Source: Microbacterium sp. Root61 (GTDB lineage Bacteria; Actinomycetota; Actinomycetes; Actinomycetales; Microbacteriaceae). Taken from it: a stretch of DNA of 64,000 bases. Positions 1-64,000 of the stretch are shown here, piece by piece. Numbering within the stretch: position 1 is the first letter of the stretch; every line of letters begins with the position of its first letter. The notes under the pieces are model-generated. The model worked only from the letters and a program-made list of their open reading frames with translations. It made no database searches and was not told where the DNA came from. Position numbers and translations under genes: made by a program. The stretch covers positions 2,663,760-2,727,759 of the forward strand of contig NZ_LMGU01000001.1 of assembly GCF_001427525.1 (NCBI RefSeq), in the 5' to 3' direction.

Positions 1-567
1 CTCTGCGCTCCCAGCACGATCCACCTCGCCGGCGCCGAGATCGAGCTCGTTTCGCAGGTCGCCCGTGAGCACCGACTGCGCACCGCGCTCGAGGACTACC
101 TCGCCGGACTCGAAGAGCGCCTCGACTTCGTCCTCATCGACTGCCCGCCGTCGCTCGGACTTCTCACCATCAATGCGTTCGTCGCCGCGCACGAGCTGCT
201 CATCCCGATCCAGTGCGAGTACTACGCGCTGGAGGGTCTCAGCCAGCTGCTCGGCACCGTGAAGATGATCCAGAAGCACCTCAATCCGAAGCTGCATCTG
301 TCGACTATCCTGCTCACGATGTACGACGGACGGACCCGTCTCGCGCAGCAAGTTGCGGAAGAGGTGCGCGAGCACTTCCCGCACGAAGTGCTCGCCACCG
401 TCATCCCGCGTTCCGTGCGCGTCTCCGAGGCCCCGAGCTTCGGGCAGACCGTCATCGCATACGACGGGCAATCGGCCGGCGCGATCGCGTATCGCGAAGC
501 GGCCATCGAAATCATTCAGCGCGACAACGCCGAACCGGGCGTCCGCGAAACCGAGGAGGGCTCCTGA
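1..567 (+). CDS. parA: Chromosome partitioning ATPase ParA (5' end missing)
   Basis: This is the C-terminal 188 residues of a ParA/Soj-type ATPase; the start and the Walker A motif lie before base 1. The frame is open from base 1 to the TGA at 565-567. The Walker B-type motif [11 protein letters not shown], the block [17 protein letters not shown] and the late motif [14 protein letters not shown] (here [14 protein letters not shown]) are typical of chromosomal ParA. The protein binds DNA non-specifically and moves ParB-bound origin regions apart. Its stop overlaps the parB start by one base (TGATG), so the two are translationally coupled. Full-length relatives are near 290 residues, so about one third is missing from the window. 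The gene is ordinary for this position near an origin. Confidence 0.96.
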
Positions 568-1514
568 TGGCCAAGCGAACAGGCCTGGGTAGAGGCATCG
601 GCGCTCTGATCCCGACGACGGAACAGACCGAAGCACGTCCCGTCGACGTCTTCTTCCCCGGCGCCCCGGCGCCGGTGGCGGTCGCTGACGACAACCTCGT
701 CGTGGTTCCCGGCGCGCACCTCGCGCACATCGACCCGCACGACATCGTCCCGAACCCCCGTCAGCCGCGCACGCACTTCGATGCGGACGACCTTGCTGAG
801 CTGGTGCACAGTGTCCGTGAGTTCGGCGTCCTGCAGCCGGTCGTCGTCCGGGCGAACGGTGAGGGCAAGTACGAGCTCATCATGGGTGAGCGCCGCACGC
901 GCGCCGCCCGTGAGGCAGGGCTGACCTCCATCCCCGCGGTCGTGCGCGAGACCGCCGACGAGAACCTGCTGCGCGACGCGCTGCTGGAGAACCTGCACCG
1001 CTCCGAGCTGAACCCGCTGGAAGAGGCCTCGGCCTACCAGCAGCTGCTCGAGGACTTCGGGATCACGCAGGAAGAGCTCGCCACCCGCATCGGCCGTTCG
1101 CGGCCGCAGATCAGCAACACGATCCGCCTTCTCAAGCTGCCCGTGCCCGTGCAGCAGCGCGTCGCCGCGGGCGTACTGAGCGCCGGTCACGCGCGCGCGA
1201 TCCTGTCGCTCGAGAACCCCGAGGCGATGGCTCGCCTGTCCGACAAGATCGTCAACGAGGACCTCTCGGTGCGTGCCGCCGAGGCCATCGCCAAGGGCAC
1301 GGATGTCCCGGACAAGCGCCGCATCACACCCAAGGCCGGCGCCCGCCGTGCTCACCTCGACGAGGTCGCGGAACGCCTCGGCGACCGTCTGAACACCAAG
1401 GTCAAGATCGCTCTCGGTGCACGAAAAGGCCAGATCAGCATCGATTTCGCGACGATCCAGGATCTCAATCGTATCCTCGATGAGATCGGCGAGACGGGGT
1501 ACGGCTCGCTCTAG
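567..1514 (+). CDS. parB: Chromosome partitioning protein ParB
   Basis: ParB is the CTP-dependent clamp that binds parS sites and partners ParA. The 315-residue product begins [16 protein letters not shown], the usual ParA-activating N-terminus. It continues with the ParB/sulfiredoxin-like domain (about residues 50-145), including the CTP-binding GERR motif near residue 107. Then come the helix-turn-helix region ([18 protein letters not shown]) and a C-terminal dimerisation domain. I chose the ATG at 567 because it follows GAGGAGGG at good spacing and overlaps the parA stop; the frame is open further upstream, but that stretch overlaps parA. The TAG stop (1512-1514) overlaps the stop of the convergent sigma-factor gene. 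I saw no parS-like sequence nearby. Confidence 0.97.
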
Positions 1515-2785
1515 GCGAGACCACTTCGCAACGCCGCCGCGCGTCGCTCCAGCACGATCGTCTCCGCGTCGTTGCCGGGCAACGCCGCCGCGCGATCGAA
1601 CGCCGTCGCCGCGGCATCCGTGTCTCCCAATCGCTCCCACAGTTCGGCGCGGACGGCGTGGAACGGGCGGAAGTCGGCGAGTTCCGGCTCCAGCTCATCG
1701 ACGAGCACCTGGGCAGGTGCGGGGCCAGCCGCCATCGCCACTGCGACCGCACGATTGAGACGCACGACCGGTGAGGGCGCCAGCTGCACGAGACCGTCGT
1801 ACAGCTGCACGATGCGGTCCCAGTCGGTGTCGTCGTCGGTCTCGGCCCGCGCATGGCACTCGGCCACGGCGGCCTGGAGTCCGTAGTACCCGAGCCCTCG
1901 ATCGAACGAGGCGGCGCGCTCGAGGGCGACGCGACCCCGACTGATGGCAGAGCGGTCCCACCGGCGGCGATCCTGCTCGGCGAGGGTGAGGGGTAGCCCC
2001 TCCGCATCGGTGCGCGCGGCGAACCGGGACGACTGGAACTCCATCAGTGCGATCAGCGCGAACACCTCGGGTTCGGACGGAGTGAGGGCGGCCACCTGCC
2101 GGGCCAGCCGCACCGCCTCGCGTGCCACCTCCGGGCGGATCGGGTGCTCGCCGCCGGCCGCGGCGTACCCCTCGGTGAAGAGGAGGTAGATCACCTGGAG
2201 CACGCTGGCGAGCCGCGCCGGGCGCTCCTCGCGGGAGGGGACCTCGAACGGCACTTCGGCATCGGCCAGCGTCCGCTTGGCCCGCACGATGCGCTGCTGC
2301 ACGGTGGGCACCGTCATCAGCAGCACCCTCGCGATCTGCTCGGTGGTGAGGCCTGCGACCGTGCGCAGGGTCAGCGCCAACCGGGCCTGGGCGGGAAGGA
2401 GCGGGTGGCAGGCGATGTAGACCAGCCGCAGGACGTCGTCGTCGATGCGATCCGGATCCCCGGCCTCCTCGACCGGATGATCCTGCTCCGCGAGGAGCAC
2501 ATCGTGCGCTAGGAGGCGCTGACGTTCGGTCAGGCGTTCGCGCCGACGCCATCCGTCGATCGCGCGACGCTTCGCGACGGAGAGCAGCCACGCCCCTGAG
2601 TTGTCCGGGATGCCGGTGCGCGGCCAGGAGGCGAGCGCTTCGACGAGCGCCTCCTGAGCGAGATCCTCCGCCCACGAGAAGTCGCCGGTGTGCCGCGTCA
2701 GCGCGGAGACGATCCGGGCGGACTCCGCGCGCCAGACGGCCTCGACCGCCCGGCGGGCGTGGTCATCGGTCGTCGTGTCGCTCAT
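1511..2785 (-). CDS. ECF42-type RNA polymerase sigma factor with C-terminal TPR-like extension
   Basis: The 424-residue product has a sigma-70 region 2 near residues 20-90 ([13 protein letters not shown], then [18 protein letters not shown]). Region 4 follows near residues 125-175 ([19 protein letters not shown], then [13 protein letters not shown]). A helical extension of about 230 residues with DUF6596/TPR-like character completes it. That long extension and a DGPF/YCII gene two genes away (3179-3595, same strand) are the hallmarks of group ECF42, where the extension is needed for activity and no anti-sigma factor is known. I chose the ATG at 2785 because [18 protein letters not shown] is the natural N-terminus; a longer reading to 2893 gives low-complexity sequence overlapping the divergent gene. 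The stop overlaps the parB stop, leaving no room for a terminator. Confidence 0.88.
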
Positions 2786-2829
2786 GGGTCCAGGGTAGGG
2801 GTGGGGGTGACCCGACGTAGGGTGGAGGC

Positions 2830-3177
2830 ATGGCACGGCACGACGAGACGATGCGACGACGGGCGAGTCTCGAACTGCTGCGGGCCGAGGCATCCGATGA
2901 ACTGGCGACCGTCGTGCACGAGCGACTGCGCGGTGGTGAAGATCCGTGGGAATTCATGGAAGACCTTCCCTCCGTTGATGAACTCGTCGTGTTCATGCTG
3001 CGCGCCGAGAACATCATGGAGAACGGCGGGTCGACGCCGAATGCCGCCCGCCACTACCGTGTGCTGCGCCAGATCGCGCTGGAATACCCACCGTTGACCG
3101 AGGCCGTGTGGAAGCTGCTCGGAGATGCCAACACGCACCGCCGCTGGGACGCGGTGGTGCGTGCCGACTCCGCCTGA
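2830..3177 (+). CDS. Conserved hypothetical protein between an ECF42 sigma factor and its DGPF partner
   Basis: This 115-residue soluble, mostly helical, charged protein starts at an ATG with GGTGGAGG just upstream. I do not recognise a family: there is no signal peptide, membrane segment, cysteine pair or obvious catalytic motif. It is transcribed opposite to both neighbours. Only 44 bp separate its start from that of the sigma gene, so the two promoters must overlap, and its stop ends one base before the stop of the DGPF gene. Its base composition and codon use match the neighbours, which supports a real gene. Whether it belongs to the sigma-factor circuit or merely sits between its halves cannot be decided from the sequence. 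Confidence 0.75.
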   Translation: MARHDETMRRRASLELLRAEASDELATVVHERLRGGEDPWEFMEDLPSVDELVVFMLRAENIMENGGSTPNAARHYRVLRQIALEYPPLTEAVWKLLGDANTHRRWDAVVRADSA

Positions 3178-3178
3178 G

Positions 3179-3595
3179 TCACGCCTGAGCGGCGCGCCAC
3201 TCCTGTTCCTTGGTGAGCCACTCGCCGCCGACCTCCGGGTCGAAGTCGGAGAGCTCGTTGACCCGTCGCACCTCCAACGCGGTACCGGGACCGAGGGGGC
3301 ACTTCAGCGCCCAACGCTCGGCCTCTTCGCGGCTGGCGACTTCGAGGATCCAGAATCCGGTGAAGACCTCGCGCGCTTCGGCGAACGGGCCGTCGGTGAC
3401 GGCCGGGGGCGTCGCGGAGAAGTCCACGCGGAAGCCCTCGCTGGCATCTGACAGGCCTTCGGCCGACAGGAAGACACCGGCCTTCTGCAGATCCTCGTTG
3501 TAGGCACCCATCGCGGCGATGATCTCCGCGAAATCGAGGTCTTCGCTGGCGGCAGCAGCTTCGGGGGACACCTGCATGATGAGCATGTAACGCAT
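3179..3595 (-). CDS. YCII-related DGPF-domain protein (ECF42 partner)
   Basis: The 138-residue product begins MRYMLIMQV, typical of YCII-related proteins. It carries the DGPF signature in the segment VTDGPFAEAREVFTGFWI, followed by AEERW-type positions (REEAERWALKCP). DGPF proteins are the usual targets and genomic partners of ECF42 sigma factors; their biochemical role is unsettled. The ATG at 3595 has a strong GGAAGGAAG ribosome site. Its upstream region has an inverted repeat (3621-3651) that could be the sigma-dependent promoter. The gene is followed on the same strand, beyond an opposing gene, by the sigma factor itself. Confidence 0.88.
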   Translation of the reverse strand: MRYMLIMQVSPEAAAASEDLDFAEIIAAMGAYNEDLQKAGVFLSAEGLSDASEGFRVDFSATPPAVTDGPFAEAREVFTGFWILEVASREEAERWALKCPLGPGTALEVRRVNELSDFDPEVGGEWLTKEQEWRAAQA

Positions 3596-3620
3596 GGTTC
3601 TTCCTTCCGGTCATGGGGCC

Positions 3621-3651
3621 CGTTCGACCCTCTCACTCATGGCGTCGAACG
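3621..3651 (-). promoter_or_regulatory. Inverted repeat upstream of the DGPF gene, possible ECF42 promoter
   Basis: CGTTCGA (3621-3627) and TCGAACG (3645-3651) are exact inverted copies separated by 17 bases. They lie 26-56 bases before the DGPF start. The spacing matches -35/-10 promoter halves, and CGA-containing halves are reminiscent of published ECF42 promoters, but the match is loose. An operator is equally possible. Confidence 0.3.
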
Positions 3652-3725
3652 AAAAGGGCCCAGATCGACACTTCTCCGGAAAATTCTTCGACGGATGCCG
3701 CATCCGCCATGAATCGCACGCAAAA

Positions 3726-3753
3726 GACCCCCGCGACCGAGGTCGCGGGGGTC
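3726..3753 (-). terminator. Rho-independent terminator of trxA
   Basis: Two perfectly complementary 12-base arms, GACCCCCGCGAC (3726-3737) and GTCGCGGGGGTC (3742-3753), flank a four-base loop. On the minus strand the hairpin follows the trxA stop by about 20 bases and is followed by TTTT. This is a classic intrinsic terminator for the trxB-trxA transcription unit. Confidence 0.85.
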
Positions 3754-3773
3754 CATGTGAAGCGGAACGGAGA

Positions 3774-4097
3774 TCAGCCGATGAACGCGGCCAGGTCCTT
3801 CTCGAGCGCGAACTTCGGCTTCGCGCCGATGATCGTGGTCTTGACCTCGCCACCCTGGAACACCTTCATGGCCGGGATCGAGGTGATCTGGTACTTCATC
3901 GCGAGATCGGGGTTCTCGTCGACGTTCAGCTTGAGGATCGTGATCTTCTCGGGGTGCTCGCTCTGGATCTCATCCAGGACGGGAGCCACCATGCGACACG
4001 GGCCACACCATTCGGCCCAGAAGTCCACCAGTACAGGTCCCTCGGCCTGCAGGACGTCCTGGTCCCACGTGCTCGAGCTCGTCGCCTTGGCGGTCAT
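3774..4097 (-). CDS. trxA: Thioredoxin
   Basis: This 107-residue thioredoxin has the redox-active WCGPC motif (FWAEWCGPCRMVAP), the cis-proline segment ITSIPAMKVF and a normal family length. It reduces protein disulfides in the cytoplasm and is re-reduced by the trxB product. I chose the ATG at 4097 because TAAGGAG lies eight bases upstream; the same frame is open to 4358 but that part does not resemble thioredoxin. It lies 85 bp downstream of trxB on the same strand and ends in a strong terminator. Confidence 0.97.
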   Translation of the reverse strand: MTAKATSSSTWDQDVLQAEGPVLVDFWAEWCGPCRMVAPVLDEIQSEHPEKITILKLNVDENPDLAMKYQITSIPAMKVFQGGEVKTTIIGAKPKFALEKDLAAFIG

Positions 4098-4182
4098 GTC
4101 ATTTCTCCTTAGATCGGAAGTCGTATTGATTGTGATAACCGGCGAGGCCGCCGGTTTGTTCCTGGTGACAGAACGGACGGTG

Positions 4183-5136
4183 CTACGCGACGCTTGCTTC
4201 GGCGAGGTCGGCCTCGCCCAGAGCGGCGAGGAAGTGCTCGGCGTCGAGGGCCGCGACGGTGCCGCTGCCGGCGGCGGTGGCCGCCTGACGGTAGGTCGGG
4301 TCGATGACGTCACCGGCCGCGAACACTCCGGAGACCGAGGTGCGCGACGATCGACCATCGACCCAGATGGTGCCCTCGGGGGTGAGCTCGAGCTTGTCGT
4401 GCACCAGGTGGGTGCGCGGGTCGTTGCCGATCGCGACGAACAGCCCGTCCAGCGGAAGATCGCGTGTCGTGCCGTCGACGGTGTCGCGCAGCCGGATGCC
4501 GTTCACGGCATCCTCACCGAGCACGTCGAGGACTTCGCTGTTCCAGATGAACTCGATCTTCTCGTTCGCGAATGCGCGCTCCTGCATGATCTTGGAGGCA
4601 CGCAGCGAGTCCTTGCGGTGGATGACGTAGACCTTCGACGCGAAGCGCGTGAGGAAGGTCGCCTCCTCCATGGCCGAGTCGCCGCCGCCGACGACCGCGA
4701 TCGTGCGGTCGCGGAAGAAGAAGCCGTCGCAGGTGGCGCACCACGAGACGCCGCGGCCGGACAGGCGCTCTTCACCGGGGAGGCCGAGCTTGCGGTACGC
4801 GGAACCGGTCGCGAAGATCACGGCGGATGCCTCGTGCACCGCGCCGCTGCCCAGCTTCACGGTCTTGACCGGGCCGGCGAGGTCGAGCTCGATGACGTCG
4901 TCGTAGAGCACCTCCGCACCGAACTTCTCGGCCTGGGCCTGCATCTTCTCCATGAGCTCGGGACCCTGGATGCCATCCGGGAAGCCGGGGAAGTTCTCCA
5001 CCTCGGTGGTGTTCATCAGCTCACCGCCGGCCTCGACCGAACTGGCCACGACGAGCGGCTCAAGGTTGGCGCGCGCGGCGTAGATGGCGGCGGTGTAGCC
5101 CGCCGGACCTGACCCGATGATGATGACCTGACGCAC
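4183..5136 (-). CDS. trxB: Thioredoxin-disulfide reductase
   Basis: This NADPH- and FAD-dependent flavoprotein reduces thioredoxin. The 317-residue product opens with VRQVIIIGSGPAGYTAAIYA (FAD-binding GxGPAG). It has the redox CATC motif (GVSWCATCDGFF) inside the NADPH domain with GGGDSAMEEA, and it ends with the FAD-contacting block GVFAAGDVIDPTYRQA. I chose the GTG at 5136, preceded by GAGGGGAC; an in-frame ATG at 5178 would add 14 residues that are not part of the family. It forms one transcription unit with trxA and lies downstream of murJ on the same strand with a gap of about 105 bp. Confidence 0.97.
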   Translation of the reverse strand: MRQVIIIGSGPAGYTAAIYAARANLEPLVVASSVEAGGELMNTTEVENFPGFPDGIQGPELMEKMQAQAEKFGAEVLYDDVIELDLAGPVKTVKLGSGAVHEASAVIFATGSAYRKLGLPGEERLSGRGVSWCATCDGFFFRDRTIAVVGGGDSAMEEATFLTRFASKVYVIHRKDSLRASKIMQERAFANEKIEFIWNSEVLDVLGEDAVNGIRLRDTVDGTTRDLPLDGLFVAIGNDPRTHLVHDKLELTPEGTIWVDGRSSRTSVSGVFAAGDVIDPTYRQAATAAGSGTVAALDAEHFLAALGEADLAEASVA

Positions 5137-5241
5137 TGCGTGTCCCCTCGATGGCAATTGATGGCCTGCAAGGGCCACAACACATGGTAACCGCGCGACA
5201 TTCCACGGCTGGCTGGTTATCCGCTGGGTAGAAAGCCGATC

Positions 5242-6858
5242 TCAGCGCTTCGGGAGGAAGCGGCGCACGATCCCGAGCGCCGGGGTGAGTTCGGGCGCGC
5301 GCAGCAGCGCGAGGAATCCGGCGTAGACCACGAGGCTCACGGTCCCGATGATCGCGGCCCCGAGGGCACCCAGCAGCTTGTCTGCGACGGTCCACCCCTC
5401 GACGCCGCCGAGCAGCTGGAAGGTCAGCCATCCGGCGCCCGCGGCCGGGATCGCCGCGAGGGCGAACCGACCGAGCGAGAACATCCATGACCCGACGCCG
5501 ATGCCGCCGAGCCGCCGGTTCAGCAGCCAGGTCGCGATGATCACCTGGACGACGCTCGCGAAGGACTGCCCGAGGGCGACGCCCGCGGCCAGCTGCGAGA
5601 GGGGGAGGACGTCGGCGTCGACCAGCGCGGACGCGATGACCGCCGTGACGACGACCAGCGCACACTGGACGAGCGTGAAGTAGAACGGCGTACGCGTGTC
5701 GTTGTACGCGTAGAACGTGCGCTGCACGACGAACAGCACGGCCAGCGGGATGAGCGCCACCAGGAAACACAGCAGGACCGCGGCCGCCTCTTCTGCTGCG
5801 CTGCGCGAGTTCGTGAAGATGCGGGATGCGGGCACCGCCGCGACCGCGAGAGCAGCCGTGGCGATCACGATGAACAGTCCCAGGGTCCGGATGCTGTTCG
5901 CCACATCGGACTTGACGTCAGCATCGCGCCCTGCCGCGGCGTGTTCGCTCAGACGCGTGAAGTAGGGCGTCCCGATGGAGAGCACGATGATCGAGTACGG
6001 CAGCATGAACAACAGCCATGCGTTCTGCATGGCGAAGATCGAGGGCCCTTCACCGGACGCATCGATGACGATCCGGCTCTGGACGATGCCCGCGAGCTGC
6101 CCCGCGAGCACCATGAGGAAGGTCCACCCGGCGAGGCGCCCGATGTTGCGCAGCCCCACGCCGCGCCAGCGGAAATCGGGGCGGAGACGGAGTCCGGTGC
6201 GGCGCCAGAAGAGCAGGAGGATCACAGCCTGCACGACGATTCCGAGCGTCGCGGTGCCGCCGAGCGCAGCGATGGATGTCGAGTCCCAGTCATCGATCGC
6301 AGTGAGGTCGGAACCGAAGAGCACCATGATCAACACGAAGCCGACGATCGAGACGAGGTTGTTGACGATCGGCGCCCACGTGAACGGCCCGAAGATCTTT
6401 CGGGCGTTCAGCGCCTCGCCGACCAGCGCGTACAGACCGTAGAAGAAGACCTGCGGTAGACACCAGTAGGCGAAGGCCGTGGCCAGCGCAATCTGGTCCG
6501 GTGCGGCATCGCCCGCATACAGCTGGACCAACCACGGGGCCGCGACCATGGCGACACCGGTGGTGGCCACCAGGATGATCGTGCCGAGCGTGAACAGCTT
6601 CGAGATGAAGGCACGACCACCGTCGTCGTGCGCGGCGACCTTGACGATCTGAGGGACGATCACGGCGGTGAGAATGCCGGTCGAGATGATGGCGTAGATG
6701 TTGTTCGGGAGCTGGTTGGCCAGCGCGAAGGCATCGGACGCCGGGCTCTTGACCGACCCGATCAGCGCGACCAGGACGACCGTTCGCAACAACCCGGTCA
6801 GGCGCGAAACGATGGTCCCCGCGCCGATCATGGCACTGGCTCTGCCGATGCCGCTCAT
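5242..6858 (-). CDS. murJ: Lipid II flippase MurJ (MviN)
   Basis: This 538-residue polytopic membrane protein has about 14 predicted hydrophobic segments. Its N-terminus (ASAMIGAGTIVSRLTGLLRT) is characteristic of MurJ, which moves lipid-linked peptidoglycan precursors to the outer face of the membrane. It lacks the pseudokinase and extracellular extensions found in mycobacterial MviN. Here the large extracellular part appears to be supplied by the separate DUF6049 gene upstream, whose TGA overlaps this ATG (ATGA at 6855-6858). That overlap implies coupled translation and probably a functional pair. Confidence 0.95.
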   Translation of the reverse strand: MSGIGRASAMIGAGTIVSRLTGLLRTVVLVALIGSVKSPASDAFALANQLPNNIYAIISTGILTAVIVPQIVKVAAHDDGGRAFISKLFTLGTIILVATTGVAMVAAPWLVQLYAGDAAPDQIALATAFAYWCLPQVFFYGLYALVGEALNARKIFGPFTWAPIVNNLVSIVGFVLIMVLFGSDLTAIDDWDSTSIAALGGTATLGIVVQAVILLLFWRRTGLRLRPDFRWRGVGLRNIGRLAGWTFLMVLAGQLAGIVQSRIVIDASGEGPSIFAMQNAWLLFMLPYSIIVLSIGTPYFTRLSEHAAAGRDADVKSDVANSIRTLGLFIVIATAALAVAAVPASRIFTNSRSAAEEAAAVLLCFLVALIPLAVLFVVQRTFYAYNDTRTPFYFTLVQCALVVVTAVIASALVDADVLPLSQLAAGVALGQSFASVVQVIIATWLLNRRLGGIGVGSWMFSLGRFALAAIPAAGAGWLTFQLLGGVEGWTVADKLLGALGAAIIGTVSLVVYAGFLALLRAPELTPALGIVRRFLPKR

Positions 6859-9173
6859 CGGGAATCAGCCGGGGTCGTGTCACCCGGACCGTCGTCGGGG
6901 TCCGGAGTCTCGCCGTCGTCGGTCACCGCATCCGGGACCTCCGCGTCGGTCGCGGCATCCGGAGCGTCGTTCTCCGCGGGCGCCGCGGCATCCGACGTCT
7001 CCTCGTCGATGTCGGCCTCGGGAGCGTCCGCACTGCCGCGACGGCGGCGCAGGATCGTCCGGACGACGCCGATCGTGAGCAGTCCGCCGACGATGATCGA
7101 CATCGCGATCAGGCCGATGTTCTCCCAATCGGCGCGCACATTGACGTCGGCGTACTGCGGGTCGCCGATCGGCTCGAATGTGCGGCTGCGCAGCTGCAGG
7201 GCCACCGTCACCTCACCGTTGCCGACGCGAGCCTGCACCGGCACCTCGACCTTCGTGTTGCTGGACGGAGCCACCTGCACCTCGACCTGCGGCTGCACCT
7301 CGAGGCGCAGGTCGTCGGGGCTCGAATAGAGGACGACGTTGATCGGGTACGGGAGCTCGTTGCGTACCCACACGGGCAGATCGGCGCCCGCGCTGATCAG
7401 TTGGATGGTGCTCGGCGGCAGGATGCCGACCGCGGCGAGGGTCTGGGTCGTCGCGGCGCGGTGATCCGCGATCGCGGTCGGCCAGGACGTCGGGTCGGTC
7501 TCGGCTGCAGCGCCGAGCCAGCCGTCGCCCAGCAGCTGCAGGATCGAGGCGCGCTCGGGGCCGGTGAGCAATGCGGAGTCATCGAGCACGGTCGCGAAGT
7601 CGGCGATCGCGGTCTCGTCCTCGAACAGAGCGGACGCCGCGGCCACCCGTGTGTCGTTCGGTGCGGCATCGGCCACCTCGACGGCGTGCGGCGTCGCGTC
7701 GACGAGTGCGTTGAGGCCGACGGGAACGACGCCGGGAGCCTGTGTCGCGGCGCGCAGTGACGTTCCCAGGCTGACGGGCGACCGGTCGGTGCCGCGGTCG
7801 AGGGTCACCAGCAGCGGCCGGCCGTCCGTCTCCTCCACCGCGAAGGCGAGGTACGCCGTGGCGGCGGTGAGCGAAGCGCCGCGCACCGCGGTGCCGAGCA
7901 GGGATGCCTTGTGCAGCGCTGCCGAGATGTCGGCGTCGTAGACCAGGAGGCCCGCTTCATCGCCGATGGAGCGCGCGGACACCGTTGCGCCGGTCGCGCC
8001 GCGCGTGGTCGCCGTGGAGGGGATCAGCGTCAGGGACGACACATCCTCGGAGACGAGCCCGCCGAGGTCATCCACGACCTCGGGGGTGGTCGTGCCGGTG
8101 GCCGGCCAGTACATCGCCGTCCGGGTCGCATCGACGTCGAGGAGTTCGGCGAGCGAAGGGTAGGCCGGACCCGTCGCGGACGGCGTGGGCGTAGGGGTCG
8201 GCGAGGCATCCGGCGAGGCGGTCGGGGTGGCGGTGGAGGGCGGGAAGTTCGAGGCGGTCATGTACGCCTGCAGTGACGTCGGCTGCTGCGGCCGGGATTG
8301 ACCGGCTTGCAGCTGCACCGCCACGTCGGCGTCGCCGAACTGGAGGGCGAAGCGGGTGTTGGTGAGCGCCTCGTAGTGCTCCAGCCAGGCCGAGGCACTG
8401 GTGGGGGCGGACGTGCCCAGCACGCGGATGGACGCAAGGATCGCGGGATCGACGGCGAGGATCGCGTCCGTGCCGGTGACGGCGTTGAGCTGGGCGGTGA
8501 GGGAGCCGTCGGGTGCGGTGAGTTCGCTCAGCTCGGCGGCGGTGAGCAGCCCGCCGGTGAGCGGACCCGCTGTGATCGGCACGACCACGCCGATGCCGAC
8601 CTGCGGGGCCGCGTCATCGGGAACGATCAGCGCGCTCGTCGAGAACACCGTGCCGGTCGGGCCGGGATAAGACGCGACGAGGGGATACACGCCGGGAGCG
8701 CGCCCGACCAGTGCGGGACTGTCGGCGGCGACCTGGATGCCGCGGGTCTCCTCCGACTGGGCCGGGACGGGCGGCAGGTCGGTCGAGCCGATCATCGGGA
8801 GCTCGACGGTGGGGGTCTGCGTGGCGAGCCAGGCGGCCAGCGCGGCACGATCCGCGAAGGCCGCGTCGCCCAGTGAGAGCGTCACGTGCGCGGCGGATGC
8901 CTCGGCCACCGTGTCGTTCTGCAATGTCAGGGCGACGCTGAGGGTGTCGCCCGGCCGTACCACTCCGTTGGACACGGGCGACAGGGTGAACGTCGTGGTT
9001 CCCGTCGGCGAGGTCGGTGAGGGGGACGGCGTCGCTGCCGAAGCGGCGGAGGTCGCGGGGGCGACAGCGAGGATCGCGGCGACGACGACCGCGCTGATCC
9101 GGGCACGAAGGCGGCCGCGCGAAGCGGGCGCAATCTGCCGGGGCGCGGAGGTTCGGGGGGAGTTCACGGTCAT
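6855..9173 (-). CDS. DUF6049 family membrane-anchored extracellular protein, coupled to murJ
   Basis: The 772-residue product has an N-terminal signal segment (RARISAVVVAAILAVAPATSAASA). A large extracellular Ala/Thr/Val-rich region of beta-rich character follows, containing a Pro/Ser/Thr-rich insert. There is one transmembrane helix near residue 690 (LIAMSIIVGGLLTIGVVRTI), a basic stop-transfer RRRR, and a long acidic cytoplasmic tail of D/E/P repeats. DUF6049 proteins sit next to murJ in many actinobacteria, and their function is not established. I chose the ATG at 9173, which has AGGAG 11 bases upstream; an ATG at 9200 would also fit. The overlap with murJ suggests a role in cell-wall precursor export. 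Confidence 0.88.
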   Translation of the reverse strand: MTVNSPRTSAPRQIAPASRGRLRARISAVVVAAILAVAPATSAASAATPSPSPTSPTGTTTFTLSPVSNGVVRPGDTLSVALTLQNDTVAEASAAHVTLSLGDAAFADRAALAAWLATQTPTVELPMIGSTDLPPVPAQSEETRGIQVAADSPALVGRAPGVYPLVASYPGPTGTVFSTSALIVPDDAAPQVGIGVVVPITAGPLTGGLLTAAELSELTAPDGSLTAQLNAVTGTDAILAVDPAILASIRVLGTSAPTSASAWLEHYEALTNTRFALQFGDADVAVQLQAGQSRPQQPTSLQAYMTASNFPPSTATPTASPDASPTPTPTPSATGPAYPSLAELLDVDATRTAMYWPATGTTTPEVVDDLGGLVSEDVSSLTLIPSTATTRGATGATVSARSIGDEAGLLVYDADISAALHKASLLGTAVRGASLTAATAYLAFAVEETDGRPLLVTLDRGTDRSPVSLGTSLRAATQAPGVVPVGLNALVDATPHAVEVADAAPNDTRVAAASALFEDETAIADFATVLDDSALLTGPERASILQLLGDGWLGAAAETDPTSWPTAIADHRAATTQTLAAVGILPPSTIQLISAGADLPVWVRNELPYPINVVLYSSPDDLRLEVQPQVEVQVAPSSNTKVEVPVQARVGNGEVTVALQLRSRTFEPIGDPQYADVNVRADWENIGLIAMSIIVGGLLTIGVVRTILRRRRGSADAPEADIDEETSDAAAPAENDAPDAATDAEVPDAVTDDGETPDPDDGPGDTTPADSR

Positions 9174-9301
9174 GTAGGCATCTGCTCCTGTGCGATTCAT
9201 GACCGCACGATCAGCAGCGAGTCTACGGTTCGCGCCTTGGAGGCCCCTGGTCCCACGCTGGTGGGCGCGGCGGGATCCGTCGCCGGTGTTTGAATGGTTC
9301 C

Positions 9302-10825
9302 GTGCTTGCCGACCCCTCACCCGACCTCTGTCGTGCTCTTGCCGACGACCTGCGCGCCGTCGACTTCACGTCGGCTGCACTCCGGCAGCAGTGGGGTCCG
9401 GTCGCGGATGACGCCATCGTGCGCGGCTTGCGCGCCGTGGCGCTGCGGGCGCTCGGCACCCAGCAGGATGCGCGCGCCGTGCTTGCGCGACTGTTCGTAC
9501 TGGGCATTCCGCAGTCCGCCGCCGCCGTCGCCGCTGCACTCCCCCGCACCGGCGTCGCCGGGCTTCAGGCCCTCGGCGTGGCGCAGGCCGAGGGCGACGA
9601 CATCCGTCCCCTCGCCCTGATCCGGCCGCAGTCGTTCGCCGACGACCTGGGCGACGGCGAATGGTGGATCGCCAGCGACCTCGACGAAGCCGCCGTGGGC
9701 GGGCCGCTGCCCGAAGACCACGTGCTCGGCGTCGGCGGGGCCTCGCTGACGCTGGCCGCGCTGCAACTGCCCACTCCCGCGGCGACCGCGCTGGACCTCG
9801 GCACCGGCTGCGGCATCCAGGCCCTGCGCGCCCGCCGGTCGACCGCGCACGTCGTGGCCACCGACATCTCGCAGCGCGCCCTGCACCTCACCCGCCTTAA
9901 CGCGCTGCTCAACGGCGTCGATGGCATCGAGGTGCGTTTCGGCAGCATGTTCGAGCCGGTCGTCGGTGAGCGGTTCGACCGCATCGTGTCCAACCCGCCG
10001 TTCGTGATCACCCCTCGCGCCGAGGGGGTGCCCGCCTACGAGTACCGCGACGGCGGCATGGTCGGCGACGGCCTCGTCGAGGCGTTCACGCACGGCGTCG
10101 GCGAGCATCTGAGCACCGGCGGCGTGGCGCAGTACCTCGGCAACTGGGAGACCCGCGACGGCATCGACGGACTCGATCGGGTGCGCGGCTGGGTCGAGGC
10201 TGCACCCGTGCCGCTGGATGCCTGGGTGATCGAACGCGAGGTGCTGGACCCGCTGGCGTACGCCGAGCTGTGGATCCGCGACGGCGGAACGCTGCCCGGC
10301 AGCCCGGAGTTCACGCACCTCGTGGAGGCGTGGCTCGACGACTTCGCCGCGCGCGGCGTCACCGCGATCGGCTTCGGCTACGTCCTGCTTCGGCGGCCAC
10401 CATCCGGCGACGCGCCCACCCTCGCCCGGTACGAGCGCGTCGGGCAGAGCCTCGGCGAGGGGCCGCTCGGCACCCACCTCGCGGAGGCCCTGGCCGCCCA
10501 CGATCGACTCGCGCTGATGGATGACGCGGCGGTCGCGGCATCCGTCCTGACCGTCTCGTCCGATGTCACCGAGGCGCGCCATCACATGCCGGGGGTTGCG
10601 GATCCGAGCGTCATCGAGCTGCGTCAGGGCGGCGGATTCGCCCGCACCCTGACGAGCGATCCGGCACTCGCGGCGCTGGTCGGCGCGAGCGACGGCGACC
10701 TGACCGTCGGCGTGCTGATCGGTGCGATCGCCGATCTGCTGGAAGTGGATGCCGCGGCCCTCCGCGCCGACCTCCTCCCCCGCGTGCGCGAACTCCTCTT
10801 CACCGGATTCCTGCACTTCGCCTGA
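9302..10825 (+). CDS. SAM-dependent methyltransferase (HemK/RlmG-like NPPF family)
   Basis: The 507-residue product has an N-terminal helical domain (about 1-130). A class I methyltransferase core follows, with the SAM-binding motif ALDLGTGCGIQAL near residue 165 and the catalytic NPPFVI motif typical of N-methyltransferases acting on glutamine or nucleotide amino groups. A C-terminal domain of about 200 residues completes it. The target cannot be told from sequence; ribosomal RNA or a translation factor is most likely by analogy with RlmG and PrmC. The start is uncertain: GTG at 9302 or TTG at 9290. Neither has a good ribosome site, so a leaderless message is possible. It is divergent from the DUF6049 gene and 37 bp upstream of cca. 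Confidence 0.85.
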   Translation: MLADPSPDLCRALADDLRAVDFTSAALRQQWGPVADDAIVRGLRAVALRALGTQQDARAVLARLFVLGIPQSAAAVAAALPRTGVAGLQALGVAQAEGDDIRPLALIRPQSFADDLGDGEWWIASDLDEAAVGGPLPEDHVLGVGGASLTLAALQLPTPAATALDLGTGCGIQALRARRSTAHVVATDISQRALHLTRLNALLNGVDGIEVRFGSMFEPVVGERFDRIVSNPPFVITPRAEGVPAYEYRDGGMVGDGLVEAFTHGVGEHLSTGGVAQYLGNWETRDGIDGLDRVRGWVEAAPVPLDAWVIEREVLDPLAYAELWIRDGGTLPGSPEFTHLVEAWLDDFAARGVTAIGFGYVLLRRPPSGDAPTLARYERVGQSLGEGPLGTHLAEALAAHDRLALMDDAAVAASVLTVSSDVTEARHHMPGVADPSVIELRQGGGFARTLTSDPALAALVGASDGDLTVGVLIGAIADLLEVDAAALRADLLPRVRELLFTGFLHFA

Positions 10826-10862
10826 CCTGATCGCCCACGCGACGCTCGGTAGGCTGGAACCC

Positions 10863-12290
10863 ATGCTCAACATGGCCGAAGGTCTCGCGCGCCTGGACGC
10901 CCTGACCCGATCACCGGTCGTGGCGGCACTGGGTCGTGCCTTCGCCGATGCCGGACATGAACTCGCGATCGTCGGCGGCCCGGTCCGCGATGCACTGCTC
11001 GGTCGGCCGGTCAACGACCTCGACTTCACGACGGACGCGCGTCCCGACCAGATCCTGCGCCTCGTCAAGCCGATCAGCACGGCGCAGTGGGACATCGGCC
11101 GGGACTTCGGCACGATCGGCGCCCGCATCGCCGGCGAGCAGGTCGAGGTCACCACCTTCCGGGCCGACAGCTACGACGGACTCACCCGCAAGCCCACAGT
11201 GGAGTTCGGCGACACGCTCGAGGCCGACCTCGCCCGCCGCGACTTCACCGTGAACGCGATGGCGCTGCGCGTCCCCGGTCGCACCCTCGTCGACCCGACC
11301 GGCGGCGTCGAAGACCTCGTCGCCCGCGTCCTGCGCACGCCCGCAGACCCCGCCGTCAGCTTCGGCGACGACCCGCTGCGGATGCTGCGCGCCGCACGCT
11401 TCAGCGCGCAGCTCGGGTTCGACGTCGATGACGCGACGGTCGAGGCCATGACCGCGCTCCGCGAAACGCTCGCGATCATCAGCCCGGAGCGCATCCAGGG
11501 CGAGCTCGTGCGGCTGCTGCAGACCGACGATCCCGTGCGCGGCATCCGTCTCCTCGTCGACACCGGACTCATGGCCGAGTTCCTGCCCGAGGTGCCGGCA
11601 CTGCGCCTCGAGGTCGACGAGCACCACCACCACAAAGACGTCTACGAGCATTCCCTCACCGTGCTGCGCCAGGCGATCGAGCTCGAACAGGAACGCAACC
11701 CCGGCGCGGCCCCCGATGTGGCGCTGCGCATCGCGGCGCTGCTGCACGACATCGGCAAGCCGGCCACCCGCAAGCTCGAGCCCGGCGGTGCGGTCACGTT
11801 CCACCACCACGACGTCAAGGGCTCGCGGATGGCGCGCAAGCGGTTGCAGGCGCTGCGCTTCGATTCCGATACGACCTCGTCGGTGAGCCAGCTCATCGAG
11901 CAGCACCTGCGGTTCTTCGGCTATGCGGAGGGCGCCTGGACCGACTCCGCGGTGCGCCGGTACGTGCGGGATGCCGGACCCGAGCTCGAGCGCCTGCACA
12001 TCCTCACGCGTGCCGACGTGACGACGCGCAACAAGCGCAAGGCATCGCGCCTCGCTCACGCCTACGACGACATCGAGGAGCGGATCGCCGTCCTGCGCGA
12101 GCAGGAGGAGTTGGACGCGATGCGCCCGGAGCTCGACGGCAACCGCATCCAGGAGGTTCTCGGGATCCCGCCGGGGCGCGAGGTCGGCGAGGCGTACCGC
12201 TTCCTGCTCGATCTGCGTCTGGACGCCGGCATCCTCGGTGCCGATGAGGCCGAGCGCCGCCTGCGCGAGTGGTGGTCTGCCCGCGGTTGA
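10863..12290 (+). CDS. cca: CCA tRNA nucleotidyltransferase with HD domain
   Basis: The enzyme adds or repairs the 3' CCA of tRNAs. The 475-residue product contains the nucleotidyltransferase motif GGPVRDALLGRPVNDLDFTT, where the two aspartates of DLD bind metal. It also has the RRDFTVNAMAL motif, the RNA-binding head domain, and an HD phosphohydrolase module (HHHHKDVYEH, then LLHDIGKPATR). This is the actinobacterial PcnA/CcaA form. I chose the ATG at 10863, with a second ATG three codons on. Its position in the origin region is normal for this family of organisms. Confidence 0.95.
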   Translation: MLNMAEGLARLDALTRSPVVAALGRAFADAGHELAIVGGPVRDALLGRPVNDLDFTTDARPDQILRLVKPISTAQWDIGRDFGTIGARIAGEQVEVTTFRADSYDGLTRKPTVEFGDTLEADLARRDFTVNAMALRVPGRTLVDPTGGVEDLVARVLRTPADPAVSFGDDPLRMLRAARFSAQLGFDVDDATVEAMTALRETLAIISPERIQGELVRLLQTDDPVRGIRLLVDTGLMAEFLPEVPALRLEVDEHHHHKDVYEHSLTVLRQAIELEQERNPGAAPDVALRIAALLHDIGKPATRKLEPGGAVTFHHHDVKGSRMARKRLQALRFDSDTTSSVSQLIEQHLRFFGYAEGAWTDSAVRRYVRDAGPELERLHILTRADVTTRNKRKASRLAHAYDDIEERIAVLREQEELDAMRPELDGNRIQEVLGIPPGREVGEAYRFLLDLRLDAGILGADEAERRLREWWSARG

Positions 12291-12368
12291 GGGCCGCTTC
12301 ACCCGCTGCGCTGTGACCGGCGGATCTACACTTGACGCGTCCACTCCTTCGACCCGATCGGAGAACGA

Positions 12369-13694
12369 GTGTCCTCGCCCTGGTCGCAGCGCCGCGACGT
12401 GTCTCCCGAGACCTCACGGCTGCTGATCGAGCGCGCGCACGAGGAGTTCGTGGGGGGCAACCACGCCGACCAGCGGCTGGGGGACGTCAGGCCCCTGATC
12501 CGCGACTCGTGGCGCAGGTCCAGGGCCGGCCTGGTCGGCGCTGACACCGCGCCGCCCCTGGACCTCGCTGCAGCAGAACTCGAGGAGTACCGTCGCGCGC
12601 ACCCGCTCGCCTCGGTCATGGACATGATCAGGGGACTGCTGCTTCCCGGCGACGCGCGGGAGTCGGGAGTCGTGGTCGCCGTCGGCGACGCGGCCGGACG
12701 CCTGCTGTGGGTCGAGGGCGACCATGGCGTGCGTGCCCTGACGGCAGACCTCGGCTTCGTCGAGGGCGCGAACTGGTCGGAAGGCGCGGTCGGCACCGCG
12801 GCACCCGGCACCGCCCTCACCCTCGGTCGCTCGGTGCAGATCCACGGCGCGGAGCACTTCAACCGTCTCGTGCAGCCGTGGTCGTGCACGGCGGCGCCGG
12901 TGCACGATCCCGAGACCCGTCGGATCCTCGGCGTGATCGATGTGACCGGCGGCGTCGAGGCCGTGACGCCGCAGGCTCAGCTGCTGGTGGATGCCGCGGC
13001 CCGGGCGATGGAGGGTGAACTCCTGGTCGCGCGGCTGCGGGCCCGCGCCGAACCGTCACCGCCTCGGCGGCGCACCGCCCGCCCACGGGAGGCGACGCGC
13101 ACGACGCTGCGAGTGCTCGGTCGAGACCGGGCCCTGCTGGAGACGGCCTCCGAGGGCGTGGAAACGGTGGTGGAACTCACCGCCCGACACGCGGAGATCC
13201 TCCTCATGCTCGCGGTCCATCGACAGGGACTGTCGGCCGAGCGTCTCGGTGAACTGGTCTACGGCGGACCCGATGCGGTCGACACCCTGCGGCCGGAAAT
13301 CGTTCGACTGCGCCGGGTGCTGGCATCCCATGCACCCGGAGTCGTGCCGGAGTCTCGGCCGTACCGGCTCGCGGCCGCGCTGGAGACGGACGCACAGCAT
13401 GTGCTCTCACTGCTGGATCGCGGCGCGCATCGGGTCGCACTCGCCGCGTACCGCGGTCCCGTGCTGCCCGAATCAGTCTCTCCCGGCGTCGAGCAGCTGC
13501 GTGAGGAGGTGCGTATCGCGCTGCGCGAGGCCCTCATGGCCGAGGCGAGGATCGATGTGCTCCTCGCCTTCGCCGACACGGCTGACGGTGCAGAAGACGG
13601 CGAGCTGCTCCGGCTGTGCCTGCAGGCGCTTCCGGCGCGCTCGCCGCGCCGCGCCGGACTCGTGGCCCGTATCGAGCGGCTCGAACAGGAATAG
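12369..13694 (+). CDS. GAF-domain transcriptional regulator with SARP-like C-terminus, next to aldehyde dehydrogenase
   Basis: The 441-residue product has an N-terminal region like that of AcoR-type activators (RLLIERAHEEF, then RPLIRDSWRRS) and a GAF-type sensory domain near residues 60-220 (GANWSEGAVGT, then PVHDPETRRILGVIDVTGG). It has no AAA+ sigma-54 module. Instead the C-terminal half looks like a winged-helix domain (TARHAEILLMLAVHRQGLS, near residues 265-330) followed by a BTAD-like helical region (about 350-430). The GTG start at 12369 follows GGAGAACGA. The gene is co-directional with the aldehyde dehydrogenase 152 bp downstream. A palindrome in that gap is a plausible target, so it probably senses an aldehyde or alcohol signal and activates the dehydrogenase. 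Confidence 0.8.
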   Translation: MSSPWSQRRDVSPETSRLLIERAHEEFVGGNHADQRLGDVRPLIRDSWRRSRAGLVGADTAPPLDLAAAELEEYRRAHPLASVMDMIRGLLLPGDARESGVVVAVGDAAGRLLWVEGDHGVRALTADLGFVEGANWSEGAVGTAAPGTALTLGRSVQIHGAEHFNRLVQPWSCTAAPVHDPETRRILGVIDVTGGVEAVTPQAQLLVDAAARAMEGELLVARLRARAEPSPPRRRTARPREATRTTLRVLGRDRALLETASEGVETVVELTARHAEILLMLAVHRQGLSAERLGELVYGGPDAVDTLRPEIVRLRRVLASHAPGVVPESRPYRLAAALETDAQHVLSLLDRGAHRVALAAYRGPVLPESVSPGVEQLREEVRIALREALMAEARIDVLLAFADTADGAEDGELLRLCLQALPARSPRRAGLVARIERLEQE

Positions 13695-13756
13695 CCCCCG
13701 CAGAGCGGGGTACACCTTCCCCACTCCCCCCGGATGCGACTCCACGAGGACACGGG

Positions 13757-13778
13757 CGCAACGGAATGCAACGTTGCG
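13757..13778. promoter_or_regulatory. Palindromic operator candidate upstream of aldehyde dehydrogenase
   Basis: CGCAAC (13757-13762) and GTTGCG (13773-13778) are inverted copies ten bases apart, and the inner part GCAACGTTGC (13768-13777) is a perfect palindrome. The site lies about 70 bases before the aldehyde dehydrogenase start, just ahead of a weak -10-like TAGCGT (13784-13789). That fits an activator site for the adjacent GAF regulator. The assignment is by position only. Confidence 0.5.
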
Positions 13779-13846
13779 CGGCCTAGCGTCGGGGCATCCG
13801 AGGCGGCCTCACCCGTCGCACCGCATGACCTGTCGAAGGAGACATC

Positions 13847-15397
13847 ATGACCATCGTCGAAGAGGGCGTCTCGAGCGTGTACGCCGCCCCCAACACCCGC
13901 GGCGCCGTCGCCGACTACCGCTCGCGCTACGGCCACTACATCGGCGGCGAGTTCGTCGAGCCGGTGAAGGGCCAGTACTTCGAGAACATCAGTCCGGTCA
14001 ACGGCAAGCCGTTCTGCGAGGTCGGCCGCGGCACCGTCGAAGACATCGACCGCGCGGTGGATGTCGCGTGGAAGGCGTTCGCGAGCTGGGGCAAGACCAC
14101 CCCGGCCGAGCGGGCCAACATCCTCAACAAGATCGCCGACCGCATCGAGCAGAACCTCGAGCGCATCGCCGTCGCCGAGACGTGGGAGAACGGCAAGCCG
14201 GTCCGCGAAACCCTGGCCGCCGACATCCCGCTCGCCGTCGACCACTTCCGCTACTTCGCCGGGGTTCTGCGCGCGCAGGAAGGCTCGCTCAGCCAGCTGG
14301 ACGAAGACACGGTGGCCTACCACTTCCACGAGCCGCTCGGCGTGGTGGGGCAGATCATCCCGTGGAACTTCCCCATCCTGATGGCCACCTGGAAGCTCGC
14401 CCCGGCGCTCGCCGCCGGCAACTGCGTCGTGATCAAGCCGGCCGAGCAGACGCCGGCATCCCTCCTCTTCCTCTTCGACATCATCGGCGACCTGCTCCCT
14501 GCCGGCGTCGTGAACATCGTCAACGGCTTCGGCATCGAGGCGGGGGCGCCGCTGGCGCAGCACAAGCGCATCCGCAAGGTCGCCTTCACCGGCGAGACCA
14601 CCACCGGGCGCCTGATCATGCAGTACGCGTCGCAGAACCTGATCCCGGTGACTCTGGAACTCGGCGGCAAGAGCGCCAACGTCTTCTTCGAGGATGTCGC
14701 CCGCGACACCGAAGACAGCTATTACGACAAGGCGCTCGAGGGCTTCACGTTCTTCGCGCTGAACCAGGGCGAGGTGTGCACCTGCCCGTCGCGGGCGCTC
14801 ATCCAGCGGTCCATCTATGACCGCTTCCTCGGTGACGGCCTCGACCGCGTGGCGAAGATCGTGCAGGGCAATCCGCTCGATCCGGCGACGATGATCGGTG
14901 CACAGGCCTCGAACGACCAGCTGGAGAAGATCCTCAGCTACATCGACATCGGCAAGCAGGGCGGGGCAAGACTGCTCGCGGGCGGCGAGCGGGTCGACCT
15001 CGGCGGAGATCTGAGTGGTGGGTACTACGTCGCCCCCACGGTGTTCGAGGGCACCAACGACATGCGGATCTTCCAGGAGGAGATTTTCGGTCCGGTCGTC
15101 TCGGTGACCTCCTTCGACGACTTCGCCGACGGCATTTCCATCGCCAACGACACGCTCTACGGTTTGGGAGCCGGCGTCTGGAGCCGTTCGGGCGACATCG
15201 CATACCGCGCCGGACGGGCCATCGAGGCGGGGCGCGTCTGGACGAACACCTACCACCAGTACCCCGCCCATGCGGCGTTCGGCGGATACAAGCAGTCCGG
15301 TATCGGGCGCGAGAACCACCTCAAGATGCTCGATCACTACCAGCAGACGAAGAACCTGCTCGTGTCGTATGCCGACGGAGCCATGGGCTTCTTCTGA
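13847..15397 (+). CDS. NAD-dependent aldehyde dehydrogenase (acetaldehyde-type)
   Basis: This 516-residue ALDH-superfamily enzyme oxidises an aldehyde to the acid with NAD. Visible motifs are [20 protein letters not shown] (substrate/cofactor region), the catalytic glutamate block [16 protein letters not shown], and the catalytic cysteine Cys311 in [10 protein letters not shown]. The double-cysteine CTC, the [17 protein letters not shown]-terminus and the downstream DUF779 gene are typical of bacterial acetaldehyde dehydrogenases of the AldA/ExaC type. The ATG has a strong GAAGGAGA ribosome site. It follows the GAF regulator and a palindromic operator candidate, so it is probably inducible by an alcohol or aldehyde. 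Acetaldehyde as substrate is inferred from family, not shown. Confidence 0.93.
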
Positions 15398-15425
15398 TCC
15401 CGACCTGTCCCACCCCACCCCCCCC

Positions 15426-15502
15426 GATCGCGAGACTGCACAGGGGCATCGAGACTGCGGGCACTACCCGCAGTCTCGACCGCCCGGTGCAGTCTCGCGG
15501 TC
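15426..15502. repeat. Nested inverted-repeat element (two direct plus two inverted copies of CGAGACTGC)
   Basis: The 77 bp between the aldehyde dehydrogenase and DUF779 genes contain CGAGACTGC at 15431 and 15450, and its inverse GCAGTCTCG at 15470 and 15489. The outer arms (15426-15441 with 15487-15502) pair over 16 bases with one G-U. The inner arms (15449-15461 with 15467-15479) pair perfectly over 13 bases around a five-base loop. The whole can fold into one long hairpin or two alternative ones. It is not followed by a T-run, so it is not a standard terminator. It may stabilise the upstream message, lower downstream expression, or be a small mobile repeat. Confidence 0.85.
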
Positions 15503-15525
15503 ATTCGAGCGCCCGAGGAGTACGT

Positions 15526-15921
15526 ATGGAACACACGCAGACCCATCGCCGCGTGGAACTGACGGATGCCGCGGCATCCCTCCTGCGGGACCTCACGCTC
15601 GTCCACGGACCCCTGATGTTCCACCAGTCGGGCGGCTGTTGCGACGGCAGTGCGCCGATGTGCTTCCCCGTCGGGATGTTCCTCACCGGACCCGGCGACG
15701 TGCACCTCGGCACCTTGACTGCGATCGGGTTGGACCCGATCGAGGTCTATATCTCGGCGGCGCAGTTCGAGTACTGGAAGTACACCCACCTCACGATCGA
15801 CGTCGTCCCCGGCCGTGGTGCCGGCTTCTCGGTCGAGGGCCCGACGGGCAACCGCTTCCTCATCCGCTCCCGCATGCTCGATGACGCGGAGTTGGACTTC
15901 TTCGGCCTGGGCCCGCGGTAG
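15526..15921 (+). CDS. DUF779 family protein associated with aldehyde dehydrogenase
   Basis: The 131-residue product has the DUF779 signature: FHQSGGCCDGSAPMCFP with clustered cysteines, then GDVHLGTL and WKYTHLTIDVVPGRG. Members are regularly encoded beside acetaldehyde dehydrogenases. The cysteine cluster suggests metal binding, but no function is established. The ATG at 15526 follows GAGGAG. It lies 128 bp after the aldehyde dehydrogenase, separated by a strong hairpin element, and is probably on the same message. After its TAG the same frame stays open for another 30 codons (see 15922-16017). Confidence 0.85.
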   Translation: MEHTQTHRRVELTDAAASLLRDLTLVHGPLMFHQSGGCCDGSAPMCFPVGMFLTGPGDVHLGTLTAIGLDPIEVYISAAQFEYWKYTHLTIDVVPGRGAGFSVEGPTGNRFLIRSRMLDDAELDFFGLGPR

Positions 15922-16017
15922 TTGTGCGAGAACGTCGTCGGCGACGCAGGTATCACCGGCTGGCTCTGCGCCCTCCTCCCCGAGGACGCGGACTCGACCG
16001 CGCGCTCCGCCTATTGA
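15922..16017 (+). other. Coding-like in-frame stretch after the DUF779 stop
   Basis: Directly after the DUF779 stop, the same frame runs 31 codons (TTG at 15922 to TGA at 16015-16017). Third positions are almost all G or C and the translation is plausible (ENVVGDAGITGWLCALLPED). I do not recognise it. It could be a remnant of a lost gene, a former C-terminal extension cut by a new stop, a small TTG-start gene, or chance in GC-rich DNA. Confidence 0.25.
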
Positions 16018-16042
16018 CTAGCCTTCTGGTGTGGTGAATACT
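16014..16042 (+). promoter_or_regulatory. Candidate sigma-70-type promoter for the glycosyltransferase
   Basis: TTGACT (16014-16019) and AATACT (16037-16042) are 17 bases apart and lie about 40 bases before the ATG at 16079. The -35 is close to consensus and the -10 moderate. Confidence 0.5.
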
Positions 16043-16078
16043 CTCACGGTACGATCAACCCAGATGAAGGAACACCGT

Positions 16079-17410
16079 ATGTCGACGTATCTCATCACCA
16101 GCACCCCGGCGCATGGGCACATCATGCCGCTGCTCCAGATCGCCCGCCACCTCGTCGACCAGGGGGACGAGGTGCGGTTCCTGACCTCCCGTCGCTACGC
16201 AGACAGTGTCCGGGCCAGCGGCGCGACCTTCGTCGCGCTGCCCGCGGAGGCGGACGTCGACCTCGACGACGCGGATGCCGCGTTCCCCGCCCGCGTCGGC
16301 CTGCGCGGGCCGGCGGCGCTGCGGTTCGATATGCTCAACCTCTTCCTGCGTCCTGCCTCCGCGCAGTTCGCGGCGGTGCGCGCCGAACTAGCGGCGTGGC
16401 CGGTGGATGCCGTGCTCACCGAGCCGCTGTTCATCGGTGCCGCGCTGCTGAATCGGATGCCGCGTGCCGAGCGCCCGCCTGTGGTGGTGCTGGGCATCTT
16501 CCCGCTCGGCATCGCCGATCCCGATGTCGCCCCGTTCGGGCTGGGGATCGCGCCGCTGCCCGGACCGATCGGCCGGCTCCGCAATTCGCTGCTGTCGACG
16601 GTGGCCGTGAAGGTCATCTTCGGCCCGATCCAGCGCGAAGCCGACGCGCTCAGTCGCCGCGAACTCGGGCAGCCGCTGGGCCGGTTCTTCCTGGACTGGC
16701 ACAGCGCAGCGGATGCCGTGATCCAGTTCACCGTCGCCGGCTTCGAGTATCCGCGCCCCACCCTTCCCGCCACCGTGCACTTCGTCGGGCCGCTGCGTCC
16801 CGGCGCGAGCACCGCGCGACGCCCCGCCTGGTGGGCCGACCTGGAGGCCGATCGACCCGTCGTCCATGTGACCCAGGGAACGATCGCCAACACCGACTTC
16901 GAGCAGCTCGTGCTGCCGACGATCCGCGGCCTGGCCGACCGCGATGTGCTCGTTGTGGTCGCCACTGGCGGCCGCGCCCTGCCGGAGCCGGCCGAAGGCC
17001 TCCCCGACAACGTCCGCGTCGCGGACTACCTCCCGTACGACCAGCTCCTGCCGCTCGTCGATGTGATGGTCACGAACGGCGGGTACGGCGGGGTGCAGCA
17101 GGCGCTCGCCCACGGTGTGCCCCTCGTGGTCGCCGGTCAGACCGAGGACAAGGTCGAGGTCTCGGCCCGCGTGGGATGGAGCGGCACGGGGCTGAACCTG
17201 CGCACCAACCGTCCCACTGCAGCGCAGGTCGCGGCCGCGACCGACCGTGTGCTGCGTGAGGACTCCTTCCGCGCGCGGGCCGGAGTGCTGGCCGCGGAGA
17301 TCGCCGCGGCATCCGCTCTGGAGGGTGTGAGCACGGTCCTGCAGGGCCTCGGGTCCGCGGGCGAGGCTTCGACGGACCCCGTTGCAGGCACCCAGACCCA
17401 TCGCGCGTGA
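16079..17410 (+). CDS. Macrolide-type (MGT/UGT, GT1) glycosyltransferase
   Basis: The 443-residue product has the GT-B fold of family GT1. Its N-terminal acceptor domain begins YLITSTPAHGHIMPLLQIARHL, with the catalytic His in the AHGH segment. The C-terminal nucleotide-sugar domain contains VHVTQGTIANTDFEQL and the donor-binding block TNGGYGGVQQALAHGVPLVV. Such enzymes glycosylate small hydrophobic acceptors such as macrolides or flavonoids, often as self-protection or xenobiotic inactivation. The acceptor is unknown here. The ATG at 16079 follows GAAGGA; an in-frame upstream start at 16031 lacks support. It has its own promoter candidate and no biosynthetic neighbours, so a detoxifying role is more likely than natural-product assembly. 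Confidence 0.88.
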   Translation: MSTYLITSTPAHGHIMPLLQIARHLVDQGDEVRFLTSRRYADSVRASGATFVALPAEADVDLDDADAAFPARVGLRGPAALRFDMLNLFLRPASAQFAAVRAELAAWPVDAVLTEPLFIGAALLNRMPRAERPPVVVLGIFPLGIADPDVAPFGLGIAPLPGPIGRLRNSLLSTVAVKVIFGPIQREADALSRRELGQPLGRFFLDWHSAADAVIQFTVAGFEYPRPTLPATVHFVGPLRPGASTARRPAWWADLEADRPVVHVTQGTIANTDFEQLVLPTIRGLADRDVLVVVATGGRALPEPAEGLPDNVRVADYLPYDQLLPLVDVMVTNGGYGGVQQALAHGVPLVVAGQTEDKVEVSARVGWSGTGLNLRTNRPTAAQVAAATDRVLREDSFRARAGVLAAEIAAASALEGVSTVLQGLGSAGEASTDPVAGTQTHRA

Positions 17411-17480
17411 GTTTCGGTCTCATTACGAATCGCGAAGATGCTTGGCGCGAGAGGGTGCCGGGATAAGGATTGCCGACAGA

Positions 17481-17501
17481 GTTGCGCGACTGAGACGCAA
17501 C
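17481..17501. promoter_or_regulatory. Short inverted repeat before the peptide ABC operon
   Basis: GTTGCG (17481-17486) and CGCAAC (17496-17501) are inverted copies around nine bases, 27 bp before the substrate-binding protein start. It could be an operator or leader hairpin. The half-sites match those of the aldehyde dehydrogenase palindrome but in the opposite order, which may be chance. Confidence 0.25.
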
Positions 17502-17527
17502 CGGCTCCATACAGCGGAGGAAGCACT

Positions 17528-19165
17528 ATGTCACTGCACCACAATCGGCGTGGCCGTCTCGGTCTCGCCATCGGCGCCATCGGGGTTTCGGCCCTCCTTC
17601 TGGCCAGCTGCTCCGGCGGCGGCGGGGGCACGGAATCCGGCGGCGGAGACGCCTCGGGCGACCCGATCGTCGTCGGCACGACCGACAAGGTCACCACGCT
17701 CGACCCGGCCGGTTCGTACGACAACGGCTCGCTCGCCGTTCAGACCCAGGTCTTCCCGTACCTGGTCAACACCGACTACAACAGCAACGAGGTCGTTCCC
17801 GACCTCGCCGAGTCGGCCGAGTTCACCTCGCCGACCGAGTACACGGTCAAGCTCCCCGCAGGCCTCAAGTGGGCCAACGGCAACGACCTGACCTCTGCGG
17901 ACGTCAAGTTCTCGTTCGACCGCAACATCGCGATCGCCGACCCGAACGGCGCCTCCAGCCTGCTGTACAACCTCGATTCGGTCGCGACGCCGGATGACAC
18001 CACCGTGGTCTTCACGCTGAAGACGGCCAACGACCAGGTGTTCCCGTTCATCCTGACCAGCTTCCCCGGCGCCATCGTCGACGACGAGGTGTTCGACGCC
18101 ACGGCGCTCACCGCCGACCAGGACATCGTCGACGCCAACGCGTTCGGCGGCCCGTACGCGATCACGTCGTGGGACTTCAACAAGGCCGTCGAGTTCGTCC
18201 CGAACGAGAACTACAGCGGCCTGCTGGATGCCCCCGTCAACAGCGGTGTGATCCTGAGCTACTTCGCCGAGTCCTCGAACCTCAAGCTCGCGGTTCAGGA
18301 AGGCGATGTCGACGTCGCGTACCGCAGCCTGTCGGCCACGGACGTCGCCGACCTGCGCACCAACGACAAGGTCGCCGTCACCGACGGCCCCGGCGGCGAG
18401 ATCCGCTACATCGTGTTCAACTTCGACACGCAGCCGTACGGCGCCACCACCCCTGAGGCCGACGCCGCCAAGGCGCTCGCCGTCCGTCAGGCCGTGGCCG
18501 ACCTCGTCGACCGCGCGGAGATCGCCGACCAGGTCTACAAGGGCACCTACACCCCGCTGTACTCCTACGTTCCCGAGGGCTTCGCCGGTGCCACCGACGC
18601 GCTCAAGGGTCTGTACGGCGACGGCGACGGCGGCCCGGACGCAGACAAGGCCAAGGCGACCCTCGAGGCCGCGGGCGTCACGACGCCGGTCAAGCTGAGC
18701 CTGCAGTACAGCCCGGACCACTACGGCCCCTCCTCGGGTGATGAGTACGCCCTGGTGAAGTCGCAGCTCGAAGCAGACGGCCTCTTCGAGGTCGACCTGA
18801 AGTCGACCGAGTGGGTGCAGTACGCCAAGGATCGCACCTCGGACGTCTACCCGGCGTACCAGCTCGGCTGGTTCCCGGACTACTCGGACGCCGACAACTA
18901 CCTGACCCCGTTCTTCCTGACGAAGAACTTCCTGGGCAACCACTTCAGCGACCAGCAGACGGAGGATCTCATCCTCCAGCAGGCCGTGGAGACCGACCCG
19001 GCGAAGCGCACGCAGGAGATCGAGGACATCCAGGCACGCGTGGCCGAGCTGCTCTCGACCGTGCCGCTGCTGCAGGGTGCACAGGTTGCGGTGAGCGGGA
19101 CCGACGTCGACGGGGTCATCCTCGACGCGTCGTTCAAGTTCCGCTTCGCTCCCCTTGAGAAGTAG
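17528..19165 (+). CDS. ABC transporter substrate-binding lipoprotein, peptide/nickel family (SBP_bac_5)
   Basis: The 545-residue product has a lipoprotein signal peptide ending in the lipobox LLASC, then a Gly/Ser-rich linker. The family 5 extracellular solute-binding fold follows (VGTTDKVTTLDPAGSYDNGS; later AVRQAVADLVDRAEIADQVYKG and YPAYQLGWFPDYSDADNYL). It would capture oligopeptides or similar ligands outside the membrane for the permeases and ATPase that follow. The ATG at 17528 follows GCGGAGGA. The gene is first in a four-gene operon, separated from the first permease by a strong hairpin that can keep the binding protein message more abundant. The ligand is unknown. Confidence 0.93.
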   Translation: MSLHHNRRGRLGLAIGAIGVSALLLASCSGGGGGTESGGGDASGDPIVVGTTDKVTTLDPAGSYDNGSLAVQTQVFPYLVNTDYNSNEVVPDLAESAEFTSPTEYTVKLPAGLKWANGNDLTSADVKFSFDRNIAIADPNGASSLLYNLDSVATPDDTTVVFTLKTANDQVFPFILTSFPGAIVDDEVFDATALTADQDIVDANAFGGPYAITSWDFNKAVEFVPNENYSGLLDAPVNSGVILSYFAESSNLKLAVQEGDVDVAYRSLSATDVADLRTNDKVAVTDGPGGEIRYIVFNFDTQPYGATTPEADAAKALAVRQAVADLVDRAEIADQVYKGTYTPLYSYVPEGFAGATDALKGLYGDGDGGPDADKAKATLEAAGVTTPVKLSLQYSPDHYGPSSGDEYALVKSQLEADGLFEVDLKSTEWVQYAKDRTSDVYPAYQLGWFPDYSDADNYLTPFFLTKNFLGNHFSDQQTEDLILQQAVETDPAKRTQEIEDIQARVAELLSTVPLLQGAQVAVSGTDVDGVILDASFKFRFAPLEK

Positions 19166-19175
19166 CGAATGAGCT

Positions 19176-19210
19176 CGATGGGGCGGCCTGCATGTCGGGC
19201 CGTCCCATCG
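19176..19210 (+). terminator. Intra-operon stem-loop after the binding-protein gene
   Basis: Arms CGATGGGGCGGCC (19176-19188) and GGCCGTCCCATCG (19198-19210) pair over 13 bases with one G-U around a nine-base loop. There is no T-run, and the permease gene starts 48 bases later on the same strand. It is best read as a message-stabilising or partial attenuating hairpin of the kind often found behind binding-protein genes. Confidence 0.6.
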
Positions 19211-19257
19211 GCATCCGCGCTTCCGGGCACCGAGCACCCCACAGTTAGGCCCCACCC

Positions 19258-20346
19258 ATGACGTCCAGCGAAGTCGCGTCCGTCGAACAGCCACCACCGA
19301 TGCTGGCACGCCGCCGCCCCTCCAGCGGGGGAACGCTGGGCAGGTACCTGTTGGTGCGGTTCCTGCTCATCATTCCGACGGTGTTCATCCTCGTCACGCT
19401 GGTGTTCTTCCTGATCCGCCTGACCGGCGATCCGATCACGGCGGCCCTCGGAGGACGCCTGCCCGCGGATCAGCTGCAGGAGCGCATCCACGAGGCGGGC
19501 TATGACCGGCCCGTGTTCGTGCAGTACATCGAGTACCTGGGCCAGATCTTCACCGGCAACTTCGGCACCAGCCTCACCGACAACCGGCCCGTCACCGAGG
19601 TCCTCATCAACTACGGGACGGCGACGCTCGAGCTCGTCATCTACGCGATGCTCGTCGCACTCATCGTGGGGCTTCCGCTCGGCATGGTCGCCGCAGCGAA
19701 GCGGGATCGCCCCGCGGATGCCGGACTGCGTGTCGGCGCCATCCTCTTCTACGCGACCCCGGTGTTCTTCGCCGGCCTCGTCGCCAAGCTCGTGTTCTCG
19801 GTCTGGCTCGGCTGGTTCCCGGTCAGCGGCCGCGCGAGCGTCCGCACGGAGATCGCCCTCAATCGGGACGGCGGAACGGGTCTCTACCTCATCGATGCCA
19901 TCGCATCCGGCAACCCGGCGTACGTGCAGGACGTTCTCCTGCACGCCGTGCTCCCCGCGATGACGCTGGGTCTGGTGACGGCGGGCATCTTCCTCCGGCT
20001 CGTCCGGACGAACGTCATCGGCACGCACAACATGCCGTACATCGACGCCGCTCGCTCCCGCGGCATCAGCGAATACCGCCTCGTGCGCAAGCACGCGTAC
20101 AAGCCGGCGCTCATCCCGATCGTCACCGTCATCGGCCTCCAGGTCGCGCTCCTGCTCGGCGGCGCGGTGCTGACGGAGACGACCTTCGAATGGCAGGGGC
20201 TCGGCTTCCAGCTCACGAAGTACCTCGCCTCGCGCGACTTCGTCGCCGTGCAGGGCATCGTGGCGCTGATCGCCATCATCGTGGCGCTGACCAACTTCTT
20301 CGTCGACGTCATAGCCGCGTTCCTCGACCCGAGGGTGAGGTACTGA
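19258..20346 (+). CDS. Peptide ABC transporter permease (DppB/OppB type)
   Basis: The 362-residue product has six predicted membrane segments. The permease EAA-type loop (YIDAARSRGISEYRLVRKHAYKPALIPIVT) contacts the ATPase, and the first segment region (YLLVRFLLIIPTVFILVTLVFFLIRL) is typical of DppB. The N-terminal 35 residues are a soluble extension. The ATG at 19258 has only a weak ribosome site. Its stop is one base from the next gene's ATG, so the operon continues directly. Confidence 0.93.
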   Translation: MTSSEVASVEQPPPMLARRRPSSGGTLGRYLLVRFLLIIPTVFILVTLVFFLIRLTGDPITAALGGRLPADQLQERIHEAGYDRPVFVQYIEYLGQIFTGNFGTSLTDNRPVTEVLINYGTATLELVIYAMLVALIVGLPLGMVAAAKRDRPADAGLRVGAILFYATPVFFAGLVAKLVFSVWLGWFPVSGRASVRTEIALNRDGGTGLYLIDAIASGNPAYVQDVLLHAVLPAMTLGLVTAGIFLRLVRTNVIGTHNMPYIDAARSRGISEYRLVRKHAYKPALIPIVTVIGLQVALLLGGAVLTETTFEWQGLGFQLTKYLASRDFVAVQGIVALIAIIVALTNFFVDVIAAFLDPRVRY

Positions 20347-20347
20347 C

Positions 20348-21339
<992 letters not shown>

Positions 21340-21340
<1 letters not shown>

Positions 21341-23007
21341 TGGCCGCCGTGCCCGCAGCATCCGAGCAGCTCGCGGTGGACATCCGCGACCTCGATGTCA
21401 CGTTCGCGACGGACGGCGGTGACGTCCGCGCGGTGCGCGGCGTGACACTCGACGTTCGACGCGGCGAAGTGCTCGCGATCGTCGGCGAGTCCGGCAGCGG
21501 AAAGACCGTCACCGCCCGCACGATCCTGGGGCTGCTGCCCGAGACGGCGCTGCTGGAGGGGACCGTCGTCCTCGATGGCACCGACATCGTGGGCCTCGGC
21601 AAGGACGAGCTGCGCCGGGTGCGCGGCACGAAGGCCGCGATGATCTTCCAGGAGCCCTCAACCGCCCTCAATCCGGTCTTCACGGTGGGCTGGCAGCTTG
21701 CGGAAGGTCTGCGCGCCCACGGGAAGTACACGAAGTCGCAGGCGCGGACGCGTGCGATCGAGATGCTGCGTCGCGTCGGCATCCCAGAACCGGACAAACG
21801 GGTCGACGACTATCCGCACCAGTTCTCGGGCGGCCAGAAGCAGCGGATCGTCATCGCGACGGCGCTCGCCCTCGAGCCGACCGTGATCATCGCGGACGAA
21901 CCGACGACCGCGCTCGATGTCACGGTGCAGGCGGAGATCCTCGACCTGCTGCGCAGGCTGCGCGATGAGGACAACACCGCCATCGTGCTGATCACCCACA
22001 ACATGGGCGTCGTCGCCGACCTCGCCGACCGGGTCGCCGTGATGCTGGACGGCGAGATCGTCGAGACCGCGACGGCGACCGAGCTGTTCTCGGCTCCGCA
22101 ACACGAGTACACGCAGAAGCTGCTCGCCGCCGTCCCGCGCCTGACCATCGCCGATCGGCAGCTCGCCGCATCGCCCACCGCGGTCGCGCCTGTGGTTGCG
22201 GCGGACGAGCTCGTCATCGAATACGCCGGACGCTTCGGACGCTCCGCGTTCCGCGCCGTCGACCGCGTGAGTTTCACGATCGCCCCGGGCGAGGTGCTCG
22301 GGCTGGTCGGCGAGAGCGGATCGGGGAAGACGACCATCGGTCGAGCCATCGCGGGACTCACGCCCGTCGCGGGCGGATCGCTGCAGGTGCTCGGCACCGA
22401 GATGCTCGGGGTGAAGGAACGCGACTTCCGCAAGCGCCGCAAAGAGCTCGGCTTCGTCTTCCAGGACCCCGCCACCAGCTTCAACCCGCTGCTGACGATC
22501 GCGCAGAACGTCGCCGAGCCGTTGATCGTCCATGGCGGGGCCAAGGATGCCGCGGCGGCACGCCCGAAGGTCGACGACCTCCTCGAGTCGGTGCAACTGC
22601 CCCGTGCGTTCGGTGACCGATTCCCGCACGAGCTGTCCGGCGGGCAGCGGCAGCGCGCCTCACTGGCGCGAGCGATCGCCCTGGATCCGAAGCTGCTGAT
22701 CGCGGACGAGCCGACCAGCGCGCTGGACGTCTCGGTGCAGGCGCGCGTGCTGGAGCTGTTCGCCGAGCTTCAGGAGCGCTTCGGATTCGCGACCCTGTTC
22801 ATCACGCACGATCTGGCCGTGGTCGACATGCTCGCCCACCGCATCGTGGTGCTGCACAAGGGCGAGATCGCCGAAGAGGGTACTACCGCGAGCGTGCTGG
22901 GGAATCCGCAGGATCCGTACACCCGTCGCCTCATCGCGTCGCTGCCGGTGCCGGACCCGCTCGAACAGGCGGCTCGCCGGGAGCTCTGGCGCAGCACGCG
23001 CCAGTAG
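21340..23007 (+). CDS. Fused peptide ABC transporter ATPase (DppD-DppF type)
   Basis: The 555-residue protein contains two complete ATP-binding cassettes. The first has Walker A GESGSGKT near residue 50, signature FSGGQKQR and Walker B VIIADEPTTALD. The second has Walker A GESGSGKT near residue 325, signature LSGGQRQR and Walker B LLIADEPTSALD. It energises the preceding permeases. Fusion of DppD- and DppF-like halves in one chain is common in actinobacteria. The start overlaps the previous stop (TGATG). Confidence 0.94.
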
Positions 23008-23088
23008 CACCTCGACCCCGCTGGTCTGGTGAGAACCGGTCCGGCGCGGGAGGATGGCGTCACGGCGAGGCGGGAGCGAGGAGGCGCG

Positions 23089-23811
23089 GTGTCAGAACAC
23101 GACGATCGCGCCGCGCGCACCGACGGTGCGGGCGGCGGCGCTGCGGAGACGGGCGACGCGGCGTCCACGCTGGAAAGCCTGGCCTCGGCCGAGCGGGTGA
23201 AGGCGTTCACCGACGCCGTCGTCGCGATCGCCATGACCCTGCTGATTCTGCCGCTGCTCGACACCATCAGCGATGCAGCCGCCCAGAAGCTGACCACACT
23301 CGACTGGCTGCAGGAGAACTCGGCGGCCCTGATCGTCTTCGTGCTGAGCTTCGTGATCATCGCGAACTTCTGGGTGAGTCATCACCGGCTGTTCGCCCGT
23401 GTCGACCTGGTGTCGAACGGTCTGCTCTGGATCACGATCGCGTGGATGCTCACGATCGTGTGGTTGCCGGTCGCGACCGCGATGACAGGGCAGATGGACA
23501 CCGATCCGCTCCAGGAGGTGCTGTACATCGGCACGATGGCACTCAGCAGCACGTTGCTCCTGGTCGCCCGGCTGTATCTGCGCGCGCACCCCGAGTTGCA
23601 CAGCATCCCGCCCGACCGGCTGCGTCGCGGGCTCCTCGCGGACGTGATCATCCCGGTGATGTTCCTGGTGTGCCTGGTGGTCGCGGTCGCGTCGCCCGTG
23701 ATCAGCTACTCCGCGCTCTTCCTGATGTTCCTGGTCGTGCCGATTCATCGCGTCGCGCTGGGAGTGCTGGGTCGGCGGGAGCGCGGAGCCGATTCGGTGA
23801 CTCAGCGGTAG
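23089..23811 (+). CDS. TMEM175/DUF1211 family membrane protein (putative potassium channel)
   Basis: The 240-residue product has an N-terminal polar region and then the TMEM175 signature in the first helix. Here it reads ERVKAFTDAVVAIAMTLLIL, with FTD where the canonical motif has FSD. About five further membrane segments follow. Bacterial members form potassium-selective leak channels. The GTG at 23089 with GAGGAGG is the best start; a frame extension to 23029 is possible. The 3' end overlaps the convergent neighbour by ten bases. Confidence 0.85.
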   Translation: MSEHDDRAARTDGAGGGAAETGDAASTLESLASAERVKAFTDAVVAIAMTLLILPLLDTISDAAAQKLTTLDWLQENSAALIVFVLSFVIIANFWVSHHRLFARVDLVSNGLLWITIAWMLTIVWLPVATAMTGQMDTDPLQEVLYIGTMALSSTLLLVARLYLRAHPELHSIPPDRLRRGLLADVIIPVMFLVCLVVAVASPVISYSALFLMFLVVPIHRVALGVLGRRERGADSVTQR

Positions 23812-24977
23812 AGCAGGGTGAAGCCGCCGAGCTGGATGAACAGCCACACGGCGACGAACAGCACGGTGATGACGATGGTGATCACGGGCATCCCTCGACG
23901 CAGCCTGCGACCCTCGGCGGCGACGCCGGGCGGCGGTCGCAGCGACGCGGTCGGGGCGGAGAAGGGCAGAGCGGATGCCGCGGCCGGACCTGCCGCATCC
24001 GTCGGGCCGACAGCGCGGCCGATCCGCGCGCGGGCTGCGGCCTCCGTCTCGAGCCGCTCGTCCCGCCAGCGGCCCCACTGCGCGAGCTTGTCCAGCAGCG
24101 CGCCCACGACCGAGAACAACCAGGCCCATGTCGCCGGATCGAGCGTGGAGAAGTCGCGCTTGGCGTAGAGGAACAGCCAGTCGTCCACGATTTCGACGTC
24201 CATCGCGGCGGCGTTGTCGATGAAGCGGGCCATGATGTCGGGCGTGAAGAGGTAGAGGGCATCGCCTTCGTACCCGCGCGGCGAGTACAGCGCGAAGCTC
24301 TTGTCGAAGTCGCCTTCCAGGCTCAGACGCTGATCGCGATCGAACGGGATCGGCAGGTTCGAGCCGAAGAGGCTGTTGTTGCTGAGGGCGTCCAGCACGA
24401 TGTGCGGCAGCGGGACGTCGAGCCTGACGGCGACGTACCCCCAGCGGTGAGTCGTGCGGTTCTTCCCCGAGCCGGTCGTGTACCGGTAGTTGCCGAACTC
24501 GACGAAGCGCGGCTTGGTGCCGCGCACCAGGTCGACAGCCTGTCGTCCGCCGCCCTGGCCGAAGATCATCCCCGGCAAGGACGGATCATTCAGGACCGGG
24601 ACATAGGTCATGCCGTTGGCGCGCGCGAACCTGTCGAGCCGGTACCGGCGGACGCCCACGCCCCCGCGGAAGCGGAGCAGTCGCCACCCGAGGTATCCGA
24701 CGACGAGCGCGATGAGGACGACCGGAAGGAAGGTCGTCAGCCGCGGCCCGGTGCCGCTGGCGCCGAAGCTGGTGGTGCCGATCACCGAGGTCGCGACCGA
24801 GATGAAGACGAAGAGGAACAGCACCACGGCGAACACGGTGGCGGCGGCCGTGACGAGGCCGCCTGCGGAGCCGGGGCCGCCCTGTGCCCGCAGGCGACGC
24901 GTGTACTCCTGCACGGCAGCCCGATCCACGGGCTCGACCAGCGGTGTCGGATCGAACGAGGAGACGGTCCCGCTCAA
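23802..24977 (-). CDS. Membrane protein of unknown function (three hydrophobic segments)
   Basis: The 391-residue product has two adjacent membrane helices near residues 35-90 (TVFAVVLFLFVFISVATSVIG, and LTTFLPVVLIALVVGYLGW). A soluble domain of about 230 residues and a C-terminal helix (PVITIVITVLFVAVWLFI) follow. The soluble part contains MTYVPVLNDPSLPGMIFGQG and RFVEFGNYRYTTGSG, resembling conserved actinobacterial proteins without a known role. The start is probably TTG at 24977, overlapping the upstream TGA (TTGA). It therefore forms a coupled pair with the next gene. I cannot assign a function. Confidence 0.75.
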   Translation of the reverse strand: MSGTVSSFDPTPLVEPVDRAAVQEYTRRLRAQGGPGSAGGLVTAAATVFAVVLFLFVFISVATSVIGTTSFGASGTGPRLTTFLPVVLIALVVGYLGWRLLRFRGGVGVRRYRLDRFARANGMTYVPVLNDPSLPGMIFGQGGGRQAVDLVRGTKPRFVEFGNYRYTTGSGKNRTTHRWGYVAVRLDVPLPHIVLDALSNNSLFGSNLPIPFDRDQRLSLEGDFDKSFALYSPRGYEGDALYLFTPDIMARFIDNAAAMDVEIVDDWLFLYAKRDFSTLDPATWAWLFSVVGALLDKLAQWGRWRDERLETEAAARARIGRAVGPTDAAGPAAASALPFSAPTASLRPPPGVAAEGRRLRRGMPVITIVITVLFVAVWLFIQLGGFTLLYR

Positions 24978-26011
24978 CGGTTCACCTCGTCGGCGTCCCA
25001 GGTGAGGGCTGTGCCCTCGCGAACGGGTGAGGTCTCGAGGCGCTCGTCGGCCTGCAGGGCGCGGATCAGCTCGGAGCTGCCGCCCACGATCGTCGAGTCG
25101 TAGTCGATCTCGGACACCATCACCCACGCACGGTCGGCGGGCCAGATGAGGTTGGGTGACTCGGCATCCGGGGCGAGCCCCTCGGTCCCGCTCTCGCCGC
25201 CGGCCCACGGAACCTGGCGAATCCAGTCGGTGTCCGTCAATTCGGAGATCCCTCCGCGGAACAGGAGGTAGTCGCGACCCGGGAGCCGCAGGCGCTCACC
25301 GCGCGAGATCTCGTCCGAGAGGATGCCGGGTTGCCAGGTCGGGCGCCCGAGCACTGTATTGAAGGAGTCATGGATGCTGCGACCCAGCATCGTGTTGTGC
25401 TGGTCGTACATCGCGGCCTCCGCCGCGCGCCGTGCGCCGTCGTCAGGGCCGTCGGTATCGGTGTCGCCACCGGTACCGATCTGGAAGAAGGTCCGCGACG
25501 GCGTCTCGCCGAAGAAGCCGACGAGTCCGCCCCATCCCTCCCACACCGCGACGAACCCGTCATCCGGTGTCGAGGTGTGGGCGACCAGGTGCTGCGCGGC
25601 CGCCGCCACGAGGTCGCCATCGAGGTTGCCCTCGGGCGGAGCGTCGTACTGTCGGCCGTCAGGTGCGATCGTCTGCTGCCATCCGGTGGCGTCCATGGGC
25701 GTGCGCACGATGCGGCCCCACTGCGCGGAGGCGTGCAGCGTGGTGCCGAACGCGCTCGCCGCTTCGCGCCATGTGGTCGGGGCGTACTGCATCCCGGCGC
25801 TGAGTCGTTGACGGTCGCGCTCCGGCATGCGCACCCACTCCTCTGCGGAGGGCACCGGCCGATCCGGCAGCCAGGCGACATGCGGGCGGTGGAAGATGCG
25901 GATGTACGCAGGGAACCCCCGCGGCACCATGTCGTGCATCGTGCCGCGCCAGGGATCGTCGAGACCCTCGCGGATCCATTCGCCGTACCCGACCTCATCC
26001 GTCCACTCCAT
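24974..26011 (-). CDS. Conserved hypothetical protein coupled to a membrane protein
   Basis: This 345-residue soluble protein is rich in Trp and acidic residues (MEWTDEVGYGEWIREG; VAVWEGWGGLVGFFGE; DYLLFRGGISELTD). It has no signal peptide or membrane helix. I recognise no catalytic motif. Similar proteins of Microbacteriaceae are annotated only as hypothetical. It overlaps the following membrane protein gene by four bases, and the pair probably works together. It is divergent from the rpsF operon. Confidence 0.75.
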   Translation of the reverse strand: MEWTDEVGYGEWIREGLDDPWRGTMHDMVPRGFPAYIRIFHRPHVAWLPDRPVPSAEEWVRMPERDRQRLSAGMQYAPTTWREAASAFGTTLHASAQWGRIVRTPMDATGWQQTIAPDGRQYDAPPEGNLDGDLVAAAAQHLVAHTSTPDDGFVAVWEGWGGLVGFFGETPSRTFFQIGTGGDTDTDGPDDGARRAAEAAMYDQHNTMLGRSIHDSFNTVLGRPTWQPGILSDEISRGERLRLPGRDYLLFRGGISELTDTDWIRQVPWAGGESGTEGLAPDAESPNLIWPADRAWVMVSEIDYDSTIVGGSSELIRALQADERLETSPVREGTALTWDADEVNR

Positions 26012-26050
26012 GTCGCCACGCTACCCGCCGACGATCCCGGAGCATGCGGA

Positions 26051-26080
26051 TTGGGGCCCGGATCAGGCATCCGCTACACT
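26051..26080 (+). promoter_or_regulatory. Candidate promoter of the rpsF operon
   Basis: TTGGGG (26051-26056) and TACACT (26075-26080) are 18 bases apart, about 115 bp before the rpsF start. They leave room for a structured leader. The -10 element is good and the -35 partial. Confidence 0.5.
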
Positions 26081-26137
26081 ATGAAGGTTGTCCGGTGGCG
26101 GCCCAGCCCGCGTAAGTCCAGGATGACGTGCACACAC

Positions 26138-26185
26138 CCTCCTGCTCCCGGGAAATGCCCGGCAGCCGTTCTAGTCCGAAGGAGG
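26138..26185 (+). promoter_or_regulatory. Structured rpsF leader hiding the ribosome site, possible S6:S18 autoregulatory element
   Basis: CCTCCT (26138-26143) is complementary to AGGAGG (26180-26185), the rpsF ribosome site. Inside lies a second stem (26144-26152 with 26158-26166; CCGGG/CCCGG plus GCT/AGC around a C-C mismatch). A CCG trinucleotide (26176-26178) lies unpaired just before the ribosome site. Bacterial rpsF leaders bound by the S6:S18 complex also show a CCG in a bulge. The structural match is by eye only. Confidence 0.4.
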
Positions 26186-26192
26186 TGGGTTA

Positions 26193-26579
26193 GTGACGCA
26201 CCAGTACGAACTCATGGTCATTCTGAACCCTGAGATCGATGAGCGAACTGTGGCCCCGAGCCTCGACAAGTTCCTCAAAGTCATCACGAACGATGGTGGC
26301 TCGATCGAAAAGGTCGACGTGTGGGGCAAGCGCCGTCTCGCGTATGAGATCCAGAAGAAGAACGAGGGCATCTACGCCGTCGTCAACTTCACCGCTACGA
26401 GCGAGGCCACTCAGGAACTCGACCGTCAGCTGAAGCTCAACGAGCAGATCATGCGCACCAAGGTCCTTCGCGCAGAAGAGGCCATCGCGCAGGTCGCCGC
26501 CGAGCAGAAGCGCTCCGAGGAGAAGGCCGCCCGCAAGGCTGCCCGTCCCGCCAAGCCCGCTGCGAAGCTGGACGCGTAA
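26193..26579 (+). CDS. rpsF: 30S ribosomal protein S6
   Basis: The 128-residue product matches S6 from [20 protein letters not shown] through [19 protein letters not shown] to a Lys/Ala-rich tail. S6 binds S18 in the platform of the small subunit. The GTG at 26193 follows GAAGGAGG. It is first in the conserved rpsF-ssb-rpsR-rplI operon and has a leader that can pair with its own ribosome site. Confidence 0.97.
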
Positions 26580-26584
26580 CCCTC

Positions 26585-27094
26585 ATGGCCGGCGAGACGA
26601 TCATCACCGTCGTGGGAAACCTCACGGCTGATCCTGAGCTGCGCTACACGCAGGGTGGACTCCCCGTCGCGAACTTCACGATCGCGTCGACGCCCCGCAA
26701 CTTCGACCGTCAGGCGAACGAGTGGAAGGACGGCGAAGCGCTGTTCCTCCGCGCGTCGGTCTGGCGCGAGTTCGCGGAGCACGTCGCCGGCTCGCTGACG
26801 AAGGGCTCCCGTGTCGTCGCGACCGGTCGCCTGAAGCAGCGGTCCTACGAGACGAAGGAAGGCGAAAAGCGCACTTCCATCGAGCTCGAGGTCGATGAGA
26901 TCGGTCCCTCGCTGCGGTACGCGACGGCTCAGGTCACGCGTGCGGCATCCAGCGGTGGCGGCGGCGGACAGCCCCGTGGCCAGGTTGCCGACGAGCCGTG
27001 GTCGACCCCCGGGTCGGCCGCACCGGCAGCTGCTGCCGGCGGCGCCGACGCATGGAGCGCCCCGGGCGCTTACGGCGACGACACCCCGTTCTGA
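26585..27094 (+). CDS. ssb: Single-stranded DNA-binding protein
   Basis: This 169-residue SSB has an N-terminal OB fold ([40 protein letters not shown]). A flexible Gly/Ala/Pro linker follows, and then the acidic tip DDTPF, which recruits replication and repair partners. It lies five bases after rpsF in the standard operon order. Confidence 0.97.
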
Positions 27095-27171
27095 TTCACA
27101 GATTTCGGATGCTGCATTCTGAGCGCTTGCGCTGAGCCGCGGCATCCGAGCACATACCCAAGGAAGAAAAC

Positions 27172-27429
27172 ATGGCTGGAAAGTCGAGCGGCGACCGCCG
27201 CAAGCCCCGCGCCAAGGGTGGCAAGAACGCCGCCCCGGCGAAGGCGATCCGTGTTGGCGTCATTGACTACAAGGACGTCCCCACGCTTCGCAAGTTCATC
27301 TCGGAGCGTGGGAAGATCCGCGCCCGTCGTATCACCGGTGTCTCGGTGCAGGAGCAGCGTCTGATCGCCCGTGCGATCAAGAACGCGCGCGAAATGGCGC
27401 TCCTGCCTTACGCCGGCGCTGGCCGCTAA
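27172..27429 (+). CDS. rpsR: 30S ribosomal protein S18
   Basis: This 85-residue basic protein has the S18 core [20 protein letters not shown] and [12 protein letters not shown]. The ATG follows AAGGAAG. The N-terminus has no zinc-type cysteines, so it is the zinc-independent (C-minus) form. It partners S6. Confidence 0.97.
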
Positions 27430-27438
27430 GGAGCCCTC

Positions 27439-27891
27439 ATGTCGAAGCTGATTCTCACGAACGAGGTCGCTGGGCTCGGTAGCGCCGGTGACGTCATCGA
27501 GGTCAAGAACGGGTACGCCCGCAACTACCTCATCCCCCAGGGCTACGCAGTGGCCTGGACCCGCGGTGGCGAGAAGCAGGTTGCGTCGATTCGCGCAGCC
27601 CGCGAGGCGCGCGCGATCCACGACCACGATGAGGCCCTTGCCCTCAAAAACACCCTCGAGACCAACAAGGTCAAGCTTGCCGTCAAGGCCGGCGCCGAGG
27701 GTCGCCTGTTCGGATCGGTCAAGACCGATCACGTCGCCGCCGCGGTCAAGGCCGCCGGTTTCGGTGACCTGGACAAGCGCAAGATCCACATCACCACGCC
27801 GATCAAGCTGGTGGGCGAGCACGAGGCCACGATCCGTCTGCGCGACGACGTGACCGCCGTGATCACCCTTCAGGTGGTCGCCGCCAAGTAG
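27439..27891 (+). CDS. rplI: 50S ribosomal protein L9
   Basis: The 150-residue product has the L9 N-terminal domain ([33 protein letters not shown]), the connecting helix and the C-terminal RNA-binding domain ([16 protein letters not shown]). It lies nine bases after rpsR, closes the operon and is followed by a perfect terminator hairpin. Confidence 0.97.
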
Positions 27892-27910
27892 TACTCGCTT
27901 CACGCGAGAG

Positions 27911-27944
27911 CGGATGCCGCGACCCTTCGGGGTCGCGGCATCCG
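27911..27944 (+). terminator. Terminator of the rpsF-ssb-rpsR-rplI operon
   Basis: Two perfect 15-base arms (27911-27925 and 27930-27944; CGGATGCCGCGACCC and its complement) enclose a TTCG tetraloop, 19 bp after the rplI stop. They are followed by TCGTTT. The stem contains the genome-wide heptamer GGATGCC/GGCATCC. Confidence 0.9.
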
Positions 27945-28006
27945 TCGTTTCCGCACGTGCGGATGGGGGGCGGACCGATCCAGGCGTTGCCGGCCCGCCC
28001 CTCACC

Positions 28007-29293
28007 TCACGCCGTGCGGCGCCGCGACACGAGCGCGCCGCCGACCCCCGCGAGCGCCAGGCCCGCGAGGAGCGCCGCGAGTGCGCTCGTCCCCCCTGTC
28101 GCGGCGAGCTCGGTGGAGCTCGTCACTGCGGCCGACCCGACGCCCGTGGTGCCGCCCGGCGTGGTGCCGGGCACGGTCGGTGTCGTCGGGTCGACCGGGT
28201 CTGTGGGATCGGTCGGGTCGACCGGGTCGGTGGGATCCGTGGGCACGATGCCCGGGGTCTCGGTCGTGCTGTCACCGATGACCGAGACGGCATTGCCGCC
28301 GACGGTGATCGGGGCGGTGAGGCCGAGCAACACCTGCGTGCCGCCGAGGAGACCGCCCAGACCGCTCGTCGTCGCGCCCGGTGTCGCCGTGCCGCCTGAG
28401 GTGGCCGGCGCCGTGGCACCCGTGCTCGTGCTGTCGCCGACGACGGAGATCGCGTTGCCGACCGCGGTGACCGGGGCGACGATGTTGCCGAGCACCTGGG
28501 TGCCCCCGAGGATGCCGTCCTCGCCGGTGGTGTTGCCTGTCGGTCCTGCCATGCCCGCAGCGGGTGCTGCCGGCGCCGTGGCACCCGTGCTCGTGCTGTC
28601 GCCGACCACCGAGATCGCGTTGCCGACCGCGGTGATCGGGGCGACGACGTTCGGGATCACCTGTGTGCCGCCGAGGATGCTGTCCTCGCCGGTGGTGGTG
28701 CCGGATGGTCCCGCCGTCGTCGAGGTTCCGGCGGCGGGTGCCGCAGGAGTCGCTCCGCCGGTCGAGCTGCTGTCTCCGAGGACGGAGATCGCGTTGCCCG
28801 TGACGGTGATCGGGACGTTGACCGAGATCAGCGCCTGCGTGCCGGACAGGAGACCGTCCACGCCGGACGTGGTCACCGGGGCCGGTGCCGGAGCAGCGGC
28901 CGGTGCGGCAGCCGGTGCTGCCGTCGCACCGGTGGACGACGAGTCGCCGAGTACGGCGACCGCGAGCCCGCTGACCGTCACCGGCAGATTGATGCCGATC
29001 ACGGCCTGGGTGCCCGAACCGACGCCGTCGGCGCCGGAGGTGGATGTCGCGGCCGGAGCCGCTGCGGGCGCCGGCGCCGGAGCGACAGCCTGCGTCGACG
29101 ACGAGTCGCCGAGTACAGAGAGGGCGTTGCCCACGATGGTGAGCGGGGCTTGAACATTCAGGAGCGCCTGGGTGCCGGAGAGCAGCCCATCATCCCCCGA
29201 AGTCTCGGCCGCGTTCGCGACCGTTGCGCCGAGCAGCGTGATGCCCCCGGCCAAGAGCGTGCCCAAGAGGGCGCGCATGACGAAACTACGCAT
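28007..29293 (-). CDS. Cell-wall-anchored protein with six cysteine-free chaplin-like repeats
   Basis: The 428-residue product has a signal peptide (cleavage after about residue 28, VANA). Six repeats of about 32 residues follow, with SGTQ/GGTQ at residues 39, 93, 150, 208, 263 and 317, each reading roughly GTQxLxNVxxPITVxGNAISVLGDSSST. They are separated by Ala/Pro/Thr-rich linkers and followed by a PTDP-type repeat. The C-terminus has a sorting signal LAATG (396-400), a hydrophobic helix and RRR. The GN-x-V-x-V-x-G pattern resembles chaplins, the amyloid-forming surface proteins of Streptomyces. There are no cysteines, and six copies exceed the one or two usual in chaplins. The ATG at 29293 follows GGGAG. 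It lies 84 bp after the secreted-protein gene at 29378-30340, probably in one operon. Surface coating is inferred. Confidence 0.85.
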   Translation of the reverse strand: MRSFVMRALLGTLLAGGITLLGATVANAAETSGDDGLLSGTQALLNVQAPLTIVGNALSVLGDSSSTQAVAPAPAPAAAPAATSTSGADGVGSGTQAVIGINLPVTVSGLAVAVLGDSSSTGATAAPAAAPAAAPAPAPVTTSGVDGLLSGTQALISVNVPITVTGNAISVLGDSSSTGGATPAAPAAGTSTTAGPSGTTTGEDSILGGTQVIPNVVAPITAVGNAISVVGDSTSTGATAPAAPAAGMAGPTGNTTGEDGILGGTQVLGNIVAPVTAVGNAISVVGDSTSTGATAPATSGGTATPGATTSGLGGLLGGTQVLLGLTAPITVGGNAVSVIGDSTTETPGIVPTDPTDPVDPTDPTDPVDPTTPTVPGTTPGGTTGVGSAAVTSSTELAATGGTSALAALLAGLALAGVGGALVSRRRTA

Positions 29294-29377
29294 GGTGATA
29301 CTCCCTTGCAATGACGAATGGATGCGCGCGGGTGCGCGCCGAAGCTCTTGCCGCGCGAGAGCGCGGCGGAGCATCCG

Positions 29378-30340
29378 TCAGTCGGGAGAGACGTCTGTGG
29401 CGAGAGTGGGCGCCGTCGGCGCGTCGTCGTCCGTCCAGCCGCGTCGACGCACCCAGGCACGGTGTGCGACGAACGGCCCGAAGGCGAGCAGCGCGGCAGC
29501 GCCGGGTCCCGTGCCACCGGAACCCGTGGAAGACCCGCCCCAGGGGGCGCAGAGCCCGGGAGGCGAGGAAGAACTGTGCGCCGCTCCCCCGAGTGGGGTC
29601 GCGGCGGAAACTGCGGTCACAGCCACACCGGCCGTCGACGGCCACCACGCATCGCGCCGGTGACCGGGCGCGCCGGCGTCACCACCGACGAAGGTGGGCG
29701 CATTGCCGATGGCGAGCGCGACCCCCGTGGGGACGCCCGCCGTGACGGTGCCGTCCGAGGGGCTTCCCGGCACGACGACGCCCGGGATGCCGGTGATGGG
29801 CGGCACGATCGTTCCGACCGAGCCGTCCACCGTTCCGACCACACCGGAGAGGGTGCCGTCCACGGTGCCGGCGACATCCGTCAATGCGTTGTCGACGCCC
29901 AGCGTCGTGACGAGCTTGCCCACGACCGGCACCGCTCCGACGACCGCGACGACCGGGTCGACGATGTCCGAGACGACCCCGGTGTCCACGAGCTGTCGCA
30001 CCGGAGCGGTGACGGCCCGCACGGTGTCGGTGACCGTCGAGACCAACGGCGCGGCGGGCGGGACGACGGTGGTGACGGTCTGCACGACCGGGGTGACGAC
30101 GGCCGTGGTGGCCGTCTGCACGGCACCGGTGGCCACGCCGGTCACGGCCGATACCGTGTCGTCGACGAGGCCGGTCACGGCGCCGAGGAGTCCGCCACGG
30201 TCCGTGTCGTCGTCTGCGTGTGCGAAAGAGGCACCCCAACCGAGCGCCGCCGTGAGCAGGATCCATCCCAGCGCGACGAAGACGCCCGCTGCTGCGAGCA
30301 TCGTGACCCGCGAAAGGGGTCTTGTCTGAGCCGGAACCAC
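29378..30340 (-). CDS. Secreted Val/Thr-rich protein, partner of the chaplin-like gene
   Basis: The 320-residue product has an N-terminal membrane or signal segment (MLAAAGVFVALGWILLTAAL, ending FAHAD). A long region of Val/Thr/Ala heptad-like repeats follows (VTGLVDDTVSAVTGVATGAV, VVTPVVQTVTTVVPPAAPLV), which could be amphipathic helices or beta strands. Then come a Gly/Ser/Pro-rich part and a basic C-terminal region. No family was recognised. The GTG at 30340 follows GGAGG and is preferred over an ATG at 30370. It precedes the chaplin-like gene on the same strand and is likely co-transcribed, suggesting that both contribute to the cell surface. Confidence 0.7.
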   Translation of the reverse strand: MVPAQTRPLSRVTMLAAAGVFVALGWILLTAALGWGASFAHADDDTDRGGLLGAVTGLVDDTVSAVTGVATGAVQTATTAVVTPVVQTVTTVVPPAAPLVSTVTDTVRAVTAPVRQLVDTGVVSDIVDPVVAVVGAVPVVGKLVTTLGVDNALTDVAGTVDGTLSGVVGTVDGSVGTIVPPITGIPGVVVPGSPSDGTVTAGVPTGVALAIGNAPTFVGGDAGAPGHRRDAWWPSTAGVAVTAVSAATPLGGAAHSSSSPPGLCAPWGGSSTGSGGTGPGAAALLAFGPFVAHRAWVRRRGWTDDDAPTAPTLATDVSPD

Positions 30341-30930
30341 GTCAACCTCCACGACGAAAAACGCCGTCACATTCCGAGTGGAATGCGACCGGGGGTGCCT
30401 GGAATGCCGACGCTATCGCGCCGTCCGGTGCCGTGTCCAGTGCCTTTGCGACGATTCCGCGCCCGAGGCGCCGATCGGGCGCGGAATCCGGGGTCGTCGG
30501 CAGCGGAGGCTGTCCGGATCTGTGCACAACCCGGCTAGCGCATTCCAACCTTCAAGCCGGACTTCAACCACATCCCCCTCCACAGGGTGTGGAAACACAA
30601 AGCCCAGGTCATGCGCGATAAAAAAGTCTCGACACGCCCGAACCGCGAATGTTATCCACAGTGGTTGTACACAGGCCAGGCGGCGTTTCCCGCAATCTCT
30701 CCACAGAGTTATCCACAGGCCCAGTTGCGGATGGGAAGGGTGCTCTCTAGCGTGGGGTGCGGCCCATCGAAGGACAGCGTCACGACCGGTTTTCGAGCCG
30801 ATGTCGGAGGTGCGTGATCTGCTGAGGCGGGTGAACGGATGCCGCGGCATCCGCAATCCTGCCGACGCGTGTCCGCGCGCGCACGCAGCGGACGCTGCAA
30901 CCCGATGGGATGACAGGAGGACAATCGCCT
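30341..30930. other. 590 bp intergenic region before dnaB, without a supported gene
   Basis: Short frames cross this region but none has a good ribosome site or coding-like composition. It holds the promoter of the minus-strand secreted-protein gene, a cluster of DnaA-box-like 9-mers (30521-30717), an A-rich patch (GCGATAAAAAAG, 30616-30627), and the dnaB leader with AGGAGG at 30915-30920. Confidence 0.7.
30521..30717. promoter_or_regulatory. DnaA-box cluster upstream of dnaB
   Basis: TTATCCACA occurs exactly at 30652-30660 and 30709-30717. Related 9-mers are TTGTACACA (30665-30673), CTCTCCACA (30697-30705), CCCTCCACA (30576-30584), and, on the minus strand, GTTTCCACA (30588-30596) and TTGTGCACA (30521-30529). 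Seven boxes in about 200 bp next to an A-rich patch look like a DnaA-binding region. The cluster lies far from the expected oriC. DnaA control of dnaB, or titration of DnaA, is more likely than a second origin. Confidence 0.65.
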
Positions 30931-32298
<1,368 letters not shown>

Positions 32299-32359
32299 TC
32301 GCACGCACCTCCTGCGATGAGGAGCGGCGGACGTCGGATCAGCCGCATAGGCTCGAACC

Positions 32360-33607
32360 ATGACCGTGACGACGCGCCGTATGCAGGATCTGACCGTCCA
32401 CGACCACATCCTCACGGTTCCGCTCGTGTGGTCCGATCCGGCGGACGGCCGCACGATCGACATCCATGCCGCGGTGGTCACCCGAGAGGGCGGCGAGAAC
32501 CTGCCGTTCCTCGTGTTCCTGCAGGGCGGGCCCGGCCACGAGGCCCCGCGCCCGTTCCATTCGCCGTCCGGACCCTTCTGGCTCGACGCCGCGCTGCAGC
32601 ACTACCGCGTCGTCATGCTCGACCAGCGCGGCACGGGCCTCTCCACGCCGGTCGGCGACGGCGACCTCGAGCGCGGCACCGCGGCGCTCGCCGAGTACAT
32701 CACCCACCTGCGCGCCGACGCGATCGTGCGCGACTGCGAGGCCGTACGCGCACACCTCGGCGCCGACACGTGGAGCGTGCTGGGGCAGTCCTTCGGCGGG
32801 TTCACCACTCTGGCCTACCTGTCGACGGATGCCGTGTCCCTCGAGCACGTCTACATCACGGGCGGCCTCAGTGCGGTGGGGCGGCATCCCGACGACATCT
32901 ACTCCCTCACCTACGACAAGATGCGCACCGAGTCGGCGAAGTACTACCGGCGCTTCCCCGCGCACCGGGATGCCCTCCGCCGAGTCATCGACCTTGCGGA
33001 CGCCGGTGGGCTGACGCTCCCCGGCGGCGAGGTGGTATCGGTGTCGCGCGTCCGCTCGCTCGGGTCGCTGCTCGGCACGAACGACGGCTGGCAGACGCTG
33101 TGGTCGCTGCTCGAGCTGGAGCCGCACACCAACGCGTTCCGCCATGACTTCGCCGCGGCGATGCCGTTCGGTACGCGCAACCCGCTGTACTACGTGTTCC
33201 ACGAGTCGAGCTTCGCCGACGGATACGCGACGCGGTGGTCCGCCGACCGGGTCGAGCCGGCCGACTTCGCAGCCGATCCGACCCTCCTCACGGGGGAGCA
33301 CGTGCGTCTCGAGTGGCTCGACACCGTGCCGGGGTTCCAGCCCTGGCGCGACGTGACCCTGGCGCTGGCGGACTTCGAATGGCCGCGTTTGTACGACGCC
33401 GCGGCCATCGCGGCATCCGGTGCCCGGGGAGCAGCCGCCGTCTACGCGAACGACGTGTTCGTCCCCCTCGAGTTCTCGATGGAGACCGCCGGGCTCCTCC
33501 CGGGAGTGACACCGTGGATCACGAGCGAGCACGAGCACAACGGCCTGCGGTCGGGCGATGTCCTTTCGCGGCTCATCGACATCGCGCACGGTCGCCGGGT
33601 ACGGTGA
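32360..33607 (+). CDS. Proline iminopeptidase-like alpha/beta hydrolase (peptidase family S33)
   Basis: The 415-residue product has the family S33 features: oxyanion segment FLQGGPGHEAPRP, DQRGTGLSTP, and the nucleophile elbow LGQSFGGF with Ser144. Late Glu/His positions (WITSEHEHNGLR) fit the rest of the active site. The length and GGPGHE match actinobacterial prolyl aminopeptidases, which release N-terminal proline from peptides in the cytoplasm. The ATG at 32360 lacks a strong ribosome site. It lies 61 bp after dnaB but is probably a separate unit. Confidence 0.88.
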   Translation: MTVTTRRMQDLTVHDHILTVPLVWSDPADGRTIDIHAAVVTREGGENLPFLVFLQGGPGHEAPRPFHSPSGPFWLDAALQHYRVVMLDQRGTGLSTPVGDGDLERGTAALAEYITHLRADAIVRDCEAVRAHLGADTWSVLGQSFGGFTTLAYLSTDAVSLEHVYITGGLSAVGRHPDDIYSLTYDKMRTESAKYYRRFPAHRDALRRVIDLADAGGLTLPGGEVVSVSRVRSLGSLLGTNDGWQTLWSLLELEPHTNAFRHDFAAAMPFGTRNPLYYVFHESSFADGYATRWSADRVEPADFAADPTLLTGEHVRLEWLDTVPGFQPWRDVTLALADFEWPRLYDAAAIAASGARGAAAVYANDVFVPLEFSMETAGLLPGVTPWITSEHEHNGLRSGDVLSRLIDIAHGRRVR

Positions 33608-33633
33608 CCGCGGTTCCGACGCGCTGATCCAGC

Positions 33634-33659
33634 GAGCAGGTGCGTGGAGCAGGTGCGTG
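33634..33659 (+). repeat. Tandem 13-bp duplication
   Basis: GAGCAGGTGCGTG occurs twice in direct contact (33634-33646 and 33647-33659) just after the iminopeptidase stop. It is probably a replication-slippage duplication. No function is evident. Confidence 0.8.
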
Positions 33660-33670
33660 ACGGGATGGCG

Positions 33671-33754
33671 CGCCACAACGTCGGAGATCTGCACCATGTC
33701 GGAACGTGCGACCGCGATTCATCCGACGTCGTGGTTATCTCCGACGTTGCGGTG
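33671..33754. repeat. Nested inverted-repeat element (two direct plus two inverted copies of GTCGGA)
   Basis: CAACGTCGGAGAT (33676-33688) pairs exactly with ATCTCCGACGTTG (33737-33749), and after one mismatch four more pairs extend the stem to 33671/33754. Inside, ACCATG (33693-33698) pairs with CGTGGT (33730-33735, one G-U) and TCGGA (33699-33703) with TCCGA (33722-33726). GTCGGA is thus present at 33680 and 33698, and inverted at 33722 and 33740, with 18 bases between the copies of each pair. No T-run follows. The plan is the same as in the element at 15426-15502, with different sequence. Confidence 0.75.
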
Positions 33755-33825
33755 TGGGTGCCGGGGGTACCGGCAGTACCCGCAGCCCAGGCGGCGGCTC
33801 GACCACGCGGCGTAGGTTGGAGGGC

Positions 33826-35055
33826 ATGGCTCGCATCCTCGCCGTCACCGGCGCCTACGTCGTTCCTGTCAGCTCTGACCCGATCGAGGGTGGCACCGTG
33901 ATCGTGACCGACGGGGTCATCACCGCCGTCGGCGGACCCGATACGCCGGTACCGGACGGTGCCGAGGTGGTCGAGGCATCCGGCAGCTGGGTGGTCCCGG
34001 GGTTCGTCGAATCGCACGGGCACATCGGCGTGCACGAGGAGGGCGAGGGGTGGTCGGGCAACGACACCAACGAGATGACCGACCCGAACGGCGCACGGTT
34101 CCGGGCGCTCGACGGCATCGACATCGAGGAGGAGGGGTTCCGCGACGCCCTCCGCGGCGGTGTCACCACGGCCGTCATCAAGCCCGGCTCGGGCAACCCG
34201 ATCGGCGGCCGCACGGTGGCGATCAAGACGTGGGGCGGCCGCACCGTCGACGAGCAGATCCTCGCCGCCGACGTGTCGGTCAAGTCGGCGCTCGGCGAGA
34301 ACCCGAAACGCGTCTGGGGCGACAAGGGCAAGACGCCGCAGACGCGTCTGGGTGTGGCATCCGTTCTCCGTGACGCCTTCGCCGCGGCCCAGGCGTATGC
34401 CGCCAATCGCGATGCGGCCGCCGAGAAGGGCGAACCGTTCGAGCGCGACCTCGGCAAGGAGACGCTCGCCGCCGTGCTCGCGGGCGACCTGCTGTGGGAC
34501 CAGCACTGCCACCGCCACGACGACATCGCGACCGCCATCCGCCTCGCTGAGGAGTTCGGCTACACGCTCGTCGTCAACCACGGCACCGAGGCGCACAAGA
34601 TCGCCGACGTGCTGGCCGAGAAGCAGATCCCGGTGATCTTCGGGCCGCTGCTGACCTCGCGTTCGAAGGTCGAGCTGCGCGACCGCGCCATCGGCAACCT
34701 CGCGCTCATCGCGGCGGCGGGCGTCAAGGTCGCCATCACCACGGACCACCCCGTCGTGCCGATCGACCAGATCCGCCTGCAGGCGATCCTGGCCGTGCGC
34801 GATGGACTGCCTGCGACGACCGCCCTGGAGGCGCTCACCACGAACCCCGCCGACATCCTGCGCCTTCAGGAACGCGTGGGCGCGCTCGAGGTCGGACGCG
34901 ACGGCGACATCGTCGTGTGGTCGGGCGACCCGCTCGCCATCGACTCACGAGTACAGCGCGTCTTCATCGAAGGTCGCGCGGTCTACGAGCCCACCGACGG
35001 CGGCTCACGCGTCGTTGAACGCTGGGAGCGCTTCGGGCGCACCTCCTGGAGCTGA
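33826..35055 (+). CDS. Imidazolonepropionase-like amidohydrolase
   Basis: The 409-residue member of the metal-dependent amidohydrolase superfamily starts with the beta-sandwich (ILAVTGAYVVPVSSDPIEGG). It then shows the metal motif ESHGHIGVH and later metal or catalytic His/Asp positions (VVNHGTEAHK; AITTDHPVVP). C-terminal features typical of imidazolonepropionase-related hydrolases follow (LTTNPADILRLQERVGALEVGRDGDIVVWSGDP). It hydrolyses a cyclic amide or peptide-like bond, but the substrate is not deducible and no histidine-degradation genes adjoin it. The ATG at 33826 follows GGAGGG. Confidence 0.85.
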   Translation: MARILAVTGAYVVPVSSDPIEGGTVIVTDGVITAVGGPDTPVPDGAEVVEASGSWVVPGFVESHGHIGVHEEGEGWSGNDTNEMTDPNGARFRALDGIDIEEEGFRDALRGGVTTAVIKPGSGNPIGGRTVAIKTWGGRTVDEQILAADVSVKSALGENPKRVWGDKGKTPQTRLGVASVLRDAFAAAQAYAANRDAAAEKGEPFERDLGKETLAAVLAGDLLWDQHCHRHDDIATAIRLAEEFGYTLVVNHGTEAHKIADVLAEKQIPVIFGPLLTSRSKVELRDRAIGNLALIAAAGVKVAITTDHPVVPIDQIRLQAILAVRDGLPATTALEALTTNPADILRLQERVGALEVGRDGDIVVWSGDPLAIDSRVQRVFIEGRAVYEPTDGGSRVVERWERFGRTSWS

Positions 35056-35091
35056 ACGGCTATCACCTCTCGCCGGGGTGAGGCTGTTCAG
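35052..35091. terminator. Bidirectional terminator between convergent genes
   Basis: CTGAACGGCT-A-TCACC (35052-35067) pairs with GGTGAGGCTGTTCAG (35077-35091), 15 pairs with two G-U and one bulge, around a nine-base loop. The stem includes both stop codons of the flanking convergent genes (35053-35055 and 35088-35090). Confidence 0.6.
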
Positions 35092-35897
35092 CCGCGCTGA
35101 TCCAGCAACTCAGCCAGCACCTGGGCGACGCCCTCCTCCGTGCACGCGGGGGCGATGTGGTCGGCGATTGCGCGCACGCTGTCGTGCGCGTTGGCGACGG
35201 CGTACGCGGTGCCTGCCCAGGAGAGCATGGGGATGTCGTTGGGCATGTCTCCGAAGGCATATACCTCGTCGGCCGCGACGCCGACCTCCGCGCACAGGGC
35301 CGCCAGGGCGCTTGCCTTCGTGACGCCGAGGGCGCTGATCTCCACAAGGCCGGACACCGACCAGGTCACGGTCGCCCGCTCGCCGACCGCGGCGACGACA
35401 CGGCCGTGCAGGTCATCGGCGTCGGTCGACGGCGCGCGCACCAGCAGCTTGACGGCGGGTTGATCCCAGATGTCAGACAGGACGCCGCGCGGGGTGTCGG
35501 CCGGCACCGGATACTGCTCGACGTACGCCGGGTCCAACCGCATTCCGTCCGCGCACTCGATGGCGAACCATGCACCGGGGACGGCATCCGCGATGTCGGC
35601 GGTGAGCCCCAGACCGGTCGGCGCGTCGATGCCGATGAGAGAGCGGATGCGGCGCCGGTGCACGTCGAAGGTGATGGCGCCGTTCGACACGACGGCCAGT
35701 CCGTGCTCACCGACGTGCGGCCAGAACGCGTCCATCCACCGCAGCGGGCGCGCCGTCACGAACACGACCGGGATGCCCGCGTCATCCATTCGTCGAAGCA
35801 CCGCCGCCGTGTAGGGGGGAACCGTCGCGCTGTCGTTGGCGACGAGCGTGCCATCGAGATCGGTGGCGATCAGCATCCTGTCTGAGGGTGAGGTCAC
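35088..35897 (-). CDS. HAD-superfamily phosphatase, Cof subfamily
   Basis: The 269-residue product has HAD motif I DLDGTL (Asp13, Asp15), motif II-type VFVTARP, a C2 cap domain, and the late motif FGDMPNDIPML with the metal-binding aspartates. Cof-type enzymes dephosphorylate sugar phosphates or related metabolites with low specificity. The GTG at 35897 or ATG at 35876 could start it; neither has a strong ribosome site. It is divergent from the serine hydrolase gene. Confidence 0.9.
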   Translation of the reverse strand: MTSPSDRMLIATDLDGTLVANDSATVPPYTAAVLRRMDDAGIPVVFVTARPLRWMDAFWPHVGEHGLAVVSNGAITFDVHRRRIRSLIGIDAPTGLGLTADIADAVPGAWFAIECADGMRLDPAYVEQYPVPADTPRGVLSDIWDQPAVKLLVRAPSTDADDLHGRVVAAVGERATVTWSVSGLVEISALGVTKASALAALCAEVGVAADEVYAFGDMPNDIPMLSWAGTAYAVANAHDSVRAIADHIAPACTEEGVAQVLAELLDQRG

Positions 35898-35987
35898 GGC
35901 ACCAGGCTCTCACGCTGCCCGACGATACGATTCCAGCGTGAGGGCACGACTCCTCGTCGTGCGTGGAGATGACCGAAGCGAGGACTG

Positions 35988-37085
35988 ATGAGCGCGCTGT
36001 CGCAGATCTTGGACGGGCATGTGACGCGGGGAGCCGCTCCCGGCATCGTGGCCGTCACCGGCAGCGCCGATGGACGCCTCGAGTTCGACAGCGCGGGAGA
36101 CATGCCGCTCGACGCGATCGTCAGGATCCAGTCCATGACCAAGCCCGTGCTCGCCGTTGCGACGCTTCGCCTGGTTCAGGCCGGTCGCCTGGGTCTGGAT
36201 GACTCGGTGGAAACGTGGTTGCCGGAACTGGCCGACCGCGAGGTGCTGCGGACGCCGGAGTCGCCCCTCGATGACATCGTGCCGGCGACCGGGCCGATCA
36301 CGGTGCGTCACCTACTCACCAACACGTCCGGGTACGGCATGACGACCGTCCCGTCGCCGCTGCGGGAGGCGATGATCGCCAATCATACGGAAGCCGGACA
36401 GGAGCCCGTCGAACTGGGCGCGCGGGCCTGGCTCGAGGCGCTCGCCGCACTGCCGTTGGCCTTCCAGCCGGGCGCCGGATGGCGCTACCACCACTCCTTC
36501 GGAATCCTCGGGATCCTCCTCTCCCGTGTGGTCGGCGGGTCGCTGGACGACTATCTCGCTCAGGACCTGTTCGTTCCGCTCGGCATGGTCGACACCGGGT
36601 ACACCGTCCCGAGGGAGCAAGCGCATCGCCTCCCGGCCGCGTTCCGCCATGACGAGCGCGGAGAACTGGTGCAGATCGAGCCGGCGGCTGCCGGCTTCTA
36701 CGTCGCACCGGCGCCGTTCGACCTCAGCCATGCCGAACTGGTGTCCACGGCATCCGACTACGCGGCCTTCGCGGGGATGCTGGCACGCGGGGGGACGCAC
36801 GAGGGGAAGCCAATCGTCGAGTCCGAGCTGTTGGACCTGCTTCGCACCGACCAGGTGCCGGCTGAGGCGAAGGCCCCCGACAGCTTCTTCCCCGGCTTCT
36901 GGGACGGTACCGGGTGGGGCTTCGGTGTCGCCGTGGTGACCGAGGGAGAGCACGCCGGTCGATTCGGGTGGTCGGGCGGTCTCGGTACGGACATGTTCAT
37001 CGACCCGGATGGTTCGTTCCGGGTCGTGTTGACGCAGGTGGAGATGGGTCCTGCGGTCATGGCGCTCTTCGCCGACGTGCAGTGA
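35988..37085 (+). CDS. Serine hydrolase of the class C beta-lactamase/esterase family
   Basis: The 365-residue product has the SxxK nucleophile motif SMTK (Ser49, Lys52) and the late GWSGGLGTD segment. The second motif, normally YxN, reads Tyr167-His-His (RYHHSFGILG). There is no signal peptide, so it is cytoplasmic and more likely an esterase or peptidase than a resistance beta-lactamase. The ATG has GAGGAC upstream. It forms a single-gene unit with an 80 bp gap before the metal-sensor gene. Confidence 0.87.
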   Translation: MSALSQILDGHVTRGAAPGIVAVTGSADGRLEFDSAGDMPLDAIVRIQSMTKPVLAVATLRLVQAGRLGLDDSVETWLPELADREVLRTPESPLDDIVPATGPITVRHLLTNTSGYGMTTVPSPLREAMIANHTEAGQEPVELGARAWLEALAALPLAFQPGAGWRYHHSFGILGILLSRVVGGSLDDYLAQDLFVPLGMVDTGYTVPREQAHRLPAAFRHDERGELVQIEPAAAGFYVAPAPFDLSHAELVSTASDYAAFAGMLARGGTHEGKPIVESELLDLLRTDQVPAEAKAPDSFFPGFWDGTGWGFGVAVVTEGEHAGRFGWSGGLGTDMFIDPDGSFRVVLTQVEMGPAVMALFADVQ

Positions 37086-37156
37086 CGGCGTCGCGGGCGC
37101 TACCCGCACAACGCAGGCATGTGGCATGGAGACAGATAGGTCACTGATCGCTGTAT

Positions 37157-37174
37157 AGTCAGCGTGTGCTGACT
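37157..37174. promoter_or_regulatory. Operator of the CmtR-type sensor, overlapping its start
   Basis: AGTCAGC (37157-37163) and GCTGACT (37168-37174) are perfect inverted copies four bases apart. TATAGT (37154-37159) just upstream is a likely -10, placing transcription start at or near the GTG at 37166. Binding here would block its own promoter, as expected for an ArsR/SmtB repressor. Confidence 0.65.
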
Positions 37175-37501
37175 CTTGCCTCACGACTCGATGTGATGAA
37201 CCGGTTGGGGCGAGCGATGGCGGATCCGACCCGATCGCGCATTCTGCTCGTCCTGCTCGAGCAGCCGGGCTACCCGGCCGAACTCGCGCGGGACCTGGAG
37301 CTGACGCGGACCAACGTCTCGAACCATCTCGCGTGCCTGCGCGGCTGCGGCTTGATCGTCGCGACGCCGGAGGGCCGCCGCACCCGCTACGAGATCTCCG
37401 ATCCGCACCTCGCGCTGGGGCTGCGCCAGTTACTGGATGCCGTGGTCGCGGTCGATGAGGGCGCACCGTGCGAGAGGGAGAACTGCGGATGCTGCGCATG
37501 A
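37166..37501 (+). CDS. cmtR: ArsR/SmtB-family metal sensor, CmtR type
   Basis: The 111-residue winged-helix repressor resembles mycobacterial CmtR along its length (RAMADPTRSRILLVLLEQPG; LTRTNVSNHLACLRGCGLIV). CmtR binds Cd(II)/Pb(II) through Cys57, Cys61 and Cys102, and cysteines occur at exactly those positions here. The tail has three more (Cys107, Cys109, Cys110), which could extend or change metal binding. The GTG at 37166 lies inside the operator palindrome and the message is probably leaderless. Downstream lies a CDF-like exporter, so metal binding should release the repressor and turn on export. Confidence 0.88.
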   Translation: MLTLASRLDVMNRLGRAMADPTRSRILLVLLEQPGYPAELARDLELTRTNVSNHLACLRGCGLIVATPEGRRTRYEISDPHLALGLRQLLDAVVAVDEGAPCERENCGCCA

Positions 37502-37545
37502 TCGAGATCTCGCAGACCCGCGGCTGCGTCGAGGGTTCCGCATGA
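37498..37545 (+). CDS. 15-codon mini-ORF linking cmtR and the cation exporter
   Basis: An ATG at 37498 overlaps the cmtR stop (ATGA), and the frame MIEISQTRGCVEGSA ends at TGA 37543-37545, overlapping the exporter ATG at 37542 (again ATGA). The start contexts GCATGATCGAG at 37496 and 37540 are identical, so this may be a decayed earlier start of the exporter. It could also be a coupling peptide. Translation is unproven. Confidence 0.3.
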   Translation: MIEISQTRGCVEGSA

Positions 37546-38198
37546 TCGAGGTCGTCGAGCTGCGTCGACGCGCCGCGCTGCAGCGCCGCATCCGATTGAT
37601 CGTCTCCGTCACGATCGCCTACAACATCGTCGAGGCGATCGTTGCGATCACCGCCGGCACGGTGGCTTCGTCGGGTGCGCTCTTCGCGTTCGGCCTCGAT
37701 TCGGCCATCGAGGTGCTCTCGGCCGCGGCCGTCGCGTGGCAGTTCACGCGCCGCGACCCGGAGCGGTGGGAGAAGCCCACCCTGCGGGTGATCGCGGTGG
37801 CCTTCTTCGCGCTGGCCGTGTTCGTCACCGTCACCTCGCTGCTAGCCCTGATCACCCGTGTCGAGGTGGAGCATTCGCCCGTCGGGATCCTGATCACCGC
37901 GCTCAGCGTCGTGATCATGCCCTTCCTGTCGCTCGCCGAACGCCGGGCAGGACGCGAACTCGGCTCGGCGACCGCCGTGGCCGACTCGAAGCAGACGCTC
38001 ATCTGCACGTATCTGTCGGCCGCGGTCCTTGTCGGCTTGGTGCTCAACAGTCTGCTCGGGTGGTGGTGGGTCGATCCGATCGCGGGTCTGGTCATCGCCG
38101 CGTTCGCAGTCCGCGAGGGCATCGAGGCGTGGCGAGGGGATGCCTGCGCGACCTCGGTCGGAATGCTCCTCGAGGAGGACGGACTCCACGACGACTGA
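37542..38198 (+). CDS. Cation transporter related to the CDF family (metal efflux)
   Basis: The 218-residue membrane protein has about six hydrophobic segments. It carries GLDSAIEVLSAAAVAWQF in place of the usual CDF metal site helix, and ADSKQTLICTYLSAAVLVGL with DPIAGLVIAAFAVREG in the later helices. It lacks the cytoplasmic C-terminal domain of classical CDF proteins, as is normal for this short actinobacterial subgroup found beside CmtR-type sensors. It probably exports cadmium, lead or zinc. The start at 37542 overlaps the mini-ORF stop, so translation is coupled to cmtR. Confidence 0.85.
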   Translation: MIEVVELRRRAALQRRIRLIVSVTIAYNIVEAIVAITAGTVASSGALFAFGLDSAIEVLSAAAVAWQFTRRDPERWEKPTLRVIAVAFFALAVFVTVTSLLALITRVEVEHSPVGILITALSVVIMPFLSLAERRAGRELGSATAVADSKQTLICTYLSAAVLVGLVLNSLLGWWWVDPIAGLVIAAFAVREGIEAWRGDACATSVGMLLEEDGLHDD

Positions 38199-38282
38199 CG
38201 TGTCGCGGTCGTATCGAGCGCATGTCCTCCACCAGGAGCATTCCGTCATCCGGCGTGGTCACGACTGCACGAGCTCAGTGCG

Positions 38283-38837
38283 TCAGGCGCCGCCCTGCGA
38301 TGTCACCCGTGCCACGGCCACCTGCCCGGGTCCGCGAACGACCGCCTTCTCACCCGGTGCGAGCACCACGCAGTCGCCCTCATCGAGAGTCTGCCCCTCA
38401 CAGCGCAGCGTCGCGGAGAGGGAGACGAGCAGCACCGTCTCGTGGGCGTCGGCGTGCACATCCAGACGCGCGTCGACGGCGGTGGCGGCGAGTTCGCCTG
38501 ACCCCCACGCGCGATCCACCATGACATTCAGGTCGGCGGTGACGGACACGACGTCCTGCGCCGCGACCGCATCATCGCCGGAGAAGGCCAGCACCTCGTG
38601 CCGCGCCAGCCGCTCGGTCTCACCGTTGACCACCAGAGTGACTTCGCCCGTCAGCGGCATCAGCAGGCGTTGATAGCCGGGGAAGGACGAGAAGGCGCTG
38701 GACCGGTCGATGACCGCGATGCTGACTCTCCAGTAGGGCGAGTCGGCGTCGGCGGGATGCCGCAGGACCTCGGTCGTGGTTCCTTGTCCGTTGCGCCAGG
38801 GGACGACGAGTCGATCGACTGCTCGCATCACGCGCAT
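38283..38837 (-). CDS. HutD/Ves family cupin protein
   Basis: The 184-residue protein of the HutD (Ves) family has VPWRNGQGTTTEVLRHP at the N-terminus, SIAVIDRSSAFSSFPGYQR, and a double-stranded beta-helix core. HutD proteins are linked to histidine utilisation in proteobacteria, possibly as metabolite-binding governors, but no hut genes lie here. The ATG follows GGGAG. It is convergent with the cation exporter and has the aldo/keto reductase upstream on the same strand, 137 bp away. Confidence 0.85.
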   Translation of the reverse strand: MRVMRAVDRLVVPWRNGQGTTTEVLRHPADADSPYWRVSIAVIDRSSAFSSFPGYQRLLMPLTGEVTLVVNGETERLARHEVLAFSGDDAVAAQDVVSVTADLNVMVDRAWGSGELAATAVDARLDVHADAHETVLLVSLSATLRCEGQTLDEGDCVVLAPGEKAVVRGPGQVAVARVTSQGGA

Positions 38838-38930
38838 GCGGATCTCCCTTCACCGACAGTCTCAAAAGAGAACTCGATCGGGGTTCCTCATCCTATTCAC
38901 CCCGTCGATGCAGCGCTTCGTCGCGTGTGG

Positions 38931-38974
38931 CGCCCCGCCGGTCGCACCGCGAGAACGGGCGCGAGTGCGGGGCG
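38931..38974 (-). terminator. Inverted repeat after the aldo/keto reductase
   Basis: CGCCCCGC (38931-38938) and GCGGGGCG (38967-38974) are exact complements directly after the aldo/keto reductase stop on the minus strand, with a long 28-base loop. It may act as a terminator or stabilising hairpin. Confidence 0.35.
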
Positions 38975-40036
<1,062 letters not shown>

Positions 40037-40213
40037 TCAGGGCCTGTCTGGACCCCGATGAAAGGCGACGTAGGCCCATTCCGTGCGAATCCCCGCGCGC
40101 TGAAGCTGGATGCAACGCTCTGCGATCGCCGTGGGGGGCGCGCGCGAAAGCGCGACGCAGAGGCGTGGACCCGGCATCCGTCGAGTCCCCATCGACCGAG
40201 GTGATTCTCCGAC

Positions 40214-42100
40214 ATGAAGAAGACCACCGCCGCGCTCGCGGCCGCATCGCTCGCAGTCTCGCTGCTTCTGAGCACCGTCATGCCTGCTTCCGCCGGGGAG
40301 GTCGCACCCGACACTCCCGTGACCGACGCTACGGCGAGCACGGCGCAGCCGTCCCAGAGCGAGTCTGCCGAAGCCGAGACGCCCGACCCCTCCGAGACCG
40401 GGGAGGTCGAGGAGATCGCGGCGGCCGAGCCTGAACCCGCGGCATCCGAGGCCGCGACGGAAGAACCTGCGCAGGCCGTGGATGACACCCGATCGGCGGA
40501 TGCGCTCGACGCCGCGGATGACCTCGAAGTGGCGGAGGCGAATGTGGCGCTGTGGGCCGACGTCGACCTCTCCCGCGTGACGCTCTCCAGCGGCCATCTG
40601 GTCGCCGCGCCCGCCGGGAATCCTTCGGCGGTGAGGCCCACGGCCGGCGGCTCCGAGCGCGGCCTGTTCTACGTCAACGGGGAGTACTCCCTCTTCGGCA
40701 CCCCGGTCGACGCCACGGCGGCGTACGAGATCGAGATGCTCGGCAAGAAGTCGGGCCACTGGGTCGAGATGCGTCTGTACGTCACAAGCGGAGGCTCCTT
40801 CGCATCCTGTTCGATCTTCGACGGCGACCCGAGCGCGGGGGGAACGCCTTCCACGTTCAAGGGCTTCAACTGCTCCGCGAAGAAGACACAGGGAGACCCC
40901 AACGTTCGATTCACCTTCTCTCTGTCGCTGAACCGCTGGGTCGAAGCGGCCGGAATCATCAACACGACCGGACCGATCGCGTTGACCGCAGGCCACTTCG
41001 AGTCGGACCTGCCCTATCACGTCTACGGCAGCGACACGGTGGCCCAGAACGGCACGACACGATTCGAATCGGTCATGCGGGAGGGCGACGATCCGTTCAA
41101 CCACGACACCGCGCGGACGATGTTCTCCTACCGCGTCCTCGACGCGGGCGAGCAGACGACGTTCTGGATCGTAGGCTGGTCGGCCAACTACCGAGGAGGG
41201 GCGTTCGCCTGGGACGGCACGTGCTTCGTCGTCGACCGCGACCCGCAGAATTCGAAGTCGCCGGCGCTCGACAAGATGGAGCACGCGGATGTCGCGCCGT
41301 ACTCGTGCGAACGCACCAACCAGCAGTGGCCGGCCGGGAACGGCGCCTACGAAGCCACCTTCACGGTCTCCAAGCGTCAGATGACCGTCGTCACCGAGCC
41401 CTTCCAGCAGCGCGAACTCGTCGACCAGGTCTGCGGCACGACGCCGGAGAACTGCGGTGTGAACCTCGCGACCGTGACCATCGACGCGGGTAAACCCCAA
41501 GTCGCGTCCGACGCCGTCAACAACAGGTCGGGATCGGAGATGAGCATCCCCGTCACCATCTCGAAGTCGCAGACCGTGACCAATTCCGGCGGATTCAAGC
41601 TCACGAGCAAGGCCGGCTTCGACGCGATGGGGGGCAAGTTCGAGGTCTCGATGGAGTACAACTACAGCCGCTCCGTCGCGGCGACGACCTCCACTTCGAT
41701 GTCCGTGCCGCTGAAGATCCCCAACATGCACCGCGGCTACCTGGTGACGACGCCGCCGATGATTCACACCGAGGGCACCGTCATCGTGAAGAAGGGCGAT
41801 CGATACTTCGAGCTGCAGGGGGTCTCTGCTGAGTTCCCCGATGCGACACCGGGCGCGATGTGGTCATGGGATACCGTCCTGGATCCGCTGACGTCGGTCG
41901 GTCAGCCCGAAGACCCCGCCGGCGAGCCGCTGGCGCCGATCACCCCCGGTGCGTCGACAACCTCTTCCGCCGGCACCCTGGCCGCGACGGGGCAGTCTTC
42001 GGCCACTCTGGTCGGACTGGTTGGCGCCGCAGTCGTCCTGCTCGGGGGCGGCGTGCTGCTCATTGTGAGGCGCCGGCGCGGAGTCCGCGGCCAAGGCTGA
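40214..42100 (+). CDS. LAATG-anchored surface protein with a possible aerolysin-type beta-pore module
   Basis: The 628-residue product has a signal peptide (KKTTAALAAASLAVSLLLST, cleavage near ASA). An acidic Ala/Glu/Thr/Pro linker (about 30-105) and a beta-rich region with four to six cysteines (about 110-430) follow. A segment (about 434-557) of alternating Ser/Thr and hydrophobic residues comes next (MSIPVTISKSQTVTNSGGFK; KFEVSMEYNYSRSVAATTST), followed by VPLKIPNMHRGYLVTTPP. That pattern resembles the pore-forming strand region of ETX/MTX2 and aerolysin-like proteins. The end carries LAATG (589-593), a membrane helix and RRRR. The ATG follows GAGGTGA. The pore-module idea is my inference; a plain adhesin or surface-layer role is possible. 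Confidence 0.8.
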   Translation: MKKTTAALAAASLAVSLLLSTVMPASAGEVAPDTPVTDATASTAQPSQSESAEAETPDPSETGEVEEIAAAEPEPAASEAATEEPAQAVDDTRSADALDAADDLEVAEANVALWADVDLSRVTLSSGHLVAAPAGNPSAVRPTAGGSERGLFYVNGEYSLFGTPVDATAAYEIEMLGKKSGHWVEMRLYVTSGGSFASCSIFDGDPSAGGTPSTFKGFNCSAKKTQGDPNVRFTFSLSLNRWVEAAGIINTTGPIALTAGHFESDLPYHVYGSDTVAQNGTTRFESVMREGDDPFNHDTARTMFSYRVLDAGEQTTFWIVGWSANYRGGAFAWDGTCFVVDRDPQNSKSPALDKMEHADVAPYSCERTNQQWPAGNGAYEATFTVSKRQMTVVTEPFQQRELVDQVCGTTPENCGVNLATVTIDAGKPQVASDAVNNRSGSEMSIPVTISKSQTVTNSGGFKLTSKAGFDAMGGKFEVSMEYNYSRSVAATTSTSMSVPLKIPNMHRGYLVTTPPMIHTEGTVIVKKGDRYFELQGVSAEFPDATPGAMWSWDTVLDPLTSVGQPEDPAGEPLAPITPGASTTSSAGTLAATGQSSATLVGLVGAAVVLLGGGVLLIVRRRRGVRGQG

Positions 42101-42119
42101 CGACGAGCGAACCCAGACG

Positions 42120-42156
42120 CACCGCCACGACCGGATCAAGGCCGGTCGTGGCGGTG
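42120..42156 (+). terminator. Terminator after the surface-protein gene
   Basis: A 15-base perfect stem (42120-42134 with 42142-42156; ACCGCCACGACCGG and complement) surrounds a seven-base loop. It lies 20 bp after the stop and is followed by a pyrimidine-rich TCCTTCTT. It lies between convergent genes and may serve both. Confidence 0.8.
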
Positions 42157-42204
42157 GGCTCGTCCTTCTTCCTGGACGGCGAGAAGCTCCACCCCGCTCC
42201 CGGC

Positions 42205-43176
42205 CTACCGGTGCAGCGCGGGCTCCTCGCGCCGCGCTCGCCGTGCCTCGCCGGGGGTCATGCCGTGGTGGCGCTTGAAGGCGCGGCTGAACGCGGCTTC
42301 GGAGGCGTAGCCGGCGCGGGCGGAGACGGTGGCGATCGGCGTCGCCGAGCGCTGCAGTTCAGCGTGGGCCTGCAGAAGCCGCCAGGTCGTCAGGTAGCCC
42401 ATCGGCGGCGTGCCGACGAGTGCGGTGAAGCGCTCGGCGAACGCGGAGCGGGAGAGGTTCGCCGTCGCCGCCAACTCGGCGATCGACCAGGGGTGCGCGG
42501 CATCCGTGTGCATCCGAGCGAGCGCCCGCCCCACGTGACGGTCCTCGAGTGCGGCGAGCCATCCGTCGGTCGCGCGGGGGGTGTGGGTGAGCCACCAGCG
42601 GATCACCTGGACGACGAGGGCATCGGCCAGGAGCGTCATCATGGTCTCGCCCGCGATGCGGGGCGTGGTCGCCTCTCGGGCGAGCAGGCGCAGCACTGTC
42701 GCGAAAGTGCCGGCATCGTCGTCGTCCCACCCATCGACGACGATGACGTCGGGCAGCTCGGCGACGAGGCGCTGGGTGAGCACGTCGTCGGCGCGCAGTG
42801 CGGCGTAGGCGATGCGCGTCACGGGCCCAGCGGCCCCAAACCGCATGCGCTCGTAGCGCTCACTCACCTGGTCGGCGGGGATGTCGAACAGCGGGATGAC
42901 CGGCACGCCGTCCGCGCTGCGCATCCCGTGCACATGGCCGCGGGTGAGCAGTGCCGCGCTGCCCGCGCCGAGGACGTGCCGTGCGCCGTCGACTTCGAGG
43001 ACCGCCTCACCGGAGAGGACCACAGGGAGTGTGAGGTAGCCGGGAAGGGATGGCAGTTCGACGCCCCATGGAGCGGCGCCGTCCGCGCGGCAGTACAGCG
43101 CACCCGTGAGGCGCAGCATGTGGAGGGCATCGCCGAGCCCGTCCGGTTCGCCGACGACACCGCGTGGATTGACCAT
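42205..43176 (-). CDS. AraC-family transcriptional regulator with cupin sensor domain
   Basis: The 323-residue product has an N-terminal AraC-binding/cupin_6 domain (YLTLPVVLSGEAVLEVDGAR; LTRGHVHGMRS). A C-terminal double helix-turn-helix follows (WSIAELAATANLSRSAFAER; PIATVSARAGYASEAAFSRA; FKRHHGMTPGEARR). It is divergent from an NmrA-type NAD(P)-binding gene. In such pairs the regulator usually activates the neighbour in response to a small molecule. The ATG at 43176 has a poor ribosome site. Confidence 0.92.
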   Translation of the reverse strand: MVNPRGVVGEPDGLGDALHMLRLTGALYCRADGAAPWGVELPSLPGYLTLPVVLSGEAVLEVDGARHVLGAGSAALLTRGHVHGMRSADGVPVIPLFDIPADQVSERYERMRFGAAGPVTRIAYAALRADDVLTQRLVAELPDVIVVDGWDDDDAGTFATVLRLLAREATTPRIAGETMMTLLADALVVQVIRWWLTHTPRATDGWLAALEDRHVGRALARMHTDAAHPWSIAELAATANLSRSAFAERFTALVGTPPMGYLTTWRLLQAHAELQRSATPIATVSARAGYASEAAFSRAFKRHHGMTPGEARRARREEPALHR

Positions 43177-43265
43177 GCGTCCACGATCGCATGTCGAGAT
43201 GCCGTCCGTCGCCGTTCCTGGACGATCTGCATAGAGAAGTGGCCGAACGCTCATTGTGCCGCTGG

Positions 43266-43275
43266 GTGTCGACAC
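43266..43275. promoter_or_regulatory. Palindrome in the divergent AraC/NmrA promoter region
   Basis: GTGTCGACAC is a perfect 10-base palindrome about 50 bases before the NmrA-type gene. It may be an operator for a dimeric regulator; AraC proteins usually prefer direct repeats, so the link to the AraC gene is weak. Confidence 0.25.
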
Positions 43276-43326
43276 TGAGAGTGGAGGCGCCGACGAGGAC
43301 CGACCTCGCGGTGGAAGGACAGGATC

Positions 43327-44124
43327 ATGGACATCGGAACGATCGGCGTCATCGGCGCGACGGGCAAGACCGGACGACGCGTGGCCGAGCGCCTCGAACG
43401 AGCGGGACACGACGTGCGCCGTCTGGCGCGCGGGACCGGCTTCGACTGGACGCAGCCCGAAGAGTGGTCGGATGCGCTGGCCGGTGTGCGTCGGCTCTAC
43501 GTCGCCTATGTTCCGGACCTCGCGGCGCCGGGTGCGGATGCGGCGATCGCGGCCCTGCTCGAGGGCGCGGACGCGGCCGGCGTGGAGCGGGTCGTGCTGC
43601 TCTCCGGCCGTGGCGAGGACGGCGCCCGGCGGGCGGAGGACATCGCGCTGGGCTCAGGTATCCCGGCGACGATCGTGCGCGCGTCCTGGTTCAGCCAGAA
43701 CTTCACGGAGGGCATGCTCGCACCGGTCGACGGCGTCATCGCTCTCCCCGCCGGGGATCGCCGGGAGCCCTTCATCGACGTCGACGACATCGCGGAGGTC
43801 GCGGTCGCGGCGCTGACCGAGGACGGGCACGCGGGCCGGGTGTACGAGGTGACCGGGCCCGAGCTGCTCGGGTTCGCGGATGCCGCCGCCCTCGTCGCGG
43901 AGGTGACCGGCGAGTCCGTGGTCTACGTAGCGCTGGACTATGCCACGTTCCGTGCGGCGGTCGCCGAGGAGGCCGGAGCAGAGACGGCAGAGATGCTGAC
44001 GGAACTCTGCCGTGAAGTGTTCGACGGGCGTAATGAGAGCCTCACCGACGGCGTGCAGCAGGCACTGGGGCGCGCGCCGCGCTCGCTGCGTGATGTGCTC
44101 GCACGCGCAGTGGTGACCGCGTGA
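43327..44124 (+). CDS. NmrA-type NAD(P)-binding protein
   Basis: The 265-residue Rossmann-fold protein starts IGVIGATGKTGRRVAERLER, the GxxGxxG dinucleotide motif. It has ERVVLLSGRGEDGARRAEDI and PATIVRASWFSQNFTEG, as in NmrA/QOR2-like atypical SDR proteins. These act as NAD(P)H sensors or quinone/ketone reductases. The ATG follows GGAAGGACAGG. It is divergently paired with an AraC regulator and overlaps the next gene (GTGA), forming a two-gene unit. Confidence 0.88.
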   Translation: MDIGTIGVIGATGKTGRRVAERLERAGHDVRRLARGTGFDWTQPEEWSDALAGVRRLYVAYVPDLAAPGADAAIAALLEGADAAGVERVVLLSGRGEDGARRAEDIALGSGIPATIVRASWFSQNFTEGMLAPVDGVIALPAGDRREPFIDVDDIAEVAVAALTEDGHAGRVYEVTGPELLGFADAAALVAEVTGESVVYVALDYATFRAAVAEEAGAETAEMLTELCREVFDGRNESLTDGVQQALGRAPRSLRDVLARAVVTA

Positions 44125-44531
44125 TCGGCCGCGTCGTCGAACAGGTCGTGCTCGTCGCGGCGGGGCTGGTGCTCGCCGTCGTCGGAGCGGGGTCGGCGTT
44201 CGCCCCCGCAGCCTTCTATGCGCCCTACGGCATAGATGCCACCGACCCGGCCTTGCTGAGCGAGCTGCGGGCGACCGGGGTGGCGCTTCTCCTGCTCGGG
44301 ATCGGCGTGGTCGCGGGAGCGTTCGTGCGCAGGCTCACCTTCGCGGCCGCCGTGGTCGCTGCGCTCGTGCTGCTCGGCTACGCCATCGGCCGGTCGCTGT
44401 CATGGGCGGTCGACGGAACACCGCCCGCTTCCGTGCTCGCGGCCGGCGCCGTCGAGTTCGTGCTGGGGATAGCGGCAGTATGGGTGGCAGTGCGCACGCG
44501 GACTGCTCTCCGGGCGGAGCCGGCGAACTAG
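44121..44531 (+). CDS. DUF4345-like small membrane protein
   Basis: The 136-residue product has four hydrophobic helices (VVEQVVLVAAGLVLAVVGAG; TGVALLLLGIGVVAGAFV; FAAAVVAALVLLGYAIG; GAVEFVLGIAAVWVAV). An FAPAAFYAPYGID loop between the first two is typical of DUF4345-type proteins. No function is known. The GTG overlaps the NmrA-type stop, so the two are co-translated and probably regulated by the AraC protein. Confidence 0.75.
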   Translation: MIGRVVEQVVLVAAGLVLAVVGAGSAFAPAAFYAPYGIDATDPALLSELRATGVALLLLGIGVVAGAFVRRLTFAAAVVAALVLLGYAIGRSLSWAVDGTPPASVLAAGAVEFVLGIAAVWVAVRTRTALRAEPAN

Positions 44532-44559
44532 GCTCGACTGGCTCGACGGGAGGAATCAG

Positions 44560-45486
44560 ATGCGTGCAGTGATACTCGGCGGGACGGGTGCCATCGGCGG
44601 AGCCACCGCGATGCGGCTGCGGTCTGCGGGTTGGGATGTCGACGTGACGGGCCGGGACGTGGCGTCCGTGCCCGCCGAGCTCATCGCGGCCGGCGTGCGG
44701 TTCCACACGATCGAGCGCGCCGACGTCTTGGGCATCGGTGGACTCGCGGGGACTGGAGTCGACCTGCTCGTCGACGCGGTGTCCTACTGCGGATCCGATG
44801 TTCGCAGGCTCTTGCCGGTGATGGCGGATGCCGCGTCCTGCGTTGTGATCTCCAGTCGCGCTGTCTATGTCGATGACGAGGGGCGCCACATCAACGGTGA
44901 GGAGCCGCCCAGGTTCGCAGTGCCGCTACCCGAGACCAACCCCACTGTCGCGCCCGCGACCGACGTCGATCCGTTCAGCCGGGAGGGGTACGCGCCGGGC
45001 AAGGTTGCTGTCGAGCGGGCAGCGCTGGACAGCGGACTGCCGGTCACGGTCATCCGCCCGTCCAAGGTGCACGGGCGCTGGGCCCGTAACGCTCGGACAC
45101 GTCCGTTCGTCGAGCGGATGCTTGCGGGTGACCGGGTCATCCCATTGCCACACGCGGAAGCCGTCGACCATCTGACGGCGGCGGTCAACACGGCCGCGCT
45201 CATCGAGGTTGTGGCACACTCCCCGGGTCGCCGCATCCTGAACAGCGCCGATCCTGATGCGCCGCCGGCCGGGGACATCGTTCGGTCGATCGCGTCGCGG
45301 CTGGGATGGAACGGCACCCTGGAGGTCGTTCATGCCGAGGATGGCATGAATCCGTGGAGTGCAGCCAATCCCATCGTGCTCGACATGACGGCCGCGGCTC
45401 AGCTCGGGTACGTCCCCCAGGGATCGGCGCTCGAGCTCCTCAGCGACGAGGTCGACTGGGTTGCCGCGGTTCTGCGGGCAACGTAG
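44560..45486 (+). CDS. NAD-dependent epimerase/reductase-type protein (atypical SDR)
   Basis: The 308-residue product opens RAVILGGTGAIGGATAMRL, a dinucleotide-binding loop. It contains the segment VVISSRAVYVDDEGRHI with Ser and Tyr, and YAPGKVAVERAAL carrying the lysine of the extended-SDR active site. Relatives modify sugar nucleotides or reduce isoflavone-like compounds. No sugar-nucleotide gene adjoins it. It ends six bases from the convergent murQ stop. Confidence 0.83.
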   Translation: MRAVILGGTGAIGGATAMRLRSAGWDVDVTGRDVASVPAELIAAGVRFHTIERADVLGIGGLAGTGVDLLVDAVSYCGSDVRRLLPVMADAASCVVISSRAVYVDDEGRHINGEEPPRFAVPLPETNPTVAPATDVDPFSREGYAPGKVAVERAALDSGLPVTVIRPSKVHGRWARNARTRPFVERMLAGDRVIPLPHAEAVDHLTAAVNTAALIEVVAHSPGRRILNSADPDAPPAGDIVRSIASRLGWNGTLEVVHAEDGMNPWSAANPIVLDMTAAAQLGYVPQGSALELLSDEVDWVAAVLRAT

Positions 45487-45492
45487 GCCCGA

Positions 45493-46437
45493 CTACGCCG
45501 CGGAGGCGCGTTCCACGGCGACGCGCAGCAGCCCGTCGGCCTCGTCGAGGAGTCGACCGGCGGTGTCGGGTGCGATCCCGGTCAGCAAGGCGAGGATCGC
45601 CTCCTTCACGCGTCCGTCGGCGGCATCCAGGGCCGCTTCGGCCTGCTCGGCTCCGACGCCGCTCACCGTCATGACCGTGCGGATGGAGCGGGCACGGAGC
45701 TTCTCGTTTGTGGCGAGCAGGTCGACCATGATTCCGCGGTAGGTCTTGCCGAGCCGCACCATCGCAAGGGTGCTGAGCATGTTCAGCACGAGCTTCTGAG
45801 CGGTACCGGACTTCAGCCGCGTCGACCCCGCGACGAACTCCGGACCGACCACCACCTCGATGGGGATATCGGCGATACGACCGATCACCGAGTCGGCGTT
45901 CTGCGCCACAGCGATCGTCAGGGCATCGATCTCACGCGCGTAGCGGAGTCCGCCGACGACGTAGGGGGTGCGTCCCGAGGCGGAGATCCCCACCACGACA
46001 TCCCGGTCGGTCAGGCCGAGCTCGGCCAGTTCGACGGCCGCGGCACGATCGTCGTCCTCCGCGTTCTCGACGGCGGTCATCAGTGCGGTCGGCCCACCGG
46101 CGATCAGCCCGCGCACCATCTCGGGCGGGGTGCCGAACGTCGGCGGGCACTCGGAGGCATCGAGCACGCCCATGCGCCCGGCCGTCCCTGCGCCGAGATA
46201 GATGAGTCTTCCACCGCGCCGGAACCGCTCGACGATGCCGTCGACGGCTTGGGCGATCTGAGGTGCGTGGTGGGCGACGACGAGAGGCACGCTCTGGTCG
46301 CCGAGGTTCATGAGCCGGACGAGCTCGAGCGTTTCCAGCGTGTCGAGATCGATCGAGTCGCGGGCGGCCTCGGTCGTCATGGCGGCGAGCTCATCGATGA
46401 GTTCGCTCATCCGGTTCGCGGGCGAAGTGTCAGGCAC
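45493..46437 (-). CDS. murQ: N-acetylmuramic acid 6-phosphate etherase MurQ
   Basis: The 314-residue SIS-domain lyase cleaves the D-lactyl ether of MurNAc-6-phosphate, giving GlcNAc-6-phosphate and D-lactate. The diagnostic block LIYLGAGTAGRMGVLDASEC, followed by CPPTFGTPPEMV, is present, as are VVVGISASGRTPYVVGGLRYA and GSTRLKSGTAQKLVLNMLST. The GTG at 46437 overlaps the kinase gene by eight bases. MurQ is close to proof that the surrounding cluster handles cell-wall amino sugars. Confidence 0.95.
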   Translation of the reverse strand: MPDTSPANRMSELIDELAAMTTEAARDSIDLDTLETLELVRLMNLGDQSVPLVVAHHAPQIAQAVDGIVERFRRGGRLIYLGAGTAGRMGVLDASECPPTFGTPPEMVRGLIAGGPTALMTAVENAEDDDRAAAVELAELGLTDRDVVVGISASGRTPYVVGGLRYAREIDALTIAVAQNADSVIGRIADIPIEVVVGPEFVAGSTRLKSGTAQKLVLNMLSTLAMVRLGKTYRGIMVDLLATNEKLRARSIRTVMTVSGVGAEQAEAALDAADGRVKEAILALLTGIAPDTAGRLLDEADGLLRVAVERASAA

Positions 46438-47329
46438 GGTGGATGAGCCCCTTCAGAGGTAGGTCGTCGCGGGTCGCGATGATGCGCGCACCGTCCAGAG
46501 CGGTGCCGGCGGGGGCACGGGTGATCAGGTCGCGGGCTGAAAGGGCGGTGGTGAGCTTCGCCATGAACCAGTCCGACCCGGTCAACCCGCCCAGGACGCC
46601 GACGATCCGCTGGCCGGTGGCCAGTGCAGCAGCCTGCGCAGTGGCGGCGAGCTCGGTGGTCGCAGCATCGACGATTGCGAGCGCGGCGGCATCGCCGTCC
46701 GCAGCGGCGGCGAGGACGGCGGGGGCGTACCGCGCCAGCCTGGCGGCATCCTCACCACCGGTCGGCGCGGCGCCGACGCCTGACACGGCGATGAGGTCGA
46801 CGAGGCGGGTGGGAGCGGCGGCTCCGGCGACCGCCATCGCGGCCGCCCGGATGCCGGCGCGGCCGATCCAGGCACCGGAGCCGACGTCGCCCGCGAGGAG
46901 GCCGAGGCCGTCGTGGCGTGCGTGTCTGCCGTCGGCCGCGACACCGAGCGATACGGCACCCGTACCCACCACGAGGCAGACGCCGGGGGTGCCATCGAAG
47001 GCGCCCGCGTGCGCCGTGACGATGTCGGAGGCGACCGCGACGGGTACGGCATAGGTCGCGGCGAGCAGGCGCGCGAGTTCCTCAGCGCCAGCGGGAGAGG
47101 TCAGTGCGCCGGCGGCTCCGATACCGAACGACGTCGGCCCTAGGTGCGGCGCGACATCGTCGAGCAGGGTCCGCAGGACTTCGGCCGTGCGTGCCGGGGC
47201 GCCGGATACGGCCAGGCCGGGGAGGCCTTCGCGCGTCGCGGCGGCGATCTCACCGGATGGTCCGCTGACCACGATGCGGCAGCGGGTCTTGCCGAGGTCG
47301 ACGCAGGCGACGACGTCTTCAGTGCTCAC
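46430..47329 (-). CDS. BadF/BadG-type sugar kinase, probable MurNAc/GlcNAc kinase
   Basis: The 299-residue ASKHA-fold kinase of the BadF/BadG/BcrA/BcrD family has phosphate-1 segment VVACVDLGKTRCRIVV, phosphate-2 type CLVVGTGAVSLGVAADG, GDVGSGAWIGRAGIRAA, and VGVLGGLTGSDWFM near the adenosine site. Family members phosphorylate N-acetylglucosamine and, in the clostridial MurK, N-acetylmuramic acid. Overlap with murQ suggests it supplies MurNAc-6-phosphate. I chose the GTG at 47329 because AGGAGAACC lies directly before it. The promoter faces the RpiR regulator across a palindrome. Confidence 0.88.
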   Translation of the reverse strand: MSTEDVVACVDLGKTRCRIVVSGPSGEIAAATREGLPGLAVSGAPARTAEVLRTLLDDVAPHLGPTSFGIGAAGALTSPAGAEELARLLAATYAVPVAVASDIVTAHAGAFDGTPGVCLVVGTGAVSLGVAADGRHARHDGLGLLAGDVGSGAWIGRAGIRAAAMAVAGAAAPTRLVDLIAVSGVGAAPTGGEDAARLARYAPAVLAAAADGDAAALAIVDAATTELAATAQAAALATGQRIVGVLGGLTGSDWFMAKLTTALSARDLITRAPAGTALDGARIIATRDDLPLKGLIHRA

Positions 47330-47353
47330 GGTTCTCCTCACAGTGCAGGCTGG

Positions 47354-47373
47354 AACAAGTATACGTACTTGTT
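47354..47373. promoter_or_regulatory. Palindromic operator between the kinase and the RpiR regulator
   Basis: AACAAGTA (47354-47361) and TACTTGTT (47366-47373) are perfect inverted copies four bases apart, in AT-rich DNA between divergent genes. It is the best candidate for the binding site of the RpiR/MurR-type repressor. Confidence 0.65.
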
Positions 47374-47382
47374 AACATGACC

Positions 47383-47391
47383 GTAACAATG
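47383..47391 (+). promoter_or_regulatory. GTAACAATG motif, copy 1 (before the RpiR regulator)
   Basis: GTAACAATG preceded by ACATG and followed by TTTCA. A near-identical arrangement lies before the tandem-GNAT gene (48379-48387). It may be a shared operator half-site or -10 promoter region linking the two transcription units. Confidence 0.45.
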
Positions 47392-47475
47392 TTTCAGCAA
47401 CAGGGTATTGGAGTGGGGCACGTGCGTCGTCGAGACCATACTGGGATGAGTGATCGAACGACGCCAGGAGCGCGA

Positions 47476-48336
47476 ATGAGCATTCAGTCGGACATCGAGG
47501 CGGCCGTAGGGTCGCTGTCGCCTTCGCTGCGGCGGATCGCTGAGACGATCCGGGAGCGTCCGACGATCGTGCTGGACAGCACGATCAGCGACTTGGCCGC
47601 CGAATGCGGCACCTCGGTCGCGTCCGTCGTGCGCTTCTGCCAGGCGATCGGAATGGCCGGCTACGCGCAGCTGCGCGTCGCACTGGCGACCGAGCTCGGC
47701 AAGGAATCCGCGCAGTTCGGGATGCCGGCCGCCTACGGCGCGGACGTCTCCCCGGGCGACACGCTGCAGGAGATCGCACGCAAGATCGCGTCGCTGGAAC
47801 TCATGGCGATCGACGAGACGATCGGCTCGCTGGACTTCGACGTGCTCGAGCGCGTGGTCGGGCGATTCGAGAACGCGAGCCGCATCCTGCTGTACGGCGT
47901 CGGCGCCAGCCAGTTCGTCGCGGAAGACCTGCAGCACAAGCTCTTCCGCATCGGCCGGGATGCCTTCGTGCTGTCGGATCCGCATGAGGCATGGGCCGCG
48001 GCGGCGCTCCCCGTGAGCGGGGTCGTGGCGATGGGTATCTCCCACCTCGGTGAGACGAAGGACACGCTCGAGTTCCTCCGGATCGCCGCGGAGAACGGCG
48101 CATTCACGGTCGCGCTGACCGGCGTTCCCGGCTCGGCGATCGCCAACGCGGCCGACGAGGTGCTCTACACCCGGGCCCGCGAGACGACGTTCCGCGCGGG
48201 GGCCATGGTGAGCCGCATCGCGCAGCTCGCGCTCGTCGATTGCCTCTTCGCCGGTATCGCGCAGCGCCGCTATCACTACACCGTGGAAGCGCTGCGTCGC
48301 ACGCGCGAGGTCACCAGGGGCGCACGCGGCGTCTGA
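47476..48336 (+). CDS. RpiR-family regulator, MurR type
   Basis: The 286-residue product has an N-terminal helix-turn-helix (SIQSDIEAAVGSLSPSLRRI; SDLAAECGTSVASVVRFCQA). A C-terminal SIS sugar-phosphate-binding domain follows (ASRILLYGVGASQFVAEDLQ; VVAMGISHLGETKDTLEFLR). MurR of E. coli senses MurNAc-6-phosphate and controls murQP. By position this protein should control the kinase-murQ unit and the downstream genes. The ATG at 47476 follows AGGAG; an ATG ten codons earlier (47446) is possible. Confidence 0.9.
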   Translation: MSIQSDIEAAVGSLSPSLRRIAETIRERPTIVLDSTISDLAAECGTSVASVVRFCQAIGMAGYAQLRVALATELGKESAQFGMPAAYGADVSPGDTLQEIARKIASLELMAIDETIGSLDFDVLERVVGRFENASRILLYGVGASQFVAEDLQHKLFRIGRDAFVLSDPHEAWAAAALPVSGVVAMGISHLGETKDTLEFLRIAAENGAFTVALTGVPGSAIANAADEVLYTRARETTFRAGAMVSRIAQLALVDCLFAGIAQRRYHYTVEALRRTREVTRGARGV

Positions 48337-48378
48337 ATCCGCCTCCTGACGGTCAGGTGGAGTCGTGTGCCCGCATGT

Positions 48379-48387
48379 GTAACAATG
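48379..48387 (+). promoter_or_regulatory. GTAACAATG motif, copy 2 (before the tandem-GNAT operon)
   Basis: GTAACAATG in the context GCATGT-GTAACAATG-CTCCA repeats the motif found before the RpiR gene. It lies about 75 bases before the GNAT start and suggests common regulation of the whole cluster. Confidence 0.45.
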
Positions 48388-48458
48388 CTCCAAGCTAAGA
48401 CTGCAAGATGAAACTGAGTGCCGTAGACTGGCGGCTCTCGAGGTTGAGGAGGAACCGG

Positions 48459-49442
48459 ATGATGGATGCCACCGTGCAGGTGAGGGCGTTCCAGCCCGGC
48501 GACGGTCCCCGCATCGCCGATGCATGGACGGCCGCCGCGCCGCAGGACCCGATCACGGCCACCCGCTTCCGCGACCTGATCCTGCTCGACCGCAACTTCG
48601 ACCCCGAGGGTCTCTTCGTGGCCGACCGCGACGGCGAGGTCGTCGGCGCCGCCTACGTCGTGCGTCGCCGCGTCGCGCACGACGGCGATGACCTCGAACC
48701 CGGCCGTGGCTGGATCCCGTTCTTCTTCGTGCGCCCGGACGCGCGCCGACAGAGCCTCGGCCGTGAACTCCTGAACCGCGGGCTCGAGTGGCTGCGCGAC
48801 GAGGGCGTCACCGAGGTCGTGTTCTCCAGCTACACCCCGAACTACGTGCTGCCCGGTCTGGATGCCGACCGCTATCCCGAGGCGGCCGCGCTGCTCGCCT
48901 CGCTCGGCTTCGAAATCATCGAACAGCCCAGCTCGATGGAGATGTCGCTGCGCGGGTACCGTCTGCCGGAGTCCGCATCCGAGCACGCCGCGCGCCTGCG
49001 CGCCGAGGGCTGGTACCTGGGCACCCTGCTCGACGAGGACATCGTCCCGCTCATCGAGCTCGCCGGCCGCGAGTTCAACTCGGACTGGGCCCGCGCCATC
49101 CGCGAGGGGATCGTCAGCGGACTGCCGCTGGAGCGCATCATGGTCGCCCGCAACCCGGACGGCCGTCTCATCGGCTGGGCGATGCACGGCACCTACGACG
49201 ACGTCATCGATCGATTCGGCCCGTTCGGTGTGCTGCCGGAGAGCCGCGGAACCGGGCTCGGTCGCCTACTGCTGCATCTGACCCTCGAGCGGATGTCCGC
49301 GGTGCAGGCCCACGCGGCATGGTTCCTCTGGGCGGACGAGGGGTCCGCGGCATCCAACCTCTACGTCAAGACCGGCTTCGAGATCACACGCACCTTCACG
49401 ATCCTGCGAGCCGACATCTCCTGGGAAGGGAAGAACGCATGA
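48459..49442 (+). CDS. Tandem GNAT acetyltransferase (MshD-like architecture) in amino-sugar operon
   Basis: The 327-residue product consists of two GNAT folds. The first (about 1-160) has the acetyl-CoA loop RPDARRQSLGRELLNRGLEW, and the second (about 170-320) has LPESRGTGLGRLLLHLTLER. Two GNAT units in one chain of this size is the plan of mycothiol synthase MshD, but here the gene is first in an amino-sugar operon and is coupled (ATGA) to a PIG-L deacetylase. It may acylate an amino-sugar intermediate or be a quality-control acetyltransferase; the substrate is unknown. The ATG at 48459 with AGGAGG is the best start. Confidence 0.82.
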   Translation: MMDATVQVRAFQPGDGPRIADAWTAAAPQDPITATRFRDLILLDRNFDPEGLFVADRDGEVVGAAYVVRRRVAHDGDDLEPGRGWIPFFFVRPDARRQSLGRELLNRGLEWLRDEGVTEVVFSSYTPNYVLPGLDADRYPEAAALLASLGFEIIEQPSSMEMSLRGYRLPESASEHAARLRAEGWYLGTLLDEDIVPLIELAGREFNSDWARAIREGIVSGLPLERIMVARNPDGRLIGWAMHGTYDDVIDRFGPFGVLPESRGTGLGRLLLHLTLERMSAVQAHAAWFLWADEGSAASNLYVKTGFEITRTFTILRADISWEGKNA

Positions 49443-50131
49443 GCAAGACCGTCATCGCCGTCGGTGGACACATCGGCGACATGGAACTCACCGCAGGTCC
49501 TACGCTCGCCAAGGTGGTGCTCGAGGGTGGACGCGCGATCATCATCGACTGCACGTATGGGGAGCGCGGCCACCCCACGATCGTGCCGAGCAAGTATCGC
49601 GAGCAGAAGCTCGAAGAGGCCCGGTTCTTCGCCGACACCATCGGCGCTGAGCTCGTCACGCTGGACTACTCCGATGGCTTCCTGCCCGACGACGAGGCTG
49701 TGGCCGAACTGATCGCCGAAGTCATCCGCGAGGCGAAGCCCGACATCCTGATCACCCACTGGCTGCACTCGATGCACCGCGACCACGAGCGTGCGGCTCA
49801 GGCCGCACTGCGGGCGGCATTCCTCGCCTCCATCCCGATCGAGGAGATCGCGGCCGAGCGCCACTCGGTGCCGACCATCCTGCACGCCGAGAACTGGGAG
49901 GACATGGAGGGCTTCGAGGCCGATACGTTCTTCGAGATCCCGGATGCCGCATACGACCGCTGGCGTACCGGCATCGAGCGTCATGCCTTCGCCCGCGGCG
50001 AGACTTACGGCTTCCGCTTCATCGACTACTACTCCGCGCTGATGCAGGTGAAGGGCTGCCTCGTCGGCCACCAGCGCGCCGCGGCATTCAAGTCCGCAGG
50101 GCATGAGCAGTTCGCCCTCGCTGGCCCCTGA
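49439..50131 (+). CDS. PIG-L family N-deacetylase with altered active-site motif
   Basis: The 230-residue LmbE/PIG-L fold protein would remove an N-acyl group from an amino sugar. The zinc motif, usually AHPDDE, reads GHIGDME: His11 and Asp14 keep the zinc ligands, but the catalytic aspartate position is Gly13. The later HRDH supplies the third ligand. PIG-L enzymes include MshB and chitin-disaccharide deacetylases. Its place between a GNAT gene and a sugar importer, with a NagB-type deaminase downstream and no nagA, suggests it supplies the deacetylation step of amino-sugar breakdown. The start overlaps the GNAT stop. Confidence 0.85.
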   Translation: MSKTVIAVGGHIGDMELTAGPTLAKVVLEGGRAIIIDCTYGERGHPTIVPSKYREQKLEEARFFADTIGAELVTLDYSDGFLPDDEAVAELIAEVIREAKPDILITHWLHSMHRDHERAAQAALRAAFLASIPIEEIAAERHSVPTILHAENWEDMEGFEADTFFEIPDAAYDRWRTGIERHAFARGETYGFRFIDYYSALMQVKGCLVGHQRAAAFKSAGHEQFALAGP

Positions 50132-50174
50132 ACCCGACCCGAACACACCCGCAATCACATCTGGAAGGAAAACC

Positions 50175-51491
50175 ATGAAGAAGCACTCGTTGCTCGCCGG
50201 CCTCGGTGTCGCGGCCGCGGTCGCACTCGTCGCGACCGGTTGCTCGTCCTCCGCCGCTCCCGAAGACGGTTCGCAGGAGATCACGTTCCTCACCCACTGG
50301 GGACCGGAGCAGGTCACCATGCTCGAAGAGGCCGCAGCGGCCTTCACCGAGGAGAACCCGGACATCACAGTGAAGGTGCAGGCGGTGCCGTTCGCCAACC
50401 TGCTGTCGACACTGCGCACGCAGGGGGCGTCCCCCGACGGCCCGACCATCGCGGGCGTCTACGACGCATGGCTGCCCGAACTCGCCCGTGACGGGCTCGC
50501 CGCCGAGGCTCCGGCCGACGTCGCTGCCGACGTCGAGGCGAACTGGCCGGCCGGTGTGGTCAACGCGGCCACGCAGGAGGGCGCGATCCGCGGCATCCCG
50601 AACGAGGTCGACCTCTATCAGCTGAACTACAACACCGCGTTGTTCGAAGAGGCCGGCATCACCGAGCCGCCGGCGACGTGGGACGAGCTCGTCACAGCCG
50701 CCAAGGCCATCACGGGCACAGGCGAAGGCCGTCAGGGCATCGGGTTCATCACAAGCTGGAACTCCGGCGCCGTGCACCCGTTCCTCTCGCTGCTGGCCTC
50801 CAACGGCGGCACCTTCCTGAACGCCGCCGGCGACGCGGCCGACCTGGAGAGCCCGCAGGCGCTCGAGACTGCGGAGCTGTATCAGCAGCTCGTCGACGAG
50901 GGCCTGACCGACCCGTCGATGTCGGGCGCGAACGCCAACACCACCGGGCCTTACCTCGACAACTTCGTCAACGGTAAGACGGGGATGATCATCATGGCGA
51001 ACTGGTGGGAGTCCTCGCTGAAGGACGCGATGGGCGACAATTTCGCGAACGTCGCGACGGCGCCGATCCCCGTCGGCCCCAGCGGTGACGTCTCCAGCTC
51101 GATCTCCTACTCGTGGGACACGATCGTCAACGGCAACGCGTCCGAGGGCAAGCAGGAAGCCGCATGGAAGTTCCTCACGTGGCTGAACGGCCCGGACTCG
51201 GGTGAGAACGGTTCCTCGGCGATGGGCGACATGCTCATCTCGATGGGCATCCTGCCCAGCCGTATCTCCGACGTCGAGGCGCATGCCGAGGCACTCGGTT
51301 CCGACTTCCTGAGCTCGTACGTCACCGCCATGGAGACGGCGACCCCGTTCCCGACCGTGCTCGGTGCGACGGCCGGCGCCGACGCCCTGCAGCGTCAGAT
51401 CGAGCTGCTGCTGAACGGGCAGACGGATGCCGCGACCGCGATGAAGACGGCGACCGTCGACGTCGATGCGGCACTCACCGCCGCACGCTGA
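50175..51491 (+). CDS. Sugar ABC transporter substrate-binding lipoprotein (CUT1)
   Basis: The 438-residue family 1 solute-binding protein has lipobox VATGC, HWGPEQVTMLEEAAAAF, GIPNEVDLYQLNYNTALFEE and a C-terminal region typical of CUT1 binding proteins for oligosaccharides. The ATG follows GGAAGGAA. It is first of the importer genes, 43 bp after the PIG-L gene. Ligand prediction from context: MurNAc, GlcNAc or a muramyl disaccharide. No ATPase gene is present; CUT1 systems commonly share an MsiK-type ATPase encoded elsewhere. Confidence 0.93.
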   Translation: MKKHSLLAGLGVAAAVALVATGCSSSAAPEDGSQEITFLTHWGPEQVTMLEEAAAAFTEENPDITVKVQAVPFANLLSTLRTQGASPDGPTIAGVYDAWLPELARDGLAAEAPADVAADVEANWPAGVVNAATQEGAIRGIPNEVDLYQLNYNTALFEEAGITEPPATWDELVTAAKAITGTGEGRQGIGFITSWNSGAVHPFLSLLASNGGTFLNAAGDAADLESPQALETAELYQQLVDEGLTDPSMSGANANTTGPYLDNFVNGKTGMIIMANWWESSLKDAMGDNFANVATAPIPVGPSGDVSSSISYSWDTIVNGNASEGKQEAAWKFLTWLNGPDSGENGSSAMGDMLISMGILPSRISDVEAHAEALGSDFLSSYVTAMETATPFPTVLGATAGADALQRQIELLLNGQTDAATAMKTATVDVDAALTAAR

Positions 51492-51510
51492 CGTCAACGA
51501 AAAGGTATTC

Positions 51511-52455
51511 GTGAATCTCACGTCAACAGCCGGGGGAGGCCCGATCACTGGCCTCCCCCGGCCACGTCGCCGCCGCACCGACGCGAGTCACCGCGGCTGG
51601 ACGGCGGCCGTCTTCCTCAGCCCGACGGTGCTGATCATCGGCCTGTTCACCGTGGTGCCGATGATCATGACCATCGTGATCAGCTTCCACCGCTGGTCGA
51701 TGTTCACTCCGATCACTGACATGACCTTCGTCGGCCTCAGCAACTACGAGCGCCTGTTCGCCGACAGCGCGCGCGTGCAGGCCATCGCCAACACCGGCGT
51801 GTACGTCGGTCTCAGCGTGCTCATCACGGTGCCGCTCGCGTTCATCATCGCGATGCTGCTGTACTTCCCGAAGCTTCGCGGACGCAATGTCGTGCGCGTC
51901 ATCCTGTTCGCCACCTACGTCATCCCGACGATCGCGATCGTGATCATCTGGAGCAACATCTACGCACCCGGCTACGGCCCCCTGAGTGCGATGATCCAGG
52001 CGGTCGGACTCACTCCACCCGGATGGCTGAGCGACCCGTCGTGGGCGCTGCTGTCCCTCGTCATCTTCAACGTGTGGCAGATGCTCGGCTACTACGTCAT
52101 CCTGCTGGTCGCCGGTCTGACCCAGATCCCCGAGGAGCTTTACGAGGCCGCGAAGGTCGACGGTGCCGGTCTCTGGCGTCAGACCTGGTCGATCACGATC
52201 CCGATGCTGAGCCGGTCTCTCGTATTCGTCGTGCTGATGACGGTCATCAACTCGATCCAGGTGTTCGATCCGATCTACCTGCTGACCCAGGGCGGTCCGG
52301 CCGGTTCCACCAACGTCGTCTCGTTCGAGATCCAGCGCTCCGCGTTCCAGTACGGACAGGCCGGTGACGCCAGCGCCCTCGCGGTGTCGCTGTTCATGCT
52401 CATCGTTCTGGTCGGTGTCGTGCTCGGCGCATTCACGAAGGCGAGGAAGCGATGA
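51511..52455 (+). CDS. Sugar ABC transporter permease (MalF/UgpA type)
   Basis: The 314-residue product has six membrane segments and the EAA loop IPEELYEAAKVDGAGLWRQT, which docks the ATPase. FDPIYLLTQGGPAGSTNVVS is a characteristic late motif of CUT1 first permeases. The GTG at 51511 follows AAAGG. The stop overlaps the next permease start (ATGA). Confidence 0.93.
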   Translation: MNLTSTAGGGPITGLPRPRRRRTDASHRGWTAAVFLSPTVLIIGLFTVVPMIMTIVISFHRWSMFTPITDMTFVGLSNYERLFADSARVQAIANTGVYVGLSVLITVPLAFIIAMLLYFPKLRGRNVVRVILFATYVIPTIAIVIIWSNIYAPGYGPLSAMIQAVGLTPPGWLSDPSWALLSLVIFNVWQMLGYYVILLVAGLTQIPEELYEAAKVDGAGLWRQTWSITIPMLSRSLVFVVLMTVINSIQVFDPIYLLTQGGPAGSTNVVSFEIQRSAFQYGQAGDASALAVSLFMLIVLVGVVLGAFTKARKR

Positions 52456-53300
52456 CCCGTCGCCGCATCGGACCCCGCGCGCTGACGCAGCGCGTGCTGC
52501 TCTACGCCCTGCTCATCGTCGTGGCCGTCGTGCCTTTGTTCCCGCTCTACTGGCTGGTGATCTCGGCGTTCAAGACGCCCGCCGAGTTCGTCACCATCCC
52601 GCCCACGTGGTTCCCCGCGGCACCGACTCTCGACCCGATGGTCTCGGCACTGACCGAGGTGCCGTTCCTGCAGTCGATGCTCAACAGCATCATCATCGCC
52701 GGAGCATCGACGCTGTCGGTGCTGGTCACCAGCGTCCTCGCGGGGTACGTCTTCGCCAAGTACAACTTCCGCGGGAAGGACCTGATGTTCTGGGGCATCG
52801 TCGCCACGATGTTCCTGCCACCGATCGTCACCCTCGTGCCGCTCTATTACCTGGTCTCCTCGATGGGGCTGAGCGACACCTACATCGGCGTCCTGCTGCC
52901 GTGGCTGGCCAATGCCTTCGGCATCTTCCTGATGCGCCAGTTCATCATGGAGGTTCCGGACGAGCTGATCGAGGCCGCGCGCCTCGACGGCGCGAGCGAG
53001 TTCCGCATCGTCTGGCAGTTCGTGGTGCCGCTGATCAAGCCCGCGGTAGTGACCCTCGCGGTCTTCATGTTCGTCTTCTCGTGGAACAACTTCATCTGGC
53101 CGCTGACGATTCTGCGCACCGAGGCGATGTATCCCGTCGTGCTCACGCTGAACCGCCTCATGTCGTACACGATGAGCTTCGAGTACCAGAACGTGGTCAT
53201 CGCGGGTGCGCTCATCGCATCGCTGCCGACGCTCATCGTGTTCCTGGTGTCGCAGCGCGTGTTCGTGCAGGGGATCGCCAGCAGCGGAGTGAAGGGCTGA
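52452..53300 (+). CDS. Sugar ABC transporter permease (MalG/UgpE type)
   Basis: The 282-residue second CUT1 permease has six membrane segments, EAA loop VPDELIEAARLDGASEFRIV, and the C-terminus RVFVQGIASSGVKG, as in MalG-type subunits. It overlaps the previous and next genes by a few bases, so the importer and the deaminase are translated as a coupled series. Confidence 0.94.
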   Translation: MTRRRIGPRALTQRVLLYALLIVVAVVPLFPLYWLVISAFKTPAEFVTIPPTWFPAAPTLDPMVSALTEVPFLQSMLNSIIIAGASTLSVLVTSVLAGYVFAKYNFRGKDLMFWGIVATMFLPPIVTLVPLYYLVSSMGLSDTYIGVLLPWLANAFGIFLMRQFIMEVPDELIEAARLDGASEFRIVWQFVVPLIKPAVVTLAVFMFVFSWNNFIWPLTILRTEAMYPVVLTLNRLMSYTMSFEYQNVVIAGALIASLPTLIVFLVSQRVFVQGIASSGVKG

Positions 53301-54079
53301 TGGCCGAGATCGTCATCGTCCCCGACCGCGCGACGGGCGGCGAGCTCGGTGCGCGGATCGTCTGGGAGTACGTGGATGCCGCGACCGCGCCTGTGCTGGG
53401 TGTGGCGACCGGATCGACCCCGGAGTCCCTTTATCTGGCCATGGCGCGCACCCGCGCGAGCCGGGATCTCGCGGAGCTGCAGGCATTCGCGCTCGATGAA
53501 TATGTCGGGCTGCCGTCCGGCCACCGGGAGTCGTATCGAGAGGTCCTGCGGCGCGAGATCGTCGAGCCGCTCGGCCTCGACCCCGCACGAGTGCACGTGC
53601 CATCCGTCGAGCCCGCCCTGCTGCCCAGGACCGGCGAGCACTACGAGGAGGCGATCGCCGCGGCCGGAGGAGTCGGTCTCCAGATCCTCGGCATCGGCAG
53701 TGACGGTCATGTCGGTTTCAACGAGCCTGGGTCCTCGCTCGCCTCCCGGACACGCGTGAAGACCCTCACCGAGCAGACGCGGCGCGACAACGCGCGGTTC
53801 TTCGGCCCGGTCGAGGAGGTGCCGCGGCACAGCGTCACGCAGGGGCTCGGCACGATCCGGGACGCCGGGCATCTGCTGCTGCTCGCGTTCGGCGCGCAGA
53901 AGGCCTCCGCGGTCGCGGCCGCGCTCGAGGGGCCGCTGTCAGCCGCCGTGCCCGCCACGATCGTGCAGCTGCATCCGCATGTCACCGTCATCCTCGACGA
54001 GGACGCAGCGGGCGCCCTCGCGCACACCCGCTACTATCGCGACGTAGAACGGTTCAAACCGGAGTGGCAAGGCTGGTGA
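53300..54079 (+). CDS. nagB: Glucosamine-6-phosphate deaminase (NagB family)
   Basis: The 259-residue product has the NagB hallmarks GVATGSTPESLYLAMA (phosphate binding), FALDEYVGL with the catalytic Asp/Glu region, and ILGIGSDGHVGFNEPGSS with the ring-opening His. It converts glucosamine-6-phosphate to fructose-6-phosphate and ammonia, the last committed step of amino-sugar breakdown. The ATG overlaps the permease stop (TGATG). Confidence 0.92.
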   Translation: MAEIVIVPDRATGGELGARIVWEYVDAATAPVLGVATGSTPESLYLAMARTRASRDLAELQAFALDEYVGLPSGHRESYREVLRREIVEPLGLDPARVHVPSVEPALLPRTGEHYEEAIAAAGGVGLQILGIGSDGHVGFNEPGSSLASRTRVKTLTEQTRRDNARFFGPVEEVPRHSVTQGLGTIRDAGHLLLLAFGAQKASAVAAALEGPLSAAVPATIVQLHPHVTVILDEDAAGALAHTRYYRDVERFKPEWQGW

Positions 54080-56880
54080 CGCACATGCTCCCCTCGAGCA
54101 TCGCCGATGTGGTGGCGGATCCGACGCGCATCAAGACGCGTCTGATCGATCGAGTCGCGTACGCGAGCGACGCATCGCACTTCCTGCTCACCCCTGAGGC
54201 CGTCGTCGTGGCGGCGGGCGCGGCCGAGGTCGCGGCGATCCTGCAGGCGGCGGCGCGCGGCGGCACGCCGGTCACCCTGCGCTCGGGCGGCACGAGCCTG
54301 TCCGGACAGGGCAGTGGTGCCGGGCTCATGATCGATGTCCGACAGCGATTCCGCGAGATCGACGTCCTCGACGACGGCCGCCGTGTGCGGGTCCAGTCGG
54401 GCGCGACGGTTCGTCAGGTGAACGCCCGGCTCGCTCGGCACGGATACCGTCTCGGGCCCGACCCGGCCAGCGAGGCCGCGTGCACGATCGGCGGCGTCGT
54501 CGCCAACAACTCCAGCGGGATGGCCTGCGGCACCGACCAGAACACCTATCGCACCCTGGAATCCGCGGTGCTGGTGCTTCCGTCCGGTACCATCATCGAC
54601 ACCGCGGCCCCGGACGCCGACACCCATCTGCGTACGGCGGAACCGGAGCTTGCCGAGGGGCTCCTTCGGCTGCGCCGCCGCGTCACAGACTCTCCTGGTT
54701 CCGTCGAACTGATCCGTCGCCAGTTCGCTCTGAAGAACACCATGGGCTACGGCGTCAACGCCTTCCTCGACTTCGAGTCTCCGGTGCAGCTGCTGCTGCA
54801 CCTGGTCATCGGGTCCGAGGGCACGCTCGCCTTCGTCGCCGAGGCGACCTTCCGCACCGTGCAGATCGCCCCCAAGGTCACCACCGCGCTCGCGGTCTTC
54901 CCATCACTGCACGCCGCGACCGTCGCGCTCCCCGGCCTGACCGCGACCGGTGCCGCGACGCTCGAGCTGATGGACGCGACCTCGCTGCGCGTGGGGCAGC
55001 GCCTGCCCGGGGCGCCGGCGCAGATCCTGGGCTTCGAGGTCGAGGACCATGCCGCGCTGCTGGTCGAGTATCACGCGCACACCGACGAGGAACTCGTCGC
55101 GGCGGCGCAGCGCGGCACCCGTGTGCTCGCCGAGGCTCCGCTGCGCGCCCCGGCGGTCCTTTCGACGGATGCGGCCGCACGCAAGGCCGCCTGGTCGTTC
55201 CGGAAGGGACTGTACGCCTCGGTCGCGGGTGCGCGACCGAGCGGCACGACTGCGCTGCTGGAGGATGTGGCGGTGCCCGTCCCCGCGCTCGCCGACGCCT
55301 GCGGCGGGCTGCAGCAGCTGTTCGATCAGTACGGGTATGCCGACAGCGTGATCTTCGGACACGCCAAGGACGGCAACATCCACTTCATGCTCACCGACCG
55401 CTTCGAGGGCGACGACGCGATCGCCCGGTACCTCGGATTCACCGACGACATGGTCGACCTCGTCCTTGACGCCGGTGGCAATCTGAAGGCCGAGCACGGC
55501 ACCGGCCGTGCGATGGCGCCCTACGTGCGACGACAGTACGGCGACGAGCTGTACGGCGTGATGTGCGACCTGAAGAACCTCTGCGATCCGGCGCGGATCA
55601 TGAATCCGGGCGTCATCATCGACGAGGATCCCGACGCGCACATCCGCAGCATCAAGCTCGCCCCGACCGTCGAGGAAGAGGTCGACCGGTGCGTCGAGTG
55701 CGGGTACTGCGAGCCGGTTTGCCCCAGTCGCGACCTGACCTTGACCCCTCGACAGCGCATCGTCGTCCGACGCGAGATCGAACGAGCCCGAGGGCGCGGC
55801 GATGATGCCGCGGTGATGCAGCTCGAGCGCGACTACGACTACGCCGGCGTGCAGACGTGCGCAGTCGACGGCATGTGCCAGACGGCCTGCCCCGTACTCA
55901 TCAACACCGGCGCTCTCGTGAAGCGTCTGCGCCGCGAGGAGGCGAACCCCGTCCTGGCCGCCGGCTGGAAGGTGGCGGCATCCGGATGGAGCGCGGCCAC
56001 CCGCGGCGGTGCCATGGCGCTGTCGGCGGCGAAGGCGGTGCCCGCGCCGCTCGTGACCGCGGTGACCGACGCGGCACGGGCCGTGCTCGGCGCCGACACC
56101 GTGCCGCGCTACGGCGCCGACCTCCCCGGAGGAGGCGGCGCGCGTCGAACGGCCGTCGGAGTGATGGGCGGCGGTGAAGGCGATCCGATCGCGGTCTACG
56201 TGCCGGCGTGCGTCAACAGCATGTTCGGCCCGGCCGATGGCGGCGACGGCGTCGCGGTGTCGTTCCGACGGCTGCTGGAGCGTGCCGGCGTGCGCGTGCT
56301 CGTGCCGGAGGGCGTCGAGTCGATGTGCTGCGGGACGCCGTGGTCGTCGAAGGGCTTCAGCGGCGGCTACGACGTGATGTCCCGTCGGGTCGTCGACGGA
56401 GTCCGCGCAGCGACGCGCAACGGCGCGCTGCCCGTGATCAGTGATGCGGCCAGCTGCAGCGAGGGCTTCGAGCGGATCCTGCGCGACGAGGGCATCCACG
56501 TCGAGGACGCGGTGGCGTTCGCGCGGCGCGAGCTGCTGCCGCGGCTGTCGGTGAGCGCGCCCGTGGAATCGTTGGTGCTGCACCCGACCTGCTCGTCACG
56601 GCAGATGGGACTCGATGACGACCTCGTGGCGATCGCCGAGACGGCCGCCCTCACCGTGCAGATCCCCGACGATTGGAACTGCTGCGGATTCGCCGGAGAC
56701 CGCGGGATGCTGCATCCCGAGCTGACCGCCGCCGCGACCGCGCCCGAAGCCGCGGAGGTCGCCTCGCTCGGCGCATTGGCCCACGCATCGTGCAACCGCA
56801 CGTGCGAGATCGGCATGAGCCGGGCGACCGGCGAGTCGTACCGGCACGTCCTCGAGCTGCTCGAGGAAGCGACGCGGTAG
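54076..56880 (+). CDS. FAD- and Fe-S-containing D-2-hydroxyacid dehydrogenase (D-lactate dehydrogenase type)
   Basis: This 934-residue fusion has an N-terminal FAD-binding type 4 domain (about 35-215; RSGGTSLSGQGSG, GPDPASEAACTIGGVVANNS) and an FAD-linked oxidase C-terminal domain (to about 530; FGHAKDGNIHFMLTD, AEHGTGRAM). Two 4Fe-4S sites follow (CVECGYCEPVCP near 538; CAVDGMCQTACP near 595), then two CCG domains (CCGTPWSSKG, CCGFAGDRG). Such proteins oxidise D-lactate, glycolate or D-2-hydroxyglutarate and pass electrons to the respiratory chain. Because MurQ releases D-lactate, that substrate fits best here. The GTG at 54076 overlaps the nagB stop (GTGA), tying it to the operon. Confidence 0.9.
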   Translation: MTHMLPSSIADVVADPTRIKTRLIDRVAYASDASHFLLTPEAVVVAAGAAEVAAILQAAARGGTPVTLRSGGTSLSGQGSGAGLMIDVRQRFREIDVLDDGRRVRVQSGATVRQVNARLARHGYRLGPDPASEAACTIGGVVANNSSGMACGTDQNTYRTLESAVLVLPSGTIIDTAAPDADTHLRTAEPELAEGLLRLRRRVTDSPGSVELIRRQFALKNTMGYGVNAFLDFESPVQLLLHLVIGSEGTLAFVAEATFRTVQIAPKVTTALAVFPSLHAATVALPGLTATGAATLELMDATSLRVGQRLPGAPAQILGFEVEDHAALLVEYHAHTDEELVAAAQRGTRVLAEAPLRAPAVLSTDAAARKAAWSFRKGLYASVAGARPSGTTALLEDVAVPVPALADACGGLQQLFDQYGYADSVIFGHAKDGNIHFMLTDRFEGDDAIARYLGFTDDMVDLVLDAGGNLKAEHGTGRAMAPYVRRQYGDELYGVMCDLKNLCDPARIMNPGVIIDEDPDAHIRSIKLAPTVEEEVDRCVECGYCEPVCPSRDLTLTPRQRIVVRREIERARGRGDDAAVMQLERDYDYAGVQTCAVDGMCQTACPVLINTGALVKRLRREEANPVLAAGWKVAASGWSAATRGGAMALSAAKAVPAPLVTAVTDAARAVLGADTVPRYGADLPGGGGARRTAVGVMGGGEGDPIAVYVPACVNSMFGPADGGDGVAVSFRRLLERAGVRVLVPEGVESMCCGTPWSSKGFSGGYDVMSRRVVDGVRAATRNGALPVISDAASCSEGFERILRDEGIHVEDAVAFARRELLPRLSVSAPVESLVLHPTCSSRQMGLDDDLVAIAETAALTVQIPDDWNCCGFAGDRGMLHPELTAAATAPEAAEVASLGALAHASCNRTCEIGMSRATGESYRHVLELLEEATR

Positions 56881-56957
56881 CCGACACGACCGAGCGACCC
56901 CGTGCCGAGGCATCCGTCGTCGTCCTGCCAGGATGAGGGAAAGACGAGAGGGTCGGC

Positions 56958-58004
56958 ATGACGACGGACACTTCCGAGCGGCCGCGCCGCCGGCATCGCG
57001 GATGGCGCATCTTCGGCTGGATCGGCGGTTCGATCGTCGCGATCATCCTGATCGTCTCCCTCGTCGGCGCGATCACCCCGTGGCCGTCGGCAATGCTGAT
57101 CCGCGCCGTCTTCGAACAGGGCGGCACGGCCACAGCGGAGGAGATGGAGCGGCACATCCCCGACACCGCGGTCGACGCCCAGCTCGGCATCCAATACGGC
57201 GAGAGCAACGACCCGGACACGACACTGGACGTGTTCACCACGGCGGCTGCGGGCGACGTGCTCCCCACTATCGTGTGGGTCCACGGCGGCGCCTGGATCT
57301 CCGGCGAATCGGCGAACGTCGACCCGTACCTGCGCATCCTCGCCGGTGAGGGGTACACCGCCGTCGGCCTGAACTACACGCTGGGTCCGGAGGGCACATA
57401 CCCGACCGCCGTGACGCAGCTGAACACCGCGCTGAAGTACCTCGACGAGAACGCCGCCGAGTTGGGGATCGACAGCACCCAGATCGTGCTCGCCGGCGAT
57501 TCGGCGGGTGCGCAGCTCGCGAGCCAGCTGGCCGTGCTGACCACCAACGACCGGTACGCCCATCTGATGGGTCTCACCCCGGCGCTGCAGCCCGACCAGC
57601 TGGCCGGCATCATCCTCAACTGCGGCGTCTACGACATGACGGCGATGGCCGAGCTCGATGGGATCGTCGCGTGGGGCTTCAAGATCGCGCTGTGGGCATA
57701 CACCGGGACGAAGAGCTGGTCGGCGAGCTATGAGGGCGCAACGATGTCGACGATCGACTTCGTCACCGAGGACTTCCCGGCCACCTACATCAGCGGCGGC
57801 AACGGCGACGGGCTCACCTGGTTGCAGTCGATCCCGATGAGCAGTGCGCTGCAGGATGCCGGAGTCGACGTCACCGAACTGTTCTGGCCCGCGCAGCACG
57901 AGCCCGCGCTGCCGCATGAGTATCAGTTCCACCTCGACATGCCCGATGCCCAGACCGCGCTGACCGCGACCCTGGACTGGCTGGACGCGACGACGACCAA
58001 GTAG
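56958..58004 (+). CDS. Membrane-anchored alpha/beta hydrolase (esterase)
   Basis: The 348-residue product has an N-terminal membrane anchor (IFGWIGGSIVAIILIVSLVG). An alpha/beta-hydrolase domain of the hormone-sensitive lipase/carboxylesterase type follows, with oxyanion motif WVHGGAWISGES and nucleophile elbow LAGDSAGAQLAS. A late Asp/His pair is likely at GGNGDGLTW and LPHEYQFHLD. The catalytic domain is probably outside the membrane. The substrate is unknown. It is a separate unit 77 bp after the dehydrogenase. Confidence 0.87.
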   Translation: MTTDTSERPRRRHRGWRIFGWIGGSIVAIILIVSLVGAITPWPSAMLIRAVFEQGGTATAEEMERHIPDTAVDAQLGIQYGESNDPDTTLDVFTTAAAGDVLPTIVWVHGGAWISGESANVDPYLRILAGEGYTAVGLNYTLGPEGTYPTAVTQLNTALKYLDENAAELGIDSTQIVLAGDSAGAQLASQLAVLTTNDRYAHLMGLTPALQPDQLAGIILNCGVYDMTAMAELDGIVAWGFKIALWAYTGTKSWSASYEGATMSTIDFVTEDFPATYISGGNGDGLTWLQSIPMSSALQDAGVDVTELFWPAQHEPALPHEYQFHLDMPDAQTALTATLDWLDATTTK

Positions 58005-58058
58005 CCACCAGCTGGGGGCTCTGAGGCTGCCCTCAGGCGGCCCGGCGTAAACTCGGGT

Positions 58059-59531
58059 GTGCCTTCCGAGAACCCCACCCCGCGCGACAGCGGCATCGAC
58101 CCCGCCGAACTCGCCGTCACGCTCGACGTCTTGGCGCGCATGTCCGGGATGGATGAAGAGGATCCGGACTACATCGCCGTGCGCCGCGCGACGGCCGCGA
58201 TGTTCAAGGCCGTCAAGAAGGAGCGACGCCGCGAGATCCGCGCCGGCATCGCCGAGGCCGACCGCAGTGTCATCGCCGCCACGGCGACGGGCGCCCCGGA
58301 CCGCATCGACGACGAGACGCGCGGCATCCCGATCAGCACGGCCACGACCGCTCCGACGGCCGGCACGCTCATCAAGGCCCGCGCCTGCTACATCTGCAAG
58401 CAGCCGTACCAGCTCGTCGACGCGTTCTACCACCAGCTCTGCCCGACCTGTGCGGCGATGAGCCATGCCAAGCGCGACGCGCGCGCCGACCTCACCGGCA
58501 AGCGGGCGCTCCTCACCGGCGGCCGCGCGAAGATCGGCATGTACATCGCGCTGCGACTGCTGCGCGATGGGGCGCACACCACGATCACGACGCGCTTCCC
58601 GCGCGACGCGGTCCGCCGATTCTCCAGCCTTCCCGACTCCCCCGAGTGGATCGACCGCCTCAAGATCGTCGGCATCGACCTGCGCGATCCCGCCCAGGTG
58701 ATCGGTCTGGCGGAGGATGTCGCAGCCGCCGGCCCGCTCGACATCCTCATCAACAACGCGACCCAGACGGTGCGGCGCTCGCCGGGCGCCTACCAGCCGC
58801 TGGTGGATGCCGAGCTTGCGCCGCTCCCGGACGGCCCGCTGCCGGAGCTCGTGACCTTCGGTCACACCAACGACCCGCACCCCCAGGCGCTGGAGCGCTC
58901 CGTCGCCGCCCACCCCGTCCTGGCCGCCGCGGCCGCGCGCGCCGACGAGCTCACCGAGCTGGCCATGGCCCCCGGGTCGAGCTCGCTGGAGCGCCTCGCC
59001 GCCGGCACCGCCATCGACGCCGGTGGGCTCGTGCCCGACCTGCACGACGTCAACTCGTGGACGCAGCACGTCGACGAGGTCGATCCGCTCGAGATGCTCG
59101 AGGTGCAGCTGGCCAACACGACGGCGCCGTTCCTGCTCGTCTCCAAGCTGCGCGCCTCGATGGCCGCCAGCCCGGCCCGCCGCAAGTACATCGTGAACGT
59201 CAGCGCCATGGAGGGCGTGTTCGGCCGCGGCTACAAGGGTCCGGGGCATCCGCACACCAACATGGCCAAGGCCGCCGTGAACATGCTCACCCGCACCAGC
59301 GCCCGCGAGATGTTCGAGACCGACCGCATCCTGATGACCAGCGTCGACACCGGCTGGATCACGGACGAGCGTCCGCACCCGACCAAGGTGCGCCTCGCCG
59401 AAGAGGGCTTCCACGCCCCGCTCGACCTGGTCGACGGCGCCGCGCGCGTGTACGACCCGATCGTGCGCGGCGAGGCCGGCGAAGACGTGTTCGGCGTGTT
59501 CCTGAAGGACTACAGCAAGGGCTCCTGGTGA
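58059..59531 (+). CDS. Zinc-ribbon/short-chain dehydrogenase fusion with altered catalytic tyrosine
   Basis: The 490-residue product has an N-terminal helical region. A four-cysteine zinc ribbon follows (Cys110-x2-Cys113, Cys128-x2-Cys131), and then an SDR Rossmann domain (ALLTGGRAKIGMYIALRLLR; DILINNATQTVRRSPG). The SDR serine (Ser382, VSAMEG) and lysine (Lys404) are present, but the tyrosine of YxxxK is Thr400 (HTNMAK). So either chemistry differs or the protein binds NAD(P)H as a sensor. The GTG at 58059 lies a few bases after TAAACT and is probably leaderless. The stop overlaps the next small gene (GTGA). Confidence 0.85.
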   Translation: MPSENPTPRDSGIDPAELAVTLDVLARMSGMDEEDPDYIAVRRATAAMFKAVKKERRREIRAGIAEADRSVIAATATGAPDRIDDETRGIPISTATTAPTAGTLIKARACYICKQPYQLVDAFYHQLCPTCAAMSHAKRDARADLTGKRALLTGGRAKIGMYIALRLLRDGAHTTITTRFPRDAVRRFSSLPDSPEWIDRLKIVGIDLRDPAQVIGLAEDVAAAGPLDILINNATQTVRRSPGAYQPLVDAELAPLPDGPLPELVTFGHTNDPHPQALERSVAAHPVLAAAAARADELTELAMAPGSSSLERLAAGTAIDAGGLVPDLHDVNSWTQHVDEVDPLEMLEVQLANTTAPFLLVSKLRASMAASPARRKYIVNVSAMEGVFGRGYKGPGHPHTNMAKAAVNMLTRTSAREMFETDRILMTSVDTGWITDERPHPTKVRLAEEGFHAPLDLVDGAARVYDPIVRGEAGEDVFGVFLKDYSKGSW

Positions 59532-59740
59532 CGCTTCCCGCTCCCGGCGCGCGCGTCGTCGTGCGTTACCTGCTTCCTTCGGGGCAGGCGACGGATGCCT
59601 TGGGCCAGCTGCTGAGCGCGGATGACACCACGATCGTGGTCGACGGCGTCCGCGGCATCGAGCGCATCCGGGTGGCCGACATCATCGCCGCGAAGGAAGT
59701 CCCTCCGCCGCCGGCGCCGCGGATCCGCCGCGCCGACTGA
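59528..59740 (+). CDS. Small SH3-like domain protein (similar to the N-terminal domain of Rv0428c-type GNATs)
   Basis: The 70-residue product (RVVVRYLLPSGQATDALGQL, then TTIVVDGVRGIERIRVADII) resembles the small beta-barrel domain found at the N-terminus of actinobacterial GNAT proteins of the Rv0428c type, here as a free-standing protein. No acetyltransferase domain follows. The GTG overlaps the SDR-fusion stop, so it is co-translated and may be its partner. Confidence 0.65.
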   Translation: MTLPAPGARVVVRYLLPSGQATDALGQLLSADDTTIVVDGVRGIERIRVADIIAAKEVPPPPAPRIRRAD

Positions 59741-59783
59741 ACCGCGGCGTCGGACCGATGCCACGCACGGCGACGTCGCGACG

Positions 59784-60515
59784 CTAGCGGGCGACCAGCT
59801 CCGGGGTGAGCGCTTCGCGCTCGTCGAAGACGAAGCAGTCGCCCTCGAAATGGGCGTCGCCGACCTCTTCGAAGTAGGTCAGGATGCCGCCGTCCAGCTG
59901 CATCACGTTCGGGTGGCCGGCCTCCTGCAGGTAGATCGCAGCCTTCTCGCAGCGGATGCCGCCGGTGCAGAAGCTCACGACGGTCTTGCCCTCGAGCTGC
60001 GCGGCGTGCTCGGTCGCGGCATCCGGGAACTGGCTGAACTTCGTGATGCCCCAGTCGATCGCGTTCGCGAACGTGCCGTACTCCACCTCGAACGCATTGC
60101 GGGTGTCGAGCATGACGACCGGACGACCGGCGTCGTCGTGGCCCTGATCGAGCCAGCGCCGCAGCGTCGGGGCATCGACCGCGGGTGCCCGCGAGGCGGC
60201 GGGGCGGATCGTCGGGTGGTCCATGCGGATGATCTCGTGCTTGAGCTTGACCAGCATCCGCTGGAAGGGCTGATCCGTCGACCAGCTCTCCTTCGTCGTC
60301 AGCGACGCGAAGCGCTCGTCCGTACGGAGCTCGGCGAGGAACGAGCGGACGGATGCCGCATCCCCGGCGAGGAAGAGGTTGATGCCCTCTTCGGCCAGAA
60401 GGATGGTGCCCTTCAGCCCCAGGTCGTTCGCGCGCTCGCGTAGCAGGGGTCGCAGCGTCTCCCGGTCGTCCAACGGGACGAACAGGTAGGCCGAGACATT
60501 GAGTACGCGATCCAT
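59784..60515 (-). CDS. trhO: tRNA uridine(34) hydroxylase TrhO (rhodanese-related)
   Basis: The 243-residue product has an N-terminal acylphosphatase-like domain ([36 protein letters not shown]). A rhodanese domain with [20 protein letters not shown] and active-site loop [11 protein letters not shown] follows. TrhO hydroxylates U34 in a subset of tRNAs using prephenate-derived chemistry or oxygen. The length is slightly short of the E. coli protein, as usual for actinobacteria. It is divergent from the DUF308 gene. Confidence 0.93.
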
Positions 60516-60621
60516 CGAGGGGAGTTTACCGGCCGGTCCTGGGCGCGAGCGCTGTGCGGGGAGGCCGATCCGACGCGACGACCTAGACTAGGGGCATCCC
60601 CATTTCCCTCCAGGAATCGTC

Positions 60622-61311
60622 GTGACCGCAGCTACTTCCGCCCGCGCCCTCGAGCCGCGGCATCTTCAGCTCGCCCGTGCCGCCTTCGCGGCGATCGCGG
60701 CGGCGATGATCACGTTCTCCCCCGACCACTCCTCGCAGGTCGGACTCGCCGTCTTCAGCGGGTTCGCGATCGCGACCGGTCTGTCGTTCCTGCTGTCGGT
60801 CTGGCTGGTCTTCCCCGCCGGCGAGCGGTGGCCTTCCGTGCTGATGGGCATCCTCGCGATGCTCGCCGGGATGATCGCCGGTCTCGTCGGCCTCCGCTCG
60901 ATCACCCTGTTCTTCTCCGTCGTCGTCACGTGGGCGCTGCTGAGCGGACTCATCGAGACGATCGTCGGCTGGCGCGCCCGACGCGCGCTGCGCACCGTCG
61001 CCGCGCCCGATGAGGCCGAGCGCACCGCCGCGCGCGATGCGCTCACCGTCGGCATCATCACGATCGTGCTCGGCCTCGCGCTGCTGGTCGTGCCGACGCA
61101 GTACGCGCTGCAGTACTACATCGAAGAGGCCGGCCGCTCGTTCATCCTCACCGGCATCACGATCGGTGTCGGGATCTTCGGCGGCTACGCGGCCATCGTC
61201 GCCGTCTACCTCGCGATCGCCGGATTCTCGCCGCGCCGCACACCCGCCGTGAACCCACGCGAAGACGCGGCTGCACAGCCCGTCGATGAGGCGCCTGGAG
61301 GCACCGCATGA
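60622..61311 (+). CDS. DUF308/HdeD-like membrane protein
   Basis: The 229-residue product has about six hydrophobic helices in two repeats (LARAAFAAIAAAMITFSP; SVLMGILAMLAGMIAGLVGL; GIITIVLGLALLVVPTQYAL). This is the layout of DUF308/HdeD-like proteins. No function is established. The GTG follows CAGGAA. Upstream is CCTAGACTAGG (60582-60592), an 11-base palindrome containing a -10-like TAGACT, so this promoter may be operator-controlled. It overlaps the next gene (ATGA). Confidence 0.75.
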   Translation: MTAATSARALEPRHLQLARAAFAAIAAAMITFSPDHSSQVGLAVFSGFAIATGLSFLLSVWLVFPAGERWPSVLMGILAMLAGMIAGLVGLRSITLFFSVVVTWALLSGLIETIVGWRARRALRTVAAPDEAERTAARDALTVGIITIVLGLALLVVPTQYALQYYIEEAGRSFILTGITIGVGIFGGYAAIVAVYLAIAGFSPRRTPAVNPREDAAAQPVDEAPGGTA

Positions 61312-61646
61312 CCGAAAAGCCCACCCGTCGCGCCCTGATGAAGCCCCTGCAGCTGCTCGGGCTCGCCTTCGGCGCCGCCCTGTTCGCCGGGATCGTCACC
61401 CTCGTCTCGATGGGCTTCTTCCAGCAGCGTCAGGCCGGTGAGGCCGAGCGTGCGCTCGTCGTGGCCGGAGTCATGTTCGGTATCGTCTTCATCGTCATGC
61501 TCGTCGGCCTCGCGCTCCTGATCCTGGTCGTCGACCCGACGGACGTGCAGAAGACGGTCGACCGTCCGGTCCTCTACCCGAAGGACGACGACAAGGGCCA
61601 GAACGACGCACCGGATGCCGCGGCATCCGGTGACCCGAAGGCCTGA
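61308..61646 (+). CDS. Small two-helix membrane protein, coupled to the DUF308 gene
   Basis: The 112-residue product has two membrane helices (LLGLAFGAALFAGIVTLVSM; LVVAGVMFGIVFIVMLVGLA) and a charged C-terminal tail. It is not recognised beyond being a conserved actinobacterial type of small membrane protein. The ATG overlaps the DUF308 stop, indicating co-translation. Confidence 0.75.
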   Translation: MTEKPTRRALMKPLQLLGLAFGAALFAGIVTLVSMGFFQQRQAGEAERALVVAGVMFGIVFIVMLVGLALLILVVDPTDVQKTVDRPVLYPKDDDKGQNDAPDAAASGDPKA

Positions 61647-61713
61647 CGCGTCCGACCACGGCGCTGACGCGACCTCGCGGCGCGACCGAGCGCGCCGGCC
61701 GCGCCCGTCAGGC

Positions 61714-61741
61714 GACGGGGCTTCGGCTGACCGAGCCCGTC
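61714..61741. terminator. Imperfect hairpin between convergent units
   Basis: GACGGG-CT-CGG (61714-61726, two bulges) pairs with CCGAGCCCGTC (61731-61741) around CTGA. It lies between the small membrane protein gene and the convergent purB and may terminate either. No T-run is present. Confidence 0.3.
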
Positions 61742-61776
61742 AGAAGACAGGCGTCAGGCGATCCCGGCGCCTCGAC

Positions 61777-63150
61777 CTACTCGACGAGGCTGGCGGCCAG
61801 CCCGACGTAGGTTGCCGGCGTGAGCGCCAGCAGGCGCTGCTTCGCGGCATCCCCGATGTCGAGTCCGCGCACGAACTCGGCGAGGTCCTCGGCGCCGACG
61901 CGGCGTCCGCGCGTGAGGTCCTTCAGGAGCGCGTACGGGTCGGTGATCGACGAGCGGCCCGCAGCGATCTCGGCGCGGACCACGGTCTGGATCGCCTCGG
62001 CGAGCACTTCCCAGTTCACGTCGAGATCGGCCAGCAGCACGTCTTCGGCGAGGGAGATCTCGCCGAGTCCGCGCTGGAGGTTGTCCAGCGCGAGCAGCGA
62101 GTGACCGAGGGCGACGCCGATGTTGCGCTGCGTGGTCGAGTCGGTGAGGTCGCGCTGCAGGCGGCTGGTGACCAGCGTCTGCGCGAGCGAGGCGAGCAGC
62201 GCGCCGGCGATCTCGAGGTTCGCCTCGGCGTTCTCGAAGCGGATCGGGTTGATCTTGTGCGGCATCGTCGAGGATCCGGTGGCGCCGGCCACCGGGATCT
62301 GCGTGAAGTAGCCGATCGAGATGTAGGTCCAGATGTCGGTCGCGAGGTTGTGCAGGATGCCGCCGACATGACGGACGCGGTCGTACAGCTCGACCTGCCA
62401 GTCGTGCGACTCGATCTGGGTGGTCAGCGGGTTGAACCCGATGCCGAGGCCCTCGATGAACGTGCGGGTCAGTTCGGGCCAGTCCACGGACGGGTCCGCG
62501 GCGACGTGCGCCGACCAGGTTCCGGTGGCTCCGGAGAACTTGGCGAGGAATTCGGATGCCTCGACCTGCGCCGCGACCCGCTCCAGGCGCCACGCGAACA
62601 CCGCGAGCTCCTTGCCCATGGTCGAGGGCGTCGCCGGCTGGCCGTGGGTGCGCGAGAGCATCGCGGCATCCTTGTGCTGCACCGCGAGGGTGCGCAGCGT
62701 GCCGATGACGGTCTGCAGCTTCGGCAGCCACACCTCGACGATCGCGCGCTGCACGGTGAGCGCGTAGGACGCGGAGTTGATGTCCTCGCTGGTCGCGGCG
62801 AAGTGCGTGAGCTCGGCGATGCCGTCGAGTCCGAGCGCGGAGAGCCGATCGCGCACCAGGTACTCCACGGCCTTGACGTCGTGGCGGGTGACCGCTTCCT
62901 TGTCGGCGAGCCAGTCGATCTCGGCCTGTCCGAAGTCGCGGTACAGGGCGCGCAGGCGCTCCTTGTCCTCCGCGGACAGCGGCGAGGTCTCGAACAGCGA
63001 CCGGTCGGTGAGGGTGATGAGCCATTCGACCTCGACCTCGACGCGGGCGCGGTTGAGGCCCGCCTCGGAGAGATAGTCGGCGAGCCCCGTCACCGCGGCG
63101 CGGTAGCGGCCGTCGAGGGGGCTGAGGGGCTGGGGGGGAAGAGAAGGCAC
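61777..63150 (-). CDS. purB: Adenylosuccinate lyase
   Basis: The 457-residue fumarase/aspartase superfamily enzyme has PLDGRYRAAVTGLADYLSEA at the N-terminus, SRTHGQPATPSTMGKELAVF, and the family signature SSTMPHKINPIRFENAE. It acts twice in purine synthesis (SAICAR to AICAR, adenylosuccinate to AMP). The longer N-terminus and DGRY motif match the E. coli-type PurB. The GTG at 63150 is the start. It lies 14 bp after the phosphatase gene on the same strand, probably in one transcript. Confidence 0.96.
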   Translation of the reverse strand: MPSLPPQPLSPLDGRYRAAVTGLADYLSEAGLNRARVEVEVEWLITLTDRSLFETSPLSAEDKERLRALYRDFGQAEIDWLADKEAVTRHDVKAVEYLVRDRLSALGLDGIAELTHFAATSEDINSASYALTVQRAIVEVWLPKLQTVIGTLRTLAVQHKDAAMLSRTHGQPATPSTMGKELAVFAWRLERVAAQVEASEFLAKFSGATGTWSAHVAADPSVDWPELTRTFIEGLGIGFNPLTTQIESHDWQVELYDRVRHVGGILHNLATDIWTYISIGYFTQIPVAGATGSSTMPHKINPIRFENAEANLEIAGALLASLAQTLVTSRLQRDLTDSTTQRNIGVALGHSLLALDNLQRGLGEISLAEDVLLADLDVNWEVLAEAIQTVVRAEIAAGRSSITDPYALLKDLTRGRRVGAEDLAEFVRGLDIGDAAKQRLLALTPATYVGLAASLVE

Positions 63151-63164
63151 GAGGGGCCGTCCTG

Positions 63165-63671
63165 TCAGATCGCGGGGCGGATCGCGGGTTCGAGCTGTCG
63201 GAAGAGCGAACGGCTCGCACTCTCGATCATACCGAGCACGTCATCGAACATCCCGGGCCCCGCGTAGTAGGGGTCGGGCACGTCGAGGGTCTGTGCGCTC
63301 GCGTCGAACGACATGAGCAGCGCGATCTTGTCGGCGTCCGCCTCGCTGCGGGCCCAGCCGTGCAGAATCCGCTCGTGGCTGCGGTCGAGCGCCACGATGA
63401 GGTCGTTGTTGGCGAAGTCGGCATGGGTGAACTGGCGGGCCCGATGCCGCGCGCCGTCGTACCCGCGCCGTTCGAGGGCCTCCAGTGTGCGCACATCGGC
63501 GCGCTCGCCGACGTGCCAGTCGCCGGTGCCCGCCGACGTCGAAGCCACGCGGTCTCGCAGGCCGGCGGCATCCGCGAACCAGCGGAACACGACGTCCGCC
63601 ATCGGGGAGCGGCAGATGTTGCCGGTGCATACGAAGACCACGCGGAACGGCTCGTCGGCGCTCGCGGTCAT
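63165..63671 (-). CDS. Low-molecular-weight protein-tyrosine phosphatase
   Basis: The 168-residue product has the P-loop CTGNICRS (Cys15, Arg21) and the general-acid motif DPYY, the two signatures of LMW tyrosine phosphatases. In actinobacteria these act on tyrosine kinases or are secreted effectors; no signal peptide is visible and no kinase adjoins. The ATG at 63671 is placed by the start of the conserved fold. It precedes purB. Confidence 0.92.
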   Translation of the reverse strand: MTASADEPFRVVFVCTGNICRSPMADVVFRWFADAAGLRDRVASTSAGTGDWHVGERADVRTLEALERRGYDGARHRARQFTHADFANNDLIVALDRSHERILHGWARSEADADKIALLMSFDASAQTLDVPDPYYAGPGMFDDVLGMIESASRSLFRQLEPAIRPAI

Positions 63672-63785
63672 CTCTCTATTCTTGCGCCGAGCGACGGCTC
63701 CTGCACACCGTCTGCCTCCACGAGGCCGATCCACAGCCCCGGTGCGGGTGTCCCCGTGGCTGCGCGACGGCGTCAGAGTGGGGGC

Positions 63786-64000
63786 ATGTCCCTGCTGATG
63801 TCGTGCGACCCGACCGCGATCGCGTGCCTCGACACGCTCGCGCGCGTGCGCCGACAGGTGGACGACGCCGCCGTCCGATTGCAGGCCGCGCACGCCCATG
63901 CACTCGCCCTGGCCGACGCGACGCGGTGGCAGACCGAGGCCGCGCGCCGGTTCCGCGACGTCACCGCGCAGTGGTGTCAGGATGTCGCGGCGCTCGCCGC
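63786..64000 (+). CDS. Hypothetical protein, truncated by the window end
   Basis: An open frame runs from the ATG at 63786 to base 64000 without a stop, giving 71 residues so far. The visible part is helical and Ala/Arg-rich (LDTLARVRRQVDDAAVRLQA; WQTEAARRFRDVTAQW), with a Trp-centred helix reminiscent of WXG100-like proteins, though the WxG turn itself is not seen. It is divergent from the phosphatase gene. High G/C at third codon positions supports coding. Confidence 0.6.
   Translation, partial: MSLLMSCDPTAIACLDTLARVRRQVDDAAVRLQAAHAHALALADATRWQTEAARRFRDVTAQWCQDVAALA

Follow-up and report, generated by a model that had tools for sequence, protein, structure and literature searches.

In E. 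coli and B. subtilis, MurNAc is catabolized by MurP or MurK, MurQ, NagA and NagB, together with NagZ, NamZ and AmiE. In mycothiol synthesis, the PIG-L fold of MshB and the tandem GNAT fold of MshD act on one glucosamine derivative, and GlmA works in a setting of cell-wall salvage. A glucosamine/glucosaminide N-acetyltransferase is described in Clostridium acetobutylicum, and such acetyltransferases are reported to recover non-acetylated peptidoglycan sugars (PMC4680927). In the HxD1D2 motif of the LmbE/PIG-L deacetylases, D1 is described as the general base (PMC4101496). SwsB, a CE4 deacetylase relative without the catalytic Asp, is reported to convert muramic acid to muramic-delta-lactam, to completion (PMC12444981). 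D-lactate dehydrogenases of the Dld-II type are described in Shewanella and Desulfovibrio (PMC4481167).

The locus analysed here lies in a window (the whole stretch of DNA under study) of 64,000 nt from Microbacterium sp. Root61, contig NZ_LMGU01000001.1; all coordinates are positions in this window. MurQ, a BadF kinase, NagB and an RpiR regulator are shared with the E. coli and B. subtilis systems, as are NamZ, a GH3 protein and AnmK in relatives. Unlike those systems, the window locus adds a D1-less PIG-L protein, a tandem GNAT and a linked, probable D-lactate dehydrogenase, and import is by an ABC system and not by a PTS.

Gene content and layout of the locus

Computation established which genes are present, how they are linked and co-occur, that the PIG-L lacks its Asp and that the genome has a NagA. 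The features of the locus are:

45493-46437, minus strand: MurQ (TIGR00274, 361.4 bits, curated cut-off 302)
46430-47341, minus strand: BadF/BcrA-type sugar kinase, probable MurNAc/GlcNAc kinase, MurK-like (PF01869; PDB sequence matches)
47354-47373: perfect inverted repeat (8+8, 4-nt centre) within the divergent promoter region (found by script)
47477-48336, plus strand: RpiR/MurR-family regulator (PF01418 and PF01380; ORF open from 47377, 47477 likely start)
48459-49442, plus strand: tandem GNAT N-acetyltransferase, GlmA-like (two GNAT domains; ORF open from 48408, 48459 likely start)
49439-50131, plus strand: D1-less PIG-L/LmbE-fold protein (PF02585; HIGD motif, invariant ENWED)
50175-51491, plus strand: ABC sugar-binding lipoprotein, SBP (PF01547; ORF open from 50103, 50175 likely start, from sequence)
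51466-52455, plus strand: ABC sugar permease, MalF/UgpA type (PF00528)
52452-53300, plus strand: ABC sugar permease, MalG/UgpE type (PF00528)
53297-54079, plus strand: NagB, glucosamine-6-phosphate deaminase (NF001684)
54064-56880, plus strand: FAD/Fe-S D-2-hydroxyacid dehydrogenase, probable D-lactate dehydrogenase (PF01565, PF02913, Fer4_8, CCG)

Six adjacent gene pairs overlap, by 4 to 26 nt (8 nt for murQ and the BadF kinase), and the gap between the PIG-L and SBP genes is 43 nt if the latter starts at 50175. Every gene named in an earlier sequence-only reading was found, with the coordinates and strands listed; its description of the cluster as complete was overstated, since the genes listed include neither an ABC ATPase nor nagA. 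The role in MurNAc catabolism that it had assigned to the locus is supported by the BadF kinase, NagB and a canonical MurQ, which exceeds its equivalog cut-off.

The kinase matched PF01869 with 47.4 bits (cut-off 31.5) and, in the PDB, 1zc6, a GlcNAc kinase, and 8zo3, a MurNAc/GlcNAc kinase (E 4e-8); it scored far under the NagK_SO3507 equivalog cut-off and is probably a MurK-like MurNAc/GlcNAc kinase. NagB passed NF001684 (329.6 bits, cut-off 326) and fell below the TIGR00502 cut-off (209.5 vs 236.9 bits). The regulator scored under the MurR equivalog cut-off. The inverted repeat is a possible, weak candidate for an RpiR operator; the same script scan found no such repeat in most of 12 relatives.

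The dehydrogenase carries FAD_binding_4, FAD-oxidase_C, Fer4 and CCG in a single chain and in the Dld-II-type order; CCG passed its cut-off over the whole protein, with no single stretch within the E-value limit. Dld-II-type enzymes are likewise described as single chains combining FAD-binding, FAD-oxidase and Fe-S domains (PMC4481167), a likeness drawn by domains alone. The PDB sequence matches include LctD, D-lactate dehydrogenase and glycolate oxidase, and neither the GlcD nor the YdiJ equivalog cut-off was reached. Linkage to murQ recurred in other arrangements, with a 4-nt overlap in locus L026, at a distance of 31 nt in L025 and, in L077, as an Etf/FAD-oxidase set one gene away from murQ. 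These independent linkages back the earlier assignment of the linked 2-hydroxyacid dehydrogenase to D-lactate, and the protein is probably a D-lactate dehydrogenase.

A block of MurQ-BadF/RpiR-GNAT-PIG-L-SBP-permeases was seen repeatedly in relatives and is, because it recurs, beyond chance. Among 14 actinobacterial loci (L015-L028, all from one scan), MurQ was matched in 12/14, an adjoining BadF in 11/14 and the GNAT in 14/14. NagB was matched in one of the 14 (L016), and a full-length dehydrogenase in three (L016, L025 and L026), with weak partial matches in two more. The loss of gene association in relatives, which the sequence-only reading had named as counting against it, thus holds for NagB and does not hold for the GNAT, PIG-L and MurQ. 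The tandem GNAT, whose role had been left undecided, proved to be the constant partner.

The D1-less PIG-L protein and its partners

The PIG-L domain matched PF02585 with 74.6 bits (Pfam gathering cut-off 28.2) and reads HIGD, against the HPDD of PIG-L deacetylases; the general-base Asp (D1) is gone. D1 was replaced in 50/50 aligned members (Gly in 49, Ala in one), which came from a scan in which one of six patterns contained the motif. It was also absent from 8/8 strong PIG-L copies in a phylum-wide sample (298 genomes from a single phylum, leaving out the centre, which was picked for its PIG-L), searched with a profile built on the scan's own sequences. The metal-ligand positions H11, D14 and H116 were invariant in 50/50 members and, together with 27 further positions, in 24 aligned members, suggesting that selection maintains an active site. 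In a tree, 33 D1-less rows split off from four HPDD rows with support of 99/98. The AF2 models had a pLDDT of 90.4 for the PIG-L protein and 86.5 for the GNAT.

The PF02585 fold, the metal-ligand positions and a second His/Asp motif are shared with the LmbE/PIG-L deacetylases (MshB, BshB, diacetylchitobiose deacetylase); the window family differs in the replaced D1, the invariant ENWED and its separate branch. At least 2,323 protein clusters matched the family at E 1e-40 or better. Where the matches listed are named, they are called PIG-L deacetylase, N-acetylglucosamine malate deacetylase or similar, yet the family lacks the residue underlying that activity and accompanies MurQ. Among PDB sequences, the family profile matched GalB, 4-oxalomesaconate hydratase, best (E 9e-20, 74.5 bits), with BshB1 nearly equal (72.1 bits). 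GalB, also an LmbE fold without D1, reads H-x-A-D; the Asp of deacetylases is reportedly Ala in GalB. It belongs to an aromatic-acid pathway, in contrast to the amino sugars expected here, and its catalytic residues, presumably Glu-48 and His-164, are seemingly not kept, aligning with His/Asn and Trp if that numbering holds.

The GNAT family profile (22 members) matched PDB entries 5kf1/5kga/5kgh with 88 bits; 5kf1 we take to be GlmA of C. acetobutylicum, likewise a tandem GNAT of similar length. Unlike GlmA, the window GNAT is tied to a PIG-L partner and MurQ, and its sequence alone gave no PDB match at E 0.001; 5kf1 was also missed by a single-sequence search with one clostridial GNAT member. 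MshB and MshD have the same two folds as the window pair and gave weak NCBIfam matches, both far under the curated cut-offs (44 of 163 bits for MshD, 25 of 224 for MshB); the setting here is catabolic.

MurQ was found in 38/38 genomes with a D1-less PIG-L (37 exceeding the cut-off), the genomes searched covering 38 of the 50 PIG-L loci found; in 23 of the 38 it lay outside the fetched locus. In the 298-genome sample, where the background rate of MurQ was 68/298, MurQ accompanied 7/7 strong PIG-L genomes (Fisher p 3e-5) and 13/13 GNAT genomes (Fisher p 2e-9), both uncorrected for kinship, in contrast to 5/18 genomes having only weaker, mostly other PIG-Ls. The GNAT was present in 7/7 strong PIG-L genomes of this sample; with the centre counted in, its profile was found in 14/299 genomes, all 14 with MurQ. 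No GNAT lay near 12/49 PIG-L loci; nine of those genomes were searched and eight carry a GNAT elsewhere.

Neighbours of the module in many relatives include NamZ, NagZ-type GH3, AnmK, LdcA or MupG, and ABC or PTS importers. Some observations count against the reading preferred below. In 4/7 positive genomes of the phylum-wide sample (G193, G240, G279 and G313, the last with its pair on a 4.3-kb contig), none of the genes next to the GNAT-PIG-L pair was recognised as a cell-wall gene. A clostridial group (L032 and kin) has the PIG-L without the GNAT, adjoining housekeeping genes. MurQ and a weaker GNAT match, with no PIG-L at the cut used, occur in five genomes, the GNAT being near MurQ in 0/5.

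Proposed pathway and competing readings

We infer all substrates, which of the two accessory enzymes acts first, induction and the lactam. Our preferred reading, held tentatively and at somewhat under even probability, is an operon pair for a MurNAc-type sugar, with a D1-less PIG-L and GNAT module ahead of MurQ. The pair would be inducible and would import and burn a MurNAc-type sugar of the cell wall. The imported compound would be a modified form of muramic acid, carrying something other than plain N-acetyl on its 2-amino group; the window MurQ being canonical, the modification should be removed ahead of it. PIG-L would cut the amide on the 2-amino group; our best guess for this bond is the internal lactam in the muramic-delta-lactam of spore cortex. 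Using acetyl-CoA, the GNAT would acetylate the freed amine, giving MurNAc and drawing the opening of the ring onward. Successive action of the BadF kinase and MurQ would yield GlcNAc-6-phosphate and D-lactate. The sugar would enter glycolysis by way of NagA, whose gene lies elsewhere here and in-locus in the nearest relatives, and NagB; the D-lactate would be oxidized by the FAD/Fe-S dehydrogenase.

The narrower proposal, salvage of spore-cortex muramic-delta-lactam in which the D1-less LmbE protein opens the lactam and the GlmA-like GNAT traps MurNAc for MurQ, is possible and rather unlikely. We know of no lactam-opening enzyme and of no earlier catabolic route for muramic-delta-lactam. SwsB, with its deacetylase-type fold, lost base Asp and lactam chemistry (PMC12444981), is a precedent by analogy for base loss paired with such chemistry; since its lactam formation runs to completion, opening would need the pull of acetylation. 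SwsB counts against the proposal too, being a lactam maker of another fold: SwsB and PdaA are described as muramic-delta-lactam cyclases, biosynthetic enzymes of the CE4 fold, and SwsB as having no need of a transition metal (PMC12444981, PMC10116595). None of the module's scanned neighbours was recognised as a spore-lytic gene, and this also counts against the proposal. If true, lactam opening would be an activity new to the PIG-L fold, across at least four phyla. A module that handles this or another modified muramic acid would explain the fate of non-standard peptidoglycan in soil and gut and would offer a handle for in vitro reconstitution.

Without its base Asp, and with a hydratase as its best PDB sequence match, the PIG-L protein may cleave no amide. 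That it is a lyase or hydratase like GalB, with some other cell-wall intermediate as substrate, and that the GNAT, unconnected with it, acetylates glucosamine or muramic acid set free from N-deacetylated peptidoglycan, we consider unlikely. The match to GalB, itself without D1, favours this, but GalB hardly exceeds BshB1 in score, its presumed catalytic residues appear replaced, and the pairing of PIG-L with the GNAT is left unexplained. On the GNAT side, certain peptidoglycans are reported to be heavily N-deacetylated (PMC7864072) and GlmA-type enzymes to salvage such sugars (PMC4680927). The lost base and the adjacent, co-occurring genes would also suit a PIG-L fold that is a non-catalytic partner or sensor, the pair forming one acetyltransferase unit; the invariant metal ligands and 27 other positions make such a pseudo-enzyme complex very improbable. 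An acyl exchange on N-glycolylmuramic acid, with PIG-L taking off glycolyl, the GNAT adding acetyl and the dehydrogenase oxidizing glycolate and D-lactate, seems improbable. It would account for the pair in Microbacterium-type actinobacteria, the dehydrogenase resembles GlcD and D-lactate enzymes alike, and a preprint on mycobacterial recycling speculates that N-acetyl may replace N-glycolyl (PMC13041923); however, the loss of the base is left unexplained and the fit to other members is poor (33/49 PIG-L loci are from Bacillota or Mycoplasmatota, one from Treponema and one from a proteobacterium, as named in the records). To our knowledge, N-glycolylmuramic acid is not expected in any of these groups.

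The sequence-only reading had PIG-L replace NagA, deacetylating GlcNAc-6-phosphate for NagB, which we now regard as highly unlikely. The operon does have nagB without nagA, but a search of the genome found a NagA above the curated cut-off elsewhere; of the fully responsible, functional nagA that was to count against the claim, the presence is thereby given at sequence level. In the two nearest relatives (L016 and L017), nagA immediately follows murQ, and the locus also holds a PIG-L, 95% and 92% identical, respectively, to that of the window. Because NagA occurs in 35/38 genomes with a D1-less PIG-L as well as beside murQ in these relatives, and because the general base is missing, a substitution is unsupported; the GNAT of the same operon would, moreover, reverse the deacetylation. 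In its favour, 3/38 genomes had no NagA match, and in one of them (G159) the sole PIG-L match is of the window type, an amidohydrolase also being present. In one NagA-less genome, the gene run with murQ and nagB includes another PIG-L, but its HxDD is intact and the window-type PIG-L is elsewhere; in NagA-less Acholeplasma laidlawii, the intact-motif PIG-L would be the better candidate. A PIG-L gene next to nagB should not be taken as a NagA substitute.

The Microbacterium genome of the window holds a second MurNAc locus, encoding a fused MurQ-BadF protein and an RpiR regulator, with parts of a peptide-type ABC importer about 3.5 kb further on. No GNAT or PIG-L match was found there within 18 kb, and the accessory module is therefore what sets the two loci apart.

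Genes of the window locus and a second MurNAc locus

All ten genes assigned to the amino-sugar cluster by the sequence-only reading were present as described, as judged by domain and equivalog profile matches. MurQ (the MurNAc-6-phosphate etherase) scored 361 bits, above the equivalog cut-off of 302, NagB was above one NagB subfamily cut-off and below another, and the kinase, of the BadF family, gave sequence matches to solved GlcNAc and MurNAc/GlcNAc kinases. Neither an ABC ATPase nor nagA was found among the genes of the locus. Predicted models of the PIG-L protein (49439-50131, + strand) and of the GNAT were used for confidence and secondary structure only. Three genes have probable starts downstream of the beginning of the open frame:

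47477, probable start of the RpiR gene
48459, probable start of the GNAT gene
50175, probable start of the SBP gene

The motif GTAACAATGYTYCA was found at 47383-47396 and 48379-48392, upstream of the RpiR and GNAT genes respectively; its first nine bases occur on the + strand of the window in just these two copies, and the motif possibly has a regulatory role. A single palindrome was considered as the RpiR operator and rejected for lack of conservation.

The GNAT family profile matched 5kf1-type PDB structures, and single members used as queries did not match 5kf1, the GlmA of C. acetobutylicum. An N-acetyltransferase of this organism and the recovery of non-acetylated peptidoglycan sugars are discussed in the available text of PMC4680927.

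A second MurNAc locus of the Root61 genome encodes a fused MurQ-BadF protein of 626 aa (L065:8859-10739; C1:2216858-2218738), predicted to be a one-piece etherase-kinase. An RpiR regulator adjoins the gene, and an oligopeptide-type permease and binding protein lie about 3.5 kb further upstream. No GNAT or PIG-L match was found within the 18 kb read; an ordinary MurNAc route is therefore apparently present, and the additional GNAT and PIG-L set the window locus apart.

The PIG-L protein and the NagA step

The proposal that PIG-L stands in place of NagA was rejected, since nagA is found elsewhere in the genome and beside murQ in PIG-L loci, since NagA is present in most PIG-L genomes, and since D1 is absent. 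According to the accessible part of a review of the LmbE superfamily, the motif is HxD1D2, with D1 as the general base (general acid in BshB) (PMC4101496). In an alignment of 50 PIG-L sequences from the scan for relatives, the D1 position was Gly in 49 and Ala in one, and the metal-ligand positions, H113, D115 and the ENWED motif (151-155) were invariant. The best 120 of at least 2,323 homologues read HIGD (92), HVGD (27) or HICD (1), and 115 of these 120 carried ENWED. Because one of the six scan patterns held the HxD1D2 motif, a taxonomy-drawn sample of 298 genomes from the phylum of Anaerocolumna was also checked, with a PIG-L profile made from the scan's own sequences; D1 was absent from all eight strong copies (E ≤ 1e-70; seven genomes), which read HAGD, HAAD or HPVD. 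Two divergent PIG-L paralogues adjoining MurQ in Anaerocolumna have the motifs HPLD and HSLD. A tree of 37 rows split 33 D1-less sequences from four with an intact motif (support 99/98; midpoint root, small long-branched outgroup). The PDB sequence nearest to the family was the hydratase GalB, slightly ahead of BshB1. The window PIG-L is predicted not to be a textbook deacetylase.

The genome search for nagA, by which the proposal was to be checked, returned one NagA above the cut-off in Root61 (C1:2285946), whose neighbours are a ROK-family protein and a sugar ABC system. Two more NagA-like proteins (223.6 and 205.8 bits) fell below the cut-off of 225.65. The PIG-L proteins closest to that of the window are those of loci L016 and L017 (95% and 92% identity). 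In L016, 10 nt separate murQ from a downstream NagA (222.7 bits, slightly below the cut-off), and in L017 NagA overlaps murQ by 4 nt (240.4 bits, truncated at the contig end); nagA and a window-type PIG-L thus share one locus. NagA was present in 35 of the 38 PIG-L genomes examined (above the cut-off in 31). Its absence from the others (G159, G166 and G183) is weak evidence, because draft genomes or MAGs are among them. The genome of Acholeplasma laidlawii (G166) has zero PF01979 amidohydrolase matches. Its run NamZ-GH3-BadF-MurQ-short GNAT-NagB-unclassified protein is followed by an intact-motif PIG-L (HHDD; L070:12612-13460), a good candidate for a PIG-L that truly replaces NagA; the tandem GNAT and window-type PIG-L are on a different contig from the MurQ-NagB run. 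G183 has two intact-motif PIG-Ls of the same second kind, with no nagB match near them. In G159 the sole PIG-L is window-type, and an amidohydrolase is also present.

Association of the pair with MurQ

The corrected reading is that the D1-less PIG-L and the GNAT form a MurQ-bound accessory pair and not a NagA replacement. MurQ was encoded in 38 of 38 PIG-L genomes examined, and in 23 of these it lay beyond the fetched locus; for this reason PIG-L was rejected as a MurQ substitute, considered for L030 and L033 (Mollicutes/Acholeplasmataceae), which have no adjacent MurQ. In the phylum sample, without the centre genome G179, MurQ occurred in 68 of 298 genomes, in 7/7 with a strong PIG-L and in 13/13 with a GNAT profile match; the GNAT was likewise present in all seven strong-PIG-L genomes. 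When G179, chosen for its PIG-L, was counted in, the values were 8/8 and 14/14 (p 6e-6 and 4e-10, relatedness ignored). Genomes with weaker PIG-L matches only had MurQ in 5 of 18 cases, close to background, and the intact-motif proteins among the weaker matches read were without ENWED. The association was weaker within the genus, where MurQ was present in 7/7 PIG-L genomes vs 65/142 others (p 0.005), or in 6/6 without Root61 itself (p 0.011), relatedness being ignored in both. Five GNAT genomes of the phylum sample had no PIG-L at the 1e-25 cut; their GNAT matches were weaker (one truncated at a contig end) and by coordinates none was near MurQ. In one of these five (L108) the GNAT is followed by a GH3 and a sugar ABC system. 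For four of the seven strong-PIG-L genomes, no cell-wall gene was recognised among the neighbours of the pair.

A single PIG-L scan yielded 50 loci, in one of which (L064) the match spans just 22 residues. The survey of the gene set across 14 actinobacterial loci (L015-L028) bore out the tandem GNAT (14/14) and MurQ (12/14, with BadF adjoining in 11), but not NagB (1/14) or a full-length dehydrogenase (3/14). One of these loci, L024, is a short contig, and in L028 MurQ is encoded in the genome, though not adjacently. Within the genus, PIG-L was found in 7 of 149 genomes, Root61 included. In many other loci the pair is accompanied by NamZ, GH3, AnmK, LdcA or MupG, and by ABC or two kinds of PTS importer. 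Obligate adjacency was rejected, as the GNAT is immediately upstream of PIG-L in only 30 of 49 loci. The PIG-L open frame overlaps the GNAT in six of the other 19, and the GNAT of L028 lies 3 kb upstream; for the 12 loci left, nine genomes were searched and a full-length GNAT was found elsewhere in eight.

Anaerocolumna sp. MB42-C2 (L055, L079, L080) has three MurQ genes, each about 7 kb or less from its own GNAT-PIG-L pair, and the three importers differ (ABC; lactose-type PTS with MupG; sorbose-type PTS). A polysaccharide deacetylase (PF01522; L102:6566-7483) is flanked by MurQ and NamZ in a gene run that also holds GNAT and PIG-L. In G171 (Acholeplasmataceae) the MurQ match is split into two pieces, both below the cut-off (L069:9493-10041 and 10272-10523), which may reflect a disrupted gene or a misassembly.

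The core MurNAc pathway is known; no description of the pair with MurQ was found in the literature searched. No publication joining murQ, PIG-L and N-acetylmuramic acid was found in a search with subscription literature mostly outside it, nor, among the papers listed, one about the trio of GNAT, PIG-L and MurQ or one on lactam catabolism.

Candidate substrate and D-lactate oxidation

Since MurQ is canonical, the pair would be expected to supply MurNAc or MurNAc 6-phosphate; one enzyme would free the C2 amine and the other would acetylate it. Muramic-delta-lactam is the favoured candidate substrate, because its amide is on the C2 amine, the position of LmbE action, because spores contain much of it (30-50% of the MurNAc residues in the cortex, in the accessible text of PMC12444981), and because SwsB, a deacetylase fold that has lost the base Asp, performs lactam chemistry (accessible parts of PMC12444981 and PMC10116595). 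Against the lactam as substrate, SwsB is a CE4 enzyme that needs no transition metal and works in the direction opposite to that proposed here. Its reaction goes to completion with lactam as product (PMC12444981, in part), so ring opening would have to be drawn forward, and acetylation of the freed amine could do this. Also counting against the lactam, no spore-specific gene was seen among the neighbours of the pair.

The last gene of the window locus has the domain order FAD_binding_4, FAD-oxidase_C, Fer4, CCG, the same as Dld-II-type enzymes in the available text of PMC4481167. Its proposed role as a linked D-lactate oxidase was supported, the dehydrogenase being joined to murQ in other arrangements too; glycolate may also be a substrate. 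In L026 and L025 the dehydrogenase directly follows murQ on the other arm of the locus (4-nt overlap and 31 nt apart, respectively). In L077 (3125-8215) an FAD-oxidase, EtfA and EtfB, probably an Etf-linked D-lactate dehydrogenase of MurNAc catabolism, are one gene from murQ, in the same run as AnmK and NamZ. The order in L033 is GNAT-PIG-L-EtfB-EtfA-FAD-oxidase-RpiR-AnmK. The recurrence of such linkage with enzymes of different kinds supports a place for D-lactate oxidation in the pathway.
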